The notes under the pieces were generated by a model. That model saw only the letters and a list, made by a program, of their open reading frames with translations. It was not told the DNA's origin and made no database searches. Of a stretch of DNA of 64,000 bases, positions 1 to 64,000 are shown in pieces. Numbering within the stretch: position 1 is the first letter of the stretch; the number at the start of each line of letters is the position of its first letter. Made by a program: the position numbers and the translations under genes. The DNA comes from Sneathiella chinensis (GTDB taxonomy: Bacteria; Pseudomonadota; Alphaproteobacteria; Sneathiellales; Sneathiellaceae): positions 434,001 through 498,000 of the forward strand of contig NZ_VNWN01000002.1 of assembly GCF_012720115.1 (NCBI RefSeq). The letters are read 5' to 3'.

Positions 1-442
1 GGGCATAGGAATCCGCCTTGTCCGTCAGGCCCATGGCTTCCAGAATTTCCGCCGTCCGCCGTTTTGCCTTGGGCACACCATACAACCCGGCCTGAAACTC
101 CATCACTTCGCGGGCGGAGAAAAACGCGTCGAGGTTCAATTCCTGCGGAACCACCCCAAGGGACAGCCGGGCCTGACGCATCTGGGCCTGAATGTCATAG
201 CCGCAGACGCGGGCGGTGCCGGATGTCTTGTTGACCAGTCCGGCCAGAATGTTGATCAGGGTCGATTTACCGGCGCCGTTTGGTCCCAGCAGGCCAAAGA
301 ACGACCCGCGCGGCACGTCCAGACTGATGCCTTTCAGCGCTTCCTTGTCCGGCACGGAGCCCTTTCCCTTGTAGATTTTGCGAAGATCGCGGACTTCAAG
401 GGCGTTGGCGGGGGATGCGCTGGCAAGGGCGGAGGCATTCAT
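1..442 (-). CDS. ABC-2 type transporter ATP-binding protein (partial, N-terminal 147 residues)
   Basis: This is the ATPase subunit of an ABC exporter, cut by the left edge of the window. Reading leftwards from the ATG at 442, an alanine-rich start is followed by an ABC domain with Walker A (GPNGAGKST, about residues 54-62), and then a Q-loop region (VVPQELN). The spacing and sequence resemble the CcmA/NodI/DrrA class that pairs with ABC-2 permeases. The signature motif and Walker B lie outside the window, so the substrate cannot be guessed. A permease gene would be expected further left. A perfect inverted repeat lies just upstream of the start at 469-497. Confidence 0.88.
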   Translation of the reverse strand, partial: MNASALASASPANALEVRDLRKIYKGKGSVPDKEALKGISLDVPRGSFFGLLGPNGAGKSTLINILAGLVNKTSGTARVCGYDIQAQMRQARLSLGVVPQELNLDAFFSAREVMEFQAGLYGVPKAKRRTAEILEAMGLTDKADSYA

Positions 443-468
443 GACGGGTTTTCTCTTCGTTCAAACTG

Positions 469-497
469 TTTCGCAACGTGATTTCAGGGTTGCGAAA
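469..497. repeat. Perfect 9-bp inverted repeat upstream of the ABC ATPase
   Basis: TTTCGCAAC (469-477) and GTTGCGAAA (489-497) form a perfect inverted repeat around an 11-nt spacer. It starts 27 bases upstream of the ABC ATPase start codon, in the divergent gap before the zinc-finger gene. The arm centres are about two helical turns apart (20 bp), which suits a dimeric repressor site. A hairpin in the leader RNA is also possible. It is not followed by a T-run. Confidence 0.4.
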
Positions 498-607
498 GCA
501 CGGGCAATCGATATCATCCGGTCCATGTCTGGACACCGCTAGAAGACTTAATGACTGCGGCGTTCCGATGCAAGCATTCTGAGAGATATTAGGAATTGGA
601 ACCGGCC

Positions 608-787
608 ATGGAAGCCCCTGAAAAAACCGAAGTTGAAACCCTGAAAGTAGCCTGTGACGGTGGAAAGGGCGCCCTGGGTCACCCGCGTGTGTATCTGAAT
701 CTGGGCGACAAGGGACAGGTTGAATGCCCCTATTGTGGCCATCTTTTTGTTCTGAAAGAAGGCGCCAAGATCTCTGACGCCCACTGA
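608..787 (+). CDS. zf-CHCC zinc-finger domain protein (NdufS6-like), 59 aa
   Basis: This small protein carries a single zinc-binding motif: one Cys early on, then a GHP segment, and a C-terminal CPYC, in the pattern of the zf-CHCC family related to the complex I accessory subunit NdufS6. Bacterial members are about 60 residues, matching this one. I chose the ATG at 608 over an in-frame TTG at 596 because a GGAA stretch lies just upstream of it. In alphaproteobacteria such genes often stand near polA or electron-transport genes. The role in the cell is not established from the sequence; zinc binding is inferred from the Cys/His pattern. Confidence 0.8.
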   Translation: MEAPEKTEVETLKVACDGGKGALGHPRVYLNLGDKGQVECPYCGHLFVLKEGAKISDAH

Positions 788-852
788 TCTCGTCCGGCCC
801 GGCGATGCCGGGTCCCCCGACTGAACATACAGGAACAGAACAAGGCAGCCCC

Positions 853-3744
853 ATGCAGGAAGCAGACGTTACAGGCGATCCGAACCAGAAACACCGTGTG
901 TATCTGGTGGACGGGTCCGGCTATATTTTTCGCGCCTATTTTGCGATGATCCGCGGGCGCGGGCCGTTGACCCGGTCTGACGGAACGCCAACCGGGGCGG
1001 TGCTCGGCTTCTCGAACATGTTGTTCAAGCTGATTCAGGATACCCAGCGCGACGGGCGGGTCAGCCATCTGGCCGTGATCTTTGATTCCAGCCGCAAAAC
1101 CTTCCGCAGCGAAATCTATCCTGACTACAAGGCCAACCGGGATGCCCCGCCGGAGGATCTGGTGCCGCAGTTCCCGCTGGTCCGGGATGCAACGCGGGCC
1201 TTTAATGTTCCGGCAATCGAGAAACCGGGTTTCGAGGCGGATGACATCATCGCCACCTATGCCCGGCAGGCCCGCGAGCGGGACATGGAATGCGTGATTG
1301 TCTCGTCCGACAAGGACCTGATGCAGCTTGTCGGCGGACCGGTGAGCATGCTGGACCCCATGAAGAACAAGTCGATCGGCACGGATGAGGTGTTCGAGAA
1401 ATTCGGCGTTGGCCCGGAACGGGTGGTGGATATTCAGTCCCTTGCGGGGGATAGCGTGGATAACGTCCCCGGTGTGCCCGGCATTGGCATCAAGACAGCG
1501 GCCCTGCTGATCAATGAATATGGGGATCTGGATACCCTGCTGGAGCGGGCCGGTGAAATCAAGCAGAAGGGACGCCGCGAAAAGCTGCTGGAACATGCGG
1601 ACATGGCGCGGATCAGTCGGGAGCTTGTCCGGCTGAAGGACGACGTGGATCTGGAGCAGGACGTGCTGGACCTGAACATCCAGTACCCGGACGCGGATGC
1701 CCTGATGGCGTTCCTGCATGAAAACGAGTTTTCCCAGTTGGTCGGGCGGGTCTCCTCCTTTTTCGGGGATGAATTCAAGGCGGCCGGTCAGGCCCTGCCC
1801 CAGACCCCGGCAAAACGGGAGGAGGGCGGAGCCGCCCCTGCCGTGGCGGTTGCCCCGGATGTGCTCTCGGCGGAAAAGGATTACAGCACGGTCACCACGC
1901 TGGAGGCCTTGCAGGAATGGGTCGACAGGGCACGGTATGTGGGGCATGTGGCTGTGGATACGGAAACCACCAGCCTGAACGCCATGCAGGCCGATCTTGT
2001 GGGTATTTCCCTGTGTATCGATCCGGGCAAGGCTTGCTATATTCCGCTCGGGCATATCAAGCCTGCGGTTCAGGGCGGGTTCGATTTCGGGGCCGATGAT
2101 GCGGCAGGCCTTGAGGACAAGGCGCCGGACCAGCTTCCCAAGGACAAGGTTCTTGAGGTCCTGAAACCCCTGCTGGCCGATCCCGGTGTCCTGAAGATCG
2201 GGCAGAATATCAAGTATGACCAGATCATCCTGCAAAATGAAGGGGTCGAGGTAACCCCCATCGACGACACCATGCTGTTGTCCTATGTGCAGGCTGGCGG
2301 GTTGCATGGTCATGGCATGGATGAACTGGCGAAACTTCATCTGGATATGACCACCATCCCCTACAAGGAGGTGACCGGCACCGGCAGGTCCCAGATCACC
2401 TTCGCCGAGGTTCCCATCGACAAGGCGACCGAATATGCGGCCGAGGATGCGGATATCACCCTGCGTTTGCACAAGGTTCTGAAACCGGGGTTGTACACCA
2501 AAGGCGTGGCCACCTTGTACGAGACGATCGAGCGGCCGCTGGTGCCCGTCATTGCCCAGATGGAGCGGGAAGGGATCAAGGTTGATGCGGCCTTCCTGAA
2601 AGAGCTGTCCGATGATTTCGGCGCCCGCATGGAGCAATATGTGAGCGAAATCCACGCGCTGGCCGGGGAGGAGTTCAACGTCGCGTCCCCCAAGCAGCTT
2701 GGGGAAATCCTGTTTGACAAGATGGAACTGAAGGGCGGCAAGAAAGGCAAGACCGGAGCCTATACCACCGATGTGACGGTTCTGGAGACGCTGGCAGGCG
2801 AAGGGGTCGAATTGGCGGCGCGGGTGCTGGAGTGGCGCCAGCTTGCCAAGCTGAAAAGCACCTATACGGATGCCCTGCAGGCGCAGGTCAATCCGCAGAC
2901 AAACCGGATCCATACCTCGTTCAGTCTGGCAGCGGCGGCCACCGGGCGTCTGGCTTCCAGCGAGCCCAACCTGCAGAATATCCCGATCCGCACCGAAGAG
3001 GGGCGCAAGCTGCGCCATGCCTTCATTGCAAAACCGGGTCACAAGCTGATCAGCGCCGACTATTCCCAGATCGAACTGCGCCTGCTGGCCCATATCGCCG
3101 ATATCGACAGTCTGAAACAGGCCTTTGATGAAGGGCTGGACATTCACGCCAAAACCGCGTCACAGGTCTTTGGCATTCCGCTGGAAGGCATGGACCCCAT
3201 GATGCGTCGCTCTGCGAAGGCGATCAACTTCGGGATCATCTATGGCATCAGCGCCTTCGGTCTGGCCCGTCAGTTGGATGTGTCTCGCGGTCAGGCAAAG
3301 GACTATATTGACGCCTATTTCGAGCAGTATCCGGGCATTCGCAAATATATGGAGGCAACCAAGGTCTTCTGTCATGAGCATGGCTATGTCCAGACCCTGT
3401 TCGGGCGCCGCGTTCATTTGCCGGGCATCAACGACAAGAACGGTGCCCGTCGCAGTTTCTCGGAGCGGGCAGCCATCAACGCCCCCATTCAGGGATCGGC
3501 GGCGGATATTATCAAGCGAGCCATGATCCGGGTGCCGGATGCCTTGCAGGATGCCGGTCTGAACGGGCGGATGCTGTTGCAGGTGCATGACGAACTGATC
3601 TTCGAGGTGCCCGAAAGCGAGGCGGAGAAAACCGCCGCCGTGATCAAGACGGTGATGGAGAAAGCCGCCCTTCCGGCTGTCGAGATTTCGGTGCCCCTGA
3701 TTGTGGATGCCGGGATCGGGGATAACTGGGGCGAGGCACACTAG
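853..3744 (+). CDS. polA: DNA polymerase I
   Basis: DNA polymerase I, 963 aa, acts in Okazaki fragment maturation and excision-repair gap filling. Three domains are visible in order: a 5'-3' exonuclease (about residues 10-310), a 3'-5' exonuclease with the DTET motif, which suggests proofreading is retained, and a family A polymerase. Motif A (SADYSQIELRLLAHIA), motif B (RRSAKAINFGIIYG) and motif C (LLQVHDELIFEVP) are all intact. The ATG at 853 is used because it aligns with the family start and has AAGG upstream; an in-frame extension to 805 carries no conserved sequence. The AEC transporter follows after 53 bp. Confidence 0.97.
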   Translation: MQEADVTGDPNQKHRVYLVDGSGYIFRAYFAMIRGRGPLTRSDGTPTGAVLGFSNMLFKLIQDTQRDGRVSHLAVIFDSSRKTFRSEIYPDYKANRDAPPEDLVPQFPLVRDATRAFNVPAIEKPGFEADDIIATYARQARERDMECVIVSSDKDLMQLVGGPVSMLDPMKNKSIGTDEVFEKFGVGPERVVDIQSLAGDSVDNVPGVPGIGIKTAALLINEYGDLDTLLERAGEIKQKGRREKLLEHADMARISRELVRLKDDVDLEQDVLDLNIQYPDADALMAFLHENEFSQLVGRVSSFFGDEFKAAGQALPQTPAKREEGGAAPAVAVAPDVLSAEKDYSTVTTLEALQEWVDRARYVGHVAVDTETTSLNAMQADLVGISLCIDPGKACYIPLGHIKPAVQGGFDFGADDAAGLEDKAPDQLPKDKVLEVLKPLLADPGVLKIGQNIKYDQIILQNEGVEVTPIDDTMLLSYVQAGGLHGHGMDELAKLHLDMTTIPYKEVTGTGRSQITFAEVPIDKATEYAAEDADITLRLHKVLKPGLYTKGVATLYETIERPLVPVIAQMEREGIKVDAAFLKELSDDFGARMEQYVSEIHALAGEEFNVASPKQLGEILFDKMELKGGKKGKTGAYTTDVTVLETLAGEGVELAARVLEWRQLAKLKSTYTDALQAQVNPQTNRIHTSFSLAAAATGRLASSEPNLQNIPIRTEEGRKLRHAFIAKPGHKLISADYSQIELRLLAHIADIDSLKQAFDEGLDIHAKTASQVFGIPLEGMDPMMRRSAKAINFGIIYGISAFGLARQLDVSRGQAKDYIDAYFEQYPGIRKYMEATKVFCHEHGYVQTLFGRRVHLPGINDKNGARRSFSERAAINAPIQGSAADIIKRAMIRVPDALQDAGLNGRMLLQVHDELIFEVPESEAEKTAAVIKTVMEKAALPAVEISVPLIVDAGIGDNWGEAH

Positions 3745-3765
3745 ACAATACCGGCTTTGGCGTAT

Positions 3766-3783
3766 CTGCCGGCAATCCGGCAG
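3766..3783 (+). terminator. 7-bp hairpin after polA (weak terminator candidate)
   Basis: CTGCCGG and CCGGCAG form a perfect 7-bp stem with a 4-nt CAAT loop, 21 bases after the polA stop and just before the AEC transporter start at 3798. No T-run follows, so it may be an RNA-stabilising or attenuating hairpin instead of a true intrinsic terminator. Confidence 0.35.
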
Positions 3784-3797
3784 GGAAATGTAGCGTA

Positions 3798-4748
3798 ATG
3801 ATTTCAGTCCTGTCCGTTGTCGGACCCATCTTCGCCCTTGTTGCCCTTGGCTATGTCAGTGTGCGATTGCGACTGTTCCCGGCGGAAGGTGTGTCGGGAC
3901 TGATTTCCTTTGTGAACAATTTCGCGACGCCGTGTCTTCTGTTTCAGGCCATGCTGACGGTGGATTTTTCCACCGCCTTCAATCCGCGCTATCTACTGTC
4001 CTTCTATATCGGGGCGTTTGCCTGCTTCTTTGTGGGTTTCTTGATCGCGCGGTATGTCTTCAGGCGCCGGGCCGGGGAATCCGTGGCCGTGGCCTTTTCC
4101 GCCTATTTCACCAATACGATCCTGCTGGGCCTGCCGATCATTCAGCGGGCCTATGGGGACGAGGCGTTGCCATACCTCTTTGCCATCGTCGGGTTCCATG
4201 CCCCGATTTTGATGAGCTTTGGCATGCTGGTTATGGAATTTGCACGGCGCGATGGGGCCCCCATGAAGGCGGCCCTGATACAATCCCTGTCAAAGGTGGT
4301 GCGAAACCCGTTGCTAATCGGGATTACCCTTGGGATTACGGCCAATCTTTCCGGCATTGACCTGCCCGAAGTGGTGGATGTGGCCACCCAGATGATGGCG
4401 ACGGCGGTTCTGCCAGCGGCCCTGTTCGGGCTGGGCGGTGCCTTGAACCAGTATAAATTGCGGGAAAGCTGGCAACAGGCGCTGGTCTCGTCCCTGCTGA
4501 AGCTGTGCCTGCATCCGGCCATTGCCCTTGTCCTGTGCCATTATGTCTTTGGCCTGCCGTGGGAGATGACGCGGGTCGCGGTCCTGACGGCGGCCATGCC
4601 GTCGGGCCTCAACGTCTATATCTTCGCCACCTTCTATAACCGCTCAACGGATATTGCGGCGAATACCATCCTGCAAAGCACGGTGCTTGGGGTGGTGACC
4701 ATTTCAACATGGTTGCTGCTGCTGGAATATCTGGCGGCGCGGCTGTAA
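3798..4748 (+). CDS. AEC (auxin efflux carrier) family transporter
   Basis: This integral membrane protein of 316 aa has about ten predicted hydrophobic segments in the five-plus-five arrangement of the AEC family (PF03547). Family features visible here are an N-terminal helix pair, a conserved NNFATPCLLF segment, and a C-terminal LTAAMPSGLNVYIFA stretch that matches the family's second conserved half. Bacterial AEC members export or import small carboxylates such as malate or malonate; no substrate can be assigned here. The gene lies 53 bp after polA and converges on arfB with only 18 bp between stops. Confidence 0.88.
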   Translation: MISVLSVVGPIFALVALGYVSVRLRLFPAEGVSGLISFVNNFATPCLLFQAMLTVDFSTAFNPRYLLSFYIGAFACFFVGFLIARYVFRRRAGESVAVAFSAYFTNTILLGLPIIQRAYGDEALPYLFAIVGFHAPILMSFGMLVMEFARRDGAPMKAALIQSLSKVVRNPLLIGITLGITANLSGIDLPEVVDVATQMMATAVLPAALFGLGGALNQYKLRESWQQALVSSLLKLCLHPAIALVLCHYVFGLPWEMTRVAVLTAAMPSGLNVYIFATFYNRSTDIAANTILQSTVLGVVTISTWLLLLEYLAARL

Positions 4749-4766
4749 CAAGCGGAACAGGGCCCC

Positions 4767-5186
4767 CTAGTCGTAGGAGACCTTGCGGCGGGTTTTCTTG
4801 AGGTCGCCGCGTTGCTGCTTCTTGTCGAGCCGTTTCATTTTTGAGGAATAGGTGGGCTTGGTCGGGCGGCGGTGCTTGGGCACGATGGTGGCCTCCCGGA
4901 TCAGGTCAACAAGGCGGTCCTGTGCGGCCTTGCGGTTGCGGTCCTGACTTCGAAATTCATTGGCGGTTAGCACAATGACCCCGTCCTTGGTCATTTTCTG
5001 CCCGGCGATCCGGCGCAGACGGCTGAAAACATCCGCCGGGATGCCGGGGCTGTTCCGGGCATCGAAGCGGATCTGGACGGCGGTCTCGACCTTGTTCACA
5101 TTCTGTCCGCCCGGCCCGGACGCGCGGATAAAACTTTCCTTTATCTCGTCTTCATCAATCTGGATTTTGGGCGTGACAGTGATCAT
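4767..5186 (-). CDS. arfB: Alternative ribosome-rescue factor ArfB (peptidyl-tRNA hydrolase)
   Basis: This 139-aa release-factor homologue frees ribosomes stalled on non-stop mRNA by hydrolysing peptidyl-tRNA. The catalytic GGQ lies at residues 26-28 inside GPGGQNVNK. The last 40 residues are rich in Lys and Arg (PTKPTYSSKMKRL, then KKTRRK), which in ArfB inserts into the empty mRNA channel. The length matches E. coli YaeJ/ArfB (140 aa), and there is no codon-recognition domain, which separates it from RF1 and RF2. A hairpin terminator separates it from the upstream dehydrogenase gene. Confidence 0.93.
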   Translation of the reverse strand: MITVTPKIQIDEDEIKESFIRASGPGGQNVNKVETAVQIRFDARNSPGIPADVFSRLRRIAGQKMTKDGVIVLTANEFRSQDRNRKAAQDRLVDLIREATIVPKHRRPTKPTYSSKMKRLDKKQQRGDLKKTRRKVSYD

Positions 5187-5198
5187 GGCTTTAATGGC

Positions 5199-5223
5199 AA
5201 AGGCCCGGATTGACCGGGCCTTT
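5199..5223 (-). terminator. Hairpin terminator downstream of the 2-hydroxyacid dehydrogenase gene
   Basis: A perfect 10-bp stem (AAAGGCCCGG / CCGGGCCTTT) with a 5-nt loop lies 20 bases past the dehydrogenase stop and 12 bases upstream of the arfB start. The T-run is only three bases plus interruptions, so termination may be partial. arfB would then depend on readthrough or on its own weak promoter. Confidence 0.65.
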
Positions 5224-5243
5224 CGTTGTTTTCCTGTTGTCGG

Positions 5244-6230
5244 TTACAGCATGGCCTGAACAACACGGTCCGGCGGGGTATGCCCGTCGATGAAGGTCTT
5301 GATATTGATCAGGACCTTTTCTCCCATGTCAATCCGCCCTTCAATGGTTGCTGAACCCATATGGGGCAGCAGGATCACATTGTCCAGTTCCAGAAGTTTC
5401 GGGTTTACGGCGGGTTCATGTTCGAACACGTCAAGGCCGGCCCCGGCCAGATCGCCGTTGCGCAGCATCCGGGTCAGGGCATTTTCGTCCACGACCTCGC
5501 CGCGGGAGGTGTTGACCACATAGGCGTGTTTCGGCATCAGTTTCAGGCGCCGGGAATTGAGCAGGTGGAACGTGCCGGGGGTATGCGGGCAGTTGATGGA
5601 GATGATATCCATCCGCGCCAGCATCTGGTCCAGGCTTTCCCAATAGGTGGCTTCCAGCTCGTCCTCAATGTAGTTCGGCAGCTTGTTGCGGTTGTGGTAG
5701 TGGATGGACAGACCAAAGGCCTTGGCACGGCGCGCCACGGCCTGACCGATCCGGCCCATGCCGATGATGCCAAGGCGCTTGCCCCAGATACGGTGGCCCA
5801 GCATGCCGGTCGGTGACCAGCCCTGCCAGTTTCCGGCCCGCATGACCCGTTCGCCTTCGGTCAGGCGGCGCGGGACAGCCATGATCAGCGCCATGGTCAT
5901 ATCGGCGGTATCCTCGGTCAGGACGCCGGGGGTGTTGGTGACGGTAATGCCCCGCCCGCGAGCGGTGGCAAGGTCGATATGATCCACACCGGTGCCGAAG
6001 CTGGCGATCAGTTTCAGGTTCGGGTTGGCCTGGCTGAGAACCCCAAGGTCAATCTTGTCGGTAACGGTCGGGACCAGTACATCGGCGGTTTGAACAGCCT
6101 CAATCAGCTCAATCTGCGACATGGGTTTGTCGTCATGATTAAGGCGGGTATCAAACAGCTCCATCATCCGGGTTTCGATGATATCGGGAAGTTTACGGGT
6201 AACAACGACAACCGGTTTTTTTTGTGACAT
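5244..6230 (-). CDS. D-isomer-specific 2-hydroxyacid dehydrogenase (glyoxylate/hydroxypyruvate reductase-like)
   Basis: This 328-aa cytosolic NAD(P)H-dependent dehydrogenase interconverts 2-oxo and D-2-hydroxy acids. The Rossmann motif GMGRIG is at 157-162 and the catalytic triad is R243 (in NTSRG), E272 and H290 (in LLPHMGSAT). The sequence RGRGITVTNTPGVLTEDTAD is the typical substrate-side loop of glyoxylate reductases (GyaR). Residue 181 after the second strand is Arg (HNRNK), which favours NADP(H); this cofactor call is inference. Glyoxylate or hydroxypyruvate is the likely substrate, but related phosphonate and formate dehydrogenases share the fold. Confidence 0.88.
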   Translation of the reverse strand: MSQKKPVVVVTRKLPDIIETRMMELFDTRLNHDDKPMSQIELIEAVQTADVLVPTVTDKIDLGVLSQANPNLKLIASFGTGVDHIDLATARGRGITVTNTPGVLTEDTADMTMALIMAVPRRLTEGERVMRAGNWQGWSPTGMLGHRIWGKRLGIIGMGRIGQAVARRAKAFGLSIHYHNRNKLPNYIEDELEATYWESLDQMLARMDIISINCPHTPGTFHLLNSRRLKLMPKHAYVVNTSRGEVVDENALTRMLRNGDLAGAGLDVFEHEPAVNPKLLELDNVILLPHMGSATIEGRIDMGEKVLINIKTFIDGHTPPDRVVQAML

Positions 6231-6412
6231 TTGGCTCTCTCTTCCAACGGCCTTTTTTTATGGTGACCTCTTGCCGTTTTTTCTAGCAGATACAGACCGA
6301 TCAGACAAATTCTGCCTTGCCGGTCGACCCTGTTTTTTTGATTTCTTGACCCTGCAGCGGCTAACACGGCATAAAGGTCCCGGTATCATATCACCATAAA
6401 GAAGGCCGTTTC

Positions 6413-6910
6413 GTGAAAAGTTTTTTGACCCGGAATCTGTTTTTAGTCCTGTGCGTGCTGCTTGTGTCTGTTCCTGCCTTCCGGGCCATTGCGGAAACCG
6501 GCCTGCCGGTGCCGCGCTTTGTCTCTCTCGGCTCCAGCGAGGTGAACGTGCGGGTCGGTCCCGGCAAGCGCTATCCCATTTCCTGGGTTTTTGTGCGGAG
6601 CGGCTGGCCGGTCGAGATTATTGCCGAATATGAACACTGGCGGCAAATCCGGGATATCGAGGGCGAGACAGGCTGGGTGCACCGGAACCTGTTGTCCGGC
6701 CGCCGGACCATTCTGGTGACGGAAGACCCGCGCCCTCTTTATGAAGACCCGAAAGAGGATAGCGAGGTTCTGCTATTGGCTGAACCGGGGGTTCAGGGCA
6801 AGCTGCTGCAGTGTGACGGGGAATGGTGTCAGGTGGAGATCGCCGGAAACGAGGGATGGCTCCGGGCAAACCAGTTCTATGGTGTGTATGCCAACGAGAA
6901 AATCCGCTGA
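6413..6910 (+). CDS. Exported SH3-domain protein
   Basis: This 165-aa protein has a clear signal peptide (positive MKSFLTRN, hydrophobic core, AIA cleavage site near residue 27). Two bacterial SH3-like repeats follow: one around SSEVNVRVGPGKRYP to GETGWVHRNLLS, the other from about residue 100 ending in GNEGWLRANQFYGVY. Such proteins act in the periplasm, usually binding peptidoglycan or a partner enzyme. The start is GTG at 6413, supported by AGAAGG ten bases upstream. No catalytic domain is attached. The family is common in alphaproteobacteria as SH3 domain-containing proteins of unknown role. Confidence 0.85.
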   Translation: MKSFLTRNLFLVLCVLLVSVPAFRAIAETGLPVPRFVSLGSSEVNVRVGPGKRYPISWVFVRSGWPVEIIAEYEHWRQIRDIEGETGWVHRNLLSGRRTILVTEDPRPLYEDPKEDSEVLLLAEPGVQGKLLQCDGEWCQVEIAGNEGWLRANQFYGVYANEKIR

Positions 6911-6959
6911 GCCTGACCCGGCAAGGGGCGCGGGCGGTTCGTCGATCAACCGAAAGCCT

Positions 6960-7553
6960 TTAATCGAAATCTTCCGCCAAAGCCTCCCGTGTTGCGGCGC
7001 CCAGCATGGCCATATGCCCATAATTTGCATGTTCAATCCCCAGAATAATGGGGGAACTGCTGATTTTGAAATCCCGCTTCTGGGCCTCGCTCAAGGGAAA
7101 ATGCAGAAAATGGATGGACGAGGTCTTGCCGTCCGGGGTGGTGCGTTCCACTTCCTGTTCTGCGGTGGCGTAAATCTTTTCGTCATTGATCTGAAGATAG
7201 ACGGCTTCCTCGATATGCCCCAACTGGCGGAGGGTATAGTCCCGCCGGACCGGGTCATCAATTTCCAGCATCAGGGTGGCCACCAGTTCCGATCCGTTGG
7301 GGATCAGCGGGTTATAGGCGGTCAGTTCATCGGTAATCTGTTCCTCGCCGCCGCCCTCGATATAGAGCATTTCGTGAATTTGCGCCCACATGGTGGCGTA
7401 ATTCTCGAAATAGAAGGTGGCAAAGGGCCCGACGGACACCCGGCGGGGCTTTTTCAGGGCGACCAGTTGTGTCTTGTGTTCTTTGCGGATACGGGCGTAA
7501 TCCTCGACAGGCATGATGTCGTCCCGGGTGATCTCTTTTTTGAGGGCAGTCAT
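6960..7553 (-). CDS. DUF3501 family protein
   Basis: This 197-aa soluble protein is recognised as DUF3501 by its start (EITRDDIMPVEDYARIRKEHK), its central FYFENYATMWAQIHEMLYIEGG and its C-terminal LGIEHANYGHMAMLG segment. No cofactor motif is visible. It lies 12 bp after the GlpC-like Fe-S gene and, with rubrerythrin, forms a recurring three-gene cluster in proteobacteria. A role in peroxide or iron handling is inferred from context only. Of three consecutive candidate starts (GTG 7559, ATG 7556, ATG 7553), 7553 has the best spacing from AAGGA. Confidence 0.85.
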   Translation of the reverse strand: MTALKKEITRDDIMPVEDYARIRKEHKTQLVALKKPRRVSVGPFATFYFENYATMWAQIHEMLYIEGGGEEQITDELTAYNPLIPNGSELVATLMLEIDDPVRRDYTLRQLGHIEEAVYLQINDEKIYATAEQEVERTTPDGKTSSIHFLHFPLSEAQKRDFKISSSPIILGIEHANYGHMAMLGAATREALAEDFD

Positions 7554-7565
7554 CATCACTTCCTT

Positions 7566-8909
7566 TTAATCGGTCAGGCCATAGGCGGCGGCGACAAGTT
7601 CAATGGGATGAAGGGCCTTGCGACTTTCGGCCCCGTCACTGTCCAGTTTTTCCATCCCCTGCAGCAGATGTTCGGCGGCCAGCGGGCATTCCGATGCGAA
7701 ATAGGCAGCGCCGGATTTCAGGCTGGTGCGGGCGGCCGGGGTGCCCACCTTGATGGCCGTCTCGAAATTATCCTTCATGATCCCCCATGACCCGCCATGG
7801 CCGGAACAGCGCTCGACGACTGCGACGCGGGTTTCCGGGATCAGGCGGAGAAGTTCCGCCCCCTTGGCCCCCATATTCTGGGCGCGGGCGTGGCAGGCCA
7901 GATGCATGGAAACCGCCCCGTCCAAAGGCTGCATACCACCGGCCAGGCCTTCTTTCTTGGCGATATCCACCAGATATTCGGCAACGTCATAGGTGGCCTT
8001 GGACAGTTTTTCGACCGCCGGATTGCCGGGGACAATCAGCGGCCATTCAAATTTCAGCATCAGCGCGCAGGACGAGACAAGCGCGATAATGTCATATCCC
8101 TTGTCGATCCACCCGGCCAGTTCCGCCGAGACCTTGTCCGCGTTGTCGGCAACCGCCTTCAGGTCGCCCTGTTCCAGCAGGGGCATACCGCAACAGCCGG
8201 GATAGACAACCTCGGTCTCGACCCCGTTTCGGGCTAGAACCTTGCGGGTGGCCTCGCCAATGCCCGGATTGTTGTAATTGCCAAAACAGGTGGCATAGAT
8301 CACCGCCTTGCGGCCATGGGCCGGGGCATCGGGGTTCACGGTCAGGACATTGTCCCGGGCCCGATCCAGAAGGGTTTTCGAGTGATAGGGCGGCAGCGCC
8401 GCGTCCTTGTGAATGCCAAGGGTGCTTTCCATGATACCGCGGGTCAGGCCGTTCTTGCGATTGCTTGCCCAGTTGGCGATTGGCGCCACATGCTTGGCCA
8501 TGTTGCCATTGCGGTCGGTTTTTGCCAGTTGCCGGGGCACAAACTTGTCTTCGCCCTTCTTCTTTTCCACGGCCCGATAGCGCAGCATCAGATGCGGGAA
8601 ATCCAGATTGAATTCATGGGGCGGCACATAGGGGCATTTGGTCATGAAACACATGTCACACAGGGTGCAGGCATCGACCACCGGCTTGAAGTCGGCTGAC
8701 GATACGGTATCCAGTTCCCCGCTTTCCGACTCGTCGATCAGGTCGAACAGGCGCGGGAAGGAATCACACAGGTTGAAGCAGCGACGACAGCCATGACAGA
8801 TATCGAAGACCCGCCGCAGTTCCTCATCCAGCAGGGCTTCGTCGTAAAATTCGGGATCGTTCCAGTTGATGGGATGCCGCACGGGCGCATCAAGGCTTCC
8901 TTCACGCAT
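7566..8909 (-). CDS. GlpC-like heterodisulfide-reductase-related Fe-S protein
   Basis: This 447-aa electron-transfer protein has two N-terminal iron-sulfur motifs, [11 protein letters not shown] and [13 protein letters not shown], followed by two CCG (cysteine-rich) domains. The first CCG motif is intact (PGCCGMP), but the second is CSGHGG, so one Cys of the expected pair is replaced. The second 4Fe-4S motif has four residues, not three, before its last Cys. It resembles GlpC and the CCG subunits of heterodisulfide reductase and glycolate oxidase, but the gene order (rubrerythrin, this gene, DUF3501) suggests it feeds electrons to a peroxide or oxygen detoxification reaction. AGGAG precedes the ATG. 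A strong hairpin separates it from rubrerythrin. Confidence 0.85.
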
Positions 8910-8950
8910 GGGGACTCCTGTGGGTCAAGGCAACGCTGTGGTCAAATAAA

Positions 8951-8999
8951 GGCTGGCAGGGGCGGGTGGTGCGCGCACCTCTCCCGGCCCCTGACAGCC
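8951..8999 (-). terminator. Long hairpin terminator or attenuator between rubrerythrin and the Fe-S gene
   Basis: The transcript strand forms a nearly continuous stem: GGCTG/CAGCC at the base, then CAGGGGC paired with GCCCCTG, then GGTGC/GCACC at the tip. TTTATTTG follows directly on the minus strand. This is the shape of an intrinsic terminator placed 19 bases after the rubrerythrin stop. It would let rubrerythrin be made in excess over the Fe-S and DUF3501 proteins by partial readthrough. Confidence 0.75.
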
Positions 9000-9018
9000 A
9001 TATTCCGGGGAAGCCGGA

Positions 9019-9435
9019 TCAGGCCATGTTGTCGAGGGCTTTCTGGAAGCGCCCGGCGTGGCTTTTTTCGGCCTTGGCAAGGGTTTCGAACCAGTCGGCG
9101 ATTTCGTCGTGGCCTTCGTCGCGCGCGGTTTTCGCCATGCCCGGATACATATCCGTATATTCATGGGTTTCACCGGCAATGGCGGCCTTCAGGTTGTCAC
9201 TGGTCCCCCCGATGGGCAGGCCGGTGGCCGGATCACCCACTTCTTCCAGAAATTCCAGATGACCGTGGGCGTGCCCGGTTTCACCTTCCGCGGTGGAGCG
9301 GAAAACGGCGGATACGTCGTTATATCCTTCAATATCGGCTTTCTGTGCGAAGTAGAGATAGCGGCGATTGGCCTGGGATTCGCCGGCAAAGGCATCTTTC
9401 AGATTTTGTTCTGTCTTGCTTCCCTTCAATGACAT
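9019..9435 (-). CDS. Rubrerythrin (short form without rubredoxin domain)
   Basis: Rubrerythrins are diiron four-helix proteins that reduce hydrogen peroxide. This 138-aa form shows the paired diiron motifs: a Glu in [21 protein letters not shown], then IAGETHEY and [11 protein letters not shown]. The C-terminal rubredoxin FeS4 domain of classical rubrerythrins is missing, so an external electron donor is needed; the neighbouring GlpC-like Fe-S protein is the obvious candidate (inference). A strong AGGAGG lies six bases before the ATG. A near-consensus promoter and a 15-bp palindrome sit upstream. Confidence 0.93.
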
Positions 9436-9492
9436 AAGGGTCCTCCTGTGCTCAGATCGGGTGGGTGATGATTTTGTAATTTACTTAATCCA

Positions 9493-9521
9493 AATATAGA
9501 AAGGCTGGGAAGGCCTGTCAA
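9493..9521 (-). promoter_or_regulatory. Sigma-70 type promoter of the rubrerythrin gene
   Basis: On the minus strand the -35 box is TTGACA (9516-9521), a perfect consensus, followed by a 17-base spacer and a -10 box TATATT (9493-9498). Transcription would begin near 9486, giving a leader of about 50 bases before the rubrerythrin ATG. The 15-bp palindrome at 9526-9540 starts four bases upstream of the -35 box. Confidence 0.8.
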
Positions 9522-9525
9522 TATA

Positions 9526-9540
9526 TTAGAATAATTCTAA
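9526..9540. promoter_or_regulatory. Irr/Fur-type operator upstream of the rubrerythrin promoter
   Basis: TTAGAATAATTCTAA is a perfect 15-bp palindrome and fits the iron control element pattern TTAGAA-N3-TTCTAA bound by Irr in alphaproteobacteria. It sits directly upstream of the -35 box without covering it. A related palindrome lies at the promoter of the neighbouring irr gene. The position allows activation as well as repression; which applies cannot be told from sequence. Confidence 0.7.
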
Positions 9541-9634
9541 AAAGGCTCAGGAGCGGGGCCGGGAGGACAGATAGCGGGGGTAAAGCCCGCCCCGAATGGG
9601 GTCTGGGCGCGGCCAGCGTCCCGCCAGTATGCGG

Positions 9635-10078
9635 CTAAAGCGGGAGCTTTCGTGTCCCGGAAAGCCGAATGACCACATCAATACTGGAAATTTCCGACCC
9701 TTCCGGCAAGGGGGGCAGGTTTTTCAGTTCCAATTCTGACGACGGGATGTCTTCCAGCAGGCCCGTATCCTCGTGAAAGAAGTGGTGGTGCCGCTCCATG
9801 TTGGTGTCGAAATAGGAACGGTCCGTATCCACGACAACTTCCCGGAGCAGGCCGGCAGCGGTAAATTGATGGAGGGTGTTATAGATGGTCGCAAGCGAGA
9901 CCCGGATGCCCCTTTTCATGGCCTCGCCATGCAGCTTTTCAGCGGTCACATGGCGATGTCCGGCCTGAAACAGCAAACCGGCCAGAGCCAGTCTCTGGCG
10001 GGTCGGGCGGAGTCCCACCGCCCTGATCCTGCTTTCAAGATAATCTGTTGTTTCCCGGTTGGGGACAGAAGGGGTCAT
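9635..10078 (-). CDS. irr: Iron response regulator Irr (Fur family)
   Basis: This 147-aa Fur-family DNA-binding protein has a winged helix (GLRPTRQRLALAGLL, then SLATIYNTLHQFTAAGLL as the recognition region) and a dimerisation half. The sequence NMERHHHFFHEDTG carries the His triplet typical of Irr, the haem-responsive regulator of alphaproteobacteria. There are no cysteines, so the structural zinc site of Fur and PerR is absent, as expected for Irr. I chose the ATG at 10078 over an upstream GTG at 10108, because AAGAAG lies nine bases before it and the promoter -10 is only about 40 bases away. Autoregulation is likely through the palindrome at 10132. Confidence 0.88.
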   Translation of the reverse strand: MTPSVPNRETTDYLESRIRAVGLRPTRQRLALAGLLFQAGHRHVTAEKLHGEAMKRGIRVSLATIYNTLHQFTAAGLLREVVVDTDRSYFDTNMERHHHFFHEDTGLLEDIPSSELELKNLPPLPEGSEISSIDVVIRLSGTRKLPL

Positions 10079-10116
10079 GACGATACTTCTTGCTGAAAGG
10101 CACACCACATTAATCT

Positions 10117-10145
10117 TATATAGTGTGCTTTTTTGAATAATTCAA
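10117..10145 (-). promoter_or_regulatory. Promoter of irr
   Basis: On the minus strand the -35 box TTGAAT (10140-10145) and the -10 box TATATA (10117-10122) are separated by exactly 17 bases. The -35 box lies inside the palindrome at 10132-10146, so binding there would block RNA polymerase. Confidence 0.65.
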
Positions 10146-10146
10146 A
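10132..10146. promoter_or_regulatory. Irr-type operator overlapping the irr -35 box
   Basis: TTTGAATAATTCAAA is a perfect 15-bp palindrome. Its core GAATAATTC is identical to that of the site upstream of rubrerythrin (9526-9540), with TTT in place of TTA on the outside. It covers the irr -35 box, which fits autorepression. Confidence 0.6.
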
Positions 10147-10175
10147 TCAGCAAGAGACCGTCATGCCGGTTCCGA

Positions 10176-11576
10176 TTATTTTCCTGTCATGATCCGGTCG
10201 ACCAGTTCCTTGACCGTCGGGATGAAGCCGTCCTTGTAGAACGGGTCCGTCGCGAAGCGGTAGGCGCCATGACCGGCAAACATCAGGTTGTTTTCCACAC
10301 TGTCGTCCATATGGATGACATCCTGCAGGGTCTTCTGGATGCAGAAGCTGCGCGGGTCCGCCTTACGGCCGGTATTGCCTTTCTCGTTTTCTGCCCAGTT
10401 CGAGAAGTTGCAATGGGACAGGCAACCCATACAGTCGATCTGGTCCTGACGGATTTCCTGCATTTTTTCCGGTGTGACGAAAATCATGGTGGAATCCGGG
10501 GTCTTGATCCCTTCTGTATAACCCTGATTGAGCCAGCTTTGGGCGCTTTCCTTGTCCTTGGGTGTCAGGAAGATTTCCCGATTGCGAACACCATAGGTGA
10601 AGGAGGCGCTGTGCTCGCCCACAGGCTGCGTAGAAAAGGCTACCTGACGGTCTGAACGGGCTTTCAGTTCATCAATGAAGTCATTGCGAACCGCAGAGGA
10701 CCAGAAACCGGTCGGGCTGAACTGGTTCAGGAACACATCGCCCTTCTTCAGGGTCAGCAGCTTTTGCTTCCACGCGTCAGAAATCGGGCTTTCCTGCGTC
10801 AGCAGGGGACGGGTCCCGAACTGGAAGGCAACAGGGCCGATTTCCGGATTGTCGAGCCAGTGCTCCCAATCCTCGATATGCCAGACACCGCCCGCCATGA
10901 TGATGGGGGTGTTGTGCAGGCCGATTTCGTTCATCAGGGCCCGCAGCGCAGCCACCCGTGGGTACGGGTCTTCCGGCAGCAGCGGGTCTTCGGAATTGCT
11001 GAGACCGTTATGACCGCCGGCAAGCCACGGATCTTCATAGACCACGCCGCCCAGCCAGTCGGAGAATTTGTGATAAGCCCGTTTCCAAAGCGCGCGGAAG
11101 GCGCGGGCAGAGGAGATGATCGGGTAATAGTGAACCTTGTAGTCCGCAGCGATCTGGGCCACGCGATAGGGCATGCCCGCGCCGCAGGTGATACCGTGGA
11201 TCAGGCCACGGGCGCCTTCAAGAACGCCGTGCAGAATGCGTTCCGCACCGCCCATTTCCCAAAGCACGTTCATGTGAACACAACCGGCGCCGCCCGCCAG
11301 ATCGTGGGCAATACGGGCCTGTGCGATACCGCCCTGAATGCCGTAGGCAACCAGTTCTTCGTGGCGATCGCGCCGGGTCCGGCCATGATAGATTTGCGGG
11401 ATCCGGTTGCCGTTTTCATCGTAACTGTCCGCGTTTACGCCTGAAAACGTTGCAACACCGCCTGCAGCAGCCCACGCCCCTGAACTTTGGCCGGAGGATA
11501 CAGCAATGCCCTTGCCGCCTTCAATAAGGGGAAGAACTTCTTTCCCGGACATAACGATGGAATTCAGTGATTTCAC
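10176..11576 (-). CDS. Nitronate monooxygenase-like FMN protein with C-terminal Cys cluster
   Basis: This 466-aa protein of the NPD/2-nitropropane dioxygenase family (COG2070) is an FMN-dependent TIM barrel. Visible family segments include the GGIAQARIAHDLAGGAGC region, HGITCGAGMPY, PIIMAGGVWHIEDW and QFGTRPLL. It is about 100 residues longer than typical nitronate monooxygenases. The extension contains Cys382, Cys385, Cys389 and Cys412 (CMGCLSHC, then FC), a possible Fe-S or zinc site. The start is GTG at 11576, seven bases after AGGGA; a TTG at 11615 is less likely. The substrate is uncertain, since family members include nitronate oxidases and enoyl reductases. Confidence 0.82.
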   Translation of the reverse strand: MKSLNSIVMSGKEVLPLIEGGKGIAVSSGQSSGAWAAAGGVATFSGVNADSYDENGNRIPQIYHGRTRRDRHEELVAYGIQGGIAQARIAHDLAGGAGCVHMNVLWEMGGAERILHGVLEGARGLIHGITCGAGMPYRVAQIAADYKVHYYPIISSARAFRALWKRAYHKFSDWLGGVVYEDPWLAGGHNGLSNSEDPLLPEDPYPRVAALRALMNEIGLHNTPIIMAGGVWHIEDWEHWLDNPEIGPVAFQFGTRPLLTQESPISDAWKQKLLTLKKGDVFLNQFSPTGFWSSAVRNDFIDELKARSDRQVAFSTQPVGEHSASFTYGVRNREIFLTPKDKESAQSWLNQGYTEGIKTPDSTMIFVTPEKMQEIRQDQIDCMGCLSHCNFSNWAENEKGNTGRKADPRSFCIQKTLQDVIHMDDSVENNLMFAGHGAYRFATDPFYKDGFIPTVKELVDRIMTGK

Positions 11577-11612
11577 GACACTATCCCTACTGTAATGTAA
11601 CTCTGTACATAC

Positions 11613-11641
11613 CAATTAGAGCAAGACGCAGTATGCATCAA
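11613..11641 (-). promoter_or_regulatory. Putative promoter of the nitronate monooxygenase-like gene
   Basis: TTGATG (11636-11641) and TAATTG (11613-11618) on the minus strand are 17 bases apart, 36 bases upstream of the chosen GTG start. The match to sigma-70 consensus is moderate. Confidence 0.4.
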
Positions 11642-11658
11642 GCGGTGCAAATGACGCA

Positions 11659-11683
11659 AGGCGGGCCGCTGAGCGGCCCGCCT
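11659..11683 (-). terminator. Terminator hairpin of the pnp transcript
   Basis: A perfect 11-bp GC-rich stem (AGGCGGGCCGC / GCGGCCCGCCT) with a 3-nt loop lies 17 bases past the pnp stop. No clear T-run follows, as is common for terminators in GC-rich genomes. It ends the long minus-strand translation-gene run. Confidence 0.7.
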
Positions 11684-11700
11684 ATTCTCAAAGTCGAGCC

Positions 11701-13812
11701 TTATTCAGCGTCGCTTTCTTCGTCCTGACTGGCTTCGTCAGCCTGGACCGCCTTGATGGACAGGCGAACCTTGCCCTTCGGGTCGATTTCCAGAACCTTG
11801 ACGCGAACCTCATCGCCTTCGTTGACGATATCCGTCACCTTGGCGACGCGCTTCGGAGCCAGTTCGGAAATGTGAACCAGACCGTCGCGGTTCCCGAAGA
11901 AGTTTACGAATGCGCCAAAGTCGACAACCTTGACGACCTTACCTGTATAGGTAACACCGACTTCAGGATCGTCAACGATGGATTTGATCCAGTTGACCGC
12001 AGCTTCTGCACTTTCAGTGGTGGTGGCCGCAACTTTCACGGTGCCGTCATCCTCGATATCGATCTTGGCGCCGGTTGTTTCGCAGATTTCGCGAATAACC
12101 TTACCGCCTGTACCGATGATGTCGCGGATCTTGTCTTTCTTGACAGTCAGCTGCGTGATGCGCGGGGCACCGTCACGGACACCTTCGCGGGCGGCGTCAA
12201 TGGCCTTGGCCATTTCACCGAGAATGTGGAACCGGCCTTCCTTGGCCTGATCCAGAGCGGTCCGCATGATTTCCTCGGTAATCCCGGAAATCTTGATGTC
12301 CATCTGCAGGGAGGTCACGCCTTTTTCCGTACCGGCAACCTTGAAGTCCATGTCGCCGAGGTGATCTTCATCACCCAGGATGTCGGACAGAACGGCATAC
12401 TGGCCGTCTTCTTCAAGGATCAGGCCCATGGCGATCCCGGCGACCGGGCGTTTCAGCGGAACACCGGCGTCCATCAGGGACAGGGAGGTGCCGCAAACAG
12501 TTGCCATGGAAGAGGAACCGTTGGATTCGGTCACTTCGGAAACAACCCGCAGGGTGTACGGGAATTCGTCCTTGCCGGGCAGCAGCGGATGAACCGCCCG
12601 CCATGCCAGCTTGCCGTGACCGACTTCGCGGCGACCGGTAAAGCCAACACGACCTGCTTCACCGACAGAGTAAGGCGGGAAGTTGTAGTGCAGCATGAAG
12701 TTTTCGCGGTATTCGCCTTCAAGGGCGTCCACGATCTGCTCGTCCTGACCGGTACCCAGTGTGGTGACGACCAGTGCCTGTGTTTCGCCGCGTGTGAACA
12801 GGGCGGAACCGTGACTGCGGGGCAGCGGACCAACTTCGGCAACGATCTGACGAACCGTCTTGGTGTCGCGGCCGTCGATACGGGTGCCGGTGGACAGGAT
12901 GTTGCCACGCACGATTTTCTTCTCGATCTTCTTGAGAATACCGGCAGCGGCTTCAACTTCGTCTTCTTCCAGAGTTGCAAGGGCGGCATCTTTGGCAGCC
13001 TGTACCTTTTCAACCCGGTTCTGCTTGATCTGTTCTTTATAGGCTTCCATCAGCGGGGCTTCAGCCGCACCGCGGACCTTGGCTTCCAGATCGGCATCCA
13101 CTTCCTTGGGCGCGAAGTTCCAAGGCTCCTTGGCGCAGTCTTCAGCCAGTTCAATGATGGCTTCGATGACCGGCTGGAATTCGCGGTGGCCAAACATGAC
13201 GGCGCCGAGCATCTGCTCTTCGGTCAGTTCGTTGGCTTCGGATTCGATCATCAGAACGGCGTCTTCGGTACCGGCGATCACCAGATCAAGGTCGCTGTCG
13301 TTGAGCTGCTCGGAGGTCGGGTTGAGGACGTATTCGCCGTCAACAAAACCAACGCGGGCGGCGCCAACCGGGCCGAGGAACGGAATGCCGGACAGGGTCA
13401 GGGCCGCAGAGGCACCGACGAGGGCAACCACATCCGGGTCATTTTCCAGATCGTGGGCCAGAACCGTACAGATGATTTGTGTTTCGTTTTTAAAGCCGCT
13501 GACGAAAGACGGACGCAGCGGGCGGTCGATCAGACGGGAAACAAGGGTTTCCTTTTCTGACGGACGGCCTTCACGCTTGAAAAATCCGCCGGGGATTTTG
13601 CCGGCAGCGTAGGCTTTTTCCTGATAGTTGACGGTCAGCGGGAAGAAATCCACACCGGGTTTTTCGGATTTTGCCGCAACAGCAGTACACAGAACCTGTG
13701 TTCCGCCATAGGTAATCATGACAGCGCCGTCAGCCTGACGGGCAACCTTACCTGTTTCCAATACGAGCGGACGACCGCCCCACATCACTTCCTTGCGATG
13801 TACTTCAAACAT
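11701..13812 (-). CDS. pnp: Polyribonucleotide nucleotidyltransferase (PNPase)
   Basis: PNPase degrades RNA 3' to 5' with phosphate and is a degradosome component. The 703-aa protein has two RNase PH-like domains separated by a helical linker, then a KH domain ([20 protein letters not shown], near residue 560) and a C-terminal S1 domain ([21 protein letters not shown]). The tail is acidic ([12 protein letters not shown]). I chose the ATG at 13812 (MFEVHRKEV), with GGAAGG upstream, over an in-frame start five codons earlier. It follows rpsO, the usual bacterial arrangement, with a long hairpin between the two genes. Confidence 0.97.
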
Positions 13813-13926
13813 TTCTTTTCCTTCCAATGCAGAACCGGCCCTGTGCCAGACTGCCCTTCAACGGAACCCTATGTCCCGTTCTGTATGTCTTCTTACATAG
13901 TACCCGGAGTTATTCCAAAAACGCCG

Positions 13927-13973
13927 AACGCCGGCATGCACCGGGGCACGCGCCCCAGAGCATCACCGGCGTT
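13927..13973 (-). terminator. Long stem-loop between rpsO and pnp
   Basis: On the transcript strand AACGCCGG (13966-13973) pairs with CCGGCGTT (13927-13934), and inside it a second GC-rich stem pairs GGGGC with GCCCC. A TTTTT run occurs a few bases later (13917-13921). This may be the rpsO terminator, a processing site that controls pnp, or both. In E. coli the same gap carries an RNase III site used for PNPase autocontrol; applying that here is inference. Confidence 0.55.
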
Positions 13974-14016
13974 GGACTGTAACGCGACCTTTGTAAAAGG
14001 TCCAGATACGGTATTC

Positions 14017-14286
14017 TTATTTACGAATGCCAAGGCGCTTGATCGTATCCTGATAACGCTCTTCGCTGTTCTTTCTGAGATAGTCCAGCAAACGGCGACG
14101 CTTGCTAACCAGGCTCAGCAGGCCACGGCGTGAGTGAACGTCTTTCTTGTGGTCCTTGAAGTGGCCGGTCAGGTTGGTGATCCGTTCAGACAGGATTGCA
14201 ATCTGGACTTCCGGTGAACCTGTGTCGCCTGCTTTGGTGGCGAATTCCTTGATCAGTTCTGCTTTTCTTTCTGCAGTGATCGACAT
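14017..14286 (-). CDS. rpsO: 30S ribosomal protein S15
   Basis: At 89 aa this is exactly the usual S15 length. The conserved segments [32 protein letters not shown] and [11 protein letters not shown] are present. S15 binds the central domain of 16S rRNA early in assembly. The start is the ATG at 14286 (MSITAERK); upstream in-frame sequence overlaps truB and is not S15-like. It stands 16 bp after truB. Confidence 0.97.
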
Positions 14287-14302
14287 CGTATAACTCCGTA
14301 GA

Positions 14303-15199
14303 TTATAAATTAAAAACCCTGGACGGGAAGAACACGCCCGCTTCCACCGTTCCGATGGCAAGAGGGGTCTGACCGTCCGTGACGCAGACGATACCGTCTG
14401 CACAGTTTGGAACCGCCACGTCATTGCCGTGCCTCACGCGGATTGCCTGAGTTTCCGCAACGGCCACTGCCGGGATGTCGTCCAGCGGGGTCGTGATCGG
14501 AAGCAAGTCCTCAAAACTGGCGGGACACTGCCATAGCTTTTCCAACTTATCCAGCGAAATCGCATTTTCTTCTAAAAAAGGGCCGACCCGTGTTCGCCGC
14601 AGTTGTACAAGATGGGCACAGGTGCCAAGCGCCTTGGCCAGATCCCGCGCCAACGCACGGATATAGGTGCCCTTGCCGCAGGTTACATCCAGAACCGCAT
14701 GGTCCGCATCCGGCAGTTGGGACAGGGTCAGGTCGTAAATCATGACCTCGCGTGCGGGGATGTCCACGTCATCGCCTTTGCGGGCCAGTTTATAGGCGCG
14801 CTCGCCATTGATTTTAATGGCGGAATAGGCGGGGGGGATCTGGGTGATCTGGCCGATGAAGCCGGGCAGGGCGGCTAGAATGTCGGCTTCGGTCGGGCGG
14901 TGGTCACTGGTCTCGGTGATTTCGCCCTCAATGTCATCCGTATTGGTGGCCTGTCCCCAGCGGGCGGTAAAGCGGTATCCCTTGGTGTCGGCCATCATAT
15001 AGCTGACGGTCTTGGTTGCCTCACCAAGGGCGATGGGCAGGACGCCGGTGGCGAAGGGGTCAAGGGTACCGGCATGGCCCACTTTCTGGGCATTGGTGAT
15101 TCGCTTGACCGCACCGACAACGGCGGCGGAACTCATGCCCGCCGGCTTGTCGATATTCATCCACCCGTGTACGGGAATGCCGCGTCTTTTTCGGCCCAT
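14303..15199 (-). CDS. truB: tRNA pseudouridine(55) synthase TruB
   Basis: This 298-aa enzyme makes pseudouridine at position 55 of the tRNA T-loop. The catalytic Asp lies in [11 protein letters not shown], near residue 47, and the [13 protein letters not shown] start, [19 protein letters not shown] and [11 protein letters not shown] motifs of the family are present. A short C-terminal PUA-like part ends the protein. It follows rbfA after 14 bp in the conserved infB-rbfA-truB-rpsO order. Confidence 0.96.
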
Positions 15200-15213
15200 G
15201 AAGGATCGTTGCC

Positions 15214-15603
15214 TCAGACTTGGTCTTCGGGCTTGTGGTGCCCCCGGATAAGCTGGTCGATATGGTCGCCATATTCGAACGAGTCATCGATCTTGAAACT
15301 CAGGCGCGGCGTGAATTTCATGCTGAGCTGCCGTCCCATCTGTTCCTGGATAAAGCCGGAAGACCGGTTCAGGGCCTTCACAATCTTGTCCTCGTTCAGG
15401 CCACCCAGCGGGATGACATAAACGGTGGCGTTCCGCATGTCCGGGCTGGGCTGGACCTCGGTCACGGTGACGGTGGTATCCACCAGATCCGGATCATGGA
15501 TATTTCCCTCGATCAGGACAGCGGAGATAATGTGGCGCAGTTGCTCACCAACCCGCAACTGGCGTTTGCTGGCGGCTCTGGCGGACCGTTTTTGCTGTGT
15601 CAT
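15214..15603 (-). CDS. rbfA: Ribosome-binding factor A
   Basis: RbfA is a 129-aa single KH-like protein that binds the 30S subunit and helps mature the 16S rRNA 5' end. The family pattern is seen in RVGEQLRHIISAVL, the central VTVTEVQPSPDMRNATVYV strand, and GFIQEQMGRQLSMKFTPRLSF. It lies 77 bp after infB, with a stable UUCG-capped hairpin between them, and 14 bp before truB. Confidence 0.95.
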   Translation of the reverse strand: MTQQKRSARAASKRQLRVGEQLRHIISAVLIEGNIHDPDLVDTTVTVTEVQPSPDMRNATVYVIPLGGLNEDKIVKALNRSSGFIQEQMGRQLSMKFTPRLSFKIDDSFEYGDHIDQLIRGHHKPEDQV

Positions 15604-15622
15604 GGAACCTCAAACCCATAAG

Positions 15623-15645
15623 GGCGGGGTCCGAAGACACCCGCC
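15623..15645 (-). other. UUCG-capped hairpin between infB and rbfA
   Basis: On the transcript strand GGCGGG and GTC pair with GAC and CCCGCC, with one bulged T, closed by a TTCG tetraloop next to a C-G pair, a very stable loop type. No T-run follows, so it is more likely an mRNA-stabilising or partial attenuation element inside the operon than a terminator. Confidence 0.5.
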
Positions 15646-15680
15646 TGTCAGGAGATAGCAAGGAGAACCGTCGGCGCGAC

Positions 15681-18368
15681 TTAAAGTTCGCGGGCGATTT
15701 CCTTGATTTCGAAACATTCAATAAAGTCACCGACCTGAATGTCGTGGTAGTTTTCAAAGGCCATACCACATTCCATGCCGGACTTGACTTCCTTGACCTC
15801 GTCCTTGAAGCGTTTCAGGGTGGACAGGGTTCCTTCGTGGATCACCACGTTGTCGCGCAGCAGGCGAACCTTGGCGCCGCGCTTCACAAGACCTTCCGTT
15901 ACCATACAGCCACCGATCTTGCCCACCTTGGTAATGTTGAACACTTCGCGAATTTCGGCATAGCCGAGGAAGTCTTCCTGCAAGGTCGGGGCAAGCATGC
16001 CGGACAGCATGGCCCTGATGTCATCGATGACGTTATAGATGACAGAGTAGTAGCGGATATCCACACCGGCGGCCTGAGCCTCTTCCCGGGCTTGCTTGTT
16101 GGCGCGGGTGTTGAACGCGATGATCATCGCGTTGGAGGCGGCAGCGAGCGTAATGTCGGACTCGGTAATACCGCCCACACCGGACAGCAGGACCTTGACC
16201 GCCACTTCGTCCGTGGACAGTTTTTCCAGAGAGTTGACAATGGCTTCGGAAGAGCCCTGAACGTCGGCCTTGATGACCACGGGCAGTTCGTCGGCTGTGC
16301 CTTCCTTGATGGCGCTGAACATCTGTTCGATGGTGCCGCGGGCCGTTGCCGTAACCTTCTTCTCTTTTTCAAGACGCAGACGGTATTCAGCAATTTCCTT
16401 GGCCTTGCCTTCATTTTCGGTCACTGCGAAATCGTCACCGGCAACAGGGGCACCCTGAATACCGAGGATTTCAACCGGAACAGAAGGACCAGCTTCTTCA
16501 ACCTGGTTGCCACGGTGATCCAGCAGGGCACGAACCTTACCGTAAGCGGAGCCGGCAACGAAGTTGTCCCCGATCCGCAGGGTGCCGCGCTTGACCAGAA
16601 CGGTGGCGACCATGCCGCGACCGGTTTCGATCTTGGATTCGACCACGGTTCCTTGTGCCGCACGCTCCGGGTTGGCCCGCAGTTCAAGCATTTCGGATTG
16701 CAGCAGGATCGCGTCCTGCAGCTTGTCGAGGCCGGTTCCGTTCAGCGCAGAGACTTCCACGCTGAGAACGTCACCGCCCATGTCCTCAACGAACACTTCA
16801 TGCTGCAGCAGTTCCTGACGGACCTTGTCCGGGTTGGCGGCAGGCTTGTCGCACTTGTTGATGGCAATGATGATCGGAACACCGGCCGCCTTGGCGTGCT
16901 TGATGGCCTCGATCGTCTGCGGCATGACACTGTCGTCAGCCGCGACCACCAGAATAACGATATCCGTGACGCTGGCACCGCGCATCCGCATGGCCGTAAA
17001 GGCCTCGTGACCCGGTGTGTCAAGGAAGGTGATCACATTGCCAGAGGCCAGTTTCACCTGATAGGCACCGATATGCTGCGTAATGCCGCCAGCTTCGCCG
17101 GACACAACGTCCGTCTTGCGCAGGGCGTCCAGAAGCGAGGTCTTACCATGGTCAACGTGACCCATGACGGCAACCACAGGGGCGCGGGGCAGAAGGGTTT
17201 CTTCCGCATCCTGATCGTCCATGCCGAGGCCGATTTCCACGTCGGATTCTGCAACCCGCTTGGCGGTGTGACCCAGTTCCTCGACCACCAGTTCCGCCGT
17301 ATCGGCGTCAATGGTCTGGTTGGCAGTTGCCATGATGCCCAGTTTCATCAGGCACTTGATCACATCCACGGACCGTTCGGACATCCGGTTGGCCAGTTCC
17401 TGTACGGAAATGACTTCCGGAATGATAACTTCCCGGTAAACCTTCTGCGGGGCTTCCGCAGTTTGCATCATCTGCTGTTTCTTGCGGGCGCGCTTGACGG
17501 ACGCCAGAGACCGCTGTTTCGGTCCCCGGTCATCAAGGGCTTCACCGATGGTCAGGCGACCGGAACGGCGACGCTGATCCCCCATGCGCTTGGCAGACGG
17601 ATTTCCGCGATCGTCGGTTGTGCGGGTCGGGGTCTTGCCTTTCTTGCGTGCGGCGCCAGCGGTGCGATCCGCAGGGCCGGCATCCACATCGGCGCCACCG
17701 GCTGCCGGGCGCGCAGACGGACGGGACGGAGCAGCCGGTTTGGCGGCCCGCTTCGGTTCCTCAATCGCGGCGGCTTTTTTCTTTTCGCGGTGAACGGCAG
17801 CTTCTGCAACCTTGGTAGCCTCGGCCGCTTCCATCAGGCGGCGGGCTTCTTCTTCCTCGGCACGGCGACGTTCTTCCGGGGACTTGCGCTTGGCAAGACG
17901 CTCGGTTTCTTTTTTCTGCTTGTCCGCTTCGGCTTTCTCGGCTGCCTTGCGGGCGGCTTCCTCAGCTTCGCGGGCTTCGCGTTCACGGTCGATTTCCTGC
18001 TGACGCTGCGCTTGTTCGCGCGCACCGGCAAGCGCCGCGAGACGGGCTGCCTTCTCGTTGGAGGTCAGGGCCGCTTCATCACGGTTGTCCTTACCACGGC
18101 CGGATTGACCAGCAGGCTTTTTCGCGCCGGATTTACCAACACTCAGGGTCTTTTTCGGACCACTTGCTGCGGGGGCGGAAAGGGTGGGCTTGGCCGCAGT
18201 GGGAGTATGGGCGCCGCGCTTCTTGCGAACCTCCACCTGCACGGTCTTTGACCGACCATGGCTAAAGCTCTGTCGAACCTGTCCGGCGTCTCCGGTACTT
18301 TTCTTCACTTCCAATGGCTTGTTCAAGCTCAGTGACTTGCGTCCGCCTTTGTCGTTTGTTTCAGTCAT
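15681..18368 (-). CDS. infB: Translation initiation factor IF-2
   Basis: IF-2 is the GTPase that brings initiator tRNA to the 30S subunit. The 895-aa product starts with a long charged Lys/Ala/Glu-rich region (about residues 50-290, with coiled-coil-like [18 protein letters not shown] stretches), then the IF-2 N domain, and the G domain with GHVDHGKT near residue 400, DTPGHEAF and NKCDK. The C-terminal half carries the beta-barrel and fMet-tRNA-binding domains and ends in [17 protein letters not shown]. It begins two bases after the ylxR-like stop. Confidence 0.97.
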
Positions 18369-18370
18369 TC

Positions 18371-19045
18371 CTACTCCGACTTCGGTTCTTCAACCTGCAT
18401 GCCCGGGTTCCGAAAACCTGCCAATTTCGAAACTTCGGCCATGAACTTTTCCGCGAGCCTGCTCTGTATCATGCAAACATGAACAGCATTATCCCGGCCC
18501 AATGCCTTGCTCAATTCGTCGATGTTGAACAGTTCAATCAGTGGCAGTTCTTTCGCTAACCGCCGCAATTTGCTTCGTCCATCATCGGCGCCGTCGTAAG
18601 CCGCTAACAATGCAACGGCCTTACCAGCCTTCAGGGATTGTTCCACCTTGGCAAAACCCGTGGTGACAAATCCGCTCTTGCGCCCCAGACCCAACAGGTC
18701 GAGGCACCGTTTGGCCAAGCTGCGTTCAACATTTTCCGGCAAGTCTGGATCATGTTTGACCACGCGTTTGGCCGATCTTGAAAACAACCCCTTCTTCAGG
18801 GCCATTTCCAGCATCTCTCTCTGGCTCGTTACCCACATGCCCCGTCCGGGCAATTTCATGTGGATATCATGAACCAGCATTCCATCAGGCGAGACGACAA
18901 AGCGAAGCATCTTCGCTTTGTCCTGAACCTGCCCAGAGGCTATACACCGCCGGACCGGTTCACTCAAGCCTCGTTGTTTGTTTAGAGAAGAAGCTCTAGG
19001 CTTCTTCTTCTGTACTTTCGTCTTCACCAGCGGGTTCCTCGTCAT
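18371..19045 (-). CDS. YlxR (DUF448) RNA-binding protein fused to an L7Ae-like domain
   Basis: This 224-aa protein has an N-terminal YlxR domain ([33 protein letters not shown]) and a C-terminal L7Ae/YlxQ-like domain ([30 protein letters not shown]). Alphaproteobacteria commonly carry this fused form between nusA and infB, where Firmicutes have two separate genes. It probably binds RNA and acts in translation or transcription coupling. The ATG at 19045 overlaps the nusA 3' end by 50 bp. No better start with a ribosome-binding site is visible before the YlxR domain, so the exact N-terminus is uncertain. Confidence 0.85.
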
Positions 19046-20555
19046 CGAACCAGTGTGCCCGGGCGGCCATGATAATGTTGTTCGCGCTTTCCATATCAAG
19101 GCCGAACTCGCGAAGAATTCCGTCTTCCTGATTGATCAGTTCGTCGCCGGACAGGTCCGCGAGATCATCCAGTTCCTTGATGCCGGCTTCCCCAAGGGCA
19201 ACCACCATGGCAGGGGACAGGATTTCCAGGGCGACCAGTTCGTCACTGACGCCAAGTTCCTGCCGCTTTTCTTCCATTTCGGCGTGGAAGGACTGGATAT
19301 ATTCCTGTGCGCGGCGGATCAGTTCTTCGGCGATTTCCTCGTCAAAGCCCTCGATATCGGCAATCTCACCGACTTCCGCGAACATCACATCCTCGATAGA
19401 GGTGAACCCCTCCGTGGACAGAAGCTGCGCAATGGTTTCATCCACATCCAGACAATCCATGAAGGTCTGGGTGCGTTCGGTAAACTCGGCCTGACGGCGG
19501 GAGGATTCTTCTTCCTCGGTCAGGATGTCGATGTCCCAGCCGGACAGCTGTGTGGCCAGACGGACATTCTGGCCGCGGCGACCGATCGCCAGGGACAGTT
19601 GCTCATCCGGGACCACAACCTCGATGCGGTTGGCTTCTTCATCCAGAACCACCTTGGCAACCTCGGCCGGGGCCAGCGCGTTCACAATGAAGCTGGCCTG
19701 ATCCGGGGACCACTGGATGATGTCGATTTTCTCACCCTGCAGTTCGTTGACCACGGCCTGCACGCGGGAGCCCCGCATACCGACACAGGCACCAACCGGG
19801 TCGATGCTGGGATCGTTGGACAGTACGGCAATCTTGGCGCGGCTTCCCGGATCGCGGGCAACGGCCTTGATTTCAATGATGCCGTCATAGATTTCCGGCA
19901 CTTCCTGACCGAACAGTTTGGCCATGAATTGCGGATGGCTGCGGCTCAGGAAAATTTGCGGACCGCGCTGTTCGCGGCGCACGTCATAGATATAGGCGCG
20001 GATGCGGTCTCCCTGACGGAAACTTTCGCGCGGCAGCATCTCGTCGCGGCGGATGATGGCGTCGGCCCGGCCCAGATCGACCGTCACATTGCCATACTCG
20101 ACCCGCTTGACGATACCGTTGATGATATCGCCGACGCGATCCTTGTATTCGTTGAACTGGCGTTCCCGTTCGGCTTCCCGCACCTTCTGGACAATCACCT
20201 GCTTGGCGGTCTGGGCGGAAATGCGTCCGAAATCAATCGGCGGCAGGGGATCGGTCAGAAGATCACCAATTTCCAGACCTTCCTTGGCGATAACAGGATC
20301 GCTTGCCGGAATCTGGGTGGCTTCATTCTCGACTTCCTCGACCACTTCGCGGACGCGGGCCAACTTGATTTCGCCCGTGCGCCGGTCGATAGAGGCCCGG
20401 ATGTCGTTTTCATGACCATATTTGGCACGCGCGGCTTTCTGGATTGCCTCTTCCATGGCTTCCAGAACAATGTCCCGTTCGATGCCTTTTTCACGTGCAG
20501 CAGCGTCTGCAACTTGCAACAATTCAAGGCGATTTAAACTTGCAGCCGATTCCAT
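18996..20555 (-). CDS. nusA: Transcription termination/antitermination factor NusA
   Basis: NusA binds RNA polymerase and nascent RNA and controls pausing, termination and antitermination. The 519-aa protein has an N-terminal polymerase-binding domain (start to about residue 125), an S1 domain, two KH domains ([19 protein letters not shown] and [16 protein letters not shown]), and two C-terminal helix-hairpin-helix repeats (about residues 360-500) with an acidic tail. It follows rimP after 26 bp in the conserved operon. Confidence 0.97.
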
Positions 20556-20581
20556 GACTTATATTCCGTCCAATTATCAGA

Positions 20582-21073
20582 TCAGGAGCTGGTGCCGCCC
20601 TGGGTCGCGGCAATCAATTCGTCTGTTAAAACCAGTTTTGCCTTTCTCAAATCGGAAAAAGGCAAGGTGTATGTTTCTCCTGTGTCCGTATTGAGGAGGA
20701 TCATCTCCCCATCCGTTCCCAGAAGTTTTCCGCGATAGCGGCGCTGACCATCCACGGCCGCATCCAGTTCAACCTTGGCCTCGAAACCGGACCAGCGGTC
20801 GAAATCTTTCAGGCGTGTCAGTGGCCGGTCAATACCGGGGGACGATACTTCCAGATCGTATGCCCCGGAAATCGGGTCTTCCACATCAAGCAGTGCAGAC
20901 ACCATGCGGCTGACTTCCTCGCAGCCCTCAATGGTCATGGTGCCGTCTTCCTTTTCGGCCATGATCTGCAGAATTGGCCGGTCACCTCCTGTGAAGGTCG
21001 CGCGGACCAGTTCGTATCCCATATCCTCAAGCGAAGGTTTGATAAGCTCAGCTATTTTGGCGGTCGGATCCAA
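20582..21073 (-). CDS. rimP: Ribosome maturation factor RimP
   Basis: RimP is a 163-aa factor for 30S assembly. The family pattern is visible in LEDMGYELVRATFTGGDRPILQI, VSRMVSALLDVEDPISGAYDLEVSSPGIDRPL and the C-terminal SH3-like half. The start is a TTG at 21073 supported by GAGGAAG seven bases upstream; no ATG fits. It is first in the rimP-nusA-ylxR-infB-rbfA-truB-rpsO-pnp operon. A 180-bp gap upstream probably contains the main promoter. Confidence 0.94.
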   Translation of the reverse strand: MDPTAKIAELIKPSLEDMGYELVRATFTGGDRPILQIMAEKEDGTMTIEGCEEVSRMVSALLDVEDPISGAYDLEVSSPGIDRPLTRLKDFDRWSGFEAKVELDAAVDGQRRYRGKLLGTDGEMILLNTDTGETYTLPFSDLRKAKLVLTDELIAATQGGTSS

Positions 21074-21192
21074 TGAACTTCCTCACATGTTGTCGTCAGT
21101 GCCGAAAAAAAAGGGCCAGAAAATAAAAAACAGCGGACCTTCGGCCCACTGTCCCGGAGCCCATCCTTTCGGTGAGCGAACAGTATTTAATT

Positions 21193-21207
21193 AGCTATAT
21201 AATAGCT
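21193..21207. promoter_or_regulatory. Palindrome and possible -10 region upstream of rimP
   Basis: AGCTATATAATAGCT is a near-perfect 15-bp palindrome in the trmB-rimP gap. On the minus strand it carries the A/T-rich ATTATATA that could serve as the -10 of the rimP operon promoter, with TTGGCT 17 bases further upstream. It may be a promoter, an operator or both; the -35 match is weak. Confidence 0.35.
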
Positions 21208-21252
21208 GAGTCAGCGCCAAAGCCAAGTTTTTTCTTGTATCAGGCTTTCATA

Positions 21253-21954
21253 TCAGGCGCGTGGGACCCGGCGGAACCGGTAGTAGACCGACCGCCTGCC
21301 TTCCCGCTCCGCTTTCGCCTCATAGCGGGTTTTGGGCCAATCCGGGCCACGCACAAGCCAGTCTGACGGGGATTCCGCTGTCCAGACGAAGTCTTTTGAC
21401 TGCAGCATGAACCACAGAATCCATGCACCGTAATCCGTATGGTCGGTTGCAATTCTCAGTTCCGCATTATCCTTGAGAATGCGGGCGAGGGCATTGACAT
21501 TCTTGTGGGACACGAATCGCCGCTTCTTGTGGGACGATTTTGGCCACGGATCGGCGAACAGAAGAAACCCCTTGTCAAGGGAGGCATCCGGCAGTTTTTC
21601 CATCAGAAGCTCTGCCGCTTCATTGTGAACGCGAACGTTGGAAGAGCCGTTTTCTTCCAGCTTGCCAATCAGCGTGGCAACGCCGTTCAGGAACGGCTCG
21701 CAGCCGATAATCCCGGCTTCTGGATGGTGGTCCGCCTGCCACGCCAGATGTTCACCGGCACCAAAGCCGATTTCCAGCCAGTATTCGCGGGTTGCCGGGC
21801 CAAAAAGCCCGGCAAGGTCGATGCTGTCCCGATCCAGCGGGACACGGATTTGCGGCAGGATGTCGTCCACGGCATGGCGTTGGCCCTTGCGCAGCGGTTT
21901 GCCGCGCCGGCGACCATAAAGGATACGCTTCCGTCCTTCAGGAATTTCCGTCAT
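21253..21954 (-). CDS. trmB: tRNA (guanine-N7-)-methyltransferase
   Basis: TrmB methylates G46 in the tRNA variable loop using SAM. The 233-aa protein has the SAM-binding EIGFGAGEHLAWQA motif and the family's catalytic and tRNA-binding segments FADPWPKSSHKKRRFV and ATDHTDYGAWILW. The start is ATG 21954, nine bases after the metK stop, so the methyl-donor enzyme and a methyltransferase are co-transcribed. Longer in-frame sequence upstream lies within metK and is not part of the gene. Confidence 0.95.
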   Translation of the reverse strand: MTEIPEGRKRILYGRRRGKPLRKGQRHAVDDILPQIRVPLDRDSIDLAGLFGPATREYWLEIGFGAGEHLAWQADHHPEAGIIGCEPFLNGVATLIGKLEENGSSNVRVHNEAAELLMEKLPDASLDKGFLLFADPWPKSSHKKRRFVSHKNVNALARILKDNAELRIATDHTDYGAWILWFMLQSKDFVWTAESPSDWLVRGPDWPKTRYEAKAEREGRRSVYYRFRRVPRA

Positions 21955-21962
21955 GTCAGACC

Positions 21963-23132
<1,170 letters not shown>

Positions 23133-23212
23133 TGATTTACCTCGGCTTTCCGTTATCAGGGATTGCTGCAAACTTCATGGGAAGTTCCGCAAATTGATTC
23201 GTGCAGTCCCGA

Positions 23213-23240
23213 ACATTACTGTCTTACCTTGTTTGGTCAA
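23213..23240 (-). promoter_or_regulatory. Putative metK promoter
   Basis: TTGACC (23235-23240) and TAATGT (23213-23218) on the minus strand are 16 bases apart, giving a leader of about 75 bases before the GTG start of metK. This would let metK-trmB be expressed independently of the upstream lnt run. Confidence 0.5.
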
Positions 23241-23282
23241 GACAAGATTGCCGAACAGGGTGCTGGAGGAGCCCGGAATGCC

Positions 23283-23687
23283 TCAGTTGCCGTCGAATTC
23301 CTGTCCGCCAACCGCCTTGATCAGTTCAAACATCCTTTTCCGGATGTCCTCGTCGGGAATTCGGTAATAGGCCCGGACCAGTTCCAGTGTTTCCCGTTTT
23401 GACAGGCTTTGCTGTTCAAATTCGCTCTGGGAGGATTGCAGGCCCGGTGTGGCATAACCGGATTCGCCCGCCATGTCGTCAAAGAAGAATGAGGGGGGAA
23501 CGTCAAGAATCTGGCTGAGCTGAAAAAGCCTGCTGGCGCCGATCCGGTTGGTCCCTTTTTCATATTTCTGGATCTGCTGGAAGGTCAGGCCCAGTTCATG
23601 CCCGAGCTTTTCCTGACTGATTCCGAGTAATCGGCGGCGCAGCTTGACCCTGCTGCCCACATGAACATCCACCGGATGTTGCGGCAT
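23283..23687 (-). CDS. XRE-family helix-turn-helix regulator
   Basis: This 134-aa protein has a classic lambda-repressor-type HTH in its N-terminal half (VKLRRRLLGISQEKLGHELGLTFQQIQKYEKG, about residues 14-46). A C-terminal region (SLSKRETLELVRAYYRI to the end) is shared by a family of alphaproteobacterial regulators encoded between lnt and metK. The position suggests control of metK or of envelope genes, but no target site could be established. A perfect -10 box TATAAT lies at 23719-23724 in its upstream region. Confidence 0.88.
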   Translation of the reverse strand: MPQHPVDVHVGSRVKLRRRLLGISQEKLGHELGLTFQQIQKYEKGTNRIGASRLFQLSQILDVPPSFFFDDMAGESGYATPGLQSSQSEFEQQSLSKRETLELVRAYYRIPDEDIRKRMFELIKAVGGQEFDGN

Positions 23688-23718
23688 TATGTTGTCCCCC
23701 TTTTGAGTGCGGATTCAT

Positions 23719-23724
23719 ATTATA
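23719..23724 (-). promoter_or_regulatory. -10 box (TATAAT) upstream of the XRE regulator
   Basis: A consensus TATAAT on the minus strand lies 32 bases before the regulator's ATG, in an A/T-rich stretch. No good -35 is seen at 17 bases; the GTTAACATTGTCC sequence just upstream may hold an operator or a weak -35. Confidence 0.45.
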
Positions 23725-23830
23725 GTTGATTTTGGACAATGTTAACATACTAATCGCATTCCGTTCATATGTCCGGCTTTTTTATAGGGGTCCCGCGATT
23801 GGTCTGGATACCTGCCGGTGGAGGGGGATG

Positions 23831-23885
23831 CCAGAGCGGACCAATAAACAATAAAGGGTTGATTACCCCCTGTGTCATGCTCTGG
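23831..23885. repeat. Nested inverted repeat in the gap after lnt
   Basis: CCAGAGC (23831-23837) and GCTCTGG (23879-23885) form an outer 7-bp stem. Between them lies a small GGGT/ACCC hairpin followed on the minus strand by TTTATTG. It begins 15 bases after the lnt stop and could be the lnt terminator or a small structured RNA element. The rest of this 212-base gap shows only the promoter of the XRE gene. Confidence 0.35.
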
Positions 23886-23899
23886 AAAGTCGGCGTTTT

Positions 23900-25459
23900 T
23901 TAGGGCCGCTGCCGGAAATGTCCGATCCCGCCAATCAGCAGACATAACAGCACAAGGGTGAGGGGGAGGATTTCCCCATACCGCGCATAAAGGGTTCGTC
24001 CCGGAAGGGGCGCGGGGATCTGCCCGTCAAGAACCCCTTCACTGTTGAGGGGCAGCGAGGCCAGTACCCGGCCATAGGGATCGACAATGGCGGAGATGCC
24101 AGTATTGGCGGCCCGGATCAGGGCGACGCCCTGCTCAATGGCGCGAACCCGGCTGGTGACCAGATGCTGATAGGGGCCCGTGGTATCGCCAAACCATCCG
24201 TCATTGGTGACGTTTAGCAACCATTCGAACGGCTGTCCCTGATTGATTTCCCACGGGAAGGTCACCTCATAACAGATCAGGACGCGGGCCGCAGGCAACA
24301 GCGCGGATTGCAGCACCGATCCCGCCCCCGGCTCCGAGGCGGAGAAATCAGACATGGCATCAAGGGCCGGGATCAGGTCCACAAGGCCGATCGTTTCCAG
24401 AAAGCCGCGAAGGGGAAGATATTCCCCATACGGGACCAGATGCTGTTTGTCATAGGTGGCGTCAATCTTGCCGTGGCTGTCCAGAACGGCGACACTGTTC
24501 CAGTATTCCCGGCGGTCCGGGGATTGGCGGGGGGCGCCTGTGACGATGGCCCCGCCTTCCGGGACAATGCGCTGAAGATACTGTTTCAGATTGTCGTCGG
24601 TTGTCAGGAAGAACGGCACGGCGGTTTCGGGCCACAGATAGAGGCGCGTGCCCGGTGCGGGGGCAGCCGCGCTCATTTCCGCCAGCTTCCTGACATGGCC
24701 AAACCGGAGGGGGCGTTTCCACTTGTCGGCTTGGGGAACGTTGGGCTGCACGATCCTGAAATCACTATTTTCAAGGGGTGCCGTCGTGGCCCCGGAAAGG
24801 CGCCAATATCCGGCGCCAGCCATGACAGCCATCAGCAGAACCGTCAGGATCATGGCCCGGTTCCGAACCCGGACGCTGAGCCCCGTTTCCGCCAGCAGGG
24901 CGGGCAGGGTGCTGATCAGGACGGTCAGCAGGCTGAGGCCGTAAATGCCGATATAGGCGGTCCATTGCAGCATGGCGGGGACATCTCCCCACGCATAACC
25001 GGCAAGGTTCCACGGAAATCCGGTAAAAATGACGCCCCGGACATATTCCATGACGGTCCAGAGGCCGGCAAAGGCAATGACCCGGAGGAGCGGGTGCCCC
25101 TTGATAAGGGCGGTCAGCAGGGTCGCAAGCCCCGGAAAAATGGCGAGAAAAGCGGGCAGCGCCAGAACGGGCAGGGGGATCAGGGCCGCATGGGCGTTGG
25201 CATCAATGGTGAAGGCAACACCGATCCAGTACAGACCAGCGATAAACTGACCCCAGCCGAACCACCAGCCGATAAAGAAGGTTTGCCAGCGGGTTCGGGC
25301 GGTTGAGAGCAGTAAAAAAAGACCGCTATAGGCGATCGGAAGCAGAAAAATCAGGTGGAACGGCGCCAGTGTCAGCGCCACGCTGCCCCCCAAAAGAAAG
25401 GAGAGCAGGGCGGTTTGGAAAAAGCCAGCCCTGCTGAGACGTTCCGTCAGGACCCTCAT
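23900..25459 (-). CDS. lnt: Apolipoprotein N-acyltransferase
   Basis: Lnt adds the third acyl chain to the N-terminal Cys of lipoproteins in the inner membrane. The 519-aa protein has about seven N-terminal hydrophobic segments, a periplasmic nitrilase-like domain, and a final C-terminal helix. The catalytic Glu (WPETAVP, near 275), Lys ([12 protein letters not shown], near 336) and Cys ([10 protein letters not shown], near 395) are all present and match the E. coli spacing. Its ATG overlaps the corC stop by four bases (ATGA). Confidence 0.95.
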
Positions 25460-26376
25460 TCAGGGTCCATCAGCATTTCAGGGCGACGGCGAATGCGGAC
25501 CCGTTTGACCTTGCGGGGGTCGGCATCAATGATCTCGAAATCAAGACCACTTTCATGGCTGATGATTTCGCCGCGTGTGGGGATGTGGCCTGCCAGTTGG
25601 AAGACCAGACCGCCGACCGTATCGACCTCTTCATCCTCTTCTTCCGGCAGAAGGTCGATATCCAGCAGGGCTTCCAGATCGGGGATCGGGGCGCGGGCGT
25701 CGGCCTCGATCGCGCCGGAGCCGCCAACTGCAATCAACGGGCCTTCCTGCTCGTCATGCTCATCCTCGATATCGCCGACGATTTCCTCGACCAGATCCTC
25801 GATGGTGACCAGACCGTCAATGCCGCCATATTCATCGACCACATTGGCCATGTGGGTATGGGTGGCCCGCATCTTGAGAAGCAGGTCCTGAACGGACATG
25901 GACGGGGGCACAAACAGGATTTCCCGCTTGAAAGACAGCCAGTTCGTCTTGTCTGTTTTTCCCCAGAAATGGATCAGGTCCTTGATGTGGAACATGCCGA
26001 TCACATTATCCAGCGTTTCCTCGTATACGGGCATGCGGGAATGGCTGGTTTCGGCAAACCGCTCGACAACCTGCTCAAGGGACAGGCTGGAATCGATGGC
26101 TTCAATATCGGCGCGGGGGATCATCACATCGCGAATGCACAGGTTGCTGATGCCCAATATGTTGGTCAGCATGGCCCGCTCTGACGGGTGAATGGTCTGT
26201 TCGCTGTCGTCGTGGGCTTCGATCAGCTCCTCAAGGGCGGTTCGGACACTGCTGTCCGTTTGCGGGGAAAAGCCCAGATGTTTCAGAATGTTGGATAAAA
26301 ATCCGTTTTCCGAGTCAGAGGGGCTTTCTTCCTCCGAGGAGGCATTCAGTTTTTCAGCAGAAAGATGATCGTTCAT
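25456..26376 (-). CDS. corC: CorC/HlyC-type CBS-domain protein
   Basis: This 306-aa cytosolic protein has two CBS domains (from [20 protein letters not shown] and from [30 protein letters not shown]) and a C-terminal CorC_HlyC domain ([30 protein letters not shown]). There is no membrane-spanning DUF21, which separates it from YfjD-type magnesium transporters. E. coli CorC (YbeX) is linked to magnesium efflux and ribosome assembly; the ybeY-corC-lnt order here is the same. It lies six bases from ybeY. Confidence 0.9.
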
Positions 26377-26382
26377 GTTTTT

Positions 26383-26976
26383 TCAGGTAACTCCGTCCTG
26401 AAGATTACGCCCTACGAGATAAGGGTTGTCAATGTTCATTTTAGCCAGAATTTCCACTTCCAGCCCTTCCATTTCCTCGGCCTCGTCATCTTCGATATGG
26501 TCGAAGCCCAGCAGGTGCAACATGCCGTGGACCAGAAGATGGCAGAAATGGTCGTCAAGGCTCTTGCCCTGTTCCTTCGCCTCGGCCTCGACGGTGGACC
26601 GGGCAATGGCGATATCCCCCAGGAAAAGGGGCTCGTCAAAGCGGACGGCTTCTTCCAGCGTTTCGGCACTGAGATGGGTGTCGGGGAAGGACAGGACATT
26701 GGTCGGTTTGTCCTTACCGCGATATTCCCGATTGAGGTCCTGTATCTGGGGATCGTCTGTCAGCAGGATGCTGATCTCGACGGTTGCTTTCTCCATCGGT
26801 TCAGCGGCAAGAATGTCCGGCAAGGCCTGTGTCAGGCATGATTGGACAATCGTCTGGACACGGTGTTCGTCGGCAGCGCTGTCCTGTTCCCAGTTGCCCT
26901 GCTCCACTGCAATGGCAATGTCACAGGTGAAGGGTAAGTCGGCCAACCCGGTTGGCGCAGGGTCTTGATGTGTCAA
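26383..26976 (-). CDS. ybeY: Endoribonuclease YbeY
   Basis: YbeY is a zinc-dependent RNase for 16S rRNA 3' end maturation and ribosome quality control. The zinc motif HGMLHLLGFDH is present, with the preceding NREYRGKDKPTNVLSFP and LGDIAIA segments. At 197 aa it is longer than the roughly 155-residue E. coli protein, mainly from an N-terminal stretch with no clear family match. The start is a TTG at 26976 without a strong ribosome-binding site, so a later start is possible. Confidence 0.92.
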   Translation of the reverse strand: MTHQDPAPTGLADLPFTCDIAIAVEQGNWEQDSAADEHRVQTIVQSCLTQALPDILAAEPMEKATVEISILLTDDPQIQDLNREYRGKDKPTNVLSFPDTHLSAETLEEAVRFDEPLFLGDIAIARSTVEAEAKEQGKSLDDHFCHLLVHGMLHLLGFDHIEDDEAEEMEGLEVEILAKMNIDNPYLVGRNLQDGVT

Positions 26977-27055
26977 AGTCGTATCAAATACTGTGAGATC
27001 ATATCAGGGTAAATGAGGGGCGTTGCCCCCCGGTTCAAGAGGTCGGGTGCGGAAT

Positions 27056-28096
27056 TCAGCCGGATTTGGTTTTCAAATTCAGCTTTTTCTCCCGTTCATG
27101 CTCGCCGTAAGCGCGGACAATGCGGGTTACCAGCGGGTGTCGGACTACGTCGGTTTCGCCGAAATTGATGAAGTCCACGCCTTTCACGCCTTTCAGGATT
27201 GTCACCGCTTCCTGCAGGCCGGAGCGAACGCCCAGCGGCAGGTCCACCTGTGACAGGTCACCGGTAACCGCCATGCGGGAATTCTCGCCCATTCTGGTCA
27301 GCAGCATTTTCATCTGGACCGGGGTCGTGTTCTGGGCCTCGTCCAGAATGATGGCGGAGTTGGCCAGTGTCCGGCCCCGCATGAAGGCCAGTGCGGCCAC
27401 TTCAATCTCGCCATTTTCAAGGCGTTTGACCACTTCCTCGGCGGGCAGCATGTCATAAAGGGCGTCATAGAGCGGGCGAAGATACGGGTCGATCTTGTCG
27501 CGCATGTCACCGGGCAGGAAGCCCAGCTTTTCCCCCGCTTCGACGGCCGGGCGGGCCAGAATGATCCGGTCCACCTGATTCTGGATCAGCATGGAGACGG
27601 CCACGGCGACGGCCAGATAGGTCTTGCCTGTACCCGCCGGGCCAAGACCGAAGACCAGTTCATGTGTCTGCAGGGAATTGACGTAATAGGCCTGATTGCT
27701 GGAACGCGGGGTGATCCGGCGTTTCTTGGTAACAATCATTGTGCCGGTTTCCGCAACCGATCCCCGCTTGCCGTCAGAGGCAGGCCCGCCGCGCACCATG
27801 CGAATGGCCGCATCCACTTCCGCCTCGGTCACATCCAGACCCTTTTGCAGACGCTCGTAGAGATCTTCAAGAACCTGACGGGTCATGACTTGCGCGTCGG
27901 CATTGCCGGCGATGGCAAGTTTGTTGCCCCGCGGTGTAACCGATACCTCAAGCCCCTGTTCGATGCGGGCAAGGTATCTGTCATGCTCTCCGACCACCTG
28001 TGCCAGCAGGTGATTGTCTTCAAATTCTATAACGGTCTGTTGATCGTCTTTTTCTGAAGCGGCCTTCTTGTTCGGGCGAGGGGGTTGTTGCGACAC
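27056..28096 (-). CDS. PhoH-like ATPase
   Basis: This cytosolic P-loop ATPase of the PhoH family has 346 aa. A KH-like N-terminal region precedes the ATPase with Walker A (GPAGTGKT, near residue 150) and Walker B (SAIILDEAQN), followed by the TRMGENSRMAVTGDLSQVDL sensor region. It sits before ybeY as in most proteobacteria, which suggests a shared RNA-related role. I chose the GTG at 28096 because AGGAG lies five bases upstream; a GTG at 28114 that overlaps the miaB stop has no ribosome-binding site. Confidence 0.92.
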   Translation of the reverse strand: MSQQPPRPNKKAASEKDDQQTVIEFEDNHLLAQVVGEHDRYLARIEQGLEVSVTPRGNKLAIAGNADAQVMTRQVLEDLYERLQKGLDVTEAEVDAAIRMVRGGPASDGKRGSVAETGTMIVTKKRRITPRSSNQAYYVNSLQTHELVFGLGPAGTGKTYLAVAVAVSMLIQNQVDRIILARPAVEAGEKLGFLPGDMRDKIDPYLRPLYDALYDMLPAEEVVKRLENGEIEVAALAFMRGRTLANSAIILDEAQNTTPVQMKMLLTRMGENSRMAVTGDLSQVDLPLGVRSGLQEAVTILKGVKGVDFINFGETDVVRHPLVTRIVRAYGEHEREKKLNLKTKSG

Positions 28097-28110
28097 TTCT
28101 GCTCCTGTGT

Positions 28111-29472
28111 TCACGCGGCGTCGGCTACGCCACCGGATTTAAGTTTTCCGCGCAGGGAATTGGCGTTGCCTTCCTCGATAATGACCGTGGCGACGCGTCC
28201 GATCCTGTGCGGCGGGGACTGAAGGTAGACGGACTGCATATACGGGCTGCGCCCGATAAGCTGGCCTTCCTTTTTCCCTTCCCGTTCCAGAAGTACAGGG
28301 ATTTCTTTACCCTTAAATGACTGGTTGAAGGCAAGTTGCTGTTCGTTCAGCAGGGCCTGCAGGCGGGCCAACCGTTCGGACTTCACATCCTCGGGGATCA
28401 TCTGGCCTTCCAGTGCCGCCGCCGGGGTTCCGGGGCGCGGGCTGTATTTGAAGCTGTAGGCCTGGGCATAATTGACATCCCGGACAAGCTGCAGGGTGTC
28501 TTCGAAATCCTGATCCGTTTCACCGGGGAAGCCGACAATAAAGTCCCCGGACAGGGCCAGATCGGGACGATAGCTTCTCAGTTTCTCGATAATGCGGCGA
28601 TATTCCGCGCCGGTGTGGCGACGGTTCATGGCTTCGAGGATACGGTCTGAACCGGCCTGAACGGGCAAGTGCAGATAGGGCATCAGGATATCCACATCCC
28701 GATGGGCCCGGCACAGATCCTCTGTCATTTCCAGCGGGTGCGACGTGGTGTAGCGGAGGCGCTCAAGGCCGTCTATCTCGGCCAGCATCTGGATCAGCTC
28801 GGCCAGCGAGGCGGCCTTTCCGTCTTTCCGAAGCCCGTGATAGGCATTGACGTTCTGACCCAGCAGGGTGATTTCACGGGTGCCGCCCGCGACCATGCGT
28901 TTTGCTTCGGAAAGGATGTCGTCGGTGGCGCGGGAAAATTCGGCGCCGCGTGTATAGGGAACCACACAGAAGGCGCAGAACTTGTCGCAGCCTTCCTGAA
29001 CGGTGAGGAAGGCGCTCAGTTTGGTGTCGATGGCTTCTGCCGGAAGATGGTCAAACTTGGGTTCAACCGGGAAATCCGTATCCAGAACCTGTCCGGCCCC
29101 GCGGCTTGCCGCCGCCAGCATCTCGGGCAGTTTGTGATAGGATTGCGGGCCAAAAACCATGTCCACAAAGGGCGCCCGTTTCATGATTTCCTCGCCTTCG
29201 GCCTGCGCAACGCAGCCCGCAACAGCAATGATCATGTCCCCGTCGCCGGTTTTCTTGCGCTCTTCCCGCATTTTCCGCAGCACGCCCAGTTCGGAAAATG
29301 TCTTTTCCGAGGCTTTCTCGCGAATATGGCAGGTGTTCAGGATCGCCATGTCCGCAGATTGGGGCTTATCGGTCAGGTCATATCCAAGGGGGGAAAGGAT
29401 ATCGGCCATACGGTCAGAGTCATAGACATTCATCTGGCAACCGTATGTTGAAATATAAAGTTTCTTGGTCAC
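28111..29472 (-). CDS. miaB: tRNA-2-methylthio-N6-dimethylallyladenosine synthase MiaB
   Basis: MiaB adds a methylthio group to i6A37 of tRNA, using two Fe-S clusters and SAM. The 453-aa protein has the N-terminal UPF0004 domain with its three Cys residues ([36 protein letters not shown]), the radical-SAM motif CDKFCAFC, and a C-terminal TRAM domain. The start is GTG 29472, with GAGGA just upstream. Family length and motif order are typical. Confidence 0.95.
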
Positions 29473-29636
29473 AATTCCTCGCTGACCACTGTAAATACCA
29501 ACTGGGTTTTTTGTCCGCAAACCCTCAGAAAAGCGGACGCAGCGCCTCTCCTATCAGGTTTCTATGCAAGAATGAAGAAATAGATGGGGAAAGTCAATCT
29601 GATGACAACCCCGCATGTTTCCGGCTTCCGCCCTGA

Positions 29637-30422
29637 TTACTGTTTTTCCGGTCGTCCTGTCAATGCGCGGGCCAGTCCCTCGGACACCGTGTTCTGGCAA
29701 TCCCGCGCCATTTCCTTGCGCGACGCATACTGGTCAATGGTGACCGGCTCATGGAAGCGCAGTTCCGCCGTTACCCGTCCGGCATTCAGGAATTGCCAGA
29801 CATGGCTGATCAGTTCCTCGTCGCCAACCCACGCCACAATCCCCATGGTGCTGCGGGTCATCATCAGGTTGTCCATCTGGGAAAAGGCAAGGGTAACGGG
29901 CTGCACCGTCAGCGGCATATCCCCGTTATGGCCTTCGGCAAGGGCAAAATAGGCGCTTTTGAAATTCTGCAGGACAATACCGTTTGAAGAGGTGCCTTCG
30001 GGAAACAGGAAGATGCTGTCGCCCTGCTCCAGATGGATCTGCATGTCGTCCTTGTGGTTTTTCACCGCCGGGCGGGTGCGGGCAATGAAAATGGTCTGCT
30101 GCAGTTTGGCGAGCCAGCCGATAGCGGGATAGCCAGCCACTTCCTTCTTGGCCACAAAGCTGCCCTTCAGGGCCTTGCCGATGACGGGAATGTCCAGCCA
30201 CGAGATATGGTTGAAGACAAACAGGGTCGGGTGCTTTTGCGAGGGTGTCCCATGAATGACCAGCTTGACCCGGAACAGGCGGCACAGGCCGCTATGGAAC
30301 AGTTGCGGCAGCACATAACGGTGCCGCGGCGCGACCGTCAGCATGACAACCTGCAGCGGAGCCATGATCAGGACCCAGCCAAACAGGCAGAGCAATGTAA
30401 AGGTTGAACGAAGTGCGCGCAT
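29637..30422 (-). CDS. plsC: 1-acyl-sn-glycerol-3-phosphate acyltransferase
   Basis: This 261-aa membrane-bound acyltransferase makes phosphatidic acid from lysophosphatidic acid. It has an N-terminal hydrophobic segment (LLCLFGWVLIMAPLQVVML), the catalytic HX4D motif in NHISWLD and the glycerol-phosphate-binding FPEGTSS. Its place between fur and miaB is conserved in alphaproteobacteria. An ornithine-lipid acyltransferase (OlsA-type) function cannot be excluded, as the families overlap. Confidence 0.88.
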   Translation of the reverse strand: MRALRSTFTLLCLFGWVLIMAPLQVVMLTVAPRHRYVLPQLFHSGLCRLFRVKLVIHGTPSQKHPTLFVFNHISWLDIPVIGKALKGSFVAKKEVAGYPAIGWLAKLQQTIFIARTRPAVKNHKDDMQIHLEQGDSIFLFPEGTSSNGIVLQNFKSAYFALAEGHNGDMPLTVQPVTLAFSQMDNLMMTRSTMGIVAWVGDEELISHVWQFLNAGRVTAELRFHEPVTIDQYASRKEMARDCQNTVSEGLARALTGRPEKQ

Positions 30423-30457
30423 GTTACCGAAGGCTTGAAAAATGCGGGAATGTCACT

Positions 30458-30943
30458 CTAGAAGTCCCGCTTGTGCAGCCCTGTCTGGTGAATGTTTACG
30501 ACGGATTCTTCCGGGCAAACGGCTTTCTGCTTGTGGCCTTCAATGGGCTTTCCATACAGTTCCAACCGGTGATCAACCAGTTCAAAGCCCAGTTCCTCGG
30601 CAATCTGCTTTTGCAGTTCCTCGATCTTGTCGCTGGTGAATTCAATGACCTGTCCGGTCTGGACGTTGATCAGGTGGTCATGATGCTGGTCGGAGACTTC
30701 CTCGTAACGGGCGCGTCCGTCACCAAAGTCATGGCGTTCCAGAATGCCGTTTTCCTCAAACATGCGCACGGTCCGGTAGACCGTTGAAATGCTGATCGTT
30801 TCATCTGCTTCAGAGGCGCGTTTGTAGACAAGCTCAACGTCAGGATGATCATGAGATTCGGACAACACGCGGGCAATGACCCGGCGCTGTTCAGTCATCC
30901 GAAGTCCCTTTTCAACACAGAGTTCTTCCAAACGTGATGGCAT
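30458..30943 (-). CDS. fur: Fur/Mur-type metal-responsive regulator
   Basis: This 161-aa Fur-family repressor has the winged-helix segment LRMTEQRRVIARVLSE and SISTVYRTVRMFEENGIL, then the metal-binding HHDHLINVQTGQVIEF. The CxxC pair of E. coli Fur is replaced (NVQTG), as in alphaproteobacterial Fur/Mur proteins that often sense manganese. It would bind a divalent metal and repress uptake genes. It is distinct from irr elsewhere in this window, which has the HHH motif. GAGG lies six bases before its ATG. Confidence 0.88.
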   Translation of the reverse strand: MPSRLEELCVEKGLRMTEQRRVIARVLSESHDHPDVELVYKRASEADETISISTVYRTVRMFEENGILERHDFGDGRARYEEVSDQHHDHLINVQTGQVIEFTSDKIEELQKQIAEELGFELVDHRLELYGKPIEGHKQKAVCPEESVVNIHQTGLHKRDF

Positions 30944-31028
30944 TCTGGCCTCTATATATACGCAATTGAAGGATTAACCGGCCCGGAGTCTAGACGAAAT
31001 TGTCTGGGGGAACCAGTAAAAGAAACAA

Positions 31029-31445
31029 TTACTTGGAGGCTGCCTTTTTCCGTCGGGTCCCGAGACCGATTTTCTTGGCCAGGTTCCGCCGCTGCGCCGC
31101 ATAGTTGGGCGCAACCATGGGATAATCGGACGGCAGGCCCCAGCGTTGGCGGTATTCTTCCGGTGTCATGTTATAGGCTGTTTTCAGGTGCCGTTTCAGC
31201 ATCTTCAGCTTTTTGCCATCCTCAAGGCAGACGATGTAATCCGGGTGAACGGATTTGCGGACAGAGATGGCAGGCTGCGGCCGATCTGTGACCGGTTCGG
31301 AGGTTCCAACGGTCGACAGCGTGGAATACACTTCGCGGATCAGGTTGGAAATCTCGCTGGCTTCGACAGCATTTCGGGACAGATGTGACGTGACAATGTC
31401 TGTCGTGAGAGCAAGAAGTTCCATTTTCTCGATTTTGTCAGACAC
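31029..31445 (-). CDS. MucR/Ros-family zinc-finger transcriptional regulator
   Basis: This 138-aa protein has the MucR/Ros core with VCLEDGKKLKMLKRHLKTAYNMTPEEYRQRWGLPSDYPMVAPNYAAQRRNLAKKIGLG, in which a prokaryotic Cys2His2-type zinc finger is reduced to one Cys here (the usual CxxC is VCLED). The fold relies on zinc in some members and not in others. Family members control exopolysaccharide and cell-cycle genes. It starts with GTG at 31445, with GGAGG ten bases upstream. It lies between rimI and fur in the long minus-strand run. Confidence 0.9.
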   Translation of the reverse strand: MSDKIEKMELLALTTDIVTSHLSRNAVEASEISNLIREVYSTLSTVGTSEPVTDRPQPAISVRKSVHPDYIVCLEDGKKLKMLKRHLKTAYNMTPEEYRQRWGLPSDYPMVAPNYAAQRRNLAKKIGLGTRRKKAASK

Positions 31446-31662
31446 TTTATCCAGTCCTCCGTCAATTAATTTCGCTGTCTTAATAGTGTATGTTGGTTAT
31501 ATGTGCAATAGATGTGTAAGAATAAAGGGGCTAGCCGAAAAAATTACTCATTTTTTAAAGCATGAATACACAAGTTGTTGCTTGAATACCTGCAAAGAGT
31601 GAGGGTGGGGACTGTATAGGACAGAGTGCCGCCTCCCTGAACGAGACCGGCGAAGAGGCAGG
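31446..31662. promoter_or_regulatory. A/T-rich promoter region upstream of the MucR gene
   Basis: This 217-base gap between rimI and the MucR gene is much more A/T-rich than its surroundings, with TTAATTTCG, TTAATAGTGTATG and GAAAAAATTACTCATTTTTTAAAG stretches. MucR proteins bind A/T-rich DNA with T-A steps, often at their own promoter, so autoregulation is plausible. I could not pick a clear -35/-10 pair. A weak ACCGGCG/CGCCGGT hairpin overlaps the rimI stop (31646-31674). Confidence 0.4.
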
Positions 31663-32145
31663 TCAGGCGCCGGTTTCAGGCTGCCCGGTTTTTCGTTCCA
31701 TGATCAGGGCATTGACGGGCTGTCCGTCCTCCCGATAGTAATTCTTTCGTCTGCCAATAATGCTGAACCCCCTGCGAAGATAGAGATTTTGCGCCGGGAT
31801 ATTGGTCTCGGAAACCTCCAGAAACAGGGTTTCGGCCTGTTGCTGGCGAAGATAGCCCAGGGCTGATAGCAGCATGAAGTCCCCCGCACCGGTGCCCCGG
31901 TTGCCGGGCAGCACCCCAAGGGTCAGGATTTCCGCCTCGTCGATACAGACCCGGTAGACACCGAAGGCGACGGGCCGGGGATCGGGACCGCCGGTTTCAA
32001 TAATCTGGGCGATGGTGCCGGGCACGGTCAGCAGTTGCCTGAAATCCTGTTCATTCCACGGCGTGGGAAAGCAGGGGCTGTGCATGTCCGCCAACAGGCG
32101 GGCCGGGGACGGGTCGGAAAAGAAGCGGCTTTCAAAGCTTGTCAT
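31663..32145 (-). CDS. rimI: Ribosomal protein S18-alanine N-acetyltransferase RimI
   Basis: This 160-aa GNAT acetyltransferase has an acetyl-CoA-binding region VLPGNRGTGAGDFMLLSAL and the RimI-type LEVSETNIPAQNLYLRRGFSIIGRRKNYY segment. RimI acetylates the S18 N-terminus. Its ATG overlaps the tsaB stop (ATGA), and the tsaB-rimI pair is conserved, which supports RimI over a general GNAT call. Confidence 0.9.
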   Translation of the reverse strand: MTSFESRFFSDPSPARLLADMHSPCFPTPWNEQDFRQLLTVPGTIAQIIETGGPDPRPVAFGVYRVCIDEAEILTLGVLPGNRGTGAGDFMLLSALGYLRQQQAETLFLEVSETNIPAQNLYLRRGFSIIGRRKNYYREDGQPVNALIMERKTGQPETGA

Positions 32146-32846
32146 GAAGCTTTTACCGGGTCTTTGCCGCCGGGCAGCTTGGCATCCGGCGCACGCAGAT
32201 ATACGGGCATGGGCGGGGCGACCGGGGCTTGGGGAATGCCGCGATGTTCGGCGATGCGGGCAATGATGCGGGCATCGGGATCAGGGTCGGTGTCCAGAAT
32301 GTCCATATGGGGCGGAATTTCACCGGCTGATGCCAATAACGGCGCGCCGCCGCCGATGATGACACCGGGGCCGTCCGCAAACAGGGATGCGGCGCCCTTG
32401 ATCGGGGTTGCAACCGCCGGGCCGCAAGGCGTCGGCAGAAGGGCGCCCGCCTCATATCGGAACGGCTGGGCATAGACTTCCTTGCGGCGGGCATCGGCTG
32501 TTGCCCACACGGTTTTTCCATCAAGGCTTGCGGCGGGGACAGCGGCGGCCAGTGCCTCAAGGGTGGTAATGCCAAGGGCGGGTTTGCCTGCTGCCAGCGC
32601 AATGCCACGGGCGGCGGCCAGCCCAATGCGAAGCCCGGTGAATGTACCGGGGCCGACCGAAACGGCAATCAGGTCCAGATCCGCGAAGGAAAGGCCGGCT
32701 TCCTGCATCAGGGAGCGGATCATGGGCAGAAGGGTTTCCGCATGGCCGCGGGCCCGCTTTTCATGAACATGCGCAAGTAGTGCCCCTTCGCCCGTAATGG
32801 CGACGGAGCAGGCATTCAGGGCAGTGTCCAATGCAAGTATCTTCAT
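32142..32846 (-). CDS. tsaB: tRNA threonylcarbamoyladenosine biosynthesis protein TsaB
   Basis: TsaB is the non-catalytic partner of TsaD in making t6A37 of tRNA. The 234-aa protein shows MKILALDTALNACSVAI, the HAETLLPMI region and the ASKD-fold GPGTFTGLRIGLAAARGIALA motif. It lacks the metal-binding His residues of TsaD. The start is ATG 32846; in-frame sequence further upstream has no family match. It shares a divergent gap of 123 bases with the D-Ala-D-Ala dipeptidase. Confidence 0.94.
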   Translation of the reverse strand: MKILALDTALNACSVAITGEGALLAHVHEKRARGHAETLLPMIRSLMQEAGLSFADLDLIAVSVGPGTFTGLRIGLAAARGIALAAGKPALGITTLEALAAAVPAASLDGKTVWATADARRKEVYAQPFRYEAGALLPTPCGPAVATPIKGAASLFADGPGVIIGGGAPLLASAGEIPPHMDILDTDPDPDARIIARIAEHRGIPQAPVAPPMPVYLRAPDAKLPGGKDPVKAS

Positions 32847-32969
32847 TGCTTTCCATAAACTGTCGCGGTACGCTCTCGGCTCTGGCAGAGGTACGATGGA
32901 TGGCATGTATTTTCAAGCAATCTGTGCCTTCTGCCTGTGATAAAAGCAGAATTCACAGAAGTGCAGGGT

Positions 32970-33542
32970 ATGAATCTCGTAGAAATCAGTCCGGGGGACT
33001 TCGACGTTGAGCTGGATATCCGGTATGCGTCAGACAACAATTTTACCGGTGCCCCCGTTTATGGTCGGGCTGCCTGTTTCCTGAACGAAGAAGCGGCAGA
33101 GCTTCTGGCGGAGGCCATCAGACTGGCCGCAGCACAAGGATACCGGTTGCGGCTGTTTGACGGGTTTCGTCCAACCGAGGCCGTGCAGAAATTGTGGGAT
33201 CACACACCCAACCCGGATTATCTGGCACCGCCCAGCAGCGGATCACCCCATGCCCGGGGCGCCGCCATTGACCTGACCTTGCTGGATGAGCAGGGACAAG
33301 AGCTGGACATGGGAACCGGATTTGATGACATGACGGTTCTGTCCCATCACGGTGTCACGGATATTTCCGCAGAGGCACAAAAAAATCGGGCGATCCTGCT
33401 GGGCATCATGACGGCAGCGGGATGGGATTTTTACCGGAATGAGTGGTGGCATTACCAGTTGTTCCGCCCCCGCCGATACCCGACCCTGTCTGATCAGGCG
33501 GCGGGAACCCGGATGATGGATCCTGAAGAATTTCAATCGTAA
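32970..33542 (+). CDS. D-alanyl-D-alanine dipeptidase (VanX/DdpX family)
   Basis: This 190-aa zinc peptidase cleaves D-Ala-D-Ala. The zinc and catalytic residues are present: H94 and D101 in SPHARGAAID, E158 and H161 in NEWWHYQL, with R67 in the GFRP motif. It aligns along its whole length with E. coli DdpX, which recycles cell-wall dipeptide as a nutrient. No vancomycin-resistance partners (vanH, vanA) are nearby, so a peptidoglycan turnover role fits better. There is no signal peptide. I chose the ATG at 32970 over GTG 32937 because it matches the family start. Confidence 0.9.
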   Translation: MNLVEISPGDFDVELDIRYASDNNFTGAPVYGRAACFLNEEAAELLAEAIRLAAAQGYRLRLFDGFRPTEAVQKLWDHTPNPDYLAPPSSGSPHARGAAIDLTLLDEQGQELDMGTGFDDMTVLSHHGVTDISAEAQKNRAILLGIMTAAGWDFYRNEWWHYQLFRPRRYPTLSDQAAGTRMMDPEEFQS

Positions 33543-33570
33543 CTGACAAGTCGAACAAGTGATTTACAAA

Positions 33571-34644
33571 ATGAGACAGATGAAGGGAATTTTGGCCCGT
33601 ATTGCAGGAAAATGTGCCGGATCGGCACGCCTGTTCCTGACCGGGGCTCTGGTTGCGTCCGCCGTTCTGGCCGTGCGTCCGGCCGTGGCGGCAGACTGGG
33701 CCAGTGTCATGATGTATCACCGGTTTGGTGAGAATAAATATCCCCAGACCAATATTCGCATTGAGCAGTTCCAGGCCCATATCGACGAACTCAAGAACGG
33801 GGGCTATTCGGTGTGGCCCCTTGGCAAGATCGTCGATTATCTTGCAAGCGGGACACCGCTTCCAGACAAGACCGTGGCCATCACTGTGGATGATGCCTAC
33901 AAGTCGGTTTATGAAAATGCCTTTCCCATGCTGAAGGAAGCCGGGTTCCCGTTCACGGTCTTTGTTGCGACCAACAATGTGGACAGGCGCCTGCCCGATT
34001 ACATGACATGGGATCAGATCCGCGAGATCGTGGCCGGCGGGGGCTATATCGGCCACCACACGGCCAGCCACGCCCACCTTCCGGCGCTCGGCGAGGATCG
34101 CATCCGTCAGGAAATTGCCACGGCCAGCGACAGGTTTCAGGCCGAGCTGGGATTTGTGCCGGGTATTTTCGCCTACCCCTATGGGGAATACGGGGCGGAT
34201 ATCAAGCGGTTGGTTGCCGAGGCCGGTTTCAAGGCGGCCTTTGGCCAGCAATCCGGCGTCGCCTATTCCGGGCATGACCGTTACTCGCTGCCGCGCTTTG
34301 CCATGAACGAAAATTACGGGGCGATCGGGCGGTTGCGCCTTGCGGCCAACGCCATGCCGCTGCGGGTGCGGAATGTGACCCCATCGGACAATATTCTGGA
34401 TCGCAACCCGCCAGCCTTCGGGTTTTCGCTGGATGAGGACTATCCCAATGCGAAGCAGTTGGCCTGCTACGCGTCAAACCAGACGGGCGGCGCGGTGCCC
34501 ATTGAATGGATCGGGGAACGGCGTGTTGAAATTCGCCTGAATACGGCCTTCAATCCGGGACGGGGACGTATCAACTGCACCCTGCCGGGGCCGGAGGGAC
34601 GGTTCCGCTGGTTCGGTAATCTGTTTTATATTCCAGGGAGGTAA
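33571..34644 (+). CDS. Exported polysaccharide deacetylase (NodB domain)
   Basis: This 357-aa protein has a signal peptide (basic start, hydrophobic LFLTGALVASAVLAV, VAADWA cleavage region) and a NodB deacetylase domain: ITVDDAYKSVYENAFPML carries the Asp pair, IGHHTASHAHLP the metal-binding HxxxH, and PGIFAYPYGEY the third motif. A C-terminal beta-rich part of about 110 residues follows. It probably removes acetyl groups from an envelope polysaccharide or peptidoglycan. Candidate starts are GTG 33559, ATG 33571 and ATG 33580; none has a strong ribosome-binding site. It follows the dipeptidase after 28 bp. Confidence 0.87.
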   Translation: MRQMKGILARIAGKCAGSARLFLTGALVASAVLAVRPAVAADWASVMMYHRFGENKYPQTNIRIEQFQAHIDELKNGGYSVWPLGKIVDYLASGTPLPDKTVAITVDDAYKSVYENAFPMLKEAGFPFTVFVATNNVDRRLPDYMTWDQIREIVAGGGYIGHHTASHAHLPALGEDRIRQEIATASDRFQAELGFVPGIFAYPYGEYGADIKRLVAEAGFKAAFGQQSGVAYSGHDRYSLPRFAMNENYGAIGRLRLAANAMPLRVRNVTPSDNILDRNPPAFGFSLDEDYPNAKQLACYASNQTGGAVPIEWIGERRVEIRLNTAFNPGRGRINCTLPGPEGRFRWFGNLFYIPGR

Positions 34645-34649
34645 GCAGG

Positions 34650-35420
34650 ATGAAGGCAACTGGACGATTGGCTGAAACCCTTGCCCGGGGCGGCAAGGCC
34701 ACAGGCTGCTGGCTGTTTTCCGGATCGGCAGAAGCCGCCGATATTCTGGGGGCCAGTGGTTTCGACATGATCCTGATCGATCATGAACACGGGACCGGCA
34801 CCTTGCCGGAGGCCATCAACCAGTTGCGTGCGGTGCGGGCCGCAGGCGATTCCAGTGCCCTGATCCGGTTGACCTCTCACGATCCGGCGGATGTGAAGCG
34901 GGCGCTGGATGCGGGGATGGAGGGGATCATGTTCCCCTGCGTCAATACCGCGGCGGAAGCCCGCGCCATTGTCGATGCCTGCTATTTCCCGCCAAAGGGC
35001 AAGCGCGGCGCCGGTATGGGGGCAACACGGGCCAGCGGGTTTGGCCTTTGGACACAGGAATATCTGTCCGGGTTCGAACAGAAGCTGTTTGTGATCTGCC
35101 AGATCGAAAGCGCCGAGGCGGTGGGAAATATCGAGGAAATTGCTGCCGTTGACGGCGTCGATATGCTGTTTATCGGTCCGGCGGACCTGTCCGGCAGTAT
35201 CGGAAAGCTGGGGCAGTTTGACGACCCCGAGGTCAAGGCCCTGTTCGAGGAGGCGCGAGACCGCATCCGGGCCACGGGCAAGCCGCTTGGCTGTGTGTCA
35301 AAGGGGCCGGAAAACACCTTGCAGATGTTTGCGGAAGGCTTCGATCTTCTGCTCTGTGCGTCGGATACAGGCTTTATGGCTGACGGCGCGGGGCGTCTGC
35401 TGGATCAGTTGAAGACCTGA
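34650..35420 (+). CDS. HpcH/HpaI family aldolase
   Basis: This 256-aa class II pyruvate aldolase or lyase cleaves 2-keto-3-deoxy acids. It has the metal and substrate motifs ILIDHEHG, LIRLTSHDPADVKRALDAGMEGIMFPCVNTAAEA, GKRGAGMGATRA, VICQIESAEAVGNIEEIAAVDGVDMLFIGPADLSGS, all typical of the HpcH/GarL group. The exact sugar acid cannot be inferred. GGGAGG lies 10 bases before the ATG, five bases after the deacetylase stop, so the three genes form an operon. Its last 16 bases overlap the convergent glucosaminidase gene. Confidence 0.9.
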   Translation: MKATGRLAETLARGGKATGCWLFSGSAEAADILGASGFDMILIDHEHGTGTLPEAINQLRAVRAAGDSSALIRLTSHDPADVKRALDAGMEGIMFPCVNTAAEARAIVDACYFPPKGKRGAGMGATRASGFGLWTQEYLSGFEQKLFVICQIESAEAVGNIEEIAAVDGVDMLFIGPADLSGSIGKLGQFDDPEVKALFEEARDRIRATGKPLGCVSKGPENTLQMFAEGFDLLLCASDTGFMADGAGRLLDQLKT

Positions 35421-36424
35421 ACCACCTGTTCCGGGGCCAGTTCGGCATCATCGAACTGGGTCAGGCGGTTGACCTCCATGAGGGAGCGGATGGTCTCCAC
35501 ATAATCCTCTCCCCGTTCTGAGTAGGAGAGGAGCGAGTCGGCCAGTTCATAGCCGCTGGCCGTATCATTCCCGATCAGAAGACGGCTGCGTTCATCCCGG
35601 AATTCCGCATAGGCGGGATGACTGTTCAGGTTGTGGACATATTCACGAATGGATTGTTCCAGTGTGGCGAAGGTCTTGACCTCGTATTTCTGGCCATCGG
35701 CGCGTCCGTGCGGAACAATACCGTTGCCTTGTGCCCAGACACGCTGTCCGAACAGGGCGTTGCCTTCCCGCGCAAAGCGAGACGTTCCCCACCCGGATTC
35801 CTCGATACTCTGGGCAAGGGCGAGAGAGACGGGCACGGGCTGAATGCGTTCCAGAAGCTCTGCGGTTTTGGTGGGGGAGGTTTCGTAGTAACTGGCGGTG
35901 TTCTTGAGCCAGCTTGCGTCCCCTTCCGACAATTCATGCCCTGCGATTCTGGCGCGGACAATCTGGACAAGGCGGTTGCGGCGGCTGGTGATTTCCTCAT
36001 TGACCTTCAGCACCAGTGGCAGGGCCACGGACAGGAACAGCCGCTTTTTCTCTTTCACATCGGTCAGGTCAAGAATGCCGACCGGAATATGTTCAACAAA
36101 ATATCGGGGAACAGGGGCCCCGGCCCGGATGTCCGCAAGGTCAAAGGACGCATCATCAAGGCTGTCTGCCAGCGAGGCGACGTTTACATGATGGGGTTGC
36201 TCGATATAAGGCAGGTCATCCGGCCGAAGCAGCGGCAGGGGAATACCCGCAAGGCTGTTCCGTTCTGTCTGTGCCCGACCCGAAATTTCGCTGTCCGACA
36301 AGGCGGCGGTGGCCGTCATGGTGTCGTGGGTACCGAATTCCGTGATTGCATAAAGGCCGGCCATTCCAAGGGCAAGAAGGGTTGCTACCTTGCTGGAGCC
36401 GAGAGCATTTGTAATCTGACGCAT
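35405..36424 (-). CDS. Bax-like glucosaminidase domain protein
   Basis: This 339-aa protein has an N-terminal hydrophobic segment (VATLLALGMAGLYAI) that acts as a signal anchor or signal peptide, and a C-terminal glucosaminidase fold related to E. coli Bax. The catalytic Glu (about residue 209) lies in LALAQSIEESGWGTSRFAREGNALFGQ. It likely cleaves peptidoglycan in the periplasm. The start is ATG 36424 with AGGA close by; in-frame sequence further upstream is not protein-like. It overlaps the HpcH aldolase gene at the 3' end by 16 bp, both reading frames being intact. Confidence 0.85.
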   Translation of the reverse strand: MRQITNALGSSKVATLLALGMAGLYAITEFGTHDTMTATAALSDSEISGRAQTERNSLAGIPLPLLRPDDLPYIEQPHHVNVASLADSLDDASFDLADIRAGAPVPRYFVEHIPVGILDLTDVKEKKRLFLSVALPLVLKVNEEITSRRNRLVQIVRARIAGHELSEGDASWLKNTASYYETSPTKTAELLERIQPVPVSLALAQSIEESGWGTSRFAREGNALFGQRVWAQGNGIVPHGRADGQKYEVKTFATLEQSIREYVHNLNSHPAYAEFRDERSRLLIGNDTASGYELADSLLSYSERGEDYVETIRSLMEVNRLTQFDDAELAPEQVVQVFN

Positions 36425-36531
36425 TTCCTGTTTTGAGCAACACCGGTGCCAATTCTTTGGCGACTCTGATCGTTTTACGACATACAGTGTCTTTTGCCCA
36501 CTCCACATACCATATACTGTGTGTTTTTGCC

Positions 36532-36542
36532 GTGATTATCAC
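36532..36542. promoter_or_regulatory. Short palindrome upstream of the glucosaminidase gene
   Basis: GTGATTATCAC is a perfect 11-bp palindrome 108 bases upstream of the glucosaminidase start, flanked by CCGTG and CACGG arms. The surrounding 275-base gap is A/T-rich, including a TTGAAAA/TTTTCAA inverted repeat near 36603-36633, and probably holds the promoter. No confident -35/-10 pair could be chosen. Confidence 0.3.
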
Positions 36543-36699
36543 TTTTACCACGGTCAGAGAGACGGACTATGTATTAAAGAAAGGTTAATTGCAAGTCCTG
36601 ATTGAAAACCAAAAAAATATATAATTTTCAACAATTTATATCTTTTTTTGCGGGACTGAGAAGGCAGGGGTGGCCGGGAAAGGGAGAATCTCCGTTTCC

Positions 36700-37188
36700 C
36701 TAGCTGACAGCATCAAGTTGCTGGTCATTCAGGTTGCCCGGGACAACCGTTATGGGGATGGCGAAGGTGCCGGACATTTCCCCGACAAGGCTCTTGACCA
36801 GCGGGCCGGGCCCCCCGGTATCGGGTGAAGCGGCCAGAACCAGAATACGGATATCCGGGTCTTCCTCGATCAGTTGAAGAAGCTGTTCCTTTGTATTGCC
36901 TTCGCGGATGGCAAATTCGGGAATGATGTTGGTGTCTTTGCGGATTTGCTCGGCCAGGGATTGCAGCAATTCTTCCGCGGCTTCACGGGCTTCGTCCCGC
37001 ATGACCTGTTCGACCCCCATCCAGTGCTGGAAGTCCGGCGGCTCGATCACATTGAGAAGCGTAACGCCGCCGCCCACATGCCACGCCCGGCGGCAGGCAA
37101 AGCGGATTGCCGTTTTACATTCGGGTGTATCGTCAACAACCACCAGGAACTTGTTTCGACGCTTGGAACCGTTGTTCTGTTCGGTCAT
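36700..37188 (-). CDS. Universal stress protein (USP) family
   Basis: This 162-aa single-domain USP has the alpha/beta start KFLVVVDDTPECKTAIRFACRRA and ends in AIPITVVPGNL. The G-rich segment near residue 130 (DTGGPGPLVKSLVGEMSG) does not match the usual ATP-binding pattern G2XG9G(S/T), so ATP binding is doubtful. USPs act in stress survival; no specific role can be assigned. It follows the DUF2333 gene after 53 bp. Confidence 0.88.
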   Translation of the reverse strand: MTEQNNGSKRRNKFLVVVDDTPECKTAIRFACRRAWHVGGGVTLLNVIEPPDFQHWMGVEQVMRDEAREAAEELLQSLAEQIRKDTNIIPEFAIREGNTKEQLLQLIEEDPDIRILVLAASPDTGGPGPLVKSLVGEMSGTFAIPITVVPGNLNDQQLDAVS

Positions 37189-37241
37189 GCACGCTCCGTC
37201 ATTCGTTGTATCCGTCGATTATCCTGCCACCGAATGGTGAC

Positions 37242-38210
37242 TTATTTCAAGAGAATGTTGCTGATCTCGCGAAGCTGGGTGCGGGCACGCAGCAAATAGA
37301 ACCCTTGCGCGGTCAGGTGATTGGGGAACAGCTGGCCATCGGTTTTTGCATTGGAAATGACCATCGGATCCAGTTCCACAACGGACCGGAAGCTGTCCAG
37401 CATCTGGGACCAGGCATTGCCCAGTTCCCGCTCGCGGATCAGCCCTTCATAGTCCTGTGACAGGCCCTGCAGGATCATGTAGTAGGCATAGCCCTGCCCC
37501 TTGAAGCCGTAAAACAGGTCATCGGCCTGAAAATCGATATAGGCGCCGGAGGTTTCGGCAATATGCTTGTCGATGGTAGCGGTGGAGGACCCGATATCAA
37601 GGGCAATCCGGTCCAGCGTGGCCAGCAGGTTATCCCCGCGCTTTTCGAAAACGGCGCGGCCTTCGGCAAGGCGCCGGTTGTAACTGTTCAGCGAGACGCG
37701 GGCCTTTTCATACTGCTTTTCCGAGGCGGCTGTCGGCAGCAGGGAAACCGTCGGGTCCCAAACCCATTTGGTGCCGGAATATTGCAGCAGCCCGGCGGCT
37801 TCCTGCAGGTCCGGGTCGGTCTGGCTGGAACCACGGGTCCGGCCGATCTGGTCGGTCAGTTCAAAGGTGAAGCGGGCCAGCGCGGACACAATGCCCTGCT
37901 GGTAGTTGGGCATGTTGTCCAGCAGTGCGGCAGGCATGAAGAAAGGATCGTTCGCCGTCCAGCGGTTGTCATTGATTTCCCGGTCGATCAGGCCGGCCAC
38001 CATGGCAACGGTCTGGCTTCCCCCGGCGACCCGGTTTTCTTCAGACGGGGTGAATTTCAGGTCGTCGTCGATCTTGTGAATCCAGATCATTCCGCCGACA
38101 TAATACAGCAGGATTGCCAGCACCAGACCGTAGGCGATCTTGCGACCGCCCCGGCCCAATCGGGTGCCTCTTGTCTTGACGGGAGAACCGCCTGTTCCGA
38201 TTTCACTCAT
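37242..38210 (-). CDS. DUF2333 family membrane-anchored protein
   Basis: This 322-aa protein has a short basic cytoplasmic start, one transmembrane segment (KIAYGLVLAILLYYVGGMIWI, about residues 24-44) and a large periplasmic domain. It matches DUF2333 by the segments VAMVAGLIDREINDNRWTANDPFFMPAALLDNMPNYQQGI and YGFKGQGYAYYMILQGLSQDY. The function is unknown. Its place between trpS and the USP gene is seen in Rhodospirillales-type genomes. Confidence 0.85.
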   Translation of the reverse strand: MSEIGTGGSPVKTRGTRLGRGGRKIAYGLVLAILLYYVGGMIWIHKIDDDLKFTPSEENRVAGGSQTVAMVAGLIDREINDNRWTANDPFFMPAALLDNMPNYQQGIVSALARFTFELTDQIGRTRGSSQTDPDLQEAAGLLQYSGTKWVWDPTVSLLPTAASEKQYEKARVSLNSYNRRLAEGRAVFEKRGDNLLATLDRIALDIGSSTATIDKHIAETSGAYIDFQADDLFYGFKGQGYAYYMILQGLSQDYEGLIRERELGNAWSQMLDSFRSVVELDPMVISNAKTDGQLFPNHLTAQGFYLLRARTQLREISNILLK

Positions 38211-38294
38211 ATCCCATGCTCTTTCATTTGCCGGACAAACCTTGATGTATGGTCAATTCTGGATCGTTACAAGCGGTACCCGCCAATCCCGGTG

Positions 38295-39293
38295 TCAGGG
38301 AACGATAAAGCCGACCGTTTCCTTGACTTCCCGAATGATCGGGGCAGCGATGGCCGCAGCCCGTTCCGCACCGTCCTTCAGGATGGCATCCACCTGTGCC
38401 TTGTCATCCATCAGGCGTTTCATTTCCTCGCCGATGGGGCCAAACTGTTCAACCGCAAGGTCGGTCAGGGCCGGCTTGAAGGTGGAGAACTGGGACCCGG
38501 CATATTCCTTCAGGACATCCGCCTTGCTGACATTGGCCAGCGCGGCATAAATCCCGACCAGATTGTCCGCTTCCGGGCGGTCTTTCAGGTCGGCCGGATC
38601 TTCGGGAAGGGGATCGGCATCGGTCCGGGCCTTTTTCAGTTTCTTCGCGATGTCGTCACGGGAATCCATCAGGGTGATCCGGGAATAGTCGCTGGGATCA
38701 GACTTGGACATTTTCTTGGAGCCGTCCCGCAGGGACATGACGCGGGTGGCCTCTCCAAAGATCAGCGGCTCCACCAGCGGGAATGTTTCGGTGCCGTAAT
38801 CATTGTTGAATTTCTGGGCAATGTCGCGGGTCAGTTCCAGATGCTGTTTCTGATCTTCGCCGACCGGTACGTGGGTCGCTTTATAGGTCAGGATATCGGC
38901 GGCCATCAGGGACGGGTAGGCATACAGGCCAAGAGACGCGTTTTCGCGGTTCTTACCGGCCTTTTCCTTGAACTGTGTCATGCGGTTCATCCAGCCGATC
39001 CGGGCGACGCAGTTGAAAATCCACGCCAGTTCGGCATGGGCGCTGACGCTGCTTTGGGAAAAGATAATGGACCGTTTCGGGTCGACACCGGATGCAAGAT
39101 AGGCGGCGGCCACCTCGCGGATATTGTTCCGAAGCTGCTCCGGCTCTTGCCAGACGGTAATGGCATGCATGTCAACGGCGCAATAGATGCATTCATAGTC
39201 TTCCTGAAGACCCACGAAGTTGCGGATTGCACCCAGATAGTTGCCAAGATGAAGGTTACCGGACGGCTGTACACCGGAGAAAATACGAGACAT
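38295..39293 (-). CDS. trpS: Tryptophanyl-tRNA synthetase
   Basis: This class I aminoacyl-tRNA synthetase of 332 aa carries the HIGH-type motif (HLGN, residues 15-18) and the KMSKS loop (in [12 protein letters not shown]). Typical TrpS segments [16 protein letters not shown] and [15 protein letters not shown] are present. The start is ATG 39293 with GAGGAGCG upstream. It lies 134 bp after murJ and 84 bp before the DUF2333 gene. Confidence 0.97.
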
Positions 39294-39427
39294 AAAACGC
39301 TCCTCACGCTTTGGACACGGGCCCGGCACGAACCGGGGACGGGGTGCGCGGGCGGCGATAATTCTAAGAGATCAAGTCCGGGATTTATTGCAAGGCAGCC
39401 TTGCCCCGTCAACTTATTATACCGTTA

Positions 39428-40984
39428 TCAGGTGGTTTTGCGCCTTAGCAGCAGGGATTTGACCTCGCGGATGCGGGCCGCCCCCAAAACGAACGCCGCA
39501 CAGAAAAACAGGGTCGCCCCCCCGACCACAAGCCCCCCAAGGGCCAGCACCCGTTGGGTGAGGGACCCGGACAGCCAGCCGGCCAGATACTGTTCGCCAA
39601 GATAGAGGCCCGCCGCCATGATGGCCGAGGCCAGAAGCATCGCGGCAACCCGCAGGAACAGACGGCGGTCCGCCTTGTAATGGCCCTTTCGGGACAGCAG
39701 AAACCACAGCATCGCCGCATTGGCCCACGCCGACAGCGAGGTGGCAAGGGCAATGCCTACATGATTGAGGCTGCCGATCAGCAGCAGGCTGAGCGCCACA
39801 TTGAGCAGCATGGACAGGATGCCGATAACCACCGGTGTGGTGGTATCTTCGCGGGCGAAAAAGCCGGGGGCATAGACCTTGGTCAGTACATAGGCGGGCA
39901 GGCCGCTGGCAAAGGCCACAAGGGCGGCGGCGGTGGTCTGGCTGGCCGCCGCGTCAAAGGCGCCGCGCTGGAACAGGACCGAAATCACCGGCAGCGAGAT
40001 GGTCATCAGGGCCGCCGCAGCCGGCAGGGTGAACAGCATGGAGAGTTCCACCGCCCGGTTCATGGTGTGGGCGGCGGGGCCTTCTTCTCCGGCCCGTAAC
40101 TGGCGGGACAACAGGGGCAGTAGAGCGGTGCCCATGGCAATCCCGATCACCCCAAGCGGCAACTGATAAACCCGGTCGGCATAATAGAGATAGGAAATGG
40201 AGCCGGTGGCCAGAAGCGAGGCGATAATGGTGCCAACCAGAATATTGATCTGCAACACCCCGGCCCCCAGAAGACCCGGCAGCATCAATTTGAACAGGCG
40301 GCGGATTTTGGGGGTCAGGCGGGGCCGCTGCAGGGGCAGGCTGACACCGGCCCGGCGGCAGGCAACAATCAGGAACAGGACCTGGGCAACACCGGCTGCG
40401 GCAACCCCCCAGGACAGGATCAACCCTGCGTCCGTATCCGCCCCGGACAGGGAATAGACAAGACAGCCGATCAGGATGATGTTCAGCAGGATCGGGGCCG
40501 CCGACATGGCGGCAAACTTGTAATAGGCGTTGAGGACCCCGCCCAGCAAGGCAACCACCGCCATGCAGGCCAGATAGGGAAAGGTGATCCGGGTATAGTC
40601 CACCGCCAGTTCAAACCGCAGGCCGCCCGGCTCGAAACCGGGGGCAAGATACTGCATCAAAAAGGGCATGAAGATCATGAACAGGGCGGAAAAAAGAAAC
40701 AGGAACCCGGTCAGGAACCCAAGGGCGTGAGAGGCAAAATCAAGGGCTTCCTTTTCGCTTTTGCCTTCAAGCTGGCGGGCAAACATGGGAACGAACGCCG
40801 CTGAAAACGCGCCTTCAGCCACCAGTCTGCGAAACATGTTGGGAATTCGGAAGGCCACAAAAAAGGCGTCGGAGATAGGGCCTGCCCCGATCACGGCGGC
40901 CACAAGAATGTCGCGCACGAAACCGAGAATACGGCTGATCATGGTAAACCCGCCGACGGTAGCAACTGATCTGAACAAGCTCAC
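39428..40984 (-). CDS. murJ: Lipid II flippase MurJ
   Basis: MurJ moves lipid II across the inner membrane for peptidoglycan synthesis. The 518-aa protein has about 14 hydrophobic segments and the MOP-superfamily start (TMISRILGFVRDILVAAVIGAGPISDAFFVAFRIPNMFRRLVAEGAFSAAFVP), whose Arg residues are needed for function. Its GTG start overlaps the glnD stop (GTGA), so both are translated from one mRNA. Confidence 0.96.
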   Translation of the reverse strand: MSLFRSVATVGGFTMISRILGFVRDILVAAVIGAGPISDAFFVAFRIPNMFRRLVAEGAFSAAFVPMFARQLEGKSEKEALDFASHALGFLTGFLFLFSALFMIFMPFLMQYLAPGFEPGGLRFELAVDYTRITFPYLACMAVVALLGGVLNAYYKFAAMSAAPILLNIILIGCLVYSLSGADTDAGLILSWGVAAAGVAQVLFLIVACRRAGVSLPLQRPRLTPKIRRLFKLMLPGLLGAGVLQINILVGTIIASLLATGSISYLYYADRVYQLPLGVIGIAMGTALLPLLSRQLRAGEEGPAAHTMNRAVELSMLFTLPAAAALMTISLPVISVLFQRGAFDAAASQTTAAALVAFASGLPAYVLTKVYAPGFFAREDTTTPVVIGILSMLLNVALSLLLIGSLNHVGIALATSLSAWANAAMLWFLLSRKGHYKADRRLFLRVAAMLLASAIMAAGLYLGEQYLAGWLSGSLTQRVLALGGLVVGGATLFFCAAFVLGAARIREVKSLLLRRKTT

Positions 40985-43776
40985 TGTGTTTTTTCCACCT
41001 GTGATTTTTTCGATTTGGCGGACTTTTTGCGGGGTTTTTCCGGCTCGCTCAAGACCTCAATCAACTTTTCCTCAATACTTCTTAACTTCACATCATTGGT
41101 GATTTTAAGGCCGAACATGTCTTTGACATAAAAAACGTCAACGGCCCGCTCTCCATAGGTGGCGATATGGGCGGATGAAATGGACAGGGACAGGGTGAAC
41201 AGGGCGCGGGTCAGTTCCGCCAGCAGGCCGACCCGGTCGCGGCCATGCACCTCGATCACCGTATGGATGTTGGATGCCTTGTTGTCGATCATGACAGCCG
41301 GTTCCACCTTGAAGACCCGGGTTCTGCTGGGCAGGCTGGAATGTTCGCGGGTGGTCAGTTCGATATGGGCCTTGCGCTTGCCCTTGAGGGTGTCCTCAAT
41401 GGTGGCCCGCAGCCGTTTCATGCGGTCCCCCTGATCGAACACGTTGCCCTCCATGTCCTGAATGACAAAGCTGTCAAGGGCCATGCCGTCAACGGTGGTG
41501 TGGATTTTGGCATCCACGATACTGGCACCGGACAGGGACATGGCGGCGGCAATGCGGGCAAACAGGCCGGGATGGTCGGGGGTATAGACGGTGACCTCGG
41601 TGACCGACTGGAACTGGTCACTGACGGCCTCGATGGTCAGGGTGTCATCCGTGCGGTCGGCAGCCCGCATCAGTTCGGCATGATGCTTGTGGATTTCCAG
41701 ACTGTTGGACACCCAGTAGGATTCGTAGAACCGGGCCAGATGGGCGTCCCGTTCCTCGTCCGACCAGTCGGTCAGGGTTTCGGCAAGGCGCCCCTTGTTG
41801 TAATCGGCCCGCTTGGTGCGGCCATCGGAAATGTGACCGCCCGTCAGCGCCGTTTCACTGGCATAATAAAGATCCCGCAGCAATTGCCCTTTCCAGCCGT
41901 TCCAGACATTGGGCCCGACCGCCCGGATATCCACCACCGTCAGGATCAGCAGCAGTTTCAGACGGACCGGGCTTTGGATGATCTGGACAAAATCGGCAAC
42001 GGTCTTGGGGTCGCTGATATCCCGCTTGAAGGCAAAATTGCTGAACAACAGATGGTATCGCACAAGCCAGGCGACGGTTTCCGTTTCGGATGCGGTCAAG
42101 CCCAGCCGGGGACACAGCCGTTTGGCAACATCCGCGCCCAGAACCGAATGATCGCCGCCGCGCCCCTTGGCAATGTCATGCAGCAGCACAGCCGTATACA
42201 GAACACGCCGCGAGACAATCTTTGGCATGATCCGGTGACTGAGGGGATGTTCCTCGGACAGCAGGCCATCCTCGATATGGGACAGGATGCCAATGGCCCG
42301 GATGGTATGCTCGTCCACGGTATAGACATGATACATGTCATGCTGCATCTGGGCGACAACGCGTCCGAAATCGGGGATGAATTTGCCAAATACGCCCGCC
42401 TCGTTCAGGCGGCGCAGGGTGGTTTCCGGGTCCTTGCGGCTGGTCAGCATTTCCATGAAAAGGCGGTTGGCCTCTTCATTCTGGCGGAGCTTGCGATTGA
42501 TGAGCTTGAGGTTGCGGCGGATCAGGCGAAGCGCGTTCGGGTGAACGTCAAGCCCCCGGTTCTGGGCCACATGAAACAGGCCAAGGATCTTGACCGGGTC
42601 GGAAAAAATATCTTCTTCAGAGAGGAAATCAAGTCGCCCGCCTTCGGCGCGAAAGCCGTCCACTTTTCGTTTCAGAAGGCCGATGCGGGGCAGGGACAGC
42701 CGGCTTTTCTTCTGGTGCATGGCTTCCAGATTGGCGCAGAAAATTCGGGTCAGGTCGCCGATATCCTTGGCAATCAGGAAGTAATGCTTCATGAACCGTT
42801 CGACGCCAAGGGTGCCCGCGTGATCCGTATATCCAAGCCGGGCGGCCAGTTCCCCCTGTACATCGAAGGTCAGCCGTTCCTCGGGCCGGTTGGTCAGGTA
42901 ATGCAGGTGACAGCGCACGGTGCGCAGGAAGTTTGACGCCTTGGTCAGGCGTTGCCGTTCCGAGCGGGTGAAAACCCCGCGCCGCTCCAGTTCCGACACC
43001 TCGGTGGTGCTGTACAGGAACTTGGCAAGCCAGAACAGGGTTTGCAAGTCGCGAAGGCCGCCCTTGCCTTCCTTCAGGTTGGGTTCCACCACATAGCGGG
43101 AATTGCCGTATTTCTTGTGCCGTTCGTCCCGTTCATGCAGCTTGGCCTCGATGAACTGCTTGCCGTTCCCGGCGACGATCTCCTTCATGAACTTGTTTCT
43201 GAGCTCCGTCGCCAGTTCCTTGTCGCCCCACAGATAGCGGGCTTCCAGCAGAGCGGTCTGGATGGTGATGTCCTGACGGGACAGCCGGATACATTCATCC
43301 GTGGTGCGGGTGGCATGGCCGACCTTCAGCCCCAGATCCCACAGCATATAGAGGGTGAATTCAACGACTTGCTCACTCCAGGCGGTTTGCTTGTAGGGGA
43401 ACAGGAACAAGAGGTCCACATCCGAGTGGGGGGCCAGTTCGCCGCGTCCGTACCCGCCAACCGCCAGCAGGGAGAGTTTTTCCGATGGTGTCGGGTTGCT
43501 GAGGGGATAGATATATTCGGTGGCCACGTCGTAGATGACCCGGATGATCTGGTCCATGAGGAAACTGGCCGCATGCATGGACGGGCGACCCTTGTTGTTT
43601 TCCATGAAGCGCCGCTTGATTTCGTCCTGTCCGCTGGCCAGAGCCTGTTTCAGCTTTTTCAGGACGGCATTGCGAAATTCCATGCTGGTCGGGGCAAAGT
43701 CATCCACCAGCAAGGCGAGATCGGAGACCAGTGTCTTGCGGTCTATGATGTCACGTTGGTTGGGGACTTTTGCCAT
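40981..43776 (-). CDS. glnD: Bifunctional [protein-PII] uridylyltransferase/uridylyl-removing enzyme
   Basis: GlnD senses glutamine and modifies PII (GlnB/GlnK). The 931-aa protein has the nucleotidyltransferase motif GGYGRGELAPHSDVD (about residues 107-121), an HD hydrolase domain (LLHDIAKGRGGDHS), and two C-terminal ACT domains that bind glutamine. The Lys-rich tail ends in KKSAKSKKSQVEKTQ. The start is ATG 43776 (MAKVPNQ), since 23 extra in-frame codons upstream have no family match. The mutS-glnD-murJ neighbourhood is typical of alphaproteobacteria. Confidence 0.96.
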   Translation of the reverse strand: MAKVPNQRDIIDRKTLVSDLALLVDDFAPTSMEFRNAVLKKLKQALASGQDEIKRRFMENNKGRPSMHAASFLMDQIIRVIYDVATEYIYPLSNPTPSEKLSLLAVGGYGRGELAPHSDVDLLFLFPYKQTAWSEQVVEFTLYMLWDLGLKVGHATRTTDECIRLSRQDITIQTALLEARYLWGDKELATELRNKFMKEIVAGNGKQFIEAKLHERDERHKKYGNSRYVVEPNLKEGKGGLRDLQTLFWLAKFLYSTTEVSELERRGVFTRSERQRLTKASNFLRTVRCHLHYLTNRPEERLTFDVQGELAARLGYTDHAGTLGVERFMKHYFLIAKDIGDLTRIFCANLEAMHQKKSRLSLPRIGLLKRKVDGFRAEGGRLDFLSEEDIFSDPVKILGLFHVAQNRGLDVHPNALRLIRRNLKLINRKLRQNEEANRLFMEMLTSRKDPETTLRRLNEAGVFGKFIPDFGRVVAQMQHDMYHVYTVDEHTIRAIGILSHIEDGLLSEEHPLSHRIMPKIVSRRVLYTAVLLHDIAKGRGGDHSVLGADVAKRLCPRLGLTASETETVAWLVRYHLLFSNFAFKRDISDPKTVADFVQIIQSPVRLKLLLILTVVDIRAVGPNVWNGWKGQLLRDLYYASETALTGGHISDGRTKRADYNKGRLAETLTDWSDEERDAHLARFYESYWVSNSLEIHKHHAELMRAADRTDDTLTIEAVSDQFQSVTEVTVYTPDHPGLFARIAAAMSLSGASIVDAKIHTTVDGMALDSFVIQDMEGNVFDQGDRMKRLRATIEDTLKGKRKAHIELTTREHSSLPSRTRVFKVEPAVMIDNKASNIHTVIEVHGRDRVGLLAELTRALFTLSLSISSAHIATYGERAVDVFYVKDMFGLKITNDVKLRSIEEKLIEVLSEPEKPRKKSAKSKKSQVEKTQ

Positions 43777-43937
43777 GCCAGTATTCCCGTATTCCTTGCC
43801 AGAAGAAAGATAATCATCCGCTACAGGGATGTTATAGCACAAGAAAGTGGTTTGGCAGCATTCCCGTATGGTCTTGGCGGAATTATCCGGGGGATGGGCG
43901 GATGGGCCCGGCAGTGCCGGGCCGCTTCGGCAGCAGG

Positions 43938-44708
43938 TCAGGTGATGGTCTGGCCACCATCAATGGTCAGGGTCTGACCGGTCATGAAGGTGCCGGCGCT
44001 GGACGCCAGGAACACGGCAGCACCGGCGATTTCCTCTGGCTGGCCAATCCGTTGCAGCGGAGCGCGGGAAGTGGCGCGTTTCAGGATTTCCGGGTTTTCC
44101 CACAGGGCCTTGGCGAAATCGGTCTGGATCAGGCCGGGGGCGATGGCGTTGACGCGGATGTTGTCCGGGCCATGTTCCACGGCCAGATTGCGGGCCAACT
44201 GCATGTCCGCAGCCTTGGAAATGCTGTAGGCACCCAGAACCGGGGACCCCCGCAGACCGCCAATGGAGGAAACGATGATGATCGCGCCATCCTTGCGGGC
44301 CTTCATTTCCGGCAGGACCATGTTGCACAGCCAGTGGTTGGACTTGATGTTGGCATCCATGATCTTGTCAAAGGCATCATCCGGGATATCCATGGAAGAG
44401 CCGAAGAACGGGTTCAGGGCCGCGTTACAGACCAGAATATCAATCTGTCCCAGCTTTTCATGGGCTTCATCGACCAGATTCTGAAGGGATTCCTTGGAAT
44501 TGATGTTGCAGGGGATGACGATTGCCTTTCCGGCGCAGCCTTCCGGCAGGCTGTCATTGATTTCCTTGGCAACCTCTTCGCACACTTCGGCCTTGCGGCT
44601 GGAAATGGTGACTTTTGCACCGGCCAGTGCCATCTGATGGGCAATCGCCTTGCCAATTCCCTTGCTGGAACCGGTAATGATGGCGTTTTTTCCTGACAGA
44701 TCAAACAT
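43938..44708 (-). CDS. Short-chain dehydrogenase/reductase (SDR)
   Basis: This 256-aa classical SDR has the NAD(P)-binding TGSSKGIG motif (residues 13-20), NAA, the catalytic Ser (SSIGG), and the YSISK active-site pair. The C-terminal PGLIQTDFAKALWENPE and TGQTLTIDGGQ segments are typical. An Arg after the second strand (SSRK) favours NADPH. The substrate cannot be determined; the sequence resembles members annotated as 3-oxoacyl-ACP reductases and sorbitol-type dehydrogenases. Confidence 0.85.
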   Translation of the reverse strand: MFDLSGKNAIITGSSKGIGKAIAHQMALAGAKVTISSRKAEVCEEVAKEINDSLPEGCAGKAIVIPCNINSKESLQNLVDEAHEKLGQIDILVCNAALNPFFGSSMDIPDDAFDKIMDANIKSNHWLCNMVLPEMKARKDGAIIIVSSIGGLRGSPVLGAYSISKAADMQLARNLAVEHGPDNIRVNAIAPGLIQTDFAKALWENPEILKRATSRAPLQRIGQPEEIAGAAVFLASSAGTFMTGQTLTIDGGQTIT

Positions 44709-44743
44709 TAGGGACGCTCCTCTTTTTCTTTTTTATTTCTGCT

Positions 44744-44773
44744 TTTCGGCAAAAGATTAATCTTCTGCCGAAA
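44744..44773. terminator. 30-base palindrome between mutS and the SDR gene
   Basis: TTTCGGCA (44744-44751) and TGCCGAAA (44766-44773) frame an almost perfect palindrome with only one mismatch across 14 arm positions and a TTAA-like centre. As RNA on the minus strand the mismatch becomes a G-U pair. It follows the mutS stop by 32 bases and precedes the SDR start by 35. It may be the mutS terminator, although no T-run follows, or an operator for the SDR gene. Confidence 0.45.
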
Positions 44774-44805
44774 GTTTGTCACGTCCCTGTTGCAGGGGCA
44801 GGCTG

Positions 44806-47466
44806 TTATTCGTCAGGCAGCAGGCCTTTCAGTTCATACAGCAGGGCCAGCGCATCGCGGGGTGTCATGTCATCCACATCGACGCCGCGCAGCCGGGTTT
44901 CCGCCTCGGACGGGATGGCGATAGCCTCGGGCTCGGGGGTTTCCTCGACCACACTGGCGAACAGCGGCAGGTCATTGGCGATGCGGTTGGTCTTGGCGTT
45001 CTGGCCGTTTTCCTCCAGATGGGACAGGACACTTTCCGCCCGCTTGATAACGGCCTTCGGAAGACCCGCCAGTTTGGCGACCTGAATACCGTAGGACCGG
45101 TCCGCCGATCCTTCTCCGACCTCATGCAGGAAAATCACGTCACCTTTCCATTCTCGAACCTTCATGCTGTGGTTCGACAAGGACCCCAGTTTTGTCGAGA
45201 GAACGGTCAGTTCGTGATAGTGGGTGGCAAACAGCCCCCGGCAGCGGTTGATGTCGTGCAGATTTTCCACGGTCGCCCACGCGATGGACAGACCGTCGAA
45301 CGTGGCGGTACCGCGGCCGATTTCGTCCAGAATGACCAGGGCCCGCTCTCCCGCCTGATTGAGGATCGAAGCGGTTTCCACCATTTCCACCATGAAGGTG
45401 GACCGGCCCCGGGCCAGATCGTCCGCCGCGCCAACGCGGCTGAACAGGCGATCGACAATGCCGATATGGGCCCGGACCGCAGGCACATAGGCGCCCATTT
45501 GCGCCATGACCGTGATCAGGGCATTCTGGCGCAGGAAGGTACTTTTACCGGCCATGTTGGGACCGGTCAGCAGCCACAGCCGGTTGTCCCCGCCAAGGGA
45601 ACAGCTATTGGCCACAAAGGTTCCGTCGCCACTGGCTTCAAGGGCGGCTTCCACCACGGGGTGACGCCCGCCTTCAATATGGAATTGCAGGCTGTCATCC
45701 ACCTCGGGACGGCAATAGTTCCGCTCCTTGGCGATTTCCGCATGACTGGCGGCAACGTCAAGGGCGGCCATGGCCTCGGCCGCCTGCAGGATGTTGCGGC
45801 CCCATTCGGTGACCCGACCAACCAGAATGTCATAAAGTTCCAGTTCAAGCGCCAACGCCCGGTCGGCCGCACGGGAAATCTTGTCTTCCAGTTCACCCAG
45901 TTCCACAGTGGAATAGCGGATCGCATTGGCCATGGTCTGGCGGTGGATGAAATCCTCGCCCATATTATCGGCGAAACGGGGGGTGACCTCGATGAAATAG
46001 CCCAGCACATTGTTGTGCTTGACCTTCAGCGAGGGGACCTTTGTCATCTCCGCATATTTGGCTTGCAGGTTGGCGATATGCCGGCGGCTTTCATCCCGCA
46101 GGGTTTTCAATTCGTCCAGTTCAGGGCGATATTCGCGGGCAATAAAGCCGCCATCGCGGGCCTGAAGCGGCAGTTCCGGGGACAGGGCGCGGAACAGTTC
46201 ATCAACCAGTTCGGCGTGAAAACCCAACCGGTCCGCCGCATGATCGATCCCCGGAACATCCGACGCATCGGTCAGGCAGGCGCGCAGATTGGCGGTTTCG
46301 GCCAGTGCATCCCGAATGGCCGCAAGGTCGCGGGGGCCGCCGCGACCAAGGGTGATCCGGGTCAGGGCCCGTTCCATGTCGGGACAGCGGCGCAGGATGT
46401 CGCGCAGGGTTTCGCGGCGGGCATCATCGGCAAAGAAATAGTCCGTCATTTCCAGACGGTAATGGATGTCGGCGGGGCGGGTCAGGGGGCTGGCGATATC
46501 CGCCGCCAGACGCCGGGCGCCTGCGCCGGTGATGGTGCGGTCCAGCGTGGCCAGCAGGCTGCCCTGCCTGTCGCCGCCCATGGTCCGGGTCAGTTCAAGG
46601 TTGCGGCGGGTGGCGGCATCAATGGCCATCACATCGCCGCTGGCCTGCTGCAGGGGCGGCTTGATCATGGGGAACTTGCCCTTCTGGGTCAGTTCCACAT
46701 AATCGACAAGGGCCCCGCAGGCCGCCAGTTCAGACCGGCTAAACTGGCCGAAGGCGTCCAGTGCGGACACTTCAAACAGGTCTTTCAGGCGCTTTTCGCC
46801 GTTCTGGCTGTCAAACCGGACGGAGGGAAGCGGGGTCAGTTGGCTGCCCCAGTCGGTGAACAGATCCTCCATGCCTTCCTCGTCCATCCATCTGTCAGAG
46901 ACAAGGATTTCGCCAGGATGCAGACGGGACAGATGGGTGGCGATATCCTCGAACCCTGCCGGGCTTGAGAAAAACTCGCCCGTCGACATGTCGAGCCATG
47001 CGAGCGCATAGTCCTTTCCGGCCCGTGCCACCGCCACCAGAAAGTTGTGGGAGCGGGCATCCAGCAGGCTGTCTTCGGTGATGGTACCGGGGGTGACCAG
47101 TCGCACCACATCCCGCGCCACCACGGACTTGTGACCGCGCTTCTTGGCTTCGGCGGGACTTTCGGTCTGTTCCGCGACCGCGACCCGGTGACCCTTGCGG
47201 ATCAGGCGCAGCAAATACCCTTCGGCAGAATGAACCGGAACGCCGCACATGGGGATATCTTCCCCTTCGTGCTTGCCCCGTTTCGTCAGGGCAATATCCA
47301 GCGAGGCGGCGGCGATTTCCGCATCCTGAAAAAACAGCTCGTAGAAGTCCCCCATCCGGTAAAATAGTAGACTGTCCGGATGGTCCGCCTTGATGGCCAG
47401 ATACTGCGCCATCATTGGGGTTACTGACTTATTCTGTTGCGACTTGGTTTTTACTACTGTAGGCAT
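44806..47466 (-). CDS. mutS: DNA mismatch repair protein MutS
   Basis: MutS recognises mismatches and starts repair. The 886-aa protein has the mismatch-binding MGDFYELFF motif (Phe-X-Glu), connector and lever domains, and a C-terminal ABC-type ATPase with Walker A (GPNMAGKST) and the signature region [14 protein letters not shown]. It ends with the short helical tail that supports dimers or tetramers. It is divergent from maeB across a 106-base gap. Confidence 0.97.
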
Positions 47467-47487
47467 GGATGAAAACTATCATAGCAT

Positions 47488-47522
47488 CCGGTTTTGCCAA
47501 CCGGTTTGTCAGAAATTATTTT
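47488..47522 (+). promoter_or_regulatory. Putative maeB promoter with an overlapping inverted repeat
   Basis: TTGCCA (47494-47499) and TATTTT (47517-47522) are 17 bases apart and point at maeB, whose ATG is 51 bases downstream. CCGGTT (47488-47493) and AACCGG (47499-47504) form an inverted repeat that surrounds the -35 box, so a repressor or activator site is possible. Confidence 0.45.
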
Positions 47523-47572
47523 GAAAGTGCCGGGTCGGGCGCGAGAAGAGTATTTGGCGAGGAATTATTAAA

Positions 47573-49837
47573 ATGAGCGACAATCGGGAATCCAGTCAAT
47601 ATGACGAGGCATTACGATATCATGCACAAGGCAAACCCGGAAAGATGGAGATTGTAGCGACCAAGGCTGTCGCGACGCAACAGGATCTCAGTCTGGCCTA
47701 TTCTCCCGGTGTGGCGGCGCCCTGTCTTGCCATCGCCGAGGACCCGGATGCTGTTTATGATTTTACCACCAAGGGCAACCGGGTGGCCGTCATTTCCAAC
47801 GGGACGGCAGTTCTGGGACTTGGCAACCTTGGGGCGCTGGGATCGAAGCCGGTGATGGAAGGCAAGGCGGTCCTGTTCAAGCGGTTCGCCGACCTGGACT
47901 GCTTCGACCTGGAACTGGATACCGAGGATGTGGACGAATTCGTCAACTGCGTCCGCTTTATGGGGCCCAGCTTCGGCGGGATTAACCTTGAGGATATCAA
48001 GGCGCCGGAATGCTTCATCATCGAACAGCGCCTGCGCGAGGAAATGGATATTCCCGTTTTCCATGATGACCAGCATGGCACGGCCATCATTTGCGCCGCA
48101 GGTGTAATCAACGCGCTGGACCTGACCGGCCGGGATATCAAGAACACCAAAGTCGTCGTCAATGGTGCGGGTGCCGCCGCCATCGCCTGTCTCGAACTGA
48201 TCAAGGCCATGGGCCTGCCGCACGAAAATGCGATCCTGTGTGATACCAAGGGTGTGATCTACAAGGGCCGTGAAGATGGCATGAACCAGTGGAAATCCGC
48301 CCATGCGGTGGAGACCGAGCACCGGACACTGGAAGAAGCCATGGTGGGCGCCGATGTGTTCCTTGGCCTGTCCGTCAAGGGGGCCGTGACCAAGCAGATG
48401 GTCAAGGAAATGGCTGCCAAGCCGATCATTTTCGCCATGGCAAACCCGGACCCGGAAATCCGCCCTGAGGATATCGCCGATGTGCGCGGGGATGCCATTG
48501 TGGCCACCGGCCGCTCCGACTATCCGAACCAGGTCAACAACGTCCTTGGTTTTCCGTATATTTTCCGGGGGGCGCTGGACGTTCGGGCCACGACCATTAA
48601 CGAGGAAATGAAGATCGCCGCCGCCGAGGCGCTGGCCGAACTGGCGCGCGAAGACGTGCCGGACGAGGTGGCCGCAGCTTACAAGGGCAACCGCCCGGTC
48701 TATGGCCCGGATTATATCATCCCGGTTCCGTTTGATCCGCGCCTGATCAGCCATGTTCCAACTGCGGTTGCCAAGGCCGCCATGGAAACCGGTGTGGCCC
48801 GCAAGCCCATCGTTGATGAAATGGCCTATCGGAATGAACTCAGGGCCCGTCTGGACCCGACCGCCGGTTCTCTGCAGATGATCATGGACGAGGTTCGCGC
48901 CGCACCGCGCCGCGTTGTTTTCGCAGAAGGCGAGGAAGAAAAAGTCATCCGCGCCGCCGTCGAGTTCCGCAAGGCCGGTTACGGCGTTCCGGTTCTGATC
49001 GGTCGCAAGGACATCATCGAGGAAACGATGACATCCCTTGGTATCGACACCCTTGACGGGATCGAGATTTATAACGCCCGCGAAATGGAAGACCGAGAGA
49101 AGTATCACAACTTCCTCTATGAGCGGCTGCAGCGCAAAGGCTATCTGTTCCGGGATTGTGTCCGGCTTGCCAATCAGGACCGGAATATCTTCGCGTCCTG
49201 TATGGTGGCGCTGGGCGATGCGGATGCCATGGTTACAGGCGTGACCCGGCGTTTCTCCGTTGCTTACAAGGATGTGCGCAAGGTCATCGATTCCAAGGAA
49301 GGCCAGAAGACAATCGGTGTGTCCATTGCCGTTGGGCGCGGCCGGACGGTGTTTATTGCCGATACGGCCGTTACCACCATGCCCGACGCCGAGGATCTGG
49401 TAAGCATCACCAAGGAAGCCGCAGAAGTTGCCCGCCGCCTTGGTCATGAGCCGCGTGTGGCCCTGTTGTCCTACTCCAACTTCGGCAATCCGGCCCATGT
49501 CACATCCGAGCGGATCCGCGAAGCGGTGCGCCTGCTGGATGCGGAAGAGCAGGATTTCGAGTATGATGGCGACATGTCTGCGGATGTGGCCCTGAACTCG
49601 GATATCATGGCGCTGTATCCGTTCTGCCGCCTGTCCGGTCCGGCCAACGTTCTGGTCATGCCGGGCCTGCATTCTGCCCATATTTCTTCCAAGCTGGTAC
49701 CGGTTCTGGGCGAAACACGGGTCATCGGCCCGCTGCTGGTCGGACTGGAAAAACCGGTTCAGATCGTGCCGATCGGGGCAACCGTTTCCGATCTGGTCAA
49801 CATGGCGGCGCTGGCTGCCCACGAAGCCGGACAGTAA
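47573..49837 (+). CDS. maeB: NADP-dependent malic enzyme with phosphotransacetylase domain
   Basis: MaeB decarboxylates malate to pyruvate with reduction of NADP. The 754-aa protein has the malic domain ([29 protein letters not shown]), an NAD(P)-binding domain ([20 protein letters not shown]), and, from about residue 430, a phosphotransacetylase-like domain ([31 protein letters not shown]), which in E. coli MaeB is regulatory and not catalytic. GAGGAATTATTAAA precedes the ATG. A clear terminator follows. Confidence 0.96.
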
Positions 49838-49875
49838 ACCGCTTCGGCCTTGGCCGATCGTTTCTGACACCTGTG

Positions 49876-49908
49876 AAACAGCCGCTTCCCTTGGGGGCGG
49901 CTGTTTTT
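49876..49908 (+). terminator. Rho-independent terminator of maeB
   Basis: A perfect 10-bp stem (AAACAGCCGC / GCGGCTGTTT) with an 11-nt loop, followed by a T-run (49904-49908), stands 39 bases past the maeB stop. It has all the features of an intrinsic terminator. Confidence 0.88.
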
Positions 49909-50005
49909 CGTTGTGGCTCCCACCACTTTTCCGAATTGGCCCTTTCAGATGGCCGTCTTTGCCGCCAAAAAAGGTGCCACTGAATTTCTTTTTCAAGGAT
50001 AGGCC

Positions 50006-50602
50006 ATGACCTGGATTGCACCGGTAACCCTTTCTGATGATCGGGTTGAACTGATCCCCCTGTCTGCCGACCATGCGCCTGAATTGCGTCTGGCGGTCCG
50101 GGACGGGGACCTTTGGACCCTCTGGTATACGTCGGTTCCCGACGAGGCCGGGATGGATGCCGAGATTGCCCGCCGCCTGCGCTTGCAGGAAGAGGGGACC
50201 ATGTTGCCCTTCGCGGTTCGGGATAAAAAGACGGGTACCCTTGTGGGCATGACCACCTTCATGAATATCGAGGCGGACAAGCAACGGGTTGAGATCGGAT
50301 CAACATGGTATGCCAGATCGGTACAGCGAACCGGCCTCAACACCCATTGTAAGCTTTTGCTGCTGGAGCATGCCTTCGAGGCGCTGGACTGTATTGCGGT
50401 CGAGTTTCGCACCAATTTCTTCAACCGTCAGAGCCGCACCGCCATTGAGCGGCTGGGGGCCAAGCTGGACGGGATTTTAAGGGCCCATCAGAAGATGGCC
50501 GACGGGGCCCTTCGGGATACCTGTGTCTACAGCATCGTGGCCAGCGAATGGCCCGCTGTCCGAACCCATCTGCGCTACCAGATATCCCGTTATCCGGCCT
50601 GA
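50006..50602 (+). CDS. GNAT-family N-acetyltransferase (RimJ/RimL type)
   Basis: This 198-aa protein matches the RimJ/RimL-like GNAT group that acetylates protein N-termini or small amines: VGMTTFMNIEADKQRVEIGSTWY, then TGLNTHCKLLLLEHAFEALDCIAVEFRTNFFNRQSRTAIERLGAKLDGILR. AGGATAGG is a few bases before the ATG. The substrate is unknown. It converges on the AMP-ligase gene with three bases between the stops. Confidence 0.87.
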   Translation: MTWIAPVTLSDDRVELIPLSADHAPELRLAVRDGDLWTLWYTSVPDEAGMDAEIARRLRLQEEGTMLPFAVRDKKTGTLVGMTTFMNIEADKQRVEIGSTWYARSVQRTGLNTHCKLLLLEHAFEALDCIAVEFRTNFFNRQSRTAIERLGAKLDGILRAHQKMADGALRDTCVYSIVASEWPAVRTHLRYQISRYPA

Positions 50603-50605
50603 CCG

Positions 50606-52135
50606 TTACCCGGCCTGATCGGTTTCCAGACGACGGCGTAATTCCGTCTTCAGAACCTTGCCATAGTTGTTCTTGGGCAGTTCGGTCAGGAAGATATAAT
50701 CCTTGGGGCGCTTGAACCTTGCCATATGGGTCAGGCAGAAGCTGTCCAGATCAGCCGGTGAGGGCGGCGAGGCGGGATTGGTGCCAACCACGAAGGCAAC
50801 GGCCTCCTCGCCCCAGTCGGGATGGTAGCGGCCGACAACGGATACTTCCGCAACGGACGCGTGGGTCAGCAGCACTTCCTCGATTTCACGGGGATAGATA
50901 TTGGTGCCGCCGGAAATGATCAGGTCTTTTGAGCGGTCTTTCAGGGTCAGGAAACCATCCGCATCGAAACAGCCCATATCGCCCGTGTAAAGCCAGCCGT
51001 CCCGGATGGTGTCGTGGGTGGCGGCCTCGTTCTTCCAATAACCCATCATGACCACATCACCCCGGACAACAATTTCCCCGACCTCACCGACCGGGCAGGG
51101 AGTGCCCGCATCATCCACGACCCGAACCTCGACGTCTGTGCGTTCCGTTCCAACAGATGCCAGCCGTTCCGAGCGGCGGGGATGATCCGTGTTGCCCAGT
51201 TCCCAGTTGCTGAGGGCGGTGATGGTCATGGGGGCCTCGCCCTGTCCGTAAATCTGGCAGAAGCGGTTGCCGATGGCATCAAGGGCTTTTCGGATATCGG
51301 CCTCGTACATGGGGCCGCCGCCATAAACGATCATCTTGATGTTGCTGGTATCAGCCCCCTTGAAGGCGTCGCTGCCGATCAGGCGGTGGATCATGGTCGG
51401 GGCAAAGAAGAAGCAACAGTTGGTGTAATGTTGGATCAGCTCCAGCGTTTCCGCCGGGTCGAACCCGCCGCTATCCGGTGTGACCTGAATGCCGCCCTTG
51501 GCAAGAACCGGCAGGCCATAGAGGCCGGAGCCGTGGGTTTGCGGCGCCGCGTGAATAATGGCATCACCGGGATTATGGCCGGTGACATCCGCAAAATAGC
51601 TGAGCGTGGCCGCCAGAAGATTGCGGTGGCTGAGCATGGCGCCCTTCGGCTTGCCGGTGGTCCCTGACGTATAGAACAGCCAGGCCAGATCGTCCGGGGC
51701 GGTATCGGCCAGCGGCTGCGGGGCCTGCTGCTTCATGCGCTCAAAGGCGGCGCTGGTGATATCCACAATGCGGGGGGCGGATGTCAGGCCAGCCAGTTCC
51801 TTGGCCAGTTCCGGTGTGGCAAAGCACAGGCGGCTGTCCGAATTTTGCAGGATATAGTCAAATTCCGTCAGATGCAGTTTGGCATTGACGGGAACGGCCA
51901 CCAGACCGGCCCGCCAGATGGCGAACAGGGCGATCCAGTATTGCGGGTGGTTCTTCATGATCAGGGCCACCCGGTCCCCCGGCTGCAATCCGCATTCTGT
52001 CAGCAGCGCCCCGGCAAGCCCGGCCGAGGCGGCCTCAAATTCCCTGTAGGTGGCGACGGTGGATGTACCGTGGGCCAGTGCCGGATAAGTCGGGTAGTTC
52101 CGCGCTGTGCGGGTCAGCAGGTTTGCAATATTCAT
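50606..52135 (-). CDS. AMP-binding acyl-CoA synthetase/ligase
   Basis: This 509-aa acyl-adenylate-forming enzyme of the ANL superfamily activates a carboxylate with ATP and then transfers it to CoA. The P-loop-like YTSGTTGKPKGAMLSH, the A5 motif YGQGEAPMT, the A7 Asp in DGWLYTGDMG and the C-terminal catalytic Lys in PKNNYGKVLK are present. The substrate is probably a fatty or aromatic acid; the sequence does not decide. I chose the ATG at 52135, preceded by GGGAGGAGAG, over longer in-frame sequence that reads into the upstream gap. Confidence 0.9.
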   Translation of the reverse strand: MNIANLLTRTARNYPTYPALAHGTSTVATYREFEAASAGLAGALLTECGLQPGDRVALIMKNHPQYWIALFAIWRAGLVAVPVNAKLHLTEFDYILQNSDSRLCFATPELAKELAGLTSAPRIVDITSAAFERMKQQAPQPLADTAPDDLAWLFYTSGTTGKPKGAMLSHRNLLAATLSYFADVTGHNPGDAIIHAAPQTHGSGLYGLPVLAKGGIQVTPDSGGFDPAETLELIQHYTNCCFFFAPTMIHRLIGSDAFKGADTSNIKMIVYGGGPMYEADIRKALDAIGNRFCQIYGQGEAPMTITALSNWELGNTDHPRRSERLASVGTERTDVEVRVVDDAGTPCPVGEVGEIVVRGDVVMMGYWKNEAATHDTIRDGWLYTGDMGCFDADGFLTLKDRSKDLIISGGTNIYPREIEEVLLTHASVAEVSVVGRYHPDWGEEAVAFVVGTNPASPPSPADLDSFCLTHMARFKRPKDYIFLTELPKNNYGKVLKTELRRRLETDQAG

Positions 52136-52170
52136 GGGTCTCTCCTCCCGGACCGTTTTTCGGCCTCTTG

Positions 52171-53502
52171 TTATGGAGACGTTCCCGCGGGCTGTTCCAC
52201 CTCTTCGGGACGCGTCCTGTTTCCTTTTCTTGTCAATATCCATAGTAACAGAAGTCCGGGTATTGCCGCTACGGTTGTGAGGAGGAAAAATTCGATCCAG
52301 CCCAAATTTTCCGCCAGCCACCCGCCGGGGGATGAAAACCAGATACGGGCCGTTGCCATGAAGGAGGAAAGCAGCGCGTATTGGGTGGCCGTATAGGAAA
52401 TGTTACACAGGCTGGACAGATAAGCGACAAAGGCCGCAGTTCCCATACCACCCGCCAGATTTTCAACACCGACGGTCACGGCAAGGACGCTGATATCATT
52501 GCCGGCGAGGGCCTGAACCGCAAACATCAGGTTGGACCCAAGTTGCAGGAAGCCGCAAATCCACAGGGTCCGATACAGCCCGCTGGCCGCCATGAGCCAG
52601 CCACCGATCGCCAGTCCGATGAAGGTCGCCGCCGTGCCGTACACCTTGCTGACATTGGCGATATCGATCTTGGTAAAGCCCAGATCATAGAAGAACGGTG
52701 TGCTCATCACTCCGGCCAGACTGTCGCCGAATTTATAGAACATGACGAACAGCAGGACCGTCAGCCAACCGGGACGGCTGATGAATTCCGTCAGCGGATG
52801 GATCACCGCATCCTTGATCCAGTGGATATAGGCATCCAGACGATTGGCCCCTTGCGGCAGCGGGGTCTGGGTGATGTCTTTATGCTCTGCCGGTTCTCTT
52901 GAGGCCAGAATGGTAATCACGCCCACAAGCACACATCCCGACATCAGGGCATAGGTCATGTCCCAACTGACGAAGGTGGCCAGATAAAGGGCCCCGGCCC
53001 CGGATACCAGCATGCCGATCCGGTATCCGAACACAATGGCGGCGGCCCCGGCGGCCATGCTGCGTTCATCACAGATTTCAACCCGGTAGGCATCAATCAC
53101 GATATCCTGACTGGCCGAAAAGAACGCCACCAGAAAGGCAAACAGGACCGTCAGTTCAATGGACCGGGTGGGGTTTGCCATCCCGAGCCCGATGATGGAC
53201 AGCATCAGCCCCACCTGTGTCAGGATCATCCAGCCTCGCCTGCGCCCCAGAAGCCGGTGCAGCACCGGCAGTTTCAGTTTGTCAATCAGCGGCGCCCACA
53301 GGAATTTGAGGGCATAGGGCGTCGCCACATTGGCCAGCAACCCGATAGAGGTGAGGGAGATCCCTTCCTCGCGCAGCCACAGGGACAGGGTGGTGCCGGT
53401 CAGGGCAAGGGGCAGGCCGGATGAAAAGCCAAGGAACAGGATTGCGAGAACACGGGGGTCTCGATAGATGGACGCGGCCTCAAGCCAACGGGATACGTGC
53501 AC
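52171..53502 (-). CDS. AmpG-like MFS permease
   Basis: This 443-aa major facilitator protein has about 12 predicted membrane segments and the AmpG-family features: LGFSSGLPLALTGTTLSLWLREEGISLTSIGL at the start, FFSASQDIVIDAYRVEICDERSMAAGAA, and FMFYKFGDSLAGVMSTPFFYDLGFTKIDIA. AmpG imports anhydro-muropeptides for cell-wall recycling. The start is GTG 53502, five bases after the alanine-dehydrogenase-like gene, so the two are co-transcribed. Confidence 0.88.
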   Translation of the reverse strand: MHVSRWLEAASIYRDPRVLAILFLGFSSGLPLALTGTTLSLWLREEGISLTSIGLLANVATPYALKFLWAPLIDKLKLPVLHRLLGRRRGWMILTQVGLMLSIIGLGMANPTRSIELTVLFAFLVAFFSASQDIVIDAYRVEICDERSMAAGAAAIVFGYRIGMLVSGAGALYLATFVSWDMTYALMSGCVLVGVITILASREPAEHKDITQTPLPQGANRLDAYIHWIKDAVIHPLTEFISRPGWLTVLLFVMFYKFGDSLAGVMSTPFFYDLGFTKIDIANVSKVYGTAATFIGLAIGGWLMAASGLYRTLWICGFLQLGSNLMFAVQALAGNDISVLAVTVGVENLAGGMGTAAFVAYLSSLCNISYTATQYALLSSFMATARIWFSSPGGWLAENLGWIEFFLLTTVAAIPGLLLLWILTRKGNRTRPEEVEQPAGTSP

Positions 53503-53507
53503 GGGAA

Positions 53508-54608
53508 TTAGGCTTTCTTCAGGTAATCGGGGGCCGGGACATGGTCCCGCTTTTGAACGCGGGCGGCTTCGTCATGGGTCAGGATGCCATTGATACAGGT
53601 AAGTCCCCGCGCCAGCCAGCCATTGCGGCGGCAAGCCTCAAGAGGGCCGTGTTCGGCAATGGCCCTGATATGGGGCAGCAGCGCAGCGGCATATCCGGCA
53701 GAGGAGGTCGCCGGAACCGCCCCCGGAATATTGTCGACGCAGAAATGACGGATACCATCGACGCTGTAGACCGGATCGGCCCAGCTTGTCGGGCGGCTGG
53801 TTTCAACGGCCCCGGCCTCGTCACAGGAAATATCGACAATCACGGCGGTGGGTTTCATGCGGGCAAGATCGGCGCGGCTGATCAGGTGGTCATCGCGATG
53901 CTTGGGCCACAGGACACAGTTGACCACCAGATCCATGTCAGGCAGCAGGTCCGGCAGGTCACTGATCTCGCCGGATCGATAGGTGGCATGATGCCAGTCC
54001 AGTTCCGCCTGTTTGCGGGCACCGGGGTGGATATCAAGGCCCGTTACATCCAGCCCGAGCGATATCAGGGTGCGAAGGGCCCCCCGTCCCACCTGCCCAA
54101 GGCCAAGGACCACGGCCTTCGTTGCCGGGGCGCCGAAATGGGCCATGAAATGGCGACCGGTTCCGCCATGGGGGGCCAGTGTGAGGCGCACCCCTTCAAA
54201 AGCCCCGACCTCACCGGCAAGGGGACAGTTGGGAGAGCCAAATTCGTGGGTATCCTCGGCGGCGATGGCGATCAGGCCAACCTCCAGAAGCCGATCCAGT
54301 TGAGGACGGTCATTGGCGGAATGAATATTGGTCAGAAGGATGTGGCGTTTTTCCAGAAAGGGGAATTCCGGGGGCAGGATTTCCTTGACCTTGACGATCA
54401 GGTCCGCCTGTTTGAAAACCTCTTCACCGCTCTCCAGTATTTGCGCGCCGGCGGATTGGTAATCCGCGTCATTTGCGCCGGAAAGCCTGCCTGCGCCTGC
54501 CTGAACATACAGATCATGACCCCGCGCCGTCAGGTCTGAAACCTGCGGGGGAAGAAGGGCGACCCGCCCTTCCTGCGATTTTATTTCCGTCGGAACACCG
54601 ATTTTCAT
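53508..54608 (-). CDS. Alanine dehydrogenase-like protein (AlaDH/PNT family)
   Basis: This 366-aa protein starts with MKIGVPTEIKSQEGRVALLPP, the AlaDH/transhydrogenase N-terminal pattern, has the substrate Lys in VKVKE, a Rossmann LGLGQVGRGALRTLISLG, and the CVDNIPGAVPATSS motif near the C-terminus. Alanine dehydrogenase would oxidise L-alanine to pyruvate and ammonia. The family also includes saccharopine-type enzymes, so the substrate is not proven. Its link to an AmpG-like permease suggests use of alanine released from muropeptides (inference). The start is ATG 54608, with in-frame sequence before it not matching the family. Confidence 0.8.
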   Translation of the reverse strand: MKIGVPTEIKSQEGRVALLPPQVSDLTARGHDLYVQAGAGRLSGANDADYQSAGAQILESGEEVFKQADLIVKVKEILPPEFPFLEKRHILLTNIHSANDRPQLDRLLEVGLIAIAAEDTHEFGSPNCPLAGEVGAFEGVRLTLAPHGGTGRHFMAHFGAPATKAVVLGLGQVGRGALRTLISLGLDVTGLDIHPGARKQAELDWHHATYRSGEISDLPDLLPDMDLVVNCVLWPKHRDDHLISRADLARMKPTAVIVDISCDEAGAVETSRPTSWADPVYSVDGIRHFCVDNIPGAVPATSSAGYAAALLPHIRAIAEHGPLEACRRNGWLARGLTCINGILTHDEAARVQKRDHVPAPDYLKKA

Positions 54609-54714
54609 GCAACATACCTGATCAAGCAAGAAGACTGTCCATGACCTTAGAACATGTTTTTCTGAAATGGAACCTTTCGGCGAAACCTGTTCACGGGAAA
54701 GTCCGCTCCAGCGT

Positions 54715-55179
54715 CTAGCTGTCAGATTTTTGCAGGCTTTCCTTTGCCTTCTGCAACTCTTCGGTGGTTCGGACCAGTCGTTCGGCCAGAACCCGCATCA
54801 TTTCGATGGACATTTCCGGGAATTCGCGGATCAGGCGCAGGAACAAATCCTTGGTAATGCGCAAGGTTGTCAGTTCTGTGGCGGCCTGAATGGTTGCCGT
54901 GCGGGGAATGTTGATCAGGATGGCAATCTCGCCCACCACATCATTCTTGGACAGGGTGGCCACTGTCATCCTGCCGGACGGGGTGTTGACCTGAACGTCG
55001 GCCTTGCCACTGATGATGACATAGGCGGCGTCGCCCATGGTGCCCTGCTCGCAGACCAGATCGCCGGGTTGGAAGGTGACCCGTTCGGACGTGAAGGCCA
55101 GAAGTTTGACTTTCGACGGATCCACCTTGGCAAACAGGGGAATCTGGCGCAGGGTTTCGACTTCTTCTCTCAAAGTCAC
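54715..55179 (-). CDS. Stand-alone cyclic-nucleotide-binding protein
   Basis: This 154-aa protein is a single cNMP-binding beta-barrel with a helical tail. The phosphate-binding cassette is well formed: GEIAILINIPRTATI has the Glu and Arg expected for cAMP or cGMP binding. No helix-turn-helix or other output domain is attached. GTG 55179 is used as start, with AGGAG eight bases upstream. It begins 27 bases after the atypical ABC exporter gene and is very likely co-transcribed with it, so it may be that protein's cyclic-nucleotide-dependent partner. Confidence 0.87.
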   Translation of the reverse strand: MTLREEVETLRQIPLFAKVDPSKVKLLAFTSERVTFQPGDLVCEQGTMGDAAYVIISGKADVQVNTPSGRMTVATLSKNDVVGEIAILINIPRTATIQAATELTTLRITKDLFLRLIREFPEMSIEMMRVLAERLVRTTEELQKAKESLQKSDS

Positions 55180-55206
55180 GATGGTGTCTCCTTCCCCGGT
55201 AATCAG

Positions 55207-57861
55207 CTACGCGGTTAGTTTTTGAAAGGCGGGATTTCCGGCTTTCAGGTCTTCATAAGACCCGGAGTCGATTATTTTTCCGCCGCCTATAATTAATATA
55301 TGGTCGAAAAGATAGGCCATTTCAGGTTTTTCAAGGGACCACAAAACAGTCCGTCCCTCAAATTCATTGAGGATATTCTCAAGAATTTTCTGCTGGGTCC
55401 GGGCATCGAAAGAGGCGGTGGACTGGCTCATGATCAGCAGGTCCGGCCGCTTGATGATGGCCCGAGCGATACAGAGCTTCTGCCGCTGGTTTTCATTCAG
55501 GCGGCTGCCCGCCGCCCCGACATTGTAATTCAACCCCACCCGGATGATGGTTTTCTTCAGGTCCAGTTCGTTGACAACCGAGGAAAGCAGGGCGCCGATT
55601 TTCTCGGCCGCCTGGGCAAAGCCGAAAGCGATCTTGCCGAACAGGATATTGTCCTGAATGTTCGCTGCCAGATTGTAGGCATTGGCATCAAAGAAGGCGA
55701 CGCTGTCCTTCAGGTGGTCCGGCAGGTTTTCGGCAAACAGTTTGCGGGCGGCAATGATGCTGTCCTGCACCTCGTCTGTCACGACGCCAAGGCGGTGGCG
55801 GGACGGAATGACCTTGAAGGGAAGCGACAGGAATTTCAGCCGGTCTTCCTCGCGCATATGCGAGATGTCTTCCAGACTGGTCCGGTTGAGGATGGCCTGA
55901 TATTCCGGCAGTTCCTCGGAGGAAATGAAGCTGTAGAGCTGGAAAAACTCGTGGTCCGGGGGCAGGTCGGCAAACAGTTCGACCATCAGGCTGGCCACCT
56001 GATACCCCATTTTCAGGAAGGTATCTGTCAGGTTACTACGATCGAGGATTTTCTGGACATAGGCATTTTCCGCCAGTCGCTCCAGATCGAAGGCATTGCC
56101 GACCGGGGTGCCGAACAACAGGTTTTCCCCGATGGTGGCGTTGGTGTTGTATTTATCCGGCTGGAACGCCTCGACAAGGTCTTTCAGGCCGGGGTCGGCC
56201 TCCAGTTTCTCGTAAAATAACCGGCGGGCCGCCAATATCTGCCCGGCGGTCTCGTGGTCTTCGTCCGGGTCCAGTGAACTGCGGAGGCCGAACTGATAGA
56301 CATCATTATCCAGTTCCACCATGGACAGGACCTCGATGGCCTTGTGATCAAGCGCGTGTTTGTCTGTCACACCGGCACTTTCGTAATCGATCCAGTCCGC
56401 GCCGTAATCGTCGGTCGAGTTTCCGGTGATCCGGACTTCTTGACGGTCTTTCTCCCGGAATTCCGCTTCCTCCTCGTCATGATCAAGCTCTTGCTCATGC
56501 AGGGGGCGGTGCTTCAGGCCAAAGAACAGGTTCTCTCCAAGGGTGGTGTTGAACACATAACCGCTTTGCCCCACATAGGAAATCCGGCGTCCGGTAACGG
56601 CCTCGGGTGCGGCGCGCAGGTCCACTTCACCGGCCCGGATGGTTCCCCGGTGCGGGTCGATCAGGCGTGCCAGAACCTGTGTCAGGGCCTCCCGGCCGGA
56701 ACCGGCAGAGCCCACAAGGGCGACCCGTTTGCCAAGCGGAAAGCGAACGTTCAATCCTTCCAGTTGCGGAGAGCCCGTGTCATCGGACAGGACAATATTG
56801 TGGGCAGCAAGCTCGCCGGTGAGGTGGGGGATGGTCTCCGGCTCGTTGGTCTGGTGGGTTTCCTCGCGCATGCCGGCGGGTTCGAACTGTTCGACGACCT
56901 GTTCATACTTGATGCGGGCATCTTCCCGGCGCTGGTAATAGGCCAGCAGTTCCTTCCACGGGGCGGCCATTTCCTTGTGGGCCGAAATGGCCGCCACAAG
57001 GGTCCCGATTTCCAGATTGCCCTGAATGACCATGGTGCCGCCAAAGGCATAGAAGAAGAACGGTCCCAGCTGCTGGATGAAGTTGTTGAGAAACTTGATG
57101 ATGAATTTCAGGACATAAATCCGGTAGCGCACATTGAACACAAGGCCAAGCTGGCGGGTGAACAGGGCCCGGAAATAGTTGGATGTGTCATGGACGTGAA
57201 CTTCCTGAACGCCGGAGACTGTCTCCCCGATCCGGTCCGACATGATCCGCACCAACCGGACCCGTTCCTTGCCCAGCAGGTTCACCTTCTTCTGCATTTT
57301 CGGAATGAAATAGGCCTGCAACGGATAGAGCGCAATGGCCGCAAGGGCCATATAGACATTCTGGACAAGCAGGAAACTCATGATCACGATCAGATATCCG
57401 CCCTGAAAGGCCGGAAGGGCGAAGGCTTCGCCGATGAACCCGCCAAGGGGTTCAACCTCGGCCGTGATCATGGGGATGATTTCGCCGGGGCTTTTCTTGC
57501 GGAATGTGGGCAGGGGAAAGCGCAGGATACGGCTGTACAGTTCGTAGCGCAGCCGCCGCAGCATTCTTTCGCCGGAAATCCCCTGATAGACATTGATGAT
57601 ATATTTGAAGGTCTGGTTGATGATCACCAGCACCAGAAACAGGCCGACCGAGGCATACAGAAACTCGGTCTGGTCCAGTTCAACGCCGTAATATTCAATG
57701 GGAAAGATGATGTCCTTGGCCTGAATGGCCTGATCAATGATGATCTTGGGAAGTTCCAGATAGTAATACAGAAAGGGAAAGGAGGCGCAGGAAAGAAGGG
57801 TCAGGATGATTTGCTGCTTTTTACTGTGGCGCAGAATATATTTGTAGATACTGTGTTCCAT
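55207..57861 (-). CDS. Atypical ABC exporter with degenerate ATPase motifs and a repeat-bearing insertion
   Basis: This 884-aa protein has an N-terminal type IV ABC exporter membrane domain (about six hydrophobic segments, residues 15-310) and a C-terminal nucleotide-binding domain. The catalytic elements are altered: Walker A is GSAGSGRE (384-391), lacking the Lys; the signature is RLNENQRQ (787-794) where LSGGQ is expected; Walker B is LLIMSQST (808-815), lacking both Asp and Glu; the H-loop position has Glu844. The Q-loop Gln432 and D-loop Asp819 remain. About 300 extra residues lie between the Q-loop and the signature, with three repeats of the pattern N-x-I-x-(E/D)-N-(L/I)-L/F-F-G (near 438-448, 576-584, 734-742). 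ATP hydrolysis is unlikely. Its role is unknown. Confidence 0.85.
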   Translation of the reverse strand: MEHSIYKYILRHSKKQQIILTLLSCASFPFLYYYLELPKIIIDQAIQAKDIIFPIEYYGVELDQTEFLYASVGLFLVLVIINQTFKYIINVYQGISGERMLRRLRYELYSRILRFPLPTFRKKSPGEIIPMITAEVEPLGGFIGEAFALPAFQGGYLIVIMSFLLVQNVYMALAAIALYPLQAYFIPKMQKKVNLLGKERVRLVRIMSDRIGETVSGVQEVHVHDTSNYFRALFTRQLGLVFNVRYRIYVLKFIIKFLNNFIQQLGPFFFYAFGGTMVIQGNLEIGTLVAAISAHKEMAAPWKELLAYYQRREDARIKYEQVVEQFEPAGMREETHQTNEPETIPHLTGELAAHNIVLSDDTGSPQLEGLNVRFPLGKRVALVGSAGSGREALTQVLARLIDPHRGTIRAGEVDLRAAPEAVTGRRISYVGQSGYVFNTTLGENLFFGLKHRPLHEQELDHDEEEAEFREKDRQEVRITGNSTDDYGADWIDYESAGVTDKHALDHKAIEVLSMVELDNDVYQFGLRSSLDPDEDHETAGQILAARRLFYEKLEADPGLKDLVEAFQPDKYNTNATIGENLLFGTPVGNAFDLERLAENAYVQKILDRSNLTDTFLKMGYQVASLMVELFADLPPDHEFFQLYSFISSEELPEYQAILNRTSLEDISHMREEDRLKFLSLPFKVIPSRHRLGVVTDEVQDSIIAARKLFAENLPDHLKDSVAFFDANAYNLAANIQDNILFGKIAFGFAQAAEKIGALLSSVVNELDLKKTIIRVGLNYNVGAAGSRLNENQRQKLCIARAIIKRPDLLIMSQSTASFDARTQQKILENILNEFEGRTVLWSLEKPEMAYLFDHILIIGGGKIIDSGSYEDLKAGNPAFQKLTA

Positions 57862-58000
57862 CCAAAGATATCCGTTCCTGTTGCGCGTGCGCCGGGTTTC
57901 TCCCCACCTTTACTGGAAGAGATACTTTTCCATAAATACCACCGCCCCAGCAAGCGGCAAATGTATAACGGTGGACACAAACAGGCAAACCAGCGAGCGG

Positions 58001-58039
58001 AACCGGAAAAAGGCCGGTTATTGCCGGTTGAATTTCCGG
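58001..58039. promoter_or_regulatory. CCGGTT-repeat element in the glycan operon leader
   Basis: AACCGG (58001-58006) pairs with CCGGTT (58014-58019), which is repeated directly at 58024-58029, ten bases later. CCGGAAA (58003-58009) can also pair with TTTCCGG (58033-58039). The two stems exclude each other. The element lies 60-100 bases upstream of the first glycosyltransferase start and could be an operator array or a leader switch. The rest of the 241-base divergent gap should hold the promoters of both operons; TTTACT followed by TAAATA near 57911-57940 is a weak candidate. Confidence 0.45.
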
Positions 58040-58102
58040 CCCCGTGCCCTTACTAGAGGAAGCAGAGGAATTGGAGCAAAGCGGAACAGGACCCGGAATG
58101 GT

Positions 58103-59347
58103 ATGAAAACGAAATCAGTGATTGCGGTTGTCCTGAAAGGCTATCCCCGCCTGTCGGAAACATTCATTGCCCAGGAATTGCTGGCGCTTGAGAAGCGGGG
58201 GCACCGTCTGCAACTGGTGTCGCTGCGACATCCGACGGATACGACAACCCACCCTGTCCATGACGAGATTACGGCCCCGGTCAATTACCTGCCGGAATAT
58301 CTGTATCAGGAACCCTTGCGGGTCCTGAAGGCGTGGTGGAAAGTGCGCCGCTATCCCGGATATAAAAAGGCCTTTCGCACCTGGAAGCAGGATTTTCGGC
58401 GGGACCGGACCTCCAACCGGGGGCGTCGCTTCGGTCAGGCGCTGGTTCTGGCGGCGGAACTGCCGGAAGAAACGGGGCTTATCTATGCCCATTTCCTGCA
58501 CACACCGGCCTCGGTTGCCCGCTATGCCAGCATGATCCGGGAGGTGCCGTGGACCTGCTCGGCTCATGCCAAGGACATCTGGACCTCACCGGAATGGGAA
58601 TTGTCGGAAAAGCTGGACGATCTGGACTGGCTGGTGACCTGCACCTCGACCAATGTGACGTATCTGAAAGGACTGGCCAGCGACCCGGCGAAGGTTGAGC
58701 TGCTGTATCATGGACTGGATCTCAGCCGGTTTGACCGGCACGTGGAGCGCGTTCACCAGCGGGATGGCAGTGGCCCTGACCAGACGGTTCAGATTTTATC
58801 CGTGGGGCGGGCCGTGGCCAAGAAGGGATATGATGATCTGCTTGTTGCGCTGAGCCGGTTGCCGGACAGCCTGTCCTGGCATTTTACCCATATTGGCGGC
58901 GGGACGCTGCTCGCGGCCCTTCAGAAGCAAGCCGCCGACCTTGGCCTTGCGGAGCGGATCACATGGAGCGGATCGCAACCCCAGCACGCGGTTCTGGACG
59001 CCCTGAAAGGGTCCGATATTTTTGTTCTGGCCAGCCGGATTGCCGAGGATGGTGATCGGGACGGGTTGCCAAATGTGTTAATGGAGGCGCAAAGTCAGGG
59101 GGTTGCCGTGGTGTCCACACGGGTATCGGCGATCCCGGAACTGATTACCAGCGGCGAACAGGGCCTTCTGGTGGAACAAAGGCAACCGGAGCAGTTGTCC
59201 GAAGCACTGGAAACCCTGATCCGTGACCCGGAAATGCGGGATCGGTTCGCCCGGTCCGGCGAGGCCCGTTTGCGGGAACATTTTGACGCGTCAAAGCTGG
59301 TTGTTAAACTGTCTGACAAATTGAAAGAGCATCCATCTGTCAACTAA
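58103..59347 (+). CDS. GT4-type glycosyltransferase
   Basis: This 414-aa GT-B fold glycosyltransferase starts with VIAVVLKGYPRLSETFIAQELLALEKRGH, a start typical of GT4 enzymes of exopolysaccharide operons. The C-terminal half has the donor-binding region VLASRIAEDGDRDGLPNVLMEAQSQGVAVVSTRVSAIPELI with the E-X7-E motif. The sugar is unknown. It is the first gene of the plus-strand operon; the ATG at 58103 fits the family start, while in-frame sequence before it lies in the leader. Confidence 0.88.
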   Translation: MKTKSVIAVVLKGYPRLSETFIAQELLALEKRGHRLQLVSLRHPTDTTTHPVHDEITAPVNYLPEYLYQEPLRVLKAWWKVRRYPGYKKAFRTWKQDFRRDRTSNRGRRFGQALVLAAELPEETGLIYAHFLHTPASVARYASMIREVPWTCSAHAKDIWTSPEWELSEKLDDLDWLVTCTSTNVTYLKGLASDPAKVELLYHGLDLSRFDRHVERVHQRDGSGPDQTVQILSVGRAVAKKGYDDLLVALSRLPDSLSWHFTHIGGGTLLAALQKQAADLGLAERITWSGSQPQHAVLDALKGSDIFVLASRIAEDGDRDGLPNVLMEAQSQGVAVVSTRVSAIPELITSGEQGLLVEQRQPEQLSEALETLIRDPEMRDRFARSGEARLREHFDASKLVVKLSDKLKEHPSVN

Positions 59348-59358
59348 GGGGCGGGTTC

Positions 59359-60495
59359 TTGAAAATTGCCTTCTATGCGCCTTTGAAATCACCGCGGCAT
59401 CCACAGCCGTCCGGGGACAGGCGTGTGGCCCGGTTGATATCTGCCGCGCTGGAGGAGGCCGGCTTTGACGTGGAGCTTGCGTCCGAGCTGCGCACCTTTG
59501 ATCGGCAGGGGGATGGTGCCTTTCAGCAGGCGATACGGGAGAAAAGCCGGATTGAGGCGGAACGCCTGATTGCCCGGTGGTCGGGCGCCGGGGCGGCGGA
59601 CCGACCGGGGGCGTGGTTTACCTATCATCTGTATCACAAGGCACCGGACTGGATTGGCCCGGCGGTGGCGGCCGCCCTTGATATTCCCTATCTGGTGGCG
59701 GAGGCGAGCGACGCCCCGAAACAGGAAAACGGTCCCTGGCATCTGAACTATGAGGCGGCCCGGTCGGCACTTTTGCAGGCCAGCCGGGTGTTCCACATGA
59801 CCCGGCATGACCGGGCCTGTCTTGAGCCGGTGGTGGGGGCGGATGCCGGGAAACTGGTCTTTCTGCCGCCCTTTCTGGGGACGGAAACGGGGGATGAAGG
59901 CGGACCGGACCTGCAACGGGACGGGGTCAAGCCCGCCGCGGGACGCTTTGATCCGGCCCGCAAGACGCTGCTGTCCGTGGCCATGATGCGGCCGGGGGAT
60001 AAAATGGTGTCTTACCAGCAACTGGCGGAAAGCCTGCAGTTGCTTGACCGCACGGACTGGCAAATCCTGATCATCGGGGACGGCGAGAAGGAACAGGAAG
60101 TCCGTACGTTGTTTGAACCCGTTCGGGATCATGTGGTCTGGATCGGCAAGGTGGAACGGAACCTGTCCGCCTGGTACCGGTTGGCCGATCTTTATGTCTG
60201 GCCCGCCCATGGGGAAGCCTATGGCATGGCCTTTCTGGAAGCCCAGCGGCAGGGCCTGCCGGTGGTCGCGGGGGCGATCCGGGGTGTTCCCGATGTGGTG
60301 AAGGGGGGCGAAACCGGCTTGTTGACACCGCCGGGTGATCTGCCGGCCTTTGCCGCGGCGATTTCCCGAATGCTGTCCGATGACGCGCTGCGGACCCGTA
60401 TGGGGCAGGCGGCGCGCCGGTTCGTCCGGGAAGAGCGGACAATCCAACAGGCGGCGTATTTGCTGAAAACAGAAATAACCGAGGTGCTGTCATGA
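59359..60495 (+). CDS. GT4-type glycosyltransferase
   Basis: This 378-aa GT-B glycosyltransferase has an N-terminal half MKIAFYAPLKSPRHPQPSGDRRVARLISAALEEAGF and a donor-binding C-terminal half with VWPAHGEAYGMAFLEAQRQGLPVVAGAIRGVPDVV (E-X7-E-type). The N-terminal half is unlike that of the first glycosyltransferase, so the two are not recent duplicates. The start is a TTG (59359) with GGGGCGGG upstream, 11 bases after the previous stop. The stop overlaps the next gene (ATGA). Confidence 0.83.
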   Translation: MKIAFYAPLKSPRHPQPSGDRRVARLISAALEEAGFDVELASELRTFDRQGDGAFQQAIREKSRIEAERLIARWSGAGAADRPGAWFTYHLYHKAPDWIGPAVAAALDIPYLVAEASDAPKQENGPWHLNYEAARSALLQASRVFHMTRHDRACLEPVVGADAGKLVFLPPFLGTETGDEGGPDLQRDGVKPAAGRFDPARKTLLSVAMMRPGDKMVSYQQLAESLQLLDRTDWQILIIGDGEKEQEVRTLFEPVRDHVVWIGKVERNLSAWYRLADLYVWPAHGEAYGMAFLEAQRQGLPVVAGAIRGVPDVVKGGETGLLTPPGDLPAFAAAISRMLSDDALRTRMGQAARRFVREERTIQQAAYLLKTEITEVLS

Positions 60496-61073
60496 TCCCC
60501 CTGCTTTTGGTGCGGCACGGAAAAACGGCGTGGAACCTGCAGAAAAAACTTCAGGGGCGGCGGGATATTCCCCTGTGCCCGGAGGGGATGCAGGAGTTGT
60601 CGCGGCGCGGCCTCCCCGCCGGTTTCGAGGCTTATAACTGGGTTTCCAGCCCGCTTGTCCGGGCGCAGGAGACAGCGGTTCTGCTGGGGGGACGGGATAT
60701 TCGGGTGGAGCCGACGCTGATTGAAATGGATTGGGGGGACTGGGAAGGCTTTACCATCCCCACCCTTCGGGAGCGCCTTGGCGACGCCATGGAGCAGAAC
60801 GAGGCGCGGGGGCTGGATATGCAACCCACGGGCGGCGAAAGCCCCCGTATGGTGCAGGAACGGTTGCGGCCGTGGCTTGCCGCGCTGGACGCCCCCACCG
60901 TCGCCGTAACCCATAAGGGTGTAATCCGGGCCATTAAATCGCTTGCATATCAATGGGATATGAAGGACAAATTTCCCTTGGAATTTGACTGGAGCGCGGC
61001 TCATCTTTTTGACATTGACGGAAAGGGTGAGGTGCATCCGGTCCGTCTCAATATCAGTCTGGAAAATACATGA
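60492..61073 (+). CDS. Histidine phosphatase family protein
   Basis: This 193-aa enzyme of the phosphoglycerate mutase-like superfamily has the catalytic RHG (residues 8-10), the WNLQKKLQGRRDIPLCPEG segment, and the second active-site His in VTHKGVIR. The metal-independent reaction uses a phosphohistidine. In this operon it may dephosphorylate a sugar or nucleotide-sugar intermediate, which is inference. It overlaps both neighbours by four bases. Confidence 0.88.
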   Translation: MIPLLLVRHGKTAWNLQKKLQGRRDIPLCPEGMQELSRRGLPAGFEAYNWVSSPLVRAQETAVLLGGRDIRVEPTLIEMDWGDWEGFTIPTLRERLGDAMEQNEARGLDMQPTGGESPRMVQERLRPWLAALDAPTVAVTHKGVIRAIKSLAYQWDMKDKFPLEFDWSAAHLFDIDGKGEVHPVRLNISLENT

Positions 61074-62233
61074 CCGAACCAGCCGAGCGCCCCAAAATCC
61101 TGTTTTATGTACAGCATCTGCTGGGCATTGGTCACCTGCGCCGCACGGCCACCCTGTCCCGCACATTGGTACAGGCCGGGTTTGATGTGACGGTGGTGTC
61201 CGGGGGGCACAAGATCGGTGTCGATCTTGGCGGGGCACGCCTTGTCCAGCTTCCGGCCACCCGCGCCACGGACCTGTATTTCAAGCAACTGGTGGACGAG
61301 GAGGGCAACGACATTGATGACGGTTGGCGGGAAAACCGCGCCCGTCTGTTGTTGCAGACATGGCAGGACCTGCAACCGGATGTCCTGATTACCGAACTGT
61401 TTCCGTTCGGTCGCCGCCAGATGCGGTTTGAACTGCTGCCCCTGCTGGATGCGGCGAAGGCGGCTGCGCGGCCGCCGCTGATCATTTCGTCGGTCCGGGA
61501 TATTCTGGTGGCCCAGACCAAGCCGGGACGCAATGATGAAATGCTGGGGCTGGTAGAGCGCTATTTCGATCATGTTCTGGTGCACGGCGATCCCGACCTG
61601 ATTTCACTGGACCGGACCTTCCCCCATACGGAACGGATCCGGGACCGGATCGCCTATACGGGATATGTGGTGGACCAGAGCGGCGTGAAGGGCGGCGATG
61701 ATGCCCCCGGTGCGGGAGAGGTGATTGTTTCAAGCGGCGGCGGGGCTGTCGGGGAGACATTGCTGAAAACCGCCATGGCCGCACGGCACCTGACGGCGGC
61801 TCGGGATCGGGTCTGGCGGGTGATGGTCGGGACAACGGTCGATCAGGCAACGTTTGATGATATCGCCGGGCAGGCCCCGGAAGGTGTGATTGTCGAGCGG
61901 GCGCGCCCCGATTTCACCACCCTGCTGATGAATTGTGCCCTGTCGATCAGTCAGGGCGGTTATAATACGGTCATGGAAATTCTGCATGCCGAGTGTCGGT
62001 CGGTGATTGTTCCCTATGCCGGCGGGCTGGAAACGGAACAGACCCTGCGGGCTGAACTGCTGGCCGCCAAGGGGGTGCTGCATGTGGCCGATGAAACAGG
62101 TTTGACACCTGAAATACTGGCTGCCCGGGTGGATGAGGCGTTGCAGGGCCCACCCACCAGCGCCCGGATTGATGTGGGCGGCGCGGCCCGGACAGTTGAC
62201 CTTCTGAACCACTGGCTGGATAAGCGCCCATGA
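61070..62233 (+). CDS. MurG-like (GT28) glycosyltransferase
   Basis: This 387-aa GT-B protein opens with ILFYVQHLLGIGHLRRTATLSRTLVQAGFDVTVVSGG and has the C-terminal GT28-type donor site: SSGGGAVGETLL and SISQGGYNTVMEIL, with GG-X-N-T as in MurG. In sequence it resembles bacterial proteins annotated as predicted glycosyltransferases next to polysaccharide deacetylases. Acceptor and donor are unknown. Start and stop overlap neighbours by four bases (ATGA). Confidence 0.85.
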   Translation: MTEPAERPKILFYVQHLLGIGHLRRTATLSRTLVQAGFDVTVVSGGHKIGVDLGGARLVQLPATRATDLYFKQLVDEEGNDIDDGWRENRARLLLQTWQDLQPDVLITELFPFGRRQMRFELLPLLDAAKAAARPPLIISSVRDILVAQTKPGRNDEMLGLVERYFDHVLVHGDPDLISLDRTFPHTERIRDRIAYTGYVVDQSGVKGGDDAPGAGEVIVSSGGGAVGETLLKTAMAARHLTAARDRVWRVMVGTTVDQATFDDIAGQAPEGVIVERARPDFTTLLMNCALSISQGGYNTVMEILHAECRSVIVPYAGGLETEQTLRAELLAAKGVLHVADETGLTPEILAARVDEALQGPPTSARIDVGGAARTVDLLNHWLDKRP

Positions 62234-63018
62234 ACTACTGGACCGCCCTTGAGGAAGAACTCAACCGTTGGGAGGAAGAAGGGCGGGTCGCCACCTTCTG
62301 GTGGCGGGATGATGACCTGAACGAGCCGACAGAGGCGCTGGATCGTCTGTTGTCCTTGCGGTCCCATTTCGGCATTCCCCTGACGCTGGCGGTAATCCCG
62401 GACCGGGTGGACCCGGTGCTGGCTGACCTTGTGGACGGGTGCCATGTGGTGCAGCATGGCGTTTTCCATCGGAATTTCGCCGAAGAGGGCGAGAAAAAAT
62501 CTGAATTTCCGCCGTCCCGCGATGATGAGGAGGTGCTGGAGGATATCCTGCAAGGACAGGCCCGCCTCAAGGATGTGTTCGAGGAAGATTTCCTGCCGGT
62601 TTTTGTCCCGCCGTGGAACCGCATTGATGATGCCTATCTGGCGGGGCTGACGCAGCATGGATTTGTCGGCCTGTCCCGGTATAAAAGCCGCCGTTTCCCG
62701 TTGCCGGTCCCCGGTCTGGCCGAGGTGAATACCCATGTTGATCCCATCTTCTGGAAAGGCGATCGGGGGGCTGTGCCGGAACAGGATGTCCTGCGGCTGG
62801 TGACCGAGCATCTGATGGCCCGCCGTCAGGGGCTGGCGGACCCGTGGGAGCCGACCGGCCTTTTGACCCATCATCTTGTCCATAACGAGGATGTCTGGAC
62901 GCTGTGCTTCAAGCTTCTTGATTTTCTGAACGCACGCCGCGCTGTCCGCTGGCTGACCCTGCCGGGAGCCATGGCGCTGATCGATGATTTTCCCGGCGTT
63001 CTTCCCGATAAAGGATAG
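62230..63018 (+). CDS. Polysaccharide deacetylase-like protein
   Basis: This 262-aa protein has an N-terminal helix with FWWRDDDLNEPTEALDRLLSL, whose Asp residues match the catalytic Asp of carbohydrate esterase family 4, and the metal-binding pair in QHGVFHRNF (HxxxH). PPWNRIDDAYLAGL is the later conserved motif. No signal peptide is present, so it would act in the cytosol on a lipid-linked or nucleotide-linked glycan. It is the last gene of the overlapping run; the next gene starts five bases later. Confidence 0.82.
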   Translation: MNYWTALEEELNRWEEEGRVATFWWRDDDLNEPTEALDRLLSLRSHFGIPLTLAVIPDRVDPVLADLVDGCHVVQHGVFHRNFAEEGEKKSEFPPSRDDEEVLEDILQGQARLKDVFEEDFLPVFVPPWNRIDDAYLAGLTQHGFVGLSRYKSRRFPLPVPGLAEVNTHVDPIFWKGDRGAVPEQDVLRLVTEHLMARRQGLADPWEPTGLLTHHLVHNEDVWTLCFKLLDFLNARRAVRWLTLPGAMALIDDFPGVLPDKG

Positions 63019-63023
63019 GATGG

Positions 63024-63593
63024 ATGGCCCTGTCTGAAGCCGGATCACCGCATCCGGAAGAGAAGGTGTTCAGGTATTCTCCGCAAGAAATCCGGAAAGA
63101 ATATATTCGGATGGGCGGCGGAATTATTGCCACATTACTTCCCCTCTTGTTGTTGGGGCCGTCATCTGTCATTCTTTACCTGTTGGGAAGTATGTTCTGC
63201 CTGTTTGTGGTCTATGGAATTCGAACGTTTTTCCGTAGCCGGGCCCGGATCAGGATTACGGCGCAGGCTGTTGTCTGGGACGGGGTGCAGGTCAGATCAT
63301 TGAATTGGGAGGCACTTGAGGCTGTCAGGCTACGCTATTTTTCGACACGCAAAGATGGGGAAAAAGGCTGGTTTGATCTCAGGTTGAGCGGGAATGGCGT
63401 CCGTTTGAAGCTGGAATCCGGGATTGAAGACTTCGATGAACTTGCGGTGATCTGCCTGCGAGCAGCGCGACAGAAGGGGCTGAGCTTTGATCCGGTCACG
63501 GCGCGCAACGCGGCGGCGCTCGGATTTATGGATCACAACGCCGAGGCGGCCTCTGGATCATCAGAAGGTTTTCAGGTGGAAAAGAGTAACTGA
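63024..63593 (+). CDS. Small membrane protein with PH-like domain, function unknown
   Basis: This 189-aa protein has two hydrophobic segments (IIATLLPLLLLGPSSVILYLLGSMFCLFVVYGI, about residues 34-66) and then a soluble domain with alternating strands (ITAQAVVWDGVQVRSLNWEALEAVRL and GWFDLRLSGNGVRLKLE) like the bacterial PH-domain-like membrane proteins. No enzyme motif is visible. Its stop overlaps the next ATG (TGATG), and its start is five bases after the deacetylase stop. Confidence 0.75.
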   Translation: MALSEAGSPHPEEKVFRYSPQEIRKEYIRMGGGIIATLLPLLLLGPSSVILYLLGSMFCLFVVYGIRTFFRSRARIRITAQAVVWDGVQVRSLNWEALEAVRLRYFSTRKDGEKGWFDLRLSGNGVRLKLESGIEDFDELAVICLRAARQKGLSFDPVTARNAAALGFMDHNAEAASGSSEGFQVEKSN

Positions 63594-64000
63594 TGTCAAA
63601 TGTGTTGCTTGTTCGTGATTTGAAGGTCGAGTTTCGGGTCGCTGAAGGAACCGTAAAGGCTGTCGACGGCGTCAGCTTCCGTGTGCCGGAAGGCAAGACG
63701 GTGGCGCTGGTCGGGGAATCCGGCTCGGGCAAGTCGGTGATCAGTCAGGCCATCATGTCCATCCTGCCGCGCACCGCCCATATCACCAAGGGCGAGATCA
63801 TCTTCTTTGATCCCATGAAGCCCGGCAACTTCTACGATATCGCCAAGTTGAAACCGGACAGCCGGGAAATGCGCAGCATTCGGGGCGGGCGGATCACCAT
63901 TATCTTTCAGGAGCCGATGACCTCCCTGTCGCCGTTGCATACCATCGGCAACCAGATTTCCGAAGCCCTGCATCTGCATCACCGCAAGACGAAAGAGGAA
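63593..64000 (+). CDS. Peptide/nickel ABC transporter ATP-binding protein (partial, N-terminal 136 residues)
   Basis: This open reading frame runs off the right edge. It has the Walker A GESGSGKS (about residues 41-48), SVISQAIMSILP and a Q-loop with IFQEPMTSLSPLHTIGNQI, characteristic of DppD/OppD-type ATPases. The ATG at 63593 overlaps the previous stop. Members are usually fused as DppD-DppF or encoded next to permeases; the rest is outside the window. A permease or binding protein would be expected downstream. Confidence 0.9.
   Translation, partial: MSNVLLVRDLKVEFRVAEGTVKAVDGVSFRVPEGKTVALVGESGSGKSVISQAIMSILPRTAHITKGEIIFFDPMKPGNFYDIAKLKPDSREMRSIRGGRITIIFQEPMTSLSPLHTIGNQISEALHLHHRKTKEE

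Follow-up and report, generated by a model that had tools for sequence, protein, structure and literature searches.

ABC exporters are textbook ATP engines, and their ATP sites are composite. Among reported systems, the nearest pairing of a cNMP domain with such an exporter that we found is HetC of Nostoc; in the available excerpt of its description, HetC is a peptidase-containing ABC exporter whose N-terminal cNMP domain is needed for function and whose E970A substitution leaves the strain without heterocysts, marking an ATPase residue as essential (PMC10986499). Besides, a review of degenerate sites, in the portion at hand, describes proteins in which one degenerate site is combined with one consensus site (PMC7756269).

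Here we analyzed a 64,000-nucleotide stretch of the Sneathiella chinensis genome (the window), in which positions 55207..57861 of the minus strand encode an ABC-exporter homologue of 884 residues with changed Walker A, signature, Walker B, and H-loop motifs and about 300 extra residues. The gene starts with ATG and runs as a single open frame with zero internal stops, in agreement with the first-pass annotation, which had called it intact and free of frameshifts. Pfam detected ABC_membrane at residues 67 to 293 (E 2.9e-22) and the first part of ABC_tran at 367 to 469 (E 7.9e-14). The membrane domain (residues 1 to 330; 56872..57861, minus strand) shows the highest conservation within the family: in the alignment, pairwise identity averaged 0.53 for residues 1 to 325, 0.37 for the NBD front together with the first of three repeat units described below, 0.43 to 0.44 for units 2 and 3, and 0.41 for the NBD end. 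In an AF2 model of modest confidence (pLDDT 69.9, pTM 0.60), the NBD matched the fold of the ComA NBD (3vx4_A; Z 27.3, rmsd 2.2, 239 of 239 residues aligned), and TM287/288, TmrAB, and SUR2B were also among the fold matches. The protein thus combines an ABC_membrane domain with a modeled NBD fold, as a type I ABC exporter does, and the NBD is predicted to keep its core fold around the repeat units. It scored below the curated cutoff of all 25 NCBIfam models shown (best, 170.9 versus 725 bits). Proteins of the family are publicly annotated as "ABC transporter ATP-binding protein" or similarly, and we found no description of the family in the open-licence PMC literature.

We compared the ATPase motifs over a family set of 101 rows, i.e., the window protein and 100 fetched regions from 98 of 131 matching alphaproteobacterial genomes (two genomes gave two rows each), with fragments, some near-relatives, and other Sneathiella genomes left out. 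Eight ordinary exporters of the same genome were added to this alignment as controls. A further alignment, A2, held 18 of 24 loci, excluding the fragments L044, L047, L052, L054, and L055 and the unrelated L056. The losses described below are not an alignment artifact, since all eight controls show the K-S/T pair, the DE pair, the Q-loop Gln, and the H-loop His at the same columns.

The first-pass annotation had reported ATPase residues lost at four motifs, and each of these was present as read. The Walker A place reads GSAGSGRE (residues 384 to 391; 56689..56712, minus strand), with Arg390-Glu391 where 8/8 controls and only 5/101 family members carry the K-S/T pair; Ser or Thr occupies position 391 in 6 members and Asp or Glu in 77. 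At the signature place, LNENQ stands instead of LSGGQ (residues 788 to 792; 55486..55500, minus strand). The exact LSGGQ occurs in 0/101 members and its second Gly in 9/101, versus 8/8 controls for that Gly; because only four of the eight controls have the exact LSGGQ, the signature is a weaker test than the other motifs. The Walker B place reads LLIMSQ (residues 808 to 813; 55423..55440, minus strand); its Ser-Gln had been identified correctly and numbered one position off, the true residues being Ser812 and Gln813. Asp is found here in 18 members, Glu in 55, and both in 4, versus both in 8/8 controls. The H-loop place holds Glu844 (55330..55332, minus strand), with His in 31/101 members and 8/8 controls. 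Furthermore, the Q-loop reads SYVGQ (residues 428 to 432; 56566..56580, minus strand), a place where Gln is kept in 16/101 members and in all eight controls.

A further alteration, overlooked in the first-pass annotation, lies at the A-loop place, where the window protein has Asp360-Asp361 (56779..56784, minus strand) and so lacks the A-loop aromatic as well as the H-loop His. Column 360 holds Asp in 66 and Glu in 32 of the 101 members (98 in all) and an aromatic residue in none, and the next residue is Asp or Glu in 92; the controls have Tyr (7/8) or His (1/8) at 360. An aromatic residue does occur somewhere within 358 to 360 in 32/101 members, mostly at 358, where the controls likewise have one.

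The degree of motif loss varies over the family. Conservation of Arg390 and of the Walker B Ser-Gln, which had been put forward for checking, did not emerge as a family trait: position 390 is Lys in 61 and Arg in 34 members (Lys or Arg in 95/101), and both features were rejected as family signatures. One nearly canonical member, L129, retains Lys, Thr, Asp, Glu, and His; its signature is LSGAQ, Glu occupies its A-loop column, and the Q-loop Gln is missing. L093 and L148 retain K, DE, and H. The first-pass reading also withstands its own check by relatives with intact motifs, as none of the 101 members is canonical at all motifs. On a quick membrane-domain tree without bootstrap, the catalytic positions changed repeatedly, the minimum numbers of changes being 20 for Lys390, 21 for Glu813, and 18 for His844. 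Because the A-loop acidic residues are near-universal, we infer that the ATP site has been freed from hydrolysis and rebuilt rather than only eroded. Gly389 and the D-loop Asp are each kept in 92/101 members, and together with the Lys or Arg at 390 they suggest that the pocket may retain nucleotide binding.

The distance from Walker A to the signature is 404 residues in the window protein and 386 to 473 in the family, versus 103 to 104 in 8/8 controls, and the insertion columns hold 286 residues versus 26 to 27 in the controls. The first-pass annotation had placed about 300 residues between the Q-loop and the signature; the figure is right for the extra residues, whereas the span itself is about 355. 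Profile comparison divides the region into three units with approximate boundaries: unit 1 at residues 432 to 556 (Asn444 to Arg546; 56194..56568), unit 2 at 557 to 715 (Asn580 to Arg706; 55717..56193), and unit 3 at 716 to 806 (Asn738 to Arg800; 55444..55716), all on the minus strand, with unit 3 being the copy that matches canonical exporters. Using hhalign, residues 535 to 705 matched 695 to 805 at E 4.4e-17 (83 columns), 425 to 545 matched 535 to 705 at E 2.7e-6, and 425 to 545 matched 695 to 805 at E 4.9e-5 (22 columns), whereas ten column-shuffled controls, every one run against 535 to 705 only, gave E 0.019 to 0.46. When compared with the eight control exporters, unit 3 aligned as the canonical segment (E 3.4e-16) and the start of unit 1 as the canonical Q-loop segment (E 1.1e-11); unit 2 gave a weak match (E 0.0007) and is linked through unit 3.

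All three units share one layout: a Q-loop-like stretch, then an E/D-N-x-L/F-F-G stretch, and finally an A-R helix. Asn444, Asn580, and Asn738 occupy equivalent places and are kept in 100, 101, and 101 of the 101 members; Arg546, Arg706, and Arg800, likewise equivalent, are kept in 101, 101, and 98, while the catalytic positions vary. The profile matches and the shared layout indicate an NBD with three Q-loop-to-signature-helix units in tandem. On this profile evidence, the insertion arose by duplication as two further copies of that segment, which upholds the earlier view of it as a duplicated NBD segment. As for a known foreign domain, the insertion had no Pfam match and no PDB sequence match, either with the single sequence or with a 19-row profile, and this candidate, named beforehand as one that would overturn the first-pass reading, was rejected at the level of sequence. 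Folded alone, the insertion gave a poor model (pLDDT 58.3).

The family is widespread in the class. At E of ≤1e-60, 20 of 23 other genomes of the genus carry the gene (24 of 40 genomes overall, the own genome included), and at E of ≤1e-100 a family member was found in 131 of the 385 alphaproteobacterial genomes drawn. A draw over the phylum yielded matches in 27 of 398 genomes, all labeled as own or same class, the share of the 398 lying outside the class not being shown. Among plasmid records, 345 matched, of which 224 are from Rhizobium or Sinorhizobium, and pSymB of S. meliloti is included. Each of the 101 rows consists of one ORF of at least 867 residues; one match outside this set (G231) has an in-frame TAG. 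Over the 12 closest pairs, which do not include the window copy, dN/dS was 0.03 to 0.07, a rough estimate as dS was at least 1.0 in every pair shown. These comparisons reveal a gene under purifying selection, not in decay.

Immediately downstream of the ABC gene, at a distance of 27 bases, lies a gene for a stand-alone cNMP-binding protein of 154 residues (54715..55179, minus strand), with the cNMP-binding domain as its sole Pfam match (E 6e-20) and with Gly83, Glu84, and Arg93 kept. In CRP, such cassette residues bind the ribose-phosphate. A cNMP partner was recognized in 94/101 loci, in 82 as the next downstream gene and in 12 fused to the C terminus of the ABC protein, and Pfam confirmed the C-terminal fusion in 3/3 proteins scanned; in the other 7 loci, no cNMP partner was recognizable in the fetched stretch, profile search included. 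Among the 94 partners, Gly83 is kept in 94, Glu84 in 88, and Arg93 in 94. On the quick tree, which lacks bootstrap, the fused and separate arrangements require at least two changes. Adjacency and fusion together are the strongest functional clue, and the fusion in 12/101 loci argues for physical coupling, so that the cNMP protein would contact the ABC protein. Eleven Guanylate_cyc domains (PF00211) exceed the cutoff in the same genome. It should be added that cNMP domains can bind other ligands, since the one in HetC bound ppGpp rather than cAMP according to the excerpt of the HetC paper (PMC10986499).

On the other side of the ABC gene, a run on the plus strand contains a divergent GT4 glycosyltransferase (57881..59347 as listed, the true start probably lying further in), a second GT4 glycosyltransferase (59359..60495), a histidine-phosphatase superfamily protein (60492..61073), all three recognized by Pfam, and a GT28-like glycosyltransferase (61070..62233; PF04101, E 5e-9). 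At the thresholds applied, relatives of the first three occur in 65, 59, and 54 of the 101 loci, respectively, and all three co-occur in 54; they are absent from 36 to 47 loci, where some of these gaps reflect contig ends. In plasmids of S. meliloti and Rhizobium, the ABC-cNMP pair follows three glycosyltransferases. Neighbors of the AmpG, alanine-dehydrogenase-like, and AMP-ligase types are local to the window (1/101 each) and are also found in other Sneathiella. Neighbor clusters were blurred by antisense ORFs and served only to pick proteins for follow-up. The neighborhood hints at a role in the making of envelope glycan or glycolipid, and glycolipid handling is a guess from the neighboring genes.

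Besides the full-length family, there are ABC-membrane-only proteins of 407 to 497 residues that have the same kind of membrane domain, 32 to 42% identical to that of the window protein, and no room for an NBD. Pfam found ABC_membrane alone in both such proteins scanned (L189 whole and L032 in part), and 84 plasmid records matched one of them at E of ≤1e-60, some of these being full-length members. In 4/4 roseobacter plasmid loci opened, the NBD-less gene lies by copper oxidase, copper-binding, or cytochrome c genes; by eye, L032 and L199 lie beside metal P-type ATPase-like and copper-oxidase-like genes. The quick tree without bootstrap had placed the NBD-less relatives inside the family, whereas a tree uniting the full-length family (p-AU 0.943) was 31.65 log units better than one with them nested inside, on long branches. 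Their existence suggests that this membrane domain can persist without the motor. Like the cNMP partner and the glycosyltransferase neighbors, they were absent from the first-pass annotation.

Building on the motif loss, the purifying selection, the triplication, and the partner gene with its fusions, we propose, at a probability of roughly 0.55, that the locus encodes an ABC-exporter-fold membrane switch that is controlled by a nucleotide-binding subunit, works without ATP hydrolysis, and may serve the neighboring glycosyltransferases. The ABC protein would probably be a homodimer no longer driven by ATP hydrolysis, in which the remodeled NBD would hold and move the membrane domain. Its ATP pocket would have been rebuilt, with an acidic pair at the A-loop and Arg/Lys-Glu/Asp replacing Lys-Ser/Thr, while its Q-loop-to-signature-helix segment has been copied into three tandem units. 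The cNMP-binding protein, adjacent or C-terminally fused, would provide the control input: a ligand of this protein would alter how well it fits the triplicated units, so that the NBD pair could open or close and thereby, instead of ATP, set the membrane domain. The two proteins may thus form a nucleotide-responsive gate, a passive flippase, or a scaffold for the neighboring glycosyltransferases in envelope-glycan or glycolipid making, and a nonpumping role is plausible. Since the changes affect the A-loop, two residues of Walker A, the signature, both residues of Walker B, and the H-loop, neither composite site should work in a homodimer, nor in a pairing with a canonical half, to judge from the known composite sites.

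The last point bears directly on the possibility that the window protein pairs, as a degenerate half, with a canonical half encoded elsewhere to make a heterodimeric exporter. TM287/288 and TmrAB among the fold matches would fit such an arrangement, but with Walker A, Walker B, and the signature of one half all changed, both sites would be lost; moreover, no canonical half was present among the 10 neighbors scanned, and the next-best match in the genome is only 22% identical, and we regard this arrangement as improbable. It is less far-fetched, though still unlikely in our judgment, that the protein remains an active exporter that binds and slowly hydrolyzes ATP or another nucleotide by changed chemistry, the cNMP subunit merely regulating it. 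The retention of Lys or Arg at 390, Gly389, and the D-loop Asp, the nearly canonical L129, and the two of eight control exporters that are also clearly off LSGGQ are in keeping with residual activity; on the other hand, an A-loop aromatic and LSGGQ are found in none of the 101 members, the Walker A Ser or Thr in 6, and Asp plus Glu in 4, and the window protein has none of these.

The glycosyltransferase neighbors in 59 to 65 of 101 loci and the existence of NBD-less relatives could also be accommodated by a protein that serves solely as scaffold or receptor of a glycosyltransferase complex, without gating and with a separate cNMP protein that shares only the operon. We consider this rather doubtful, because the C-terminal cNMP fusions argue for physical coupling and the membrane domain retains an exporter fold in the model. 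A decaying pseudogene, for which the lost catalytic residues might speak, is scarcely credible and was rejected: most of the same-genus genomes and 131 of the 385 in the class keep the gene, the dN/dS values of close pairs contradict relaxed selection, and the frame is unbroken.

The switch interpretation can be extended, more tentatively and at somewhat less than even odds, to an ATP-independent switch family spanning the Alphaproteobacteria, in which an acidic-site pocket and a triplicated docking platform would let a cyclic-nucleotide (or related) subunit set the membrane-domain conformation. If this is true, a large conserved family keeps the engine frame, loses the chemistry, and gains a signal-binding partner, which would show uses of the NBD scaffold without ATP and offer a natural system for how another ligand can drive a membrane domain.

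In comparison with known systems, the window protein resembles type I ABC exporters (MsbA, TM287/288, PCAT1, and the ComA NBD) in its membrane domain (PF00664), NBD fold, and TMD-NBD half-transporter order, and differs from them in its changed catalytic motifs, about 300 extra residues, and cNMP partner. The roseobacter copper-locus proteins, annotated as "ABC transporter (transmembrane domain-containing / ATP-binding) protein," share its membrane domain, whereas they are too short for an NBD, carry an N-terminal hydrophobic extension (by eye), and lie among copper rather than glycan neighbors. With HetC, as portrayed in the excerpt (PMC10986499), 94/101 family loci share the association of an ABC exporter with a cNMP domain; HetC possesses a peptidase domain, an essential ATPase residue, and an N-terminal cNMP domain, whereas the cNMP domain of the family is C-terminal or separate, the ATPase is degenerate, and the 884-residue protein has no peptidase domain by Pfam and no Walker B Glu. 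One-degenerate-site exporters and regulatory ABC proteins such as SUR and CFTR, as far as the cited portion of the review describes them (PMC7756269), are alike in having noncanonical motifs kept by selection, with nonpump roles known; in those proteins a degenerate site is paired with a consensus site, whereas in the window protein the changes reach every motif of one half, and a helical segment is present in three copies.

ABC-exporter membrane domains related to that of the window protein, with no space for an NBD, were found in copper-resistance loci at L189:8773-10266, L229:5773-7077, L230:5761-7023, and L231:5773-7077, and in two further loci judged by eye to be of the same type (L032:1441-2664 and L199:1468-2709). 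In these six loci, the proteins are annotated as ABC transporter proteins, and cytochrome c genes often come next after their genes.

The most divergent family members (loci L180 to L184) have the cNMP domain fused and have also lost the Walker A glycines; two genomes, G176 and G351, each carry two copies of this type.

In the window, an alanine-dehydrogenase/transhydrogenase-like protein is encoded between the cNMP gene and ampG (53508-54629, minus strand). Its score of 254 bits was far under the alanine dehydrogenase cut-off (391.85), and the gene is limited to part of the Sneathiella loci. Adjoining mutS, an 890-aa ORF (47612-50284, minus strand) gave no matches in Pfam and NCBIfam searches, and it may not be a real gene, because a 754-aa ORF on the opposite strand (47573-49837, plus strand) overlaps it.

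The family is also represented on pSymB of S. meliloti (locus L187). The msbA homologue of this species is named as SMb20813 (PMC10945364), which may be the family gene of L187.
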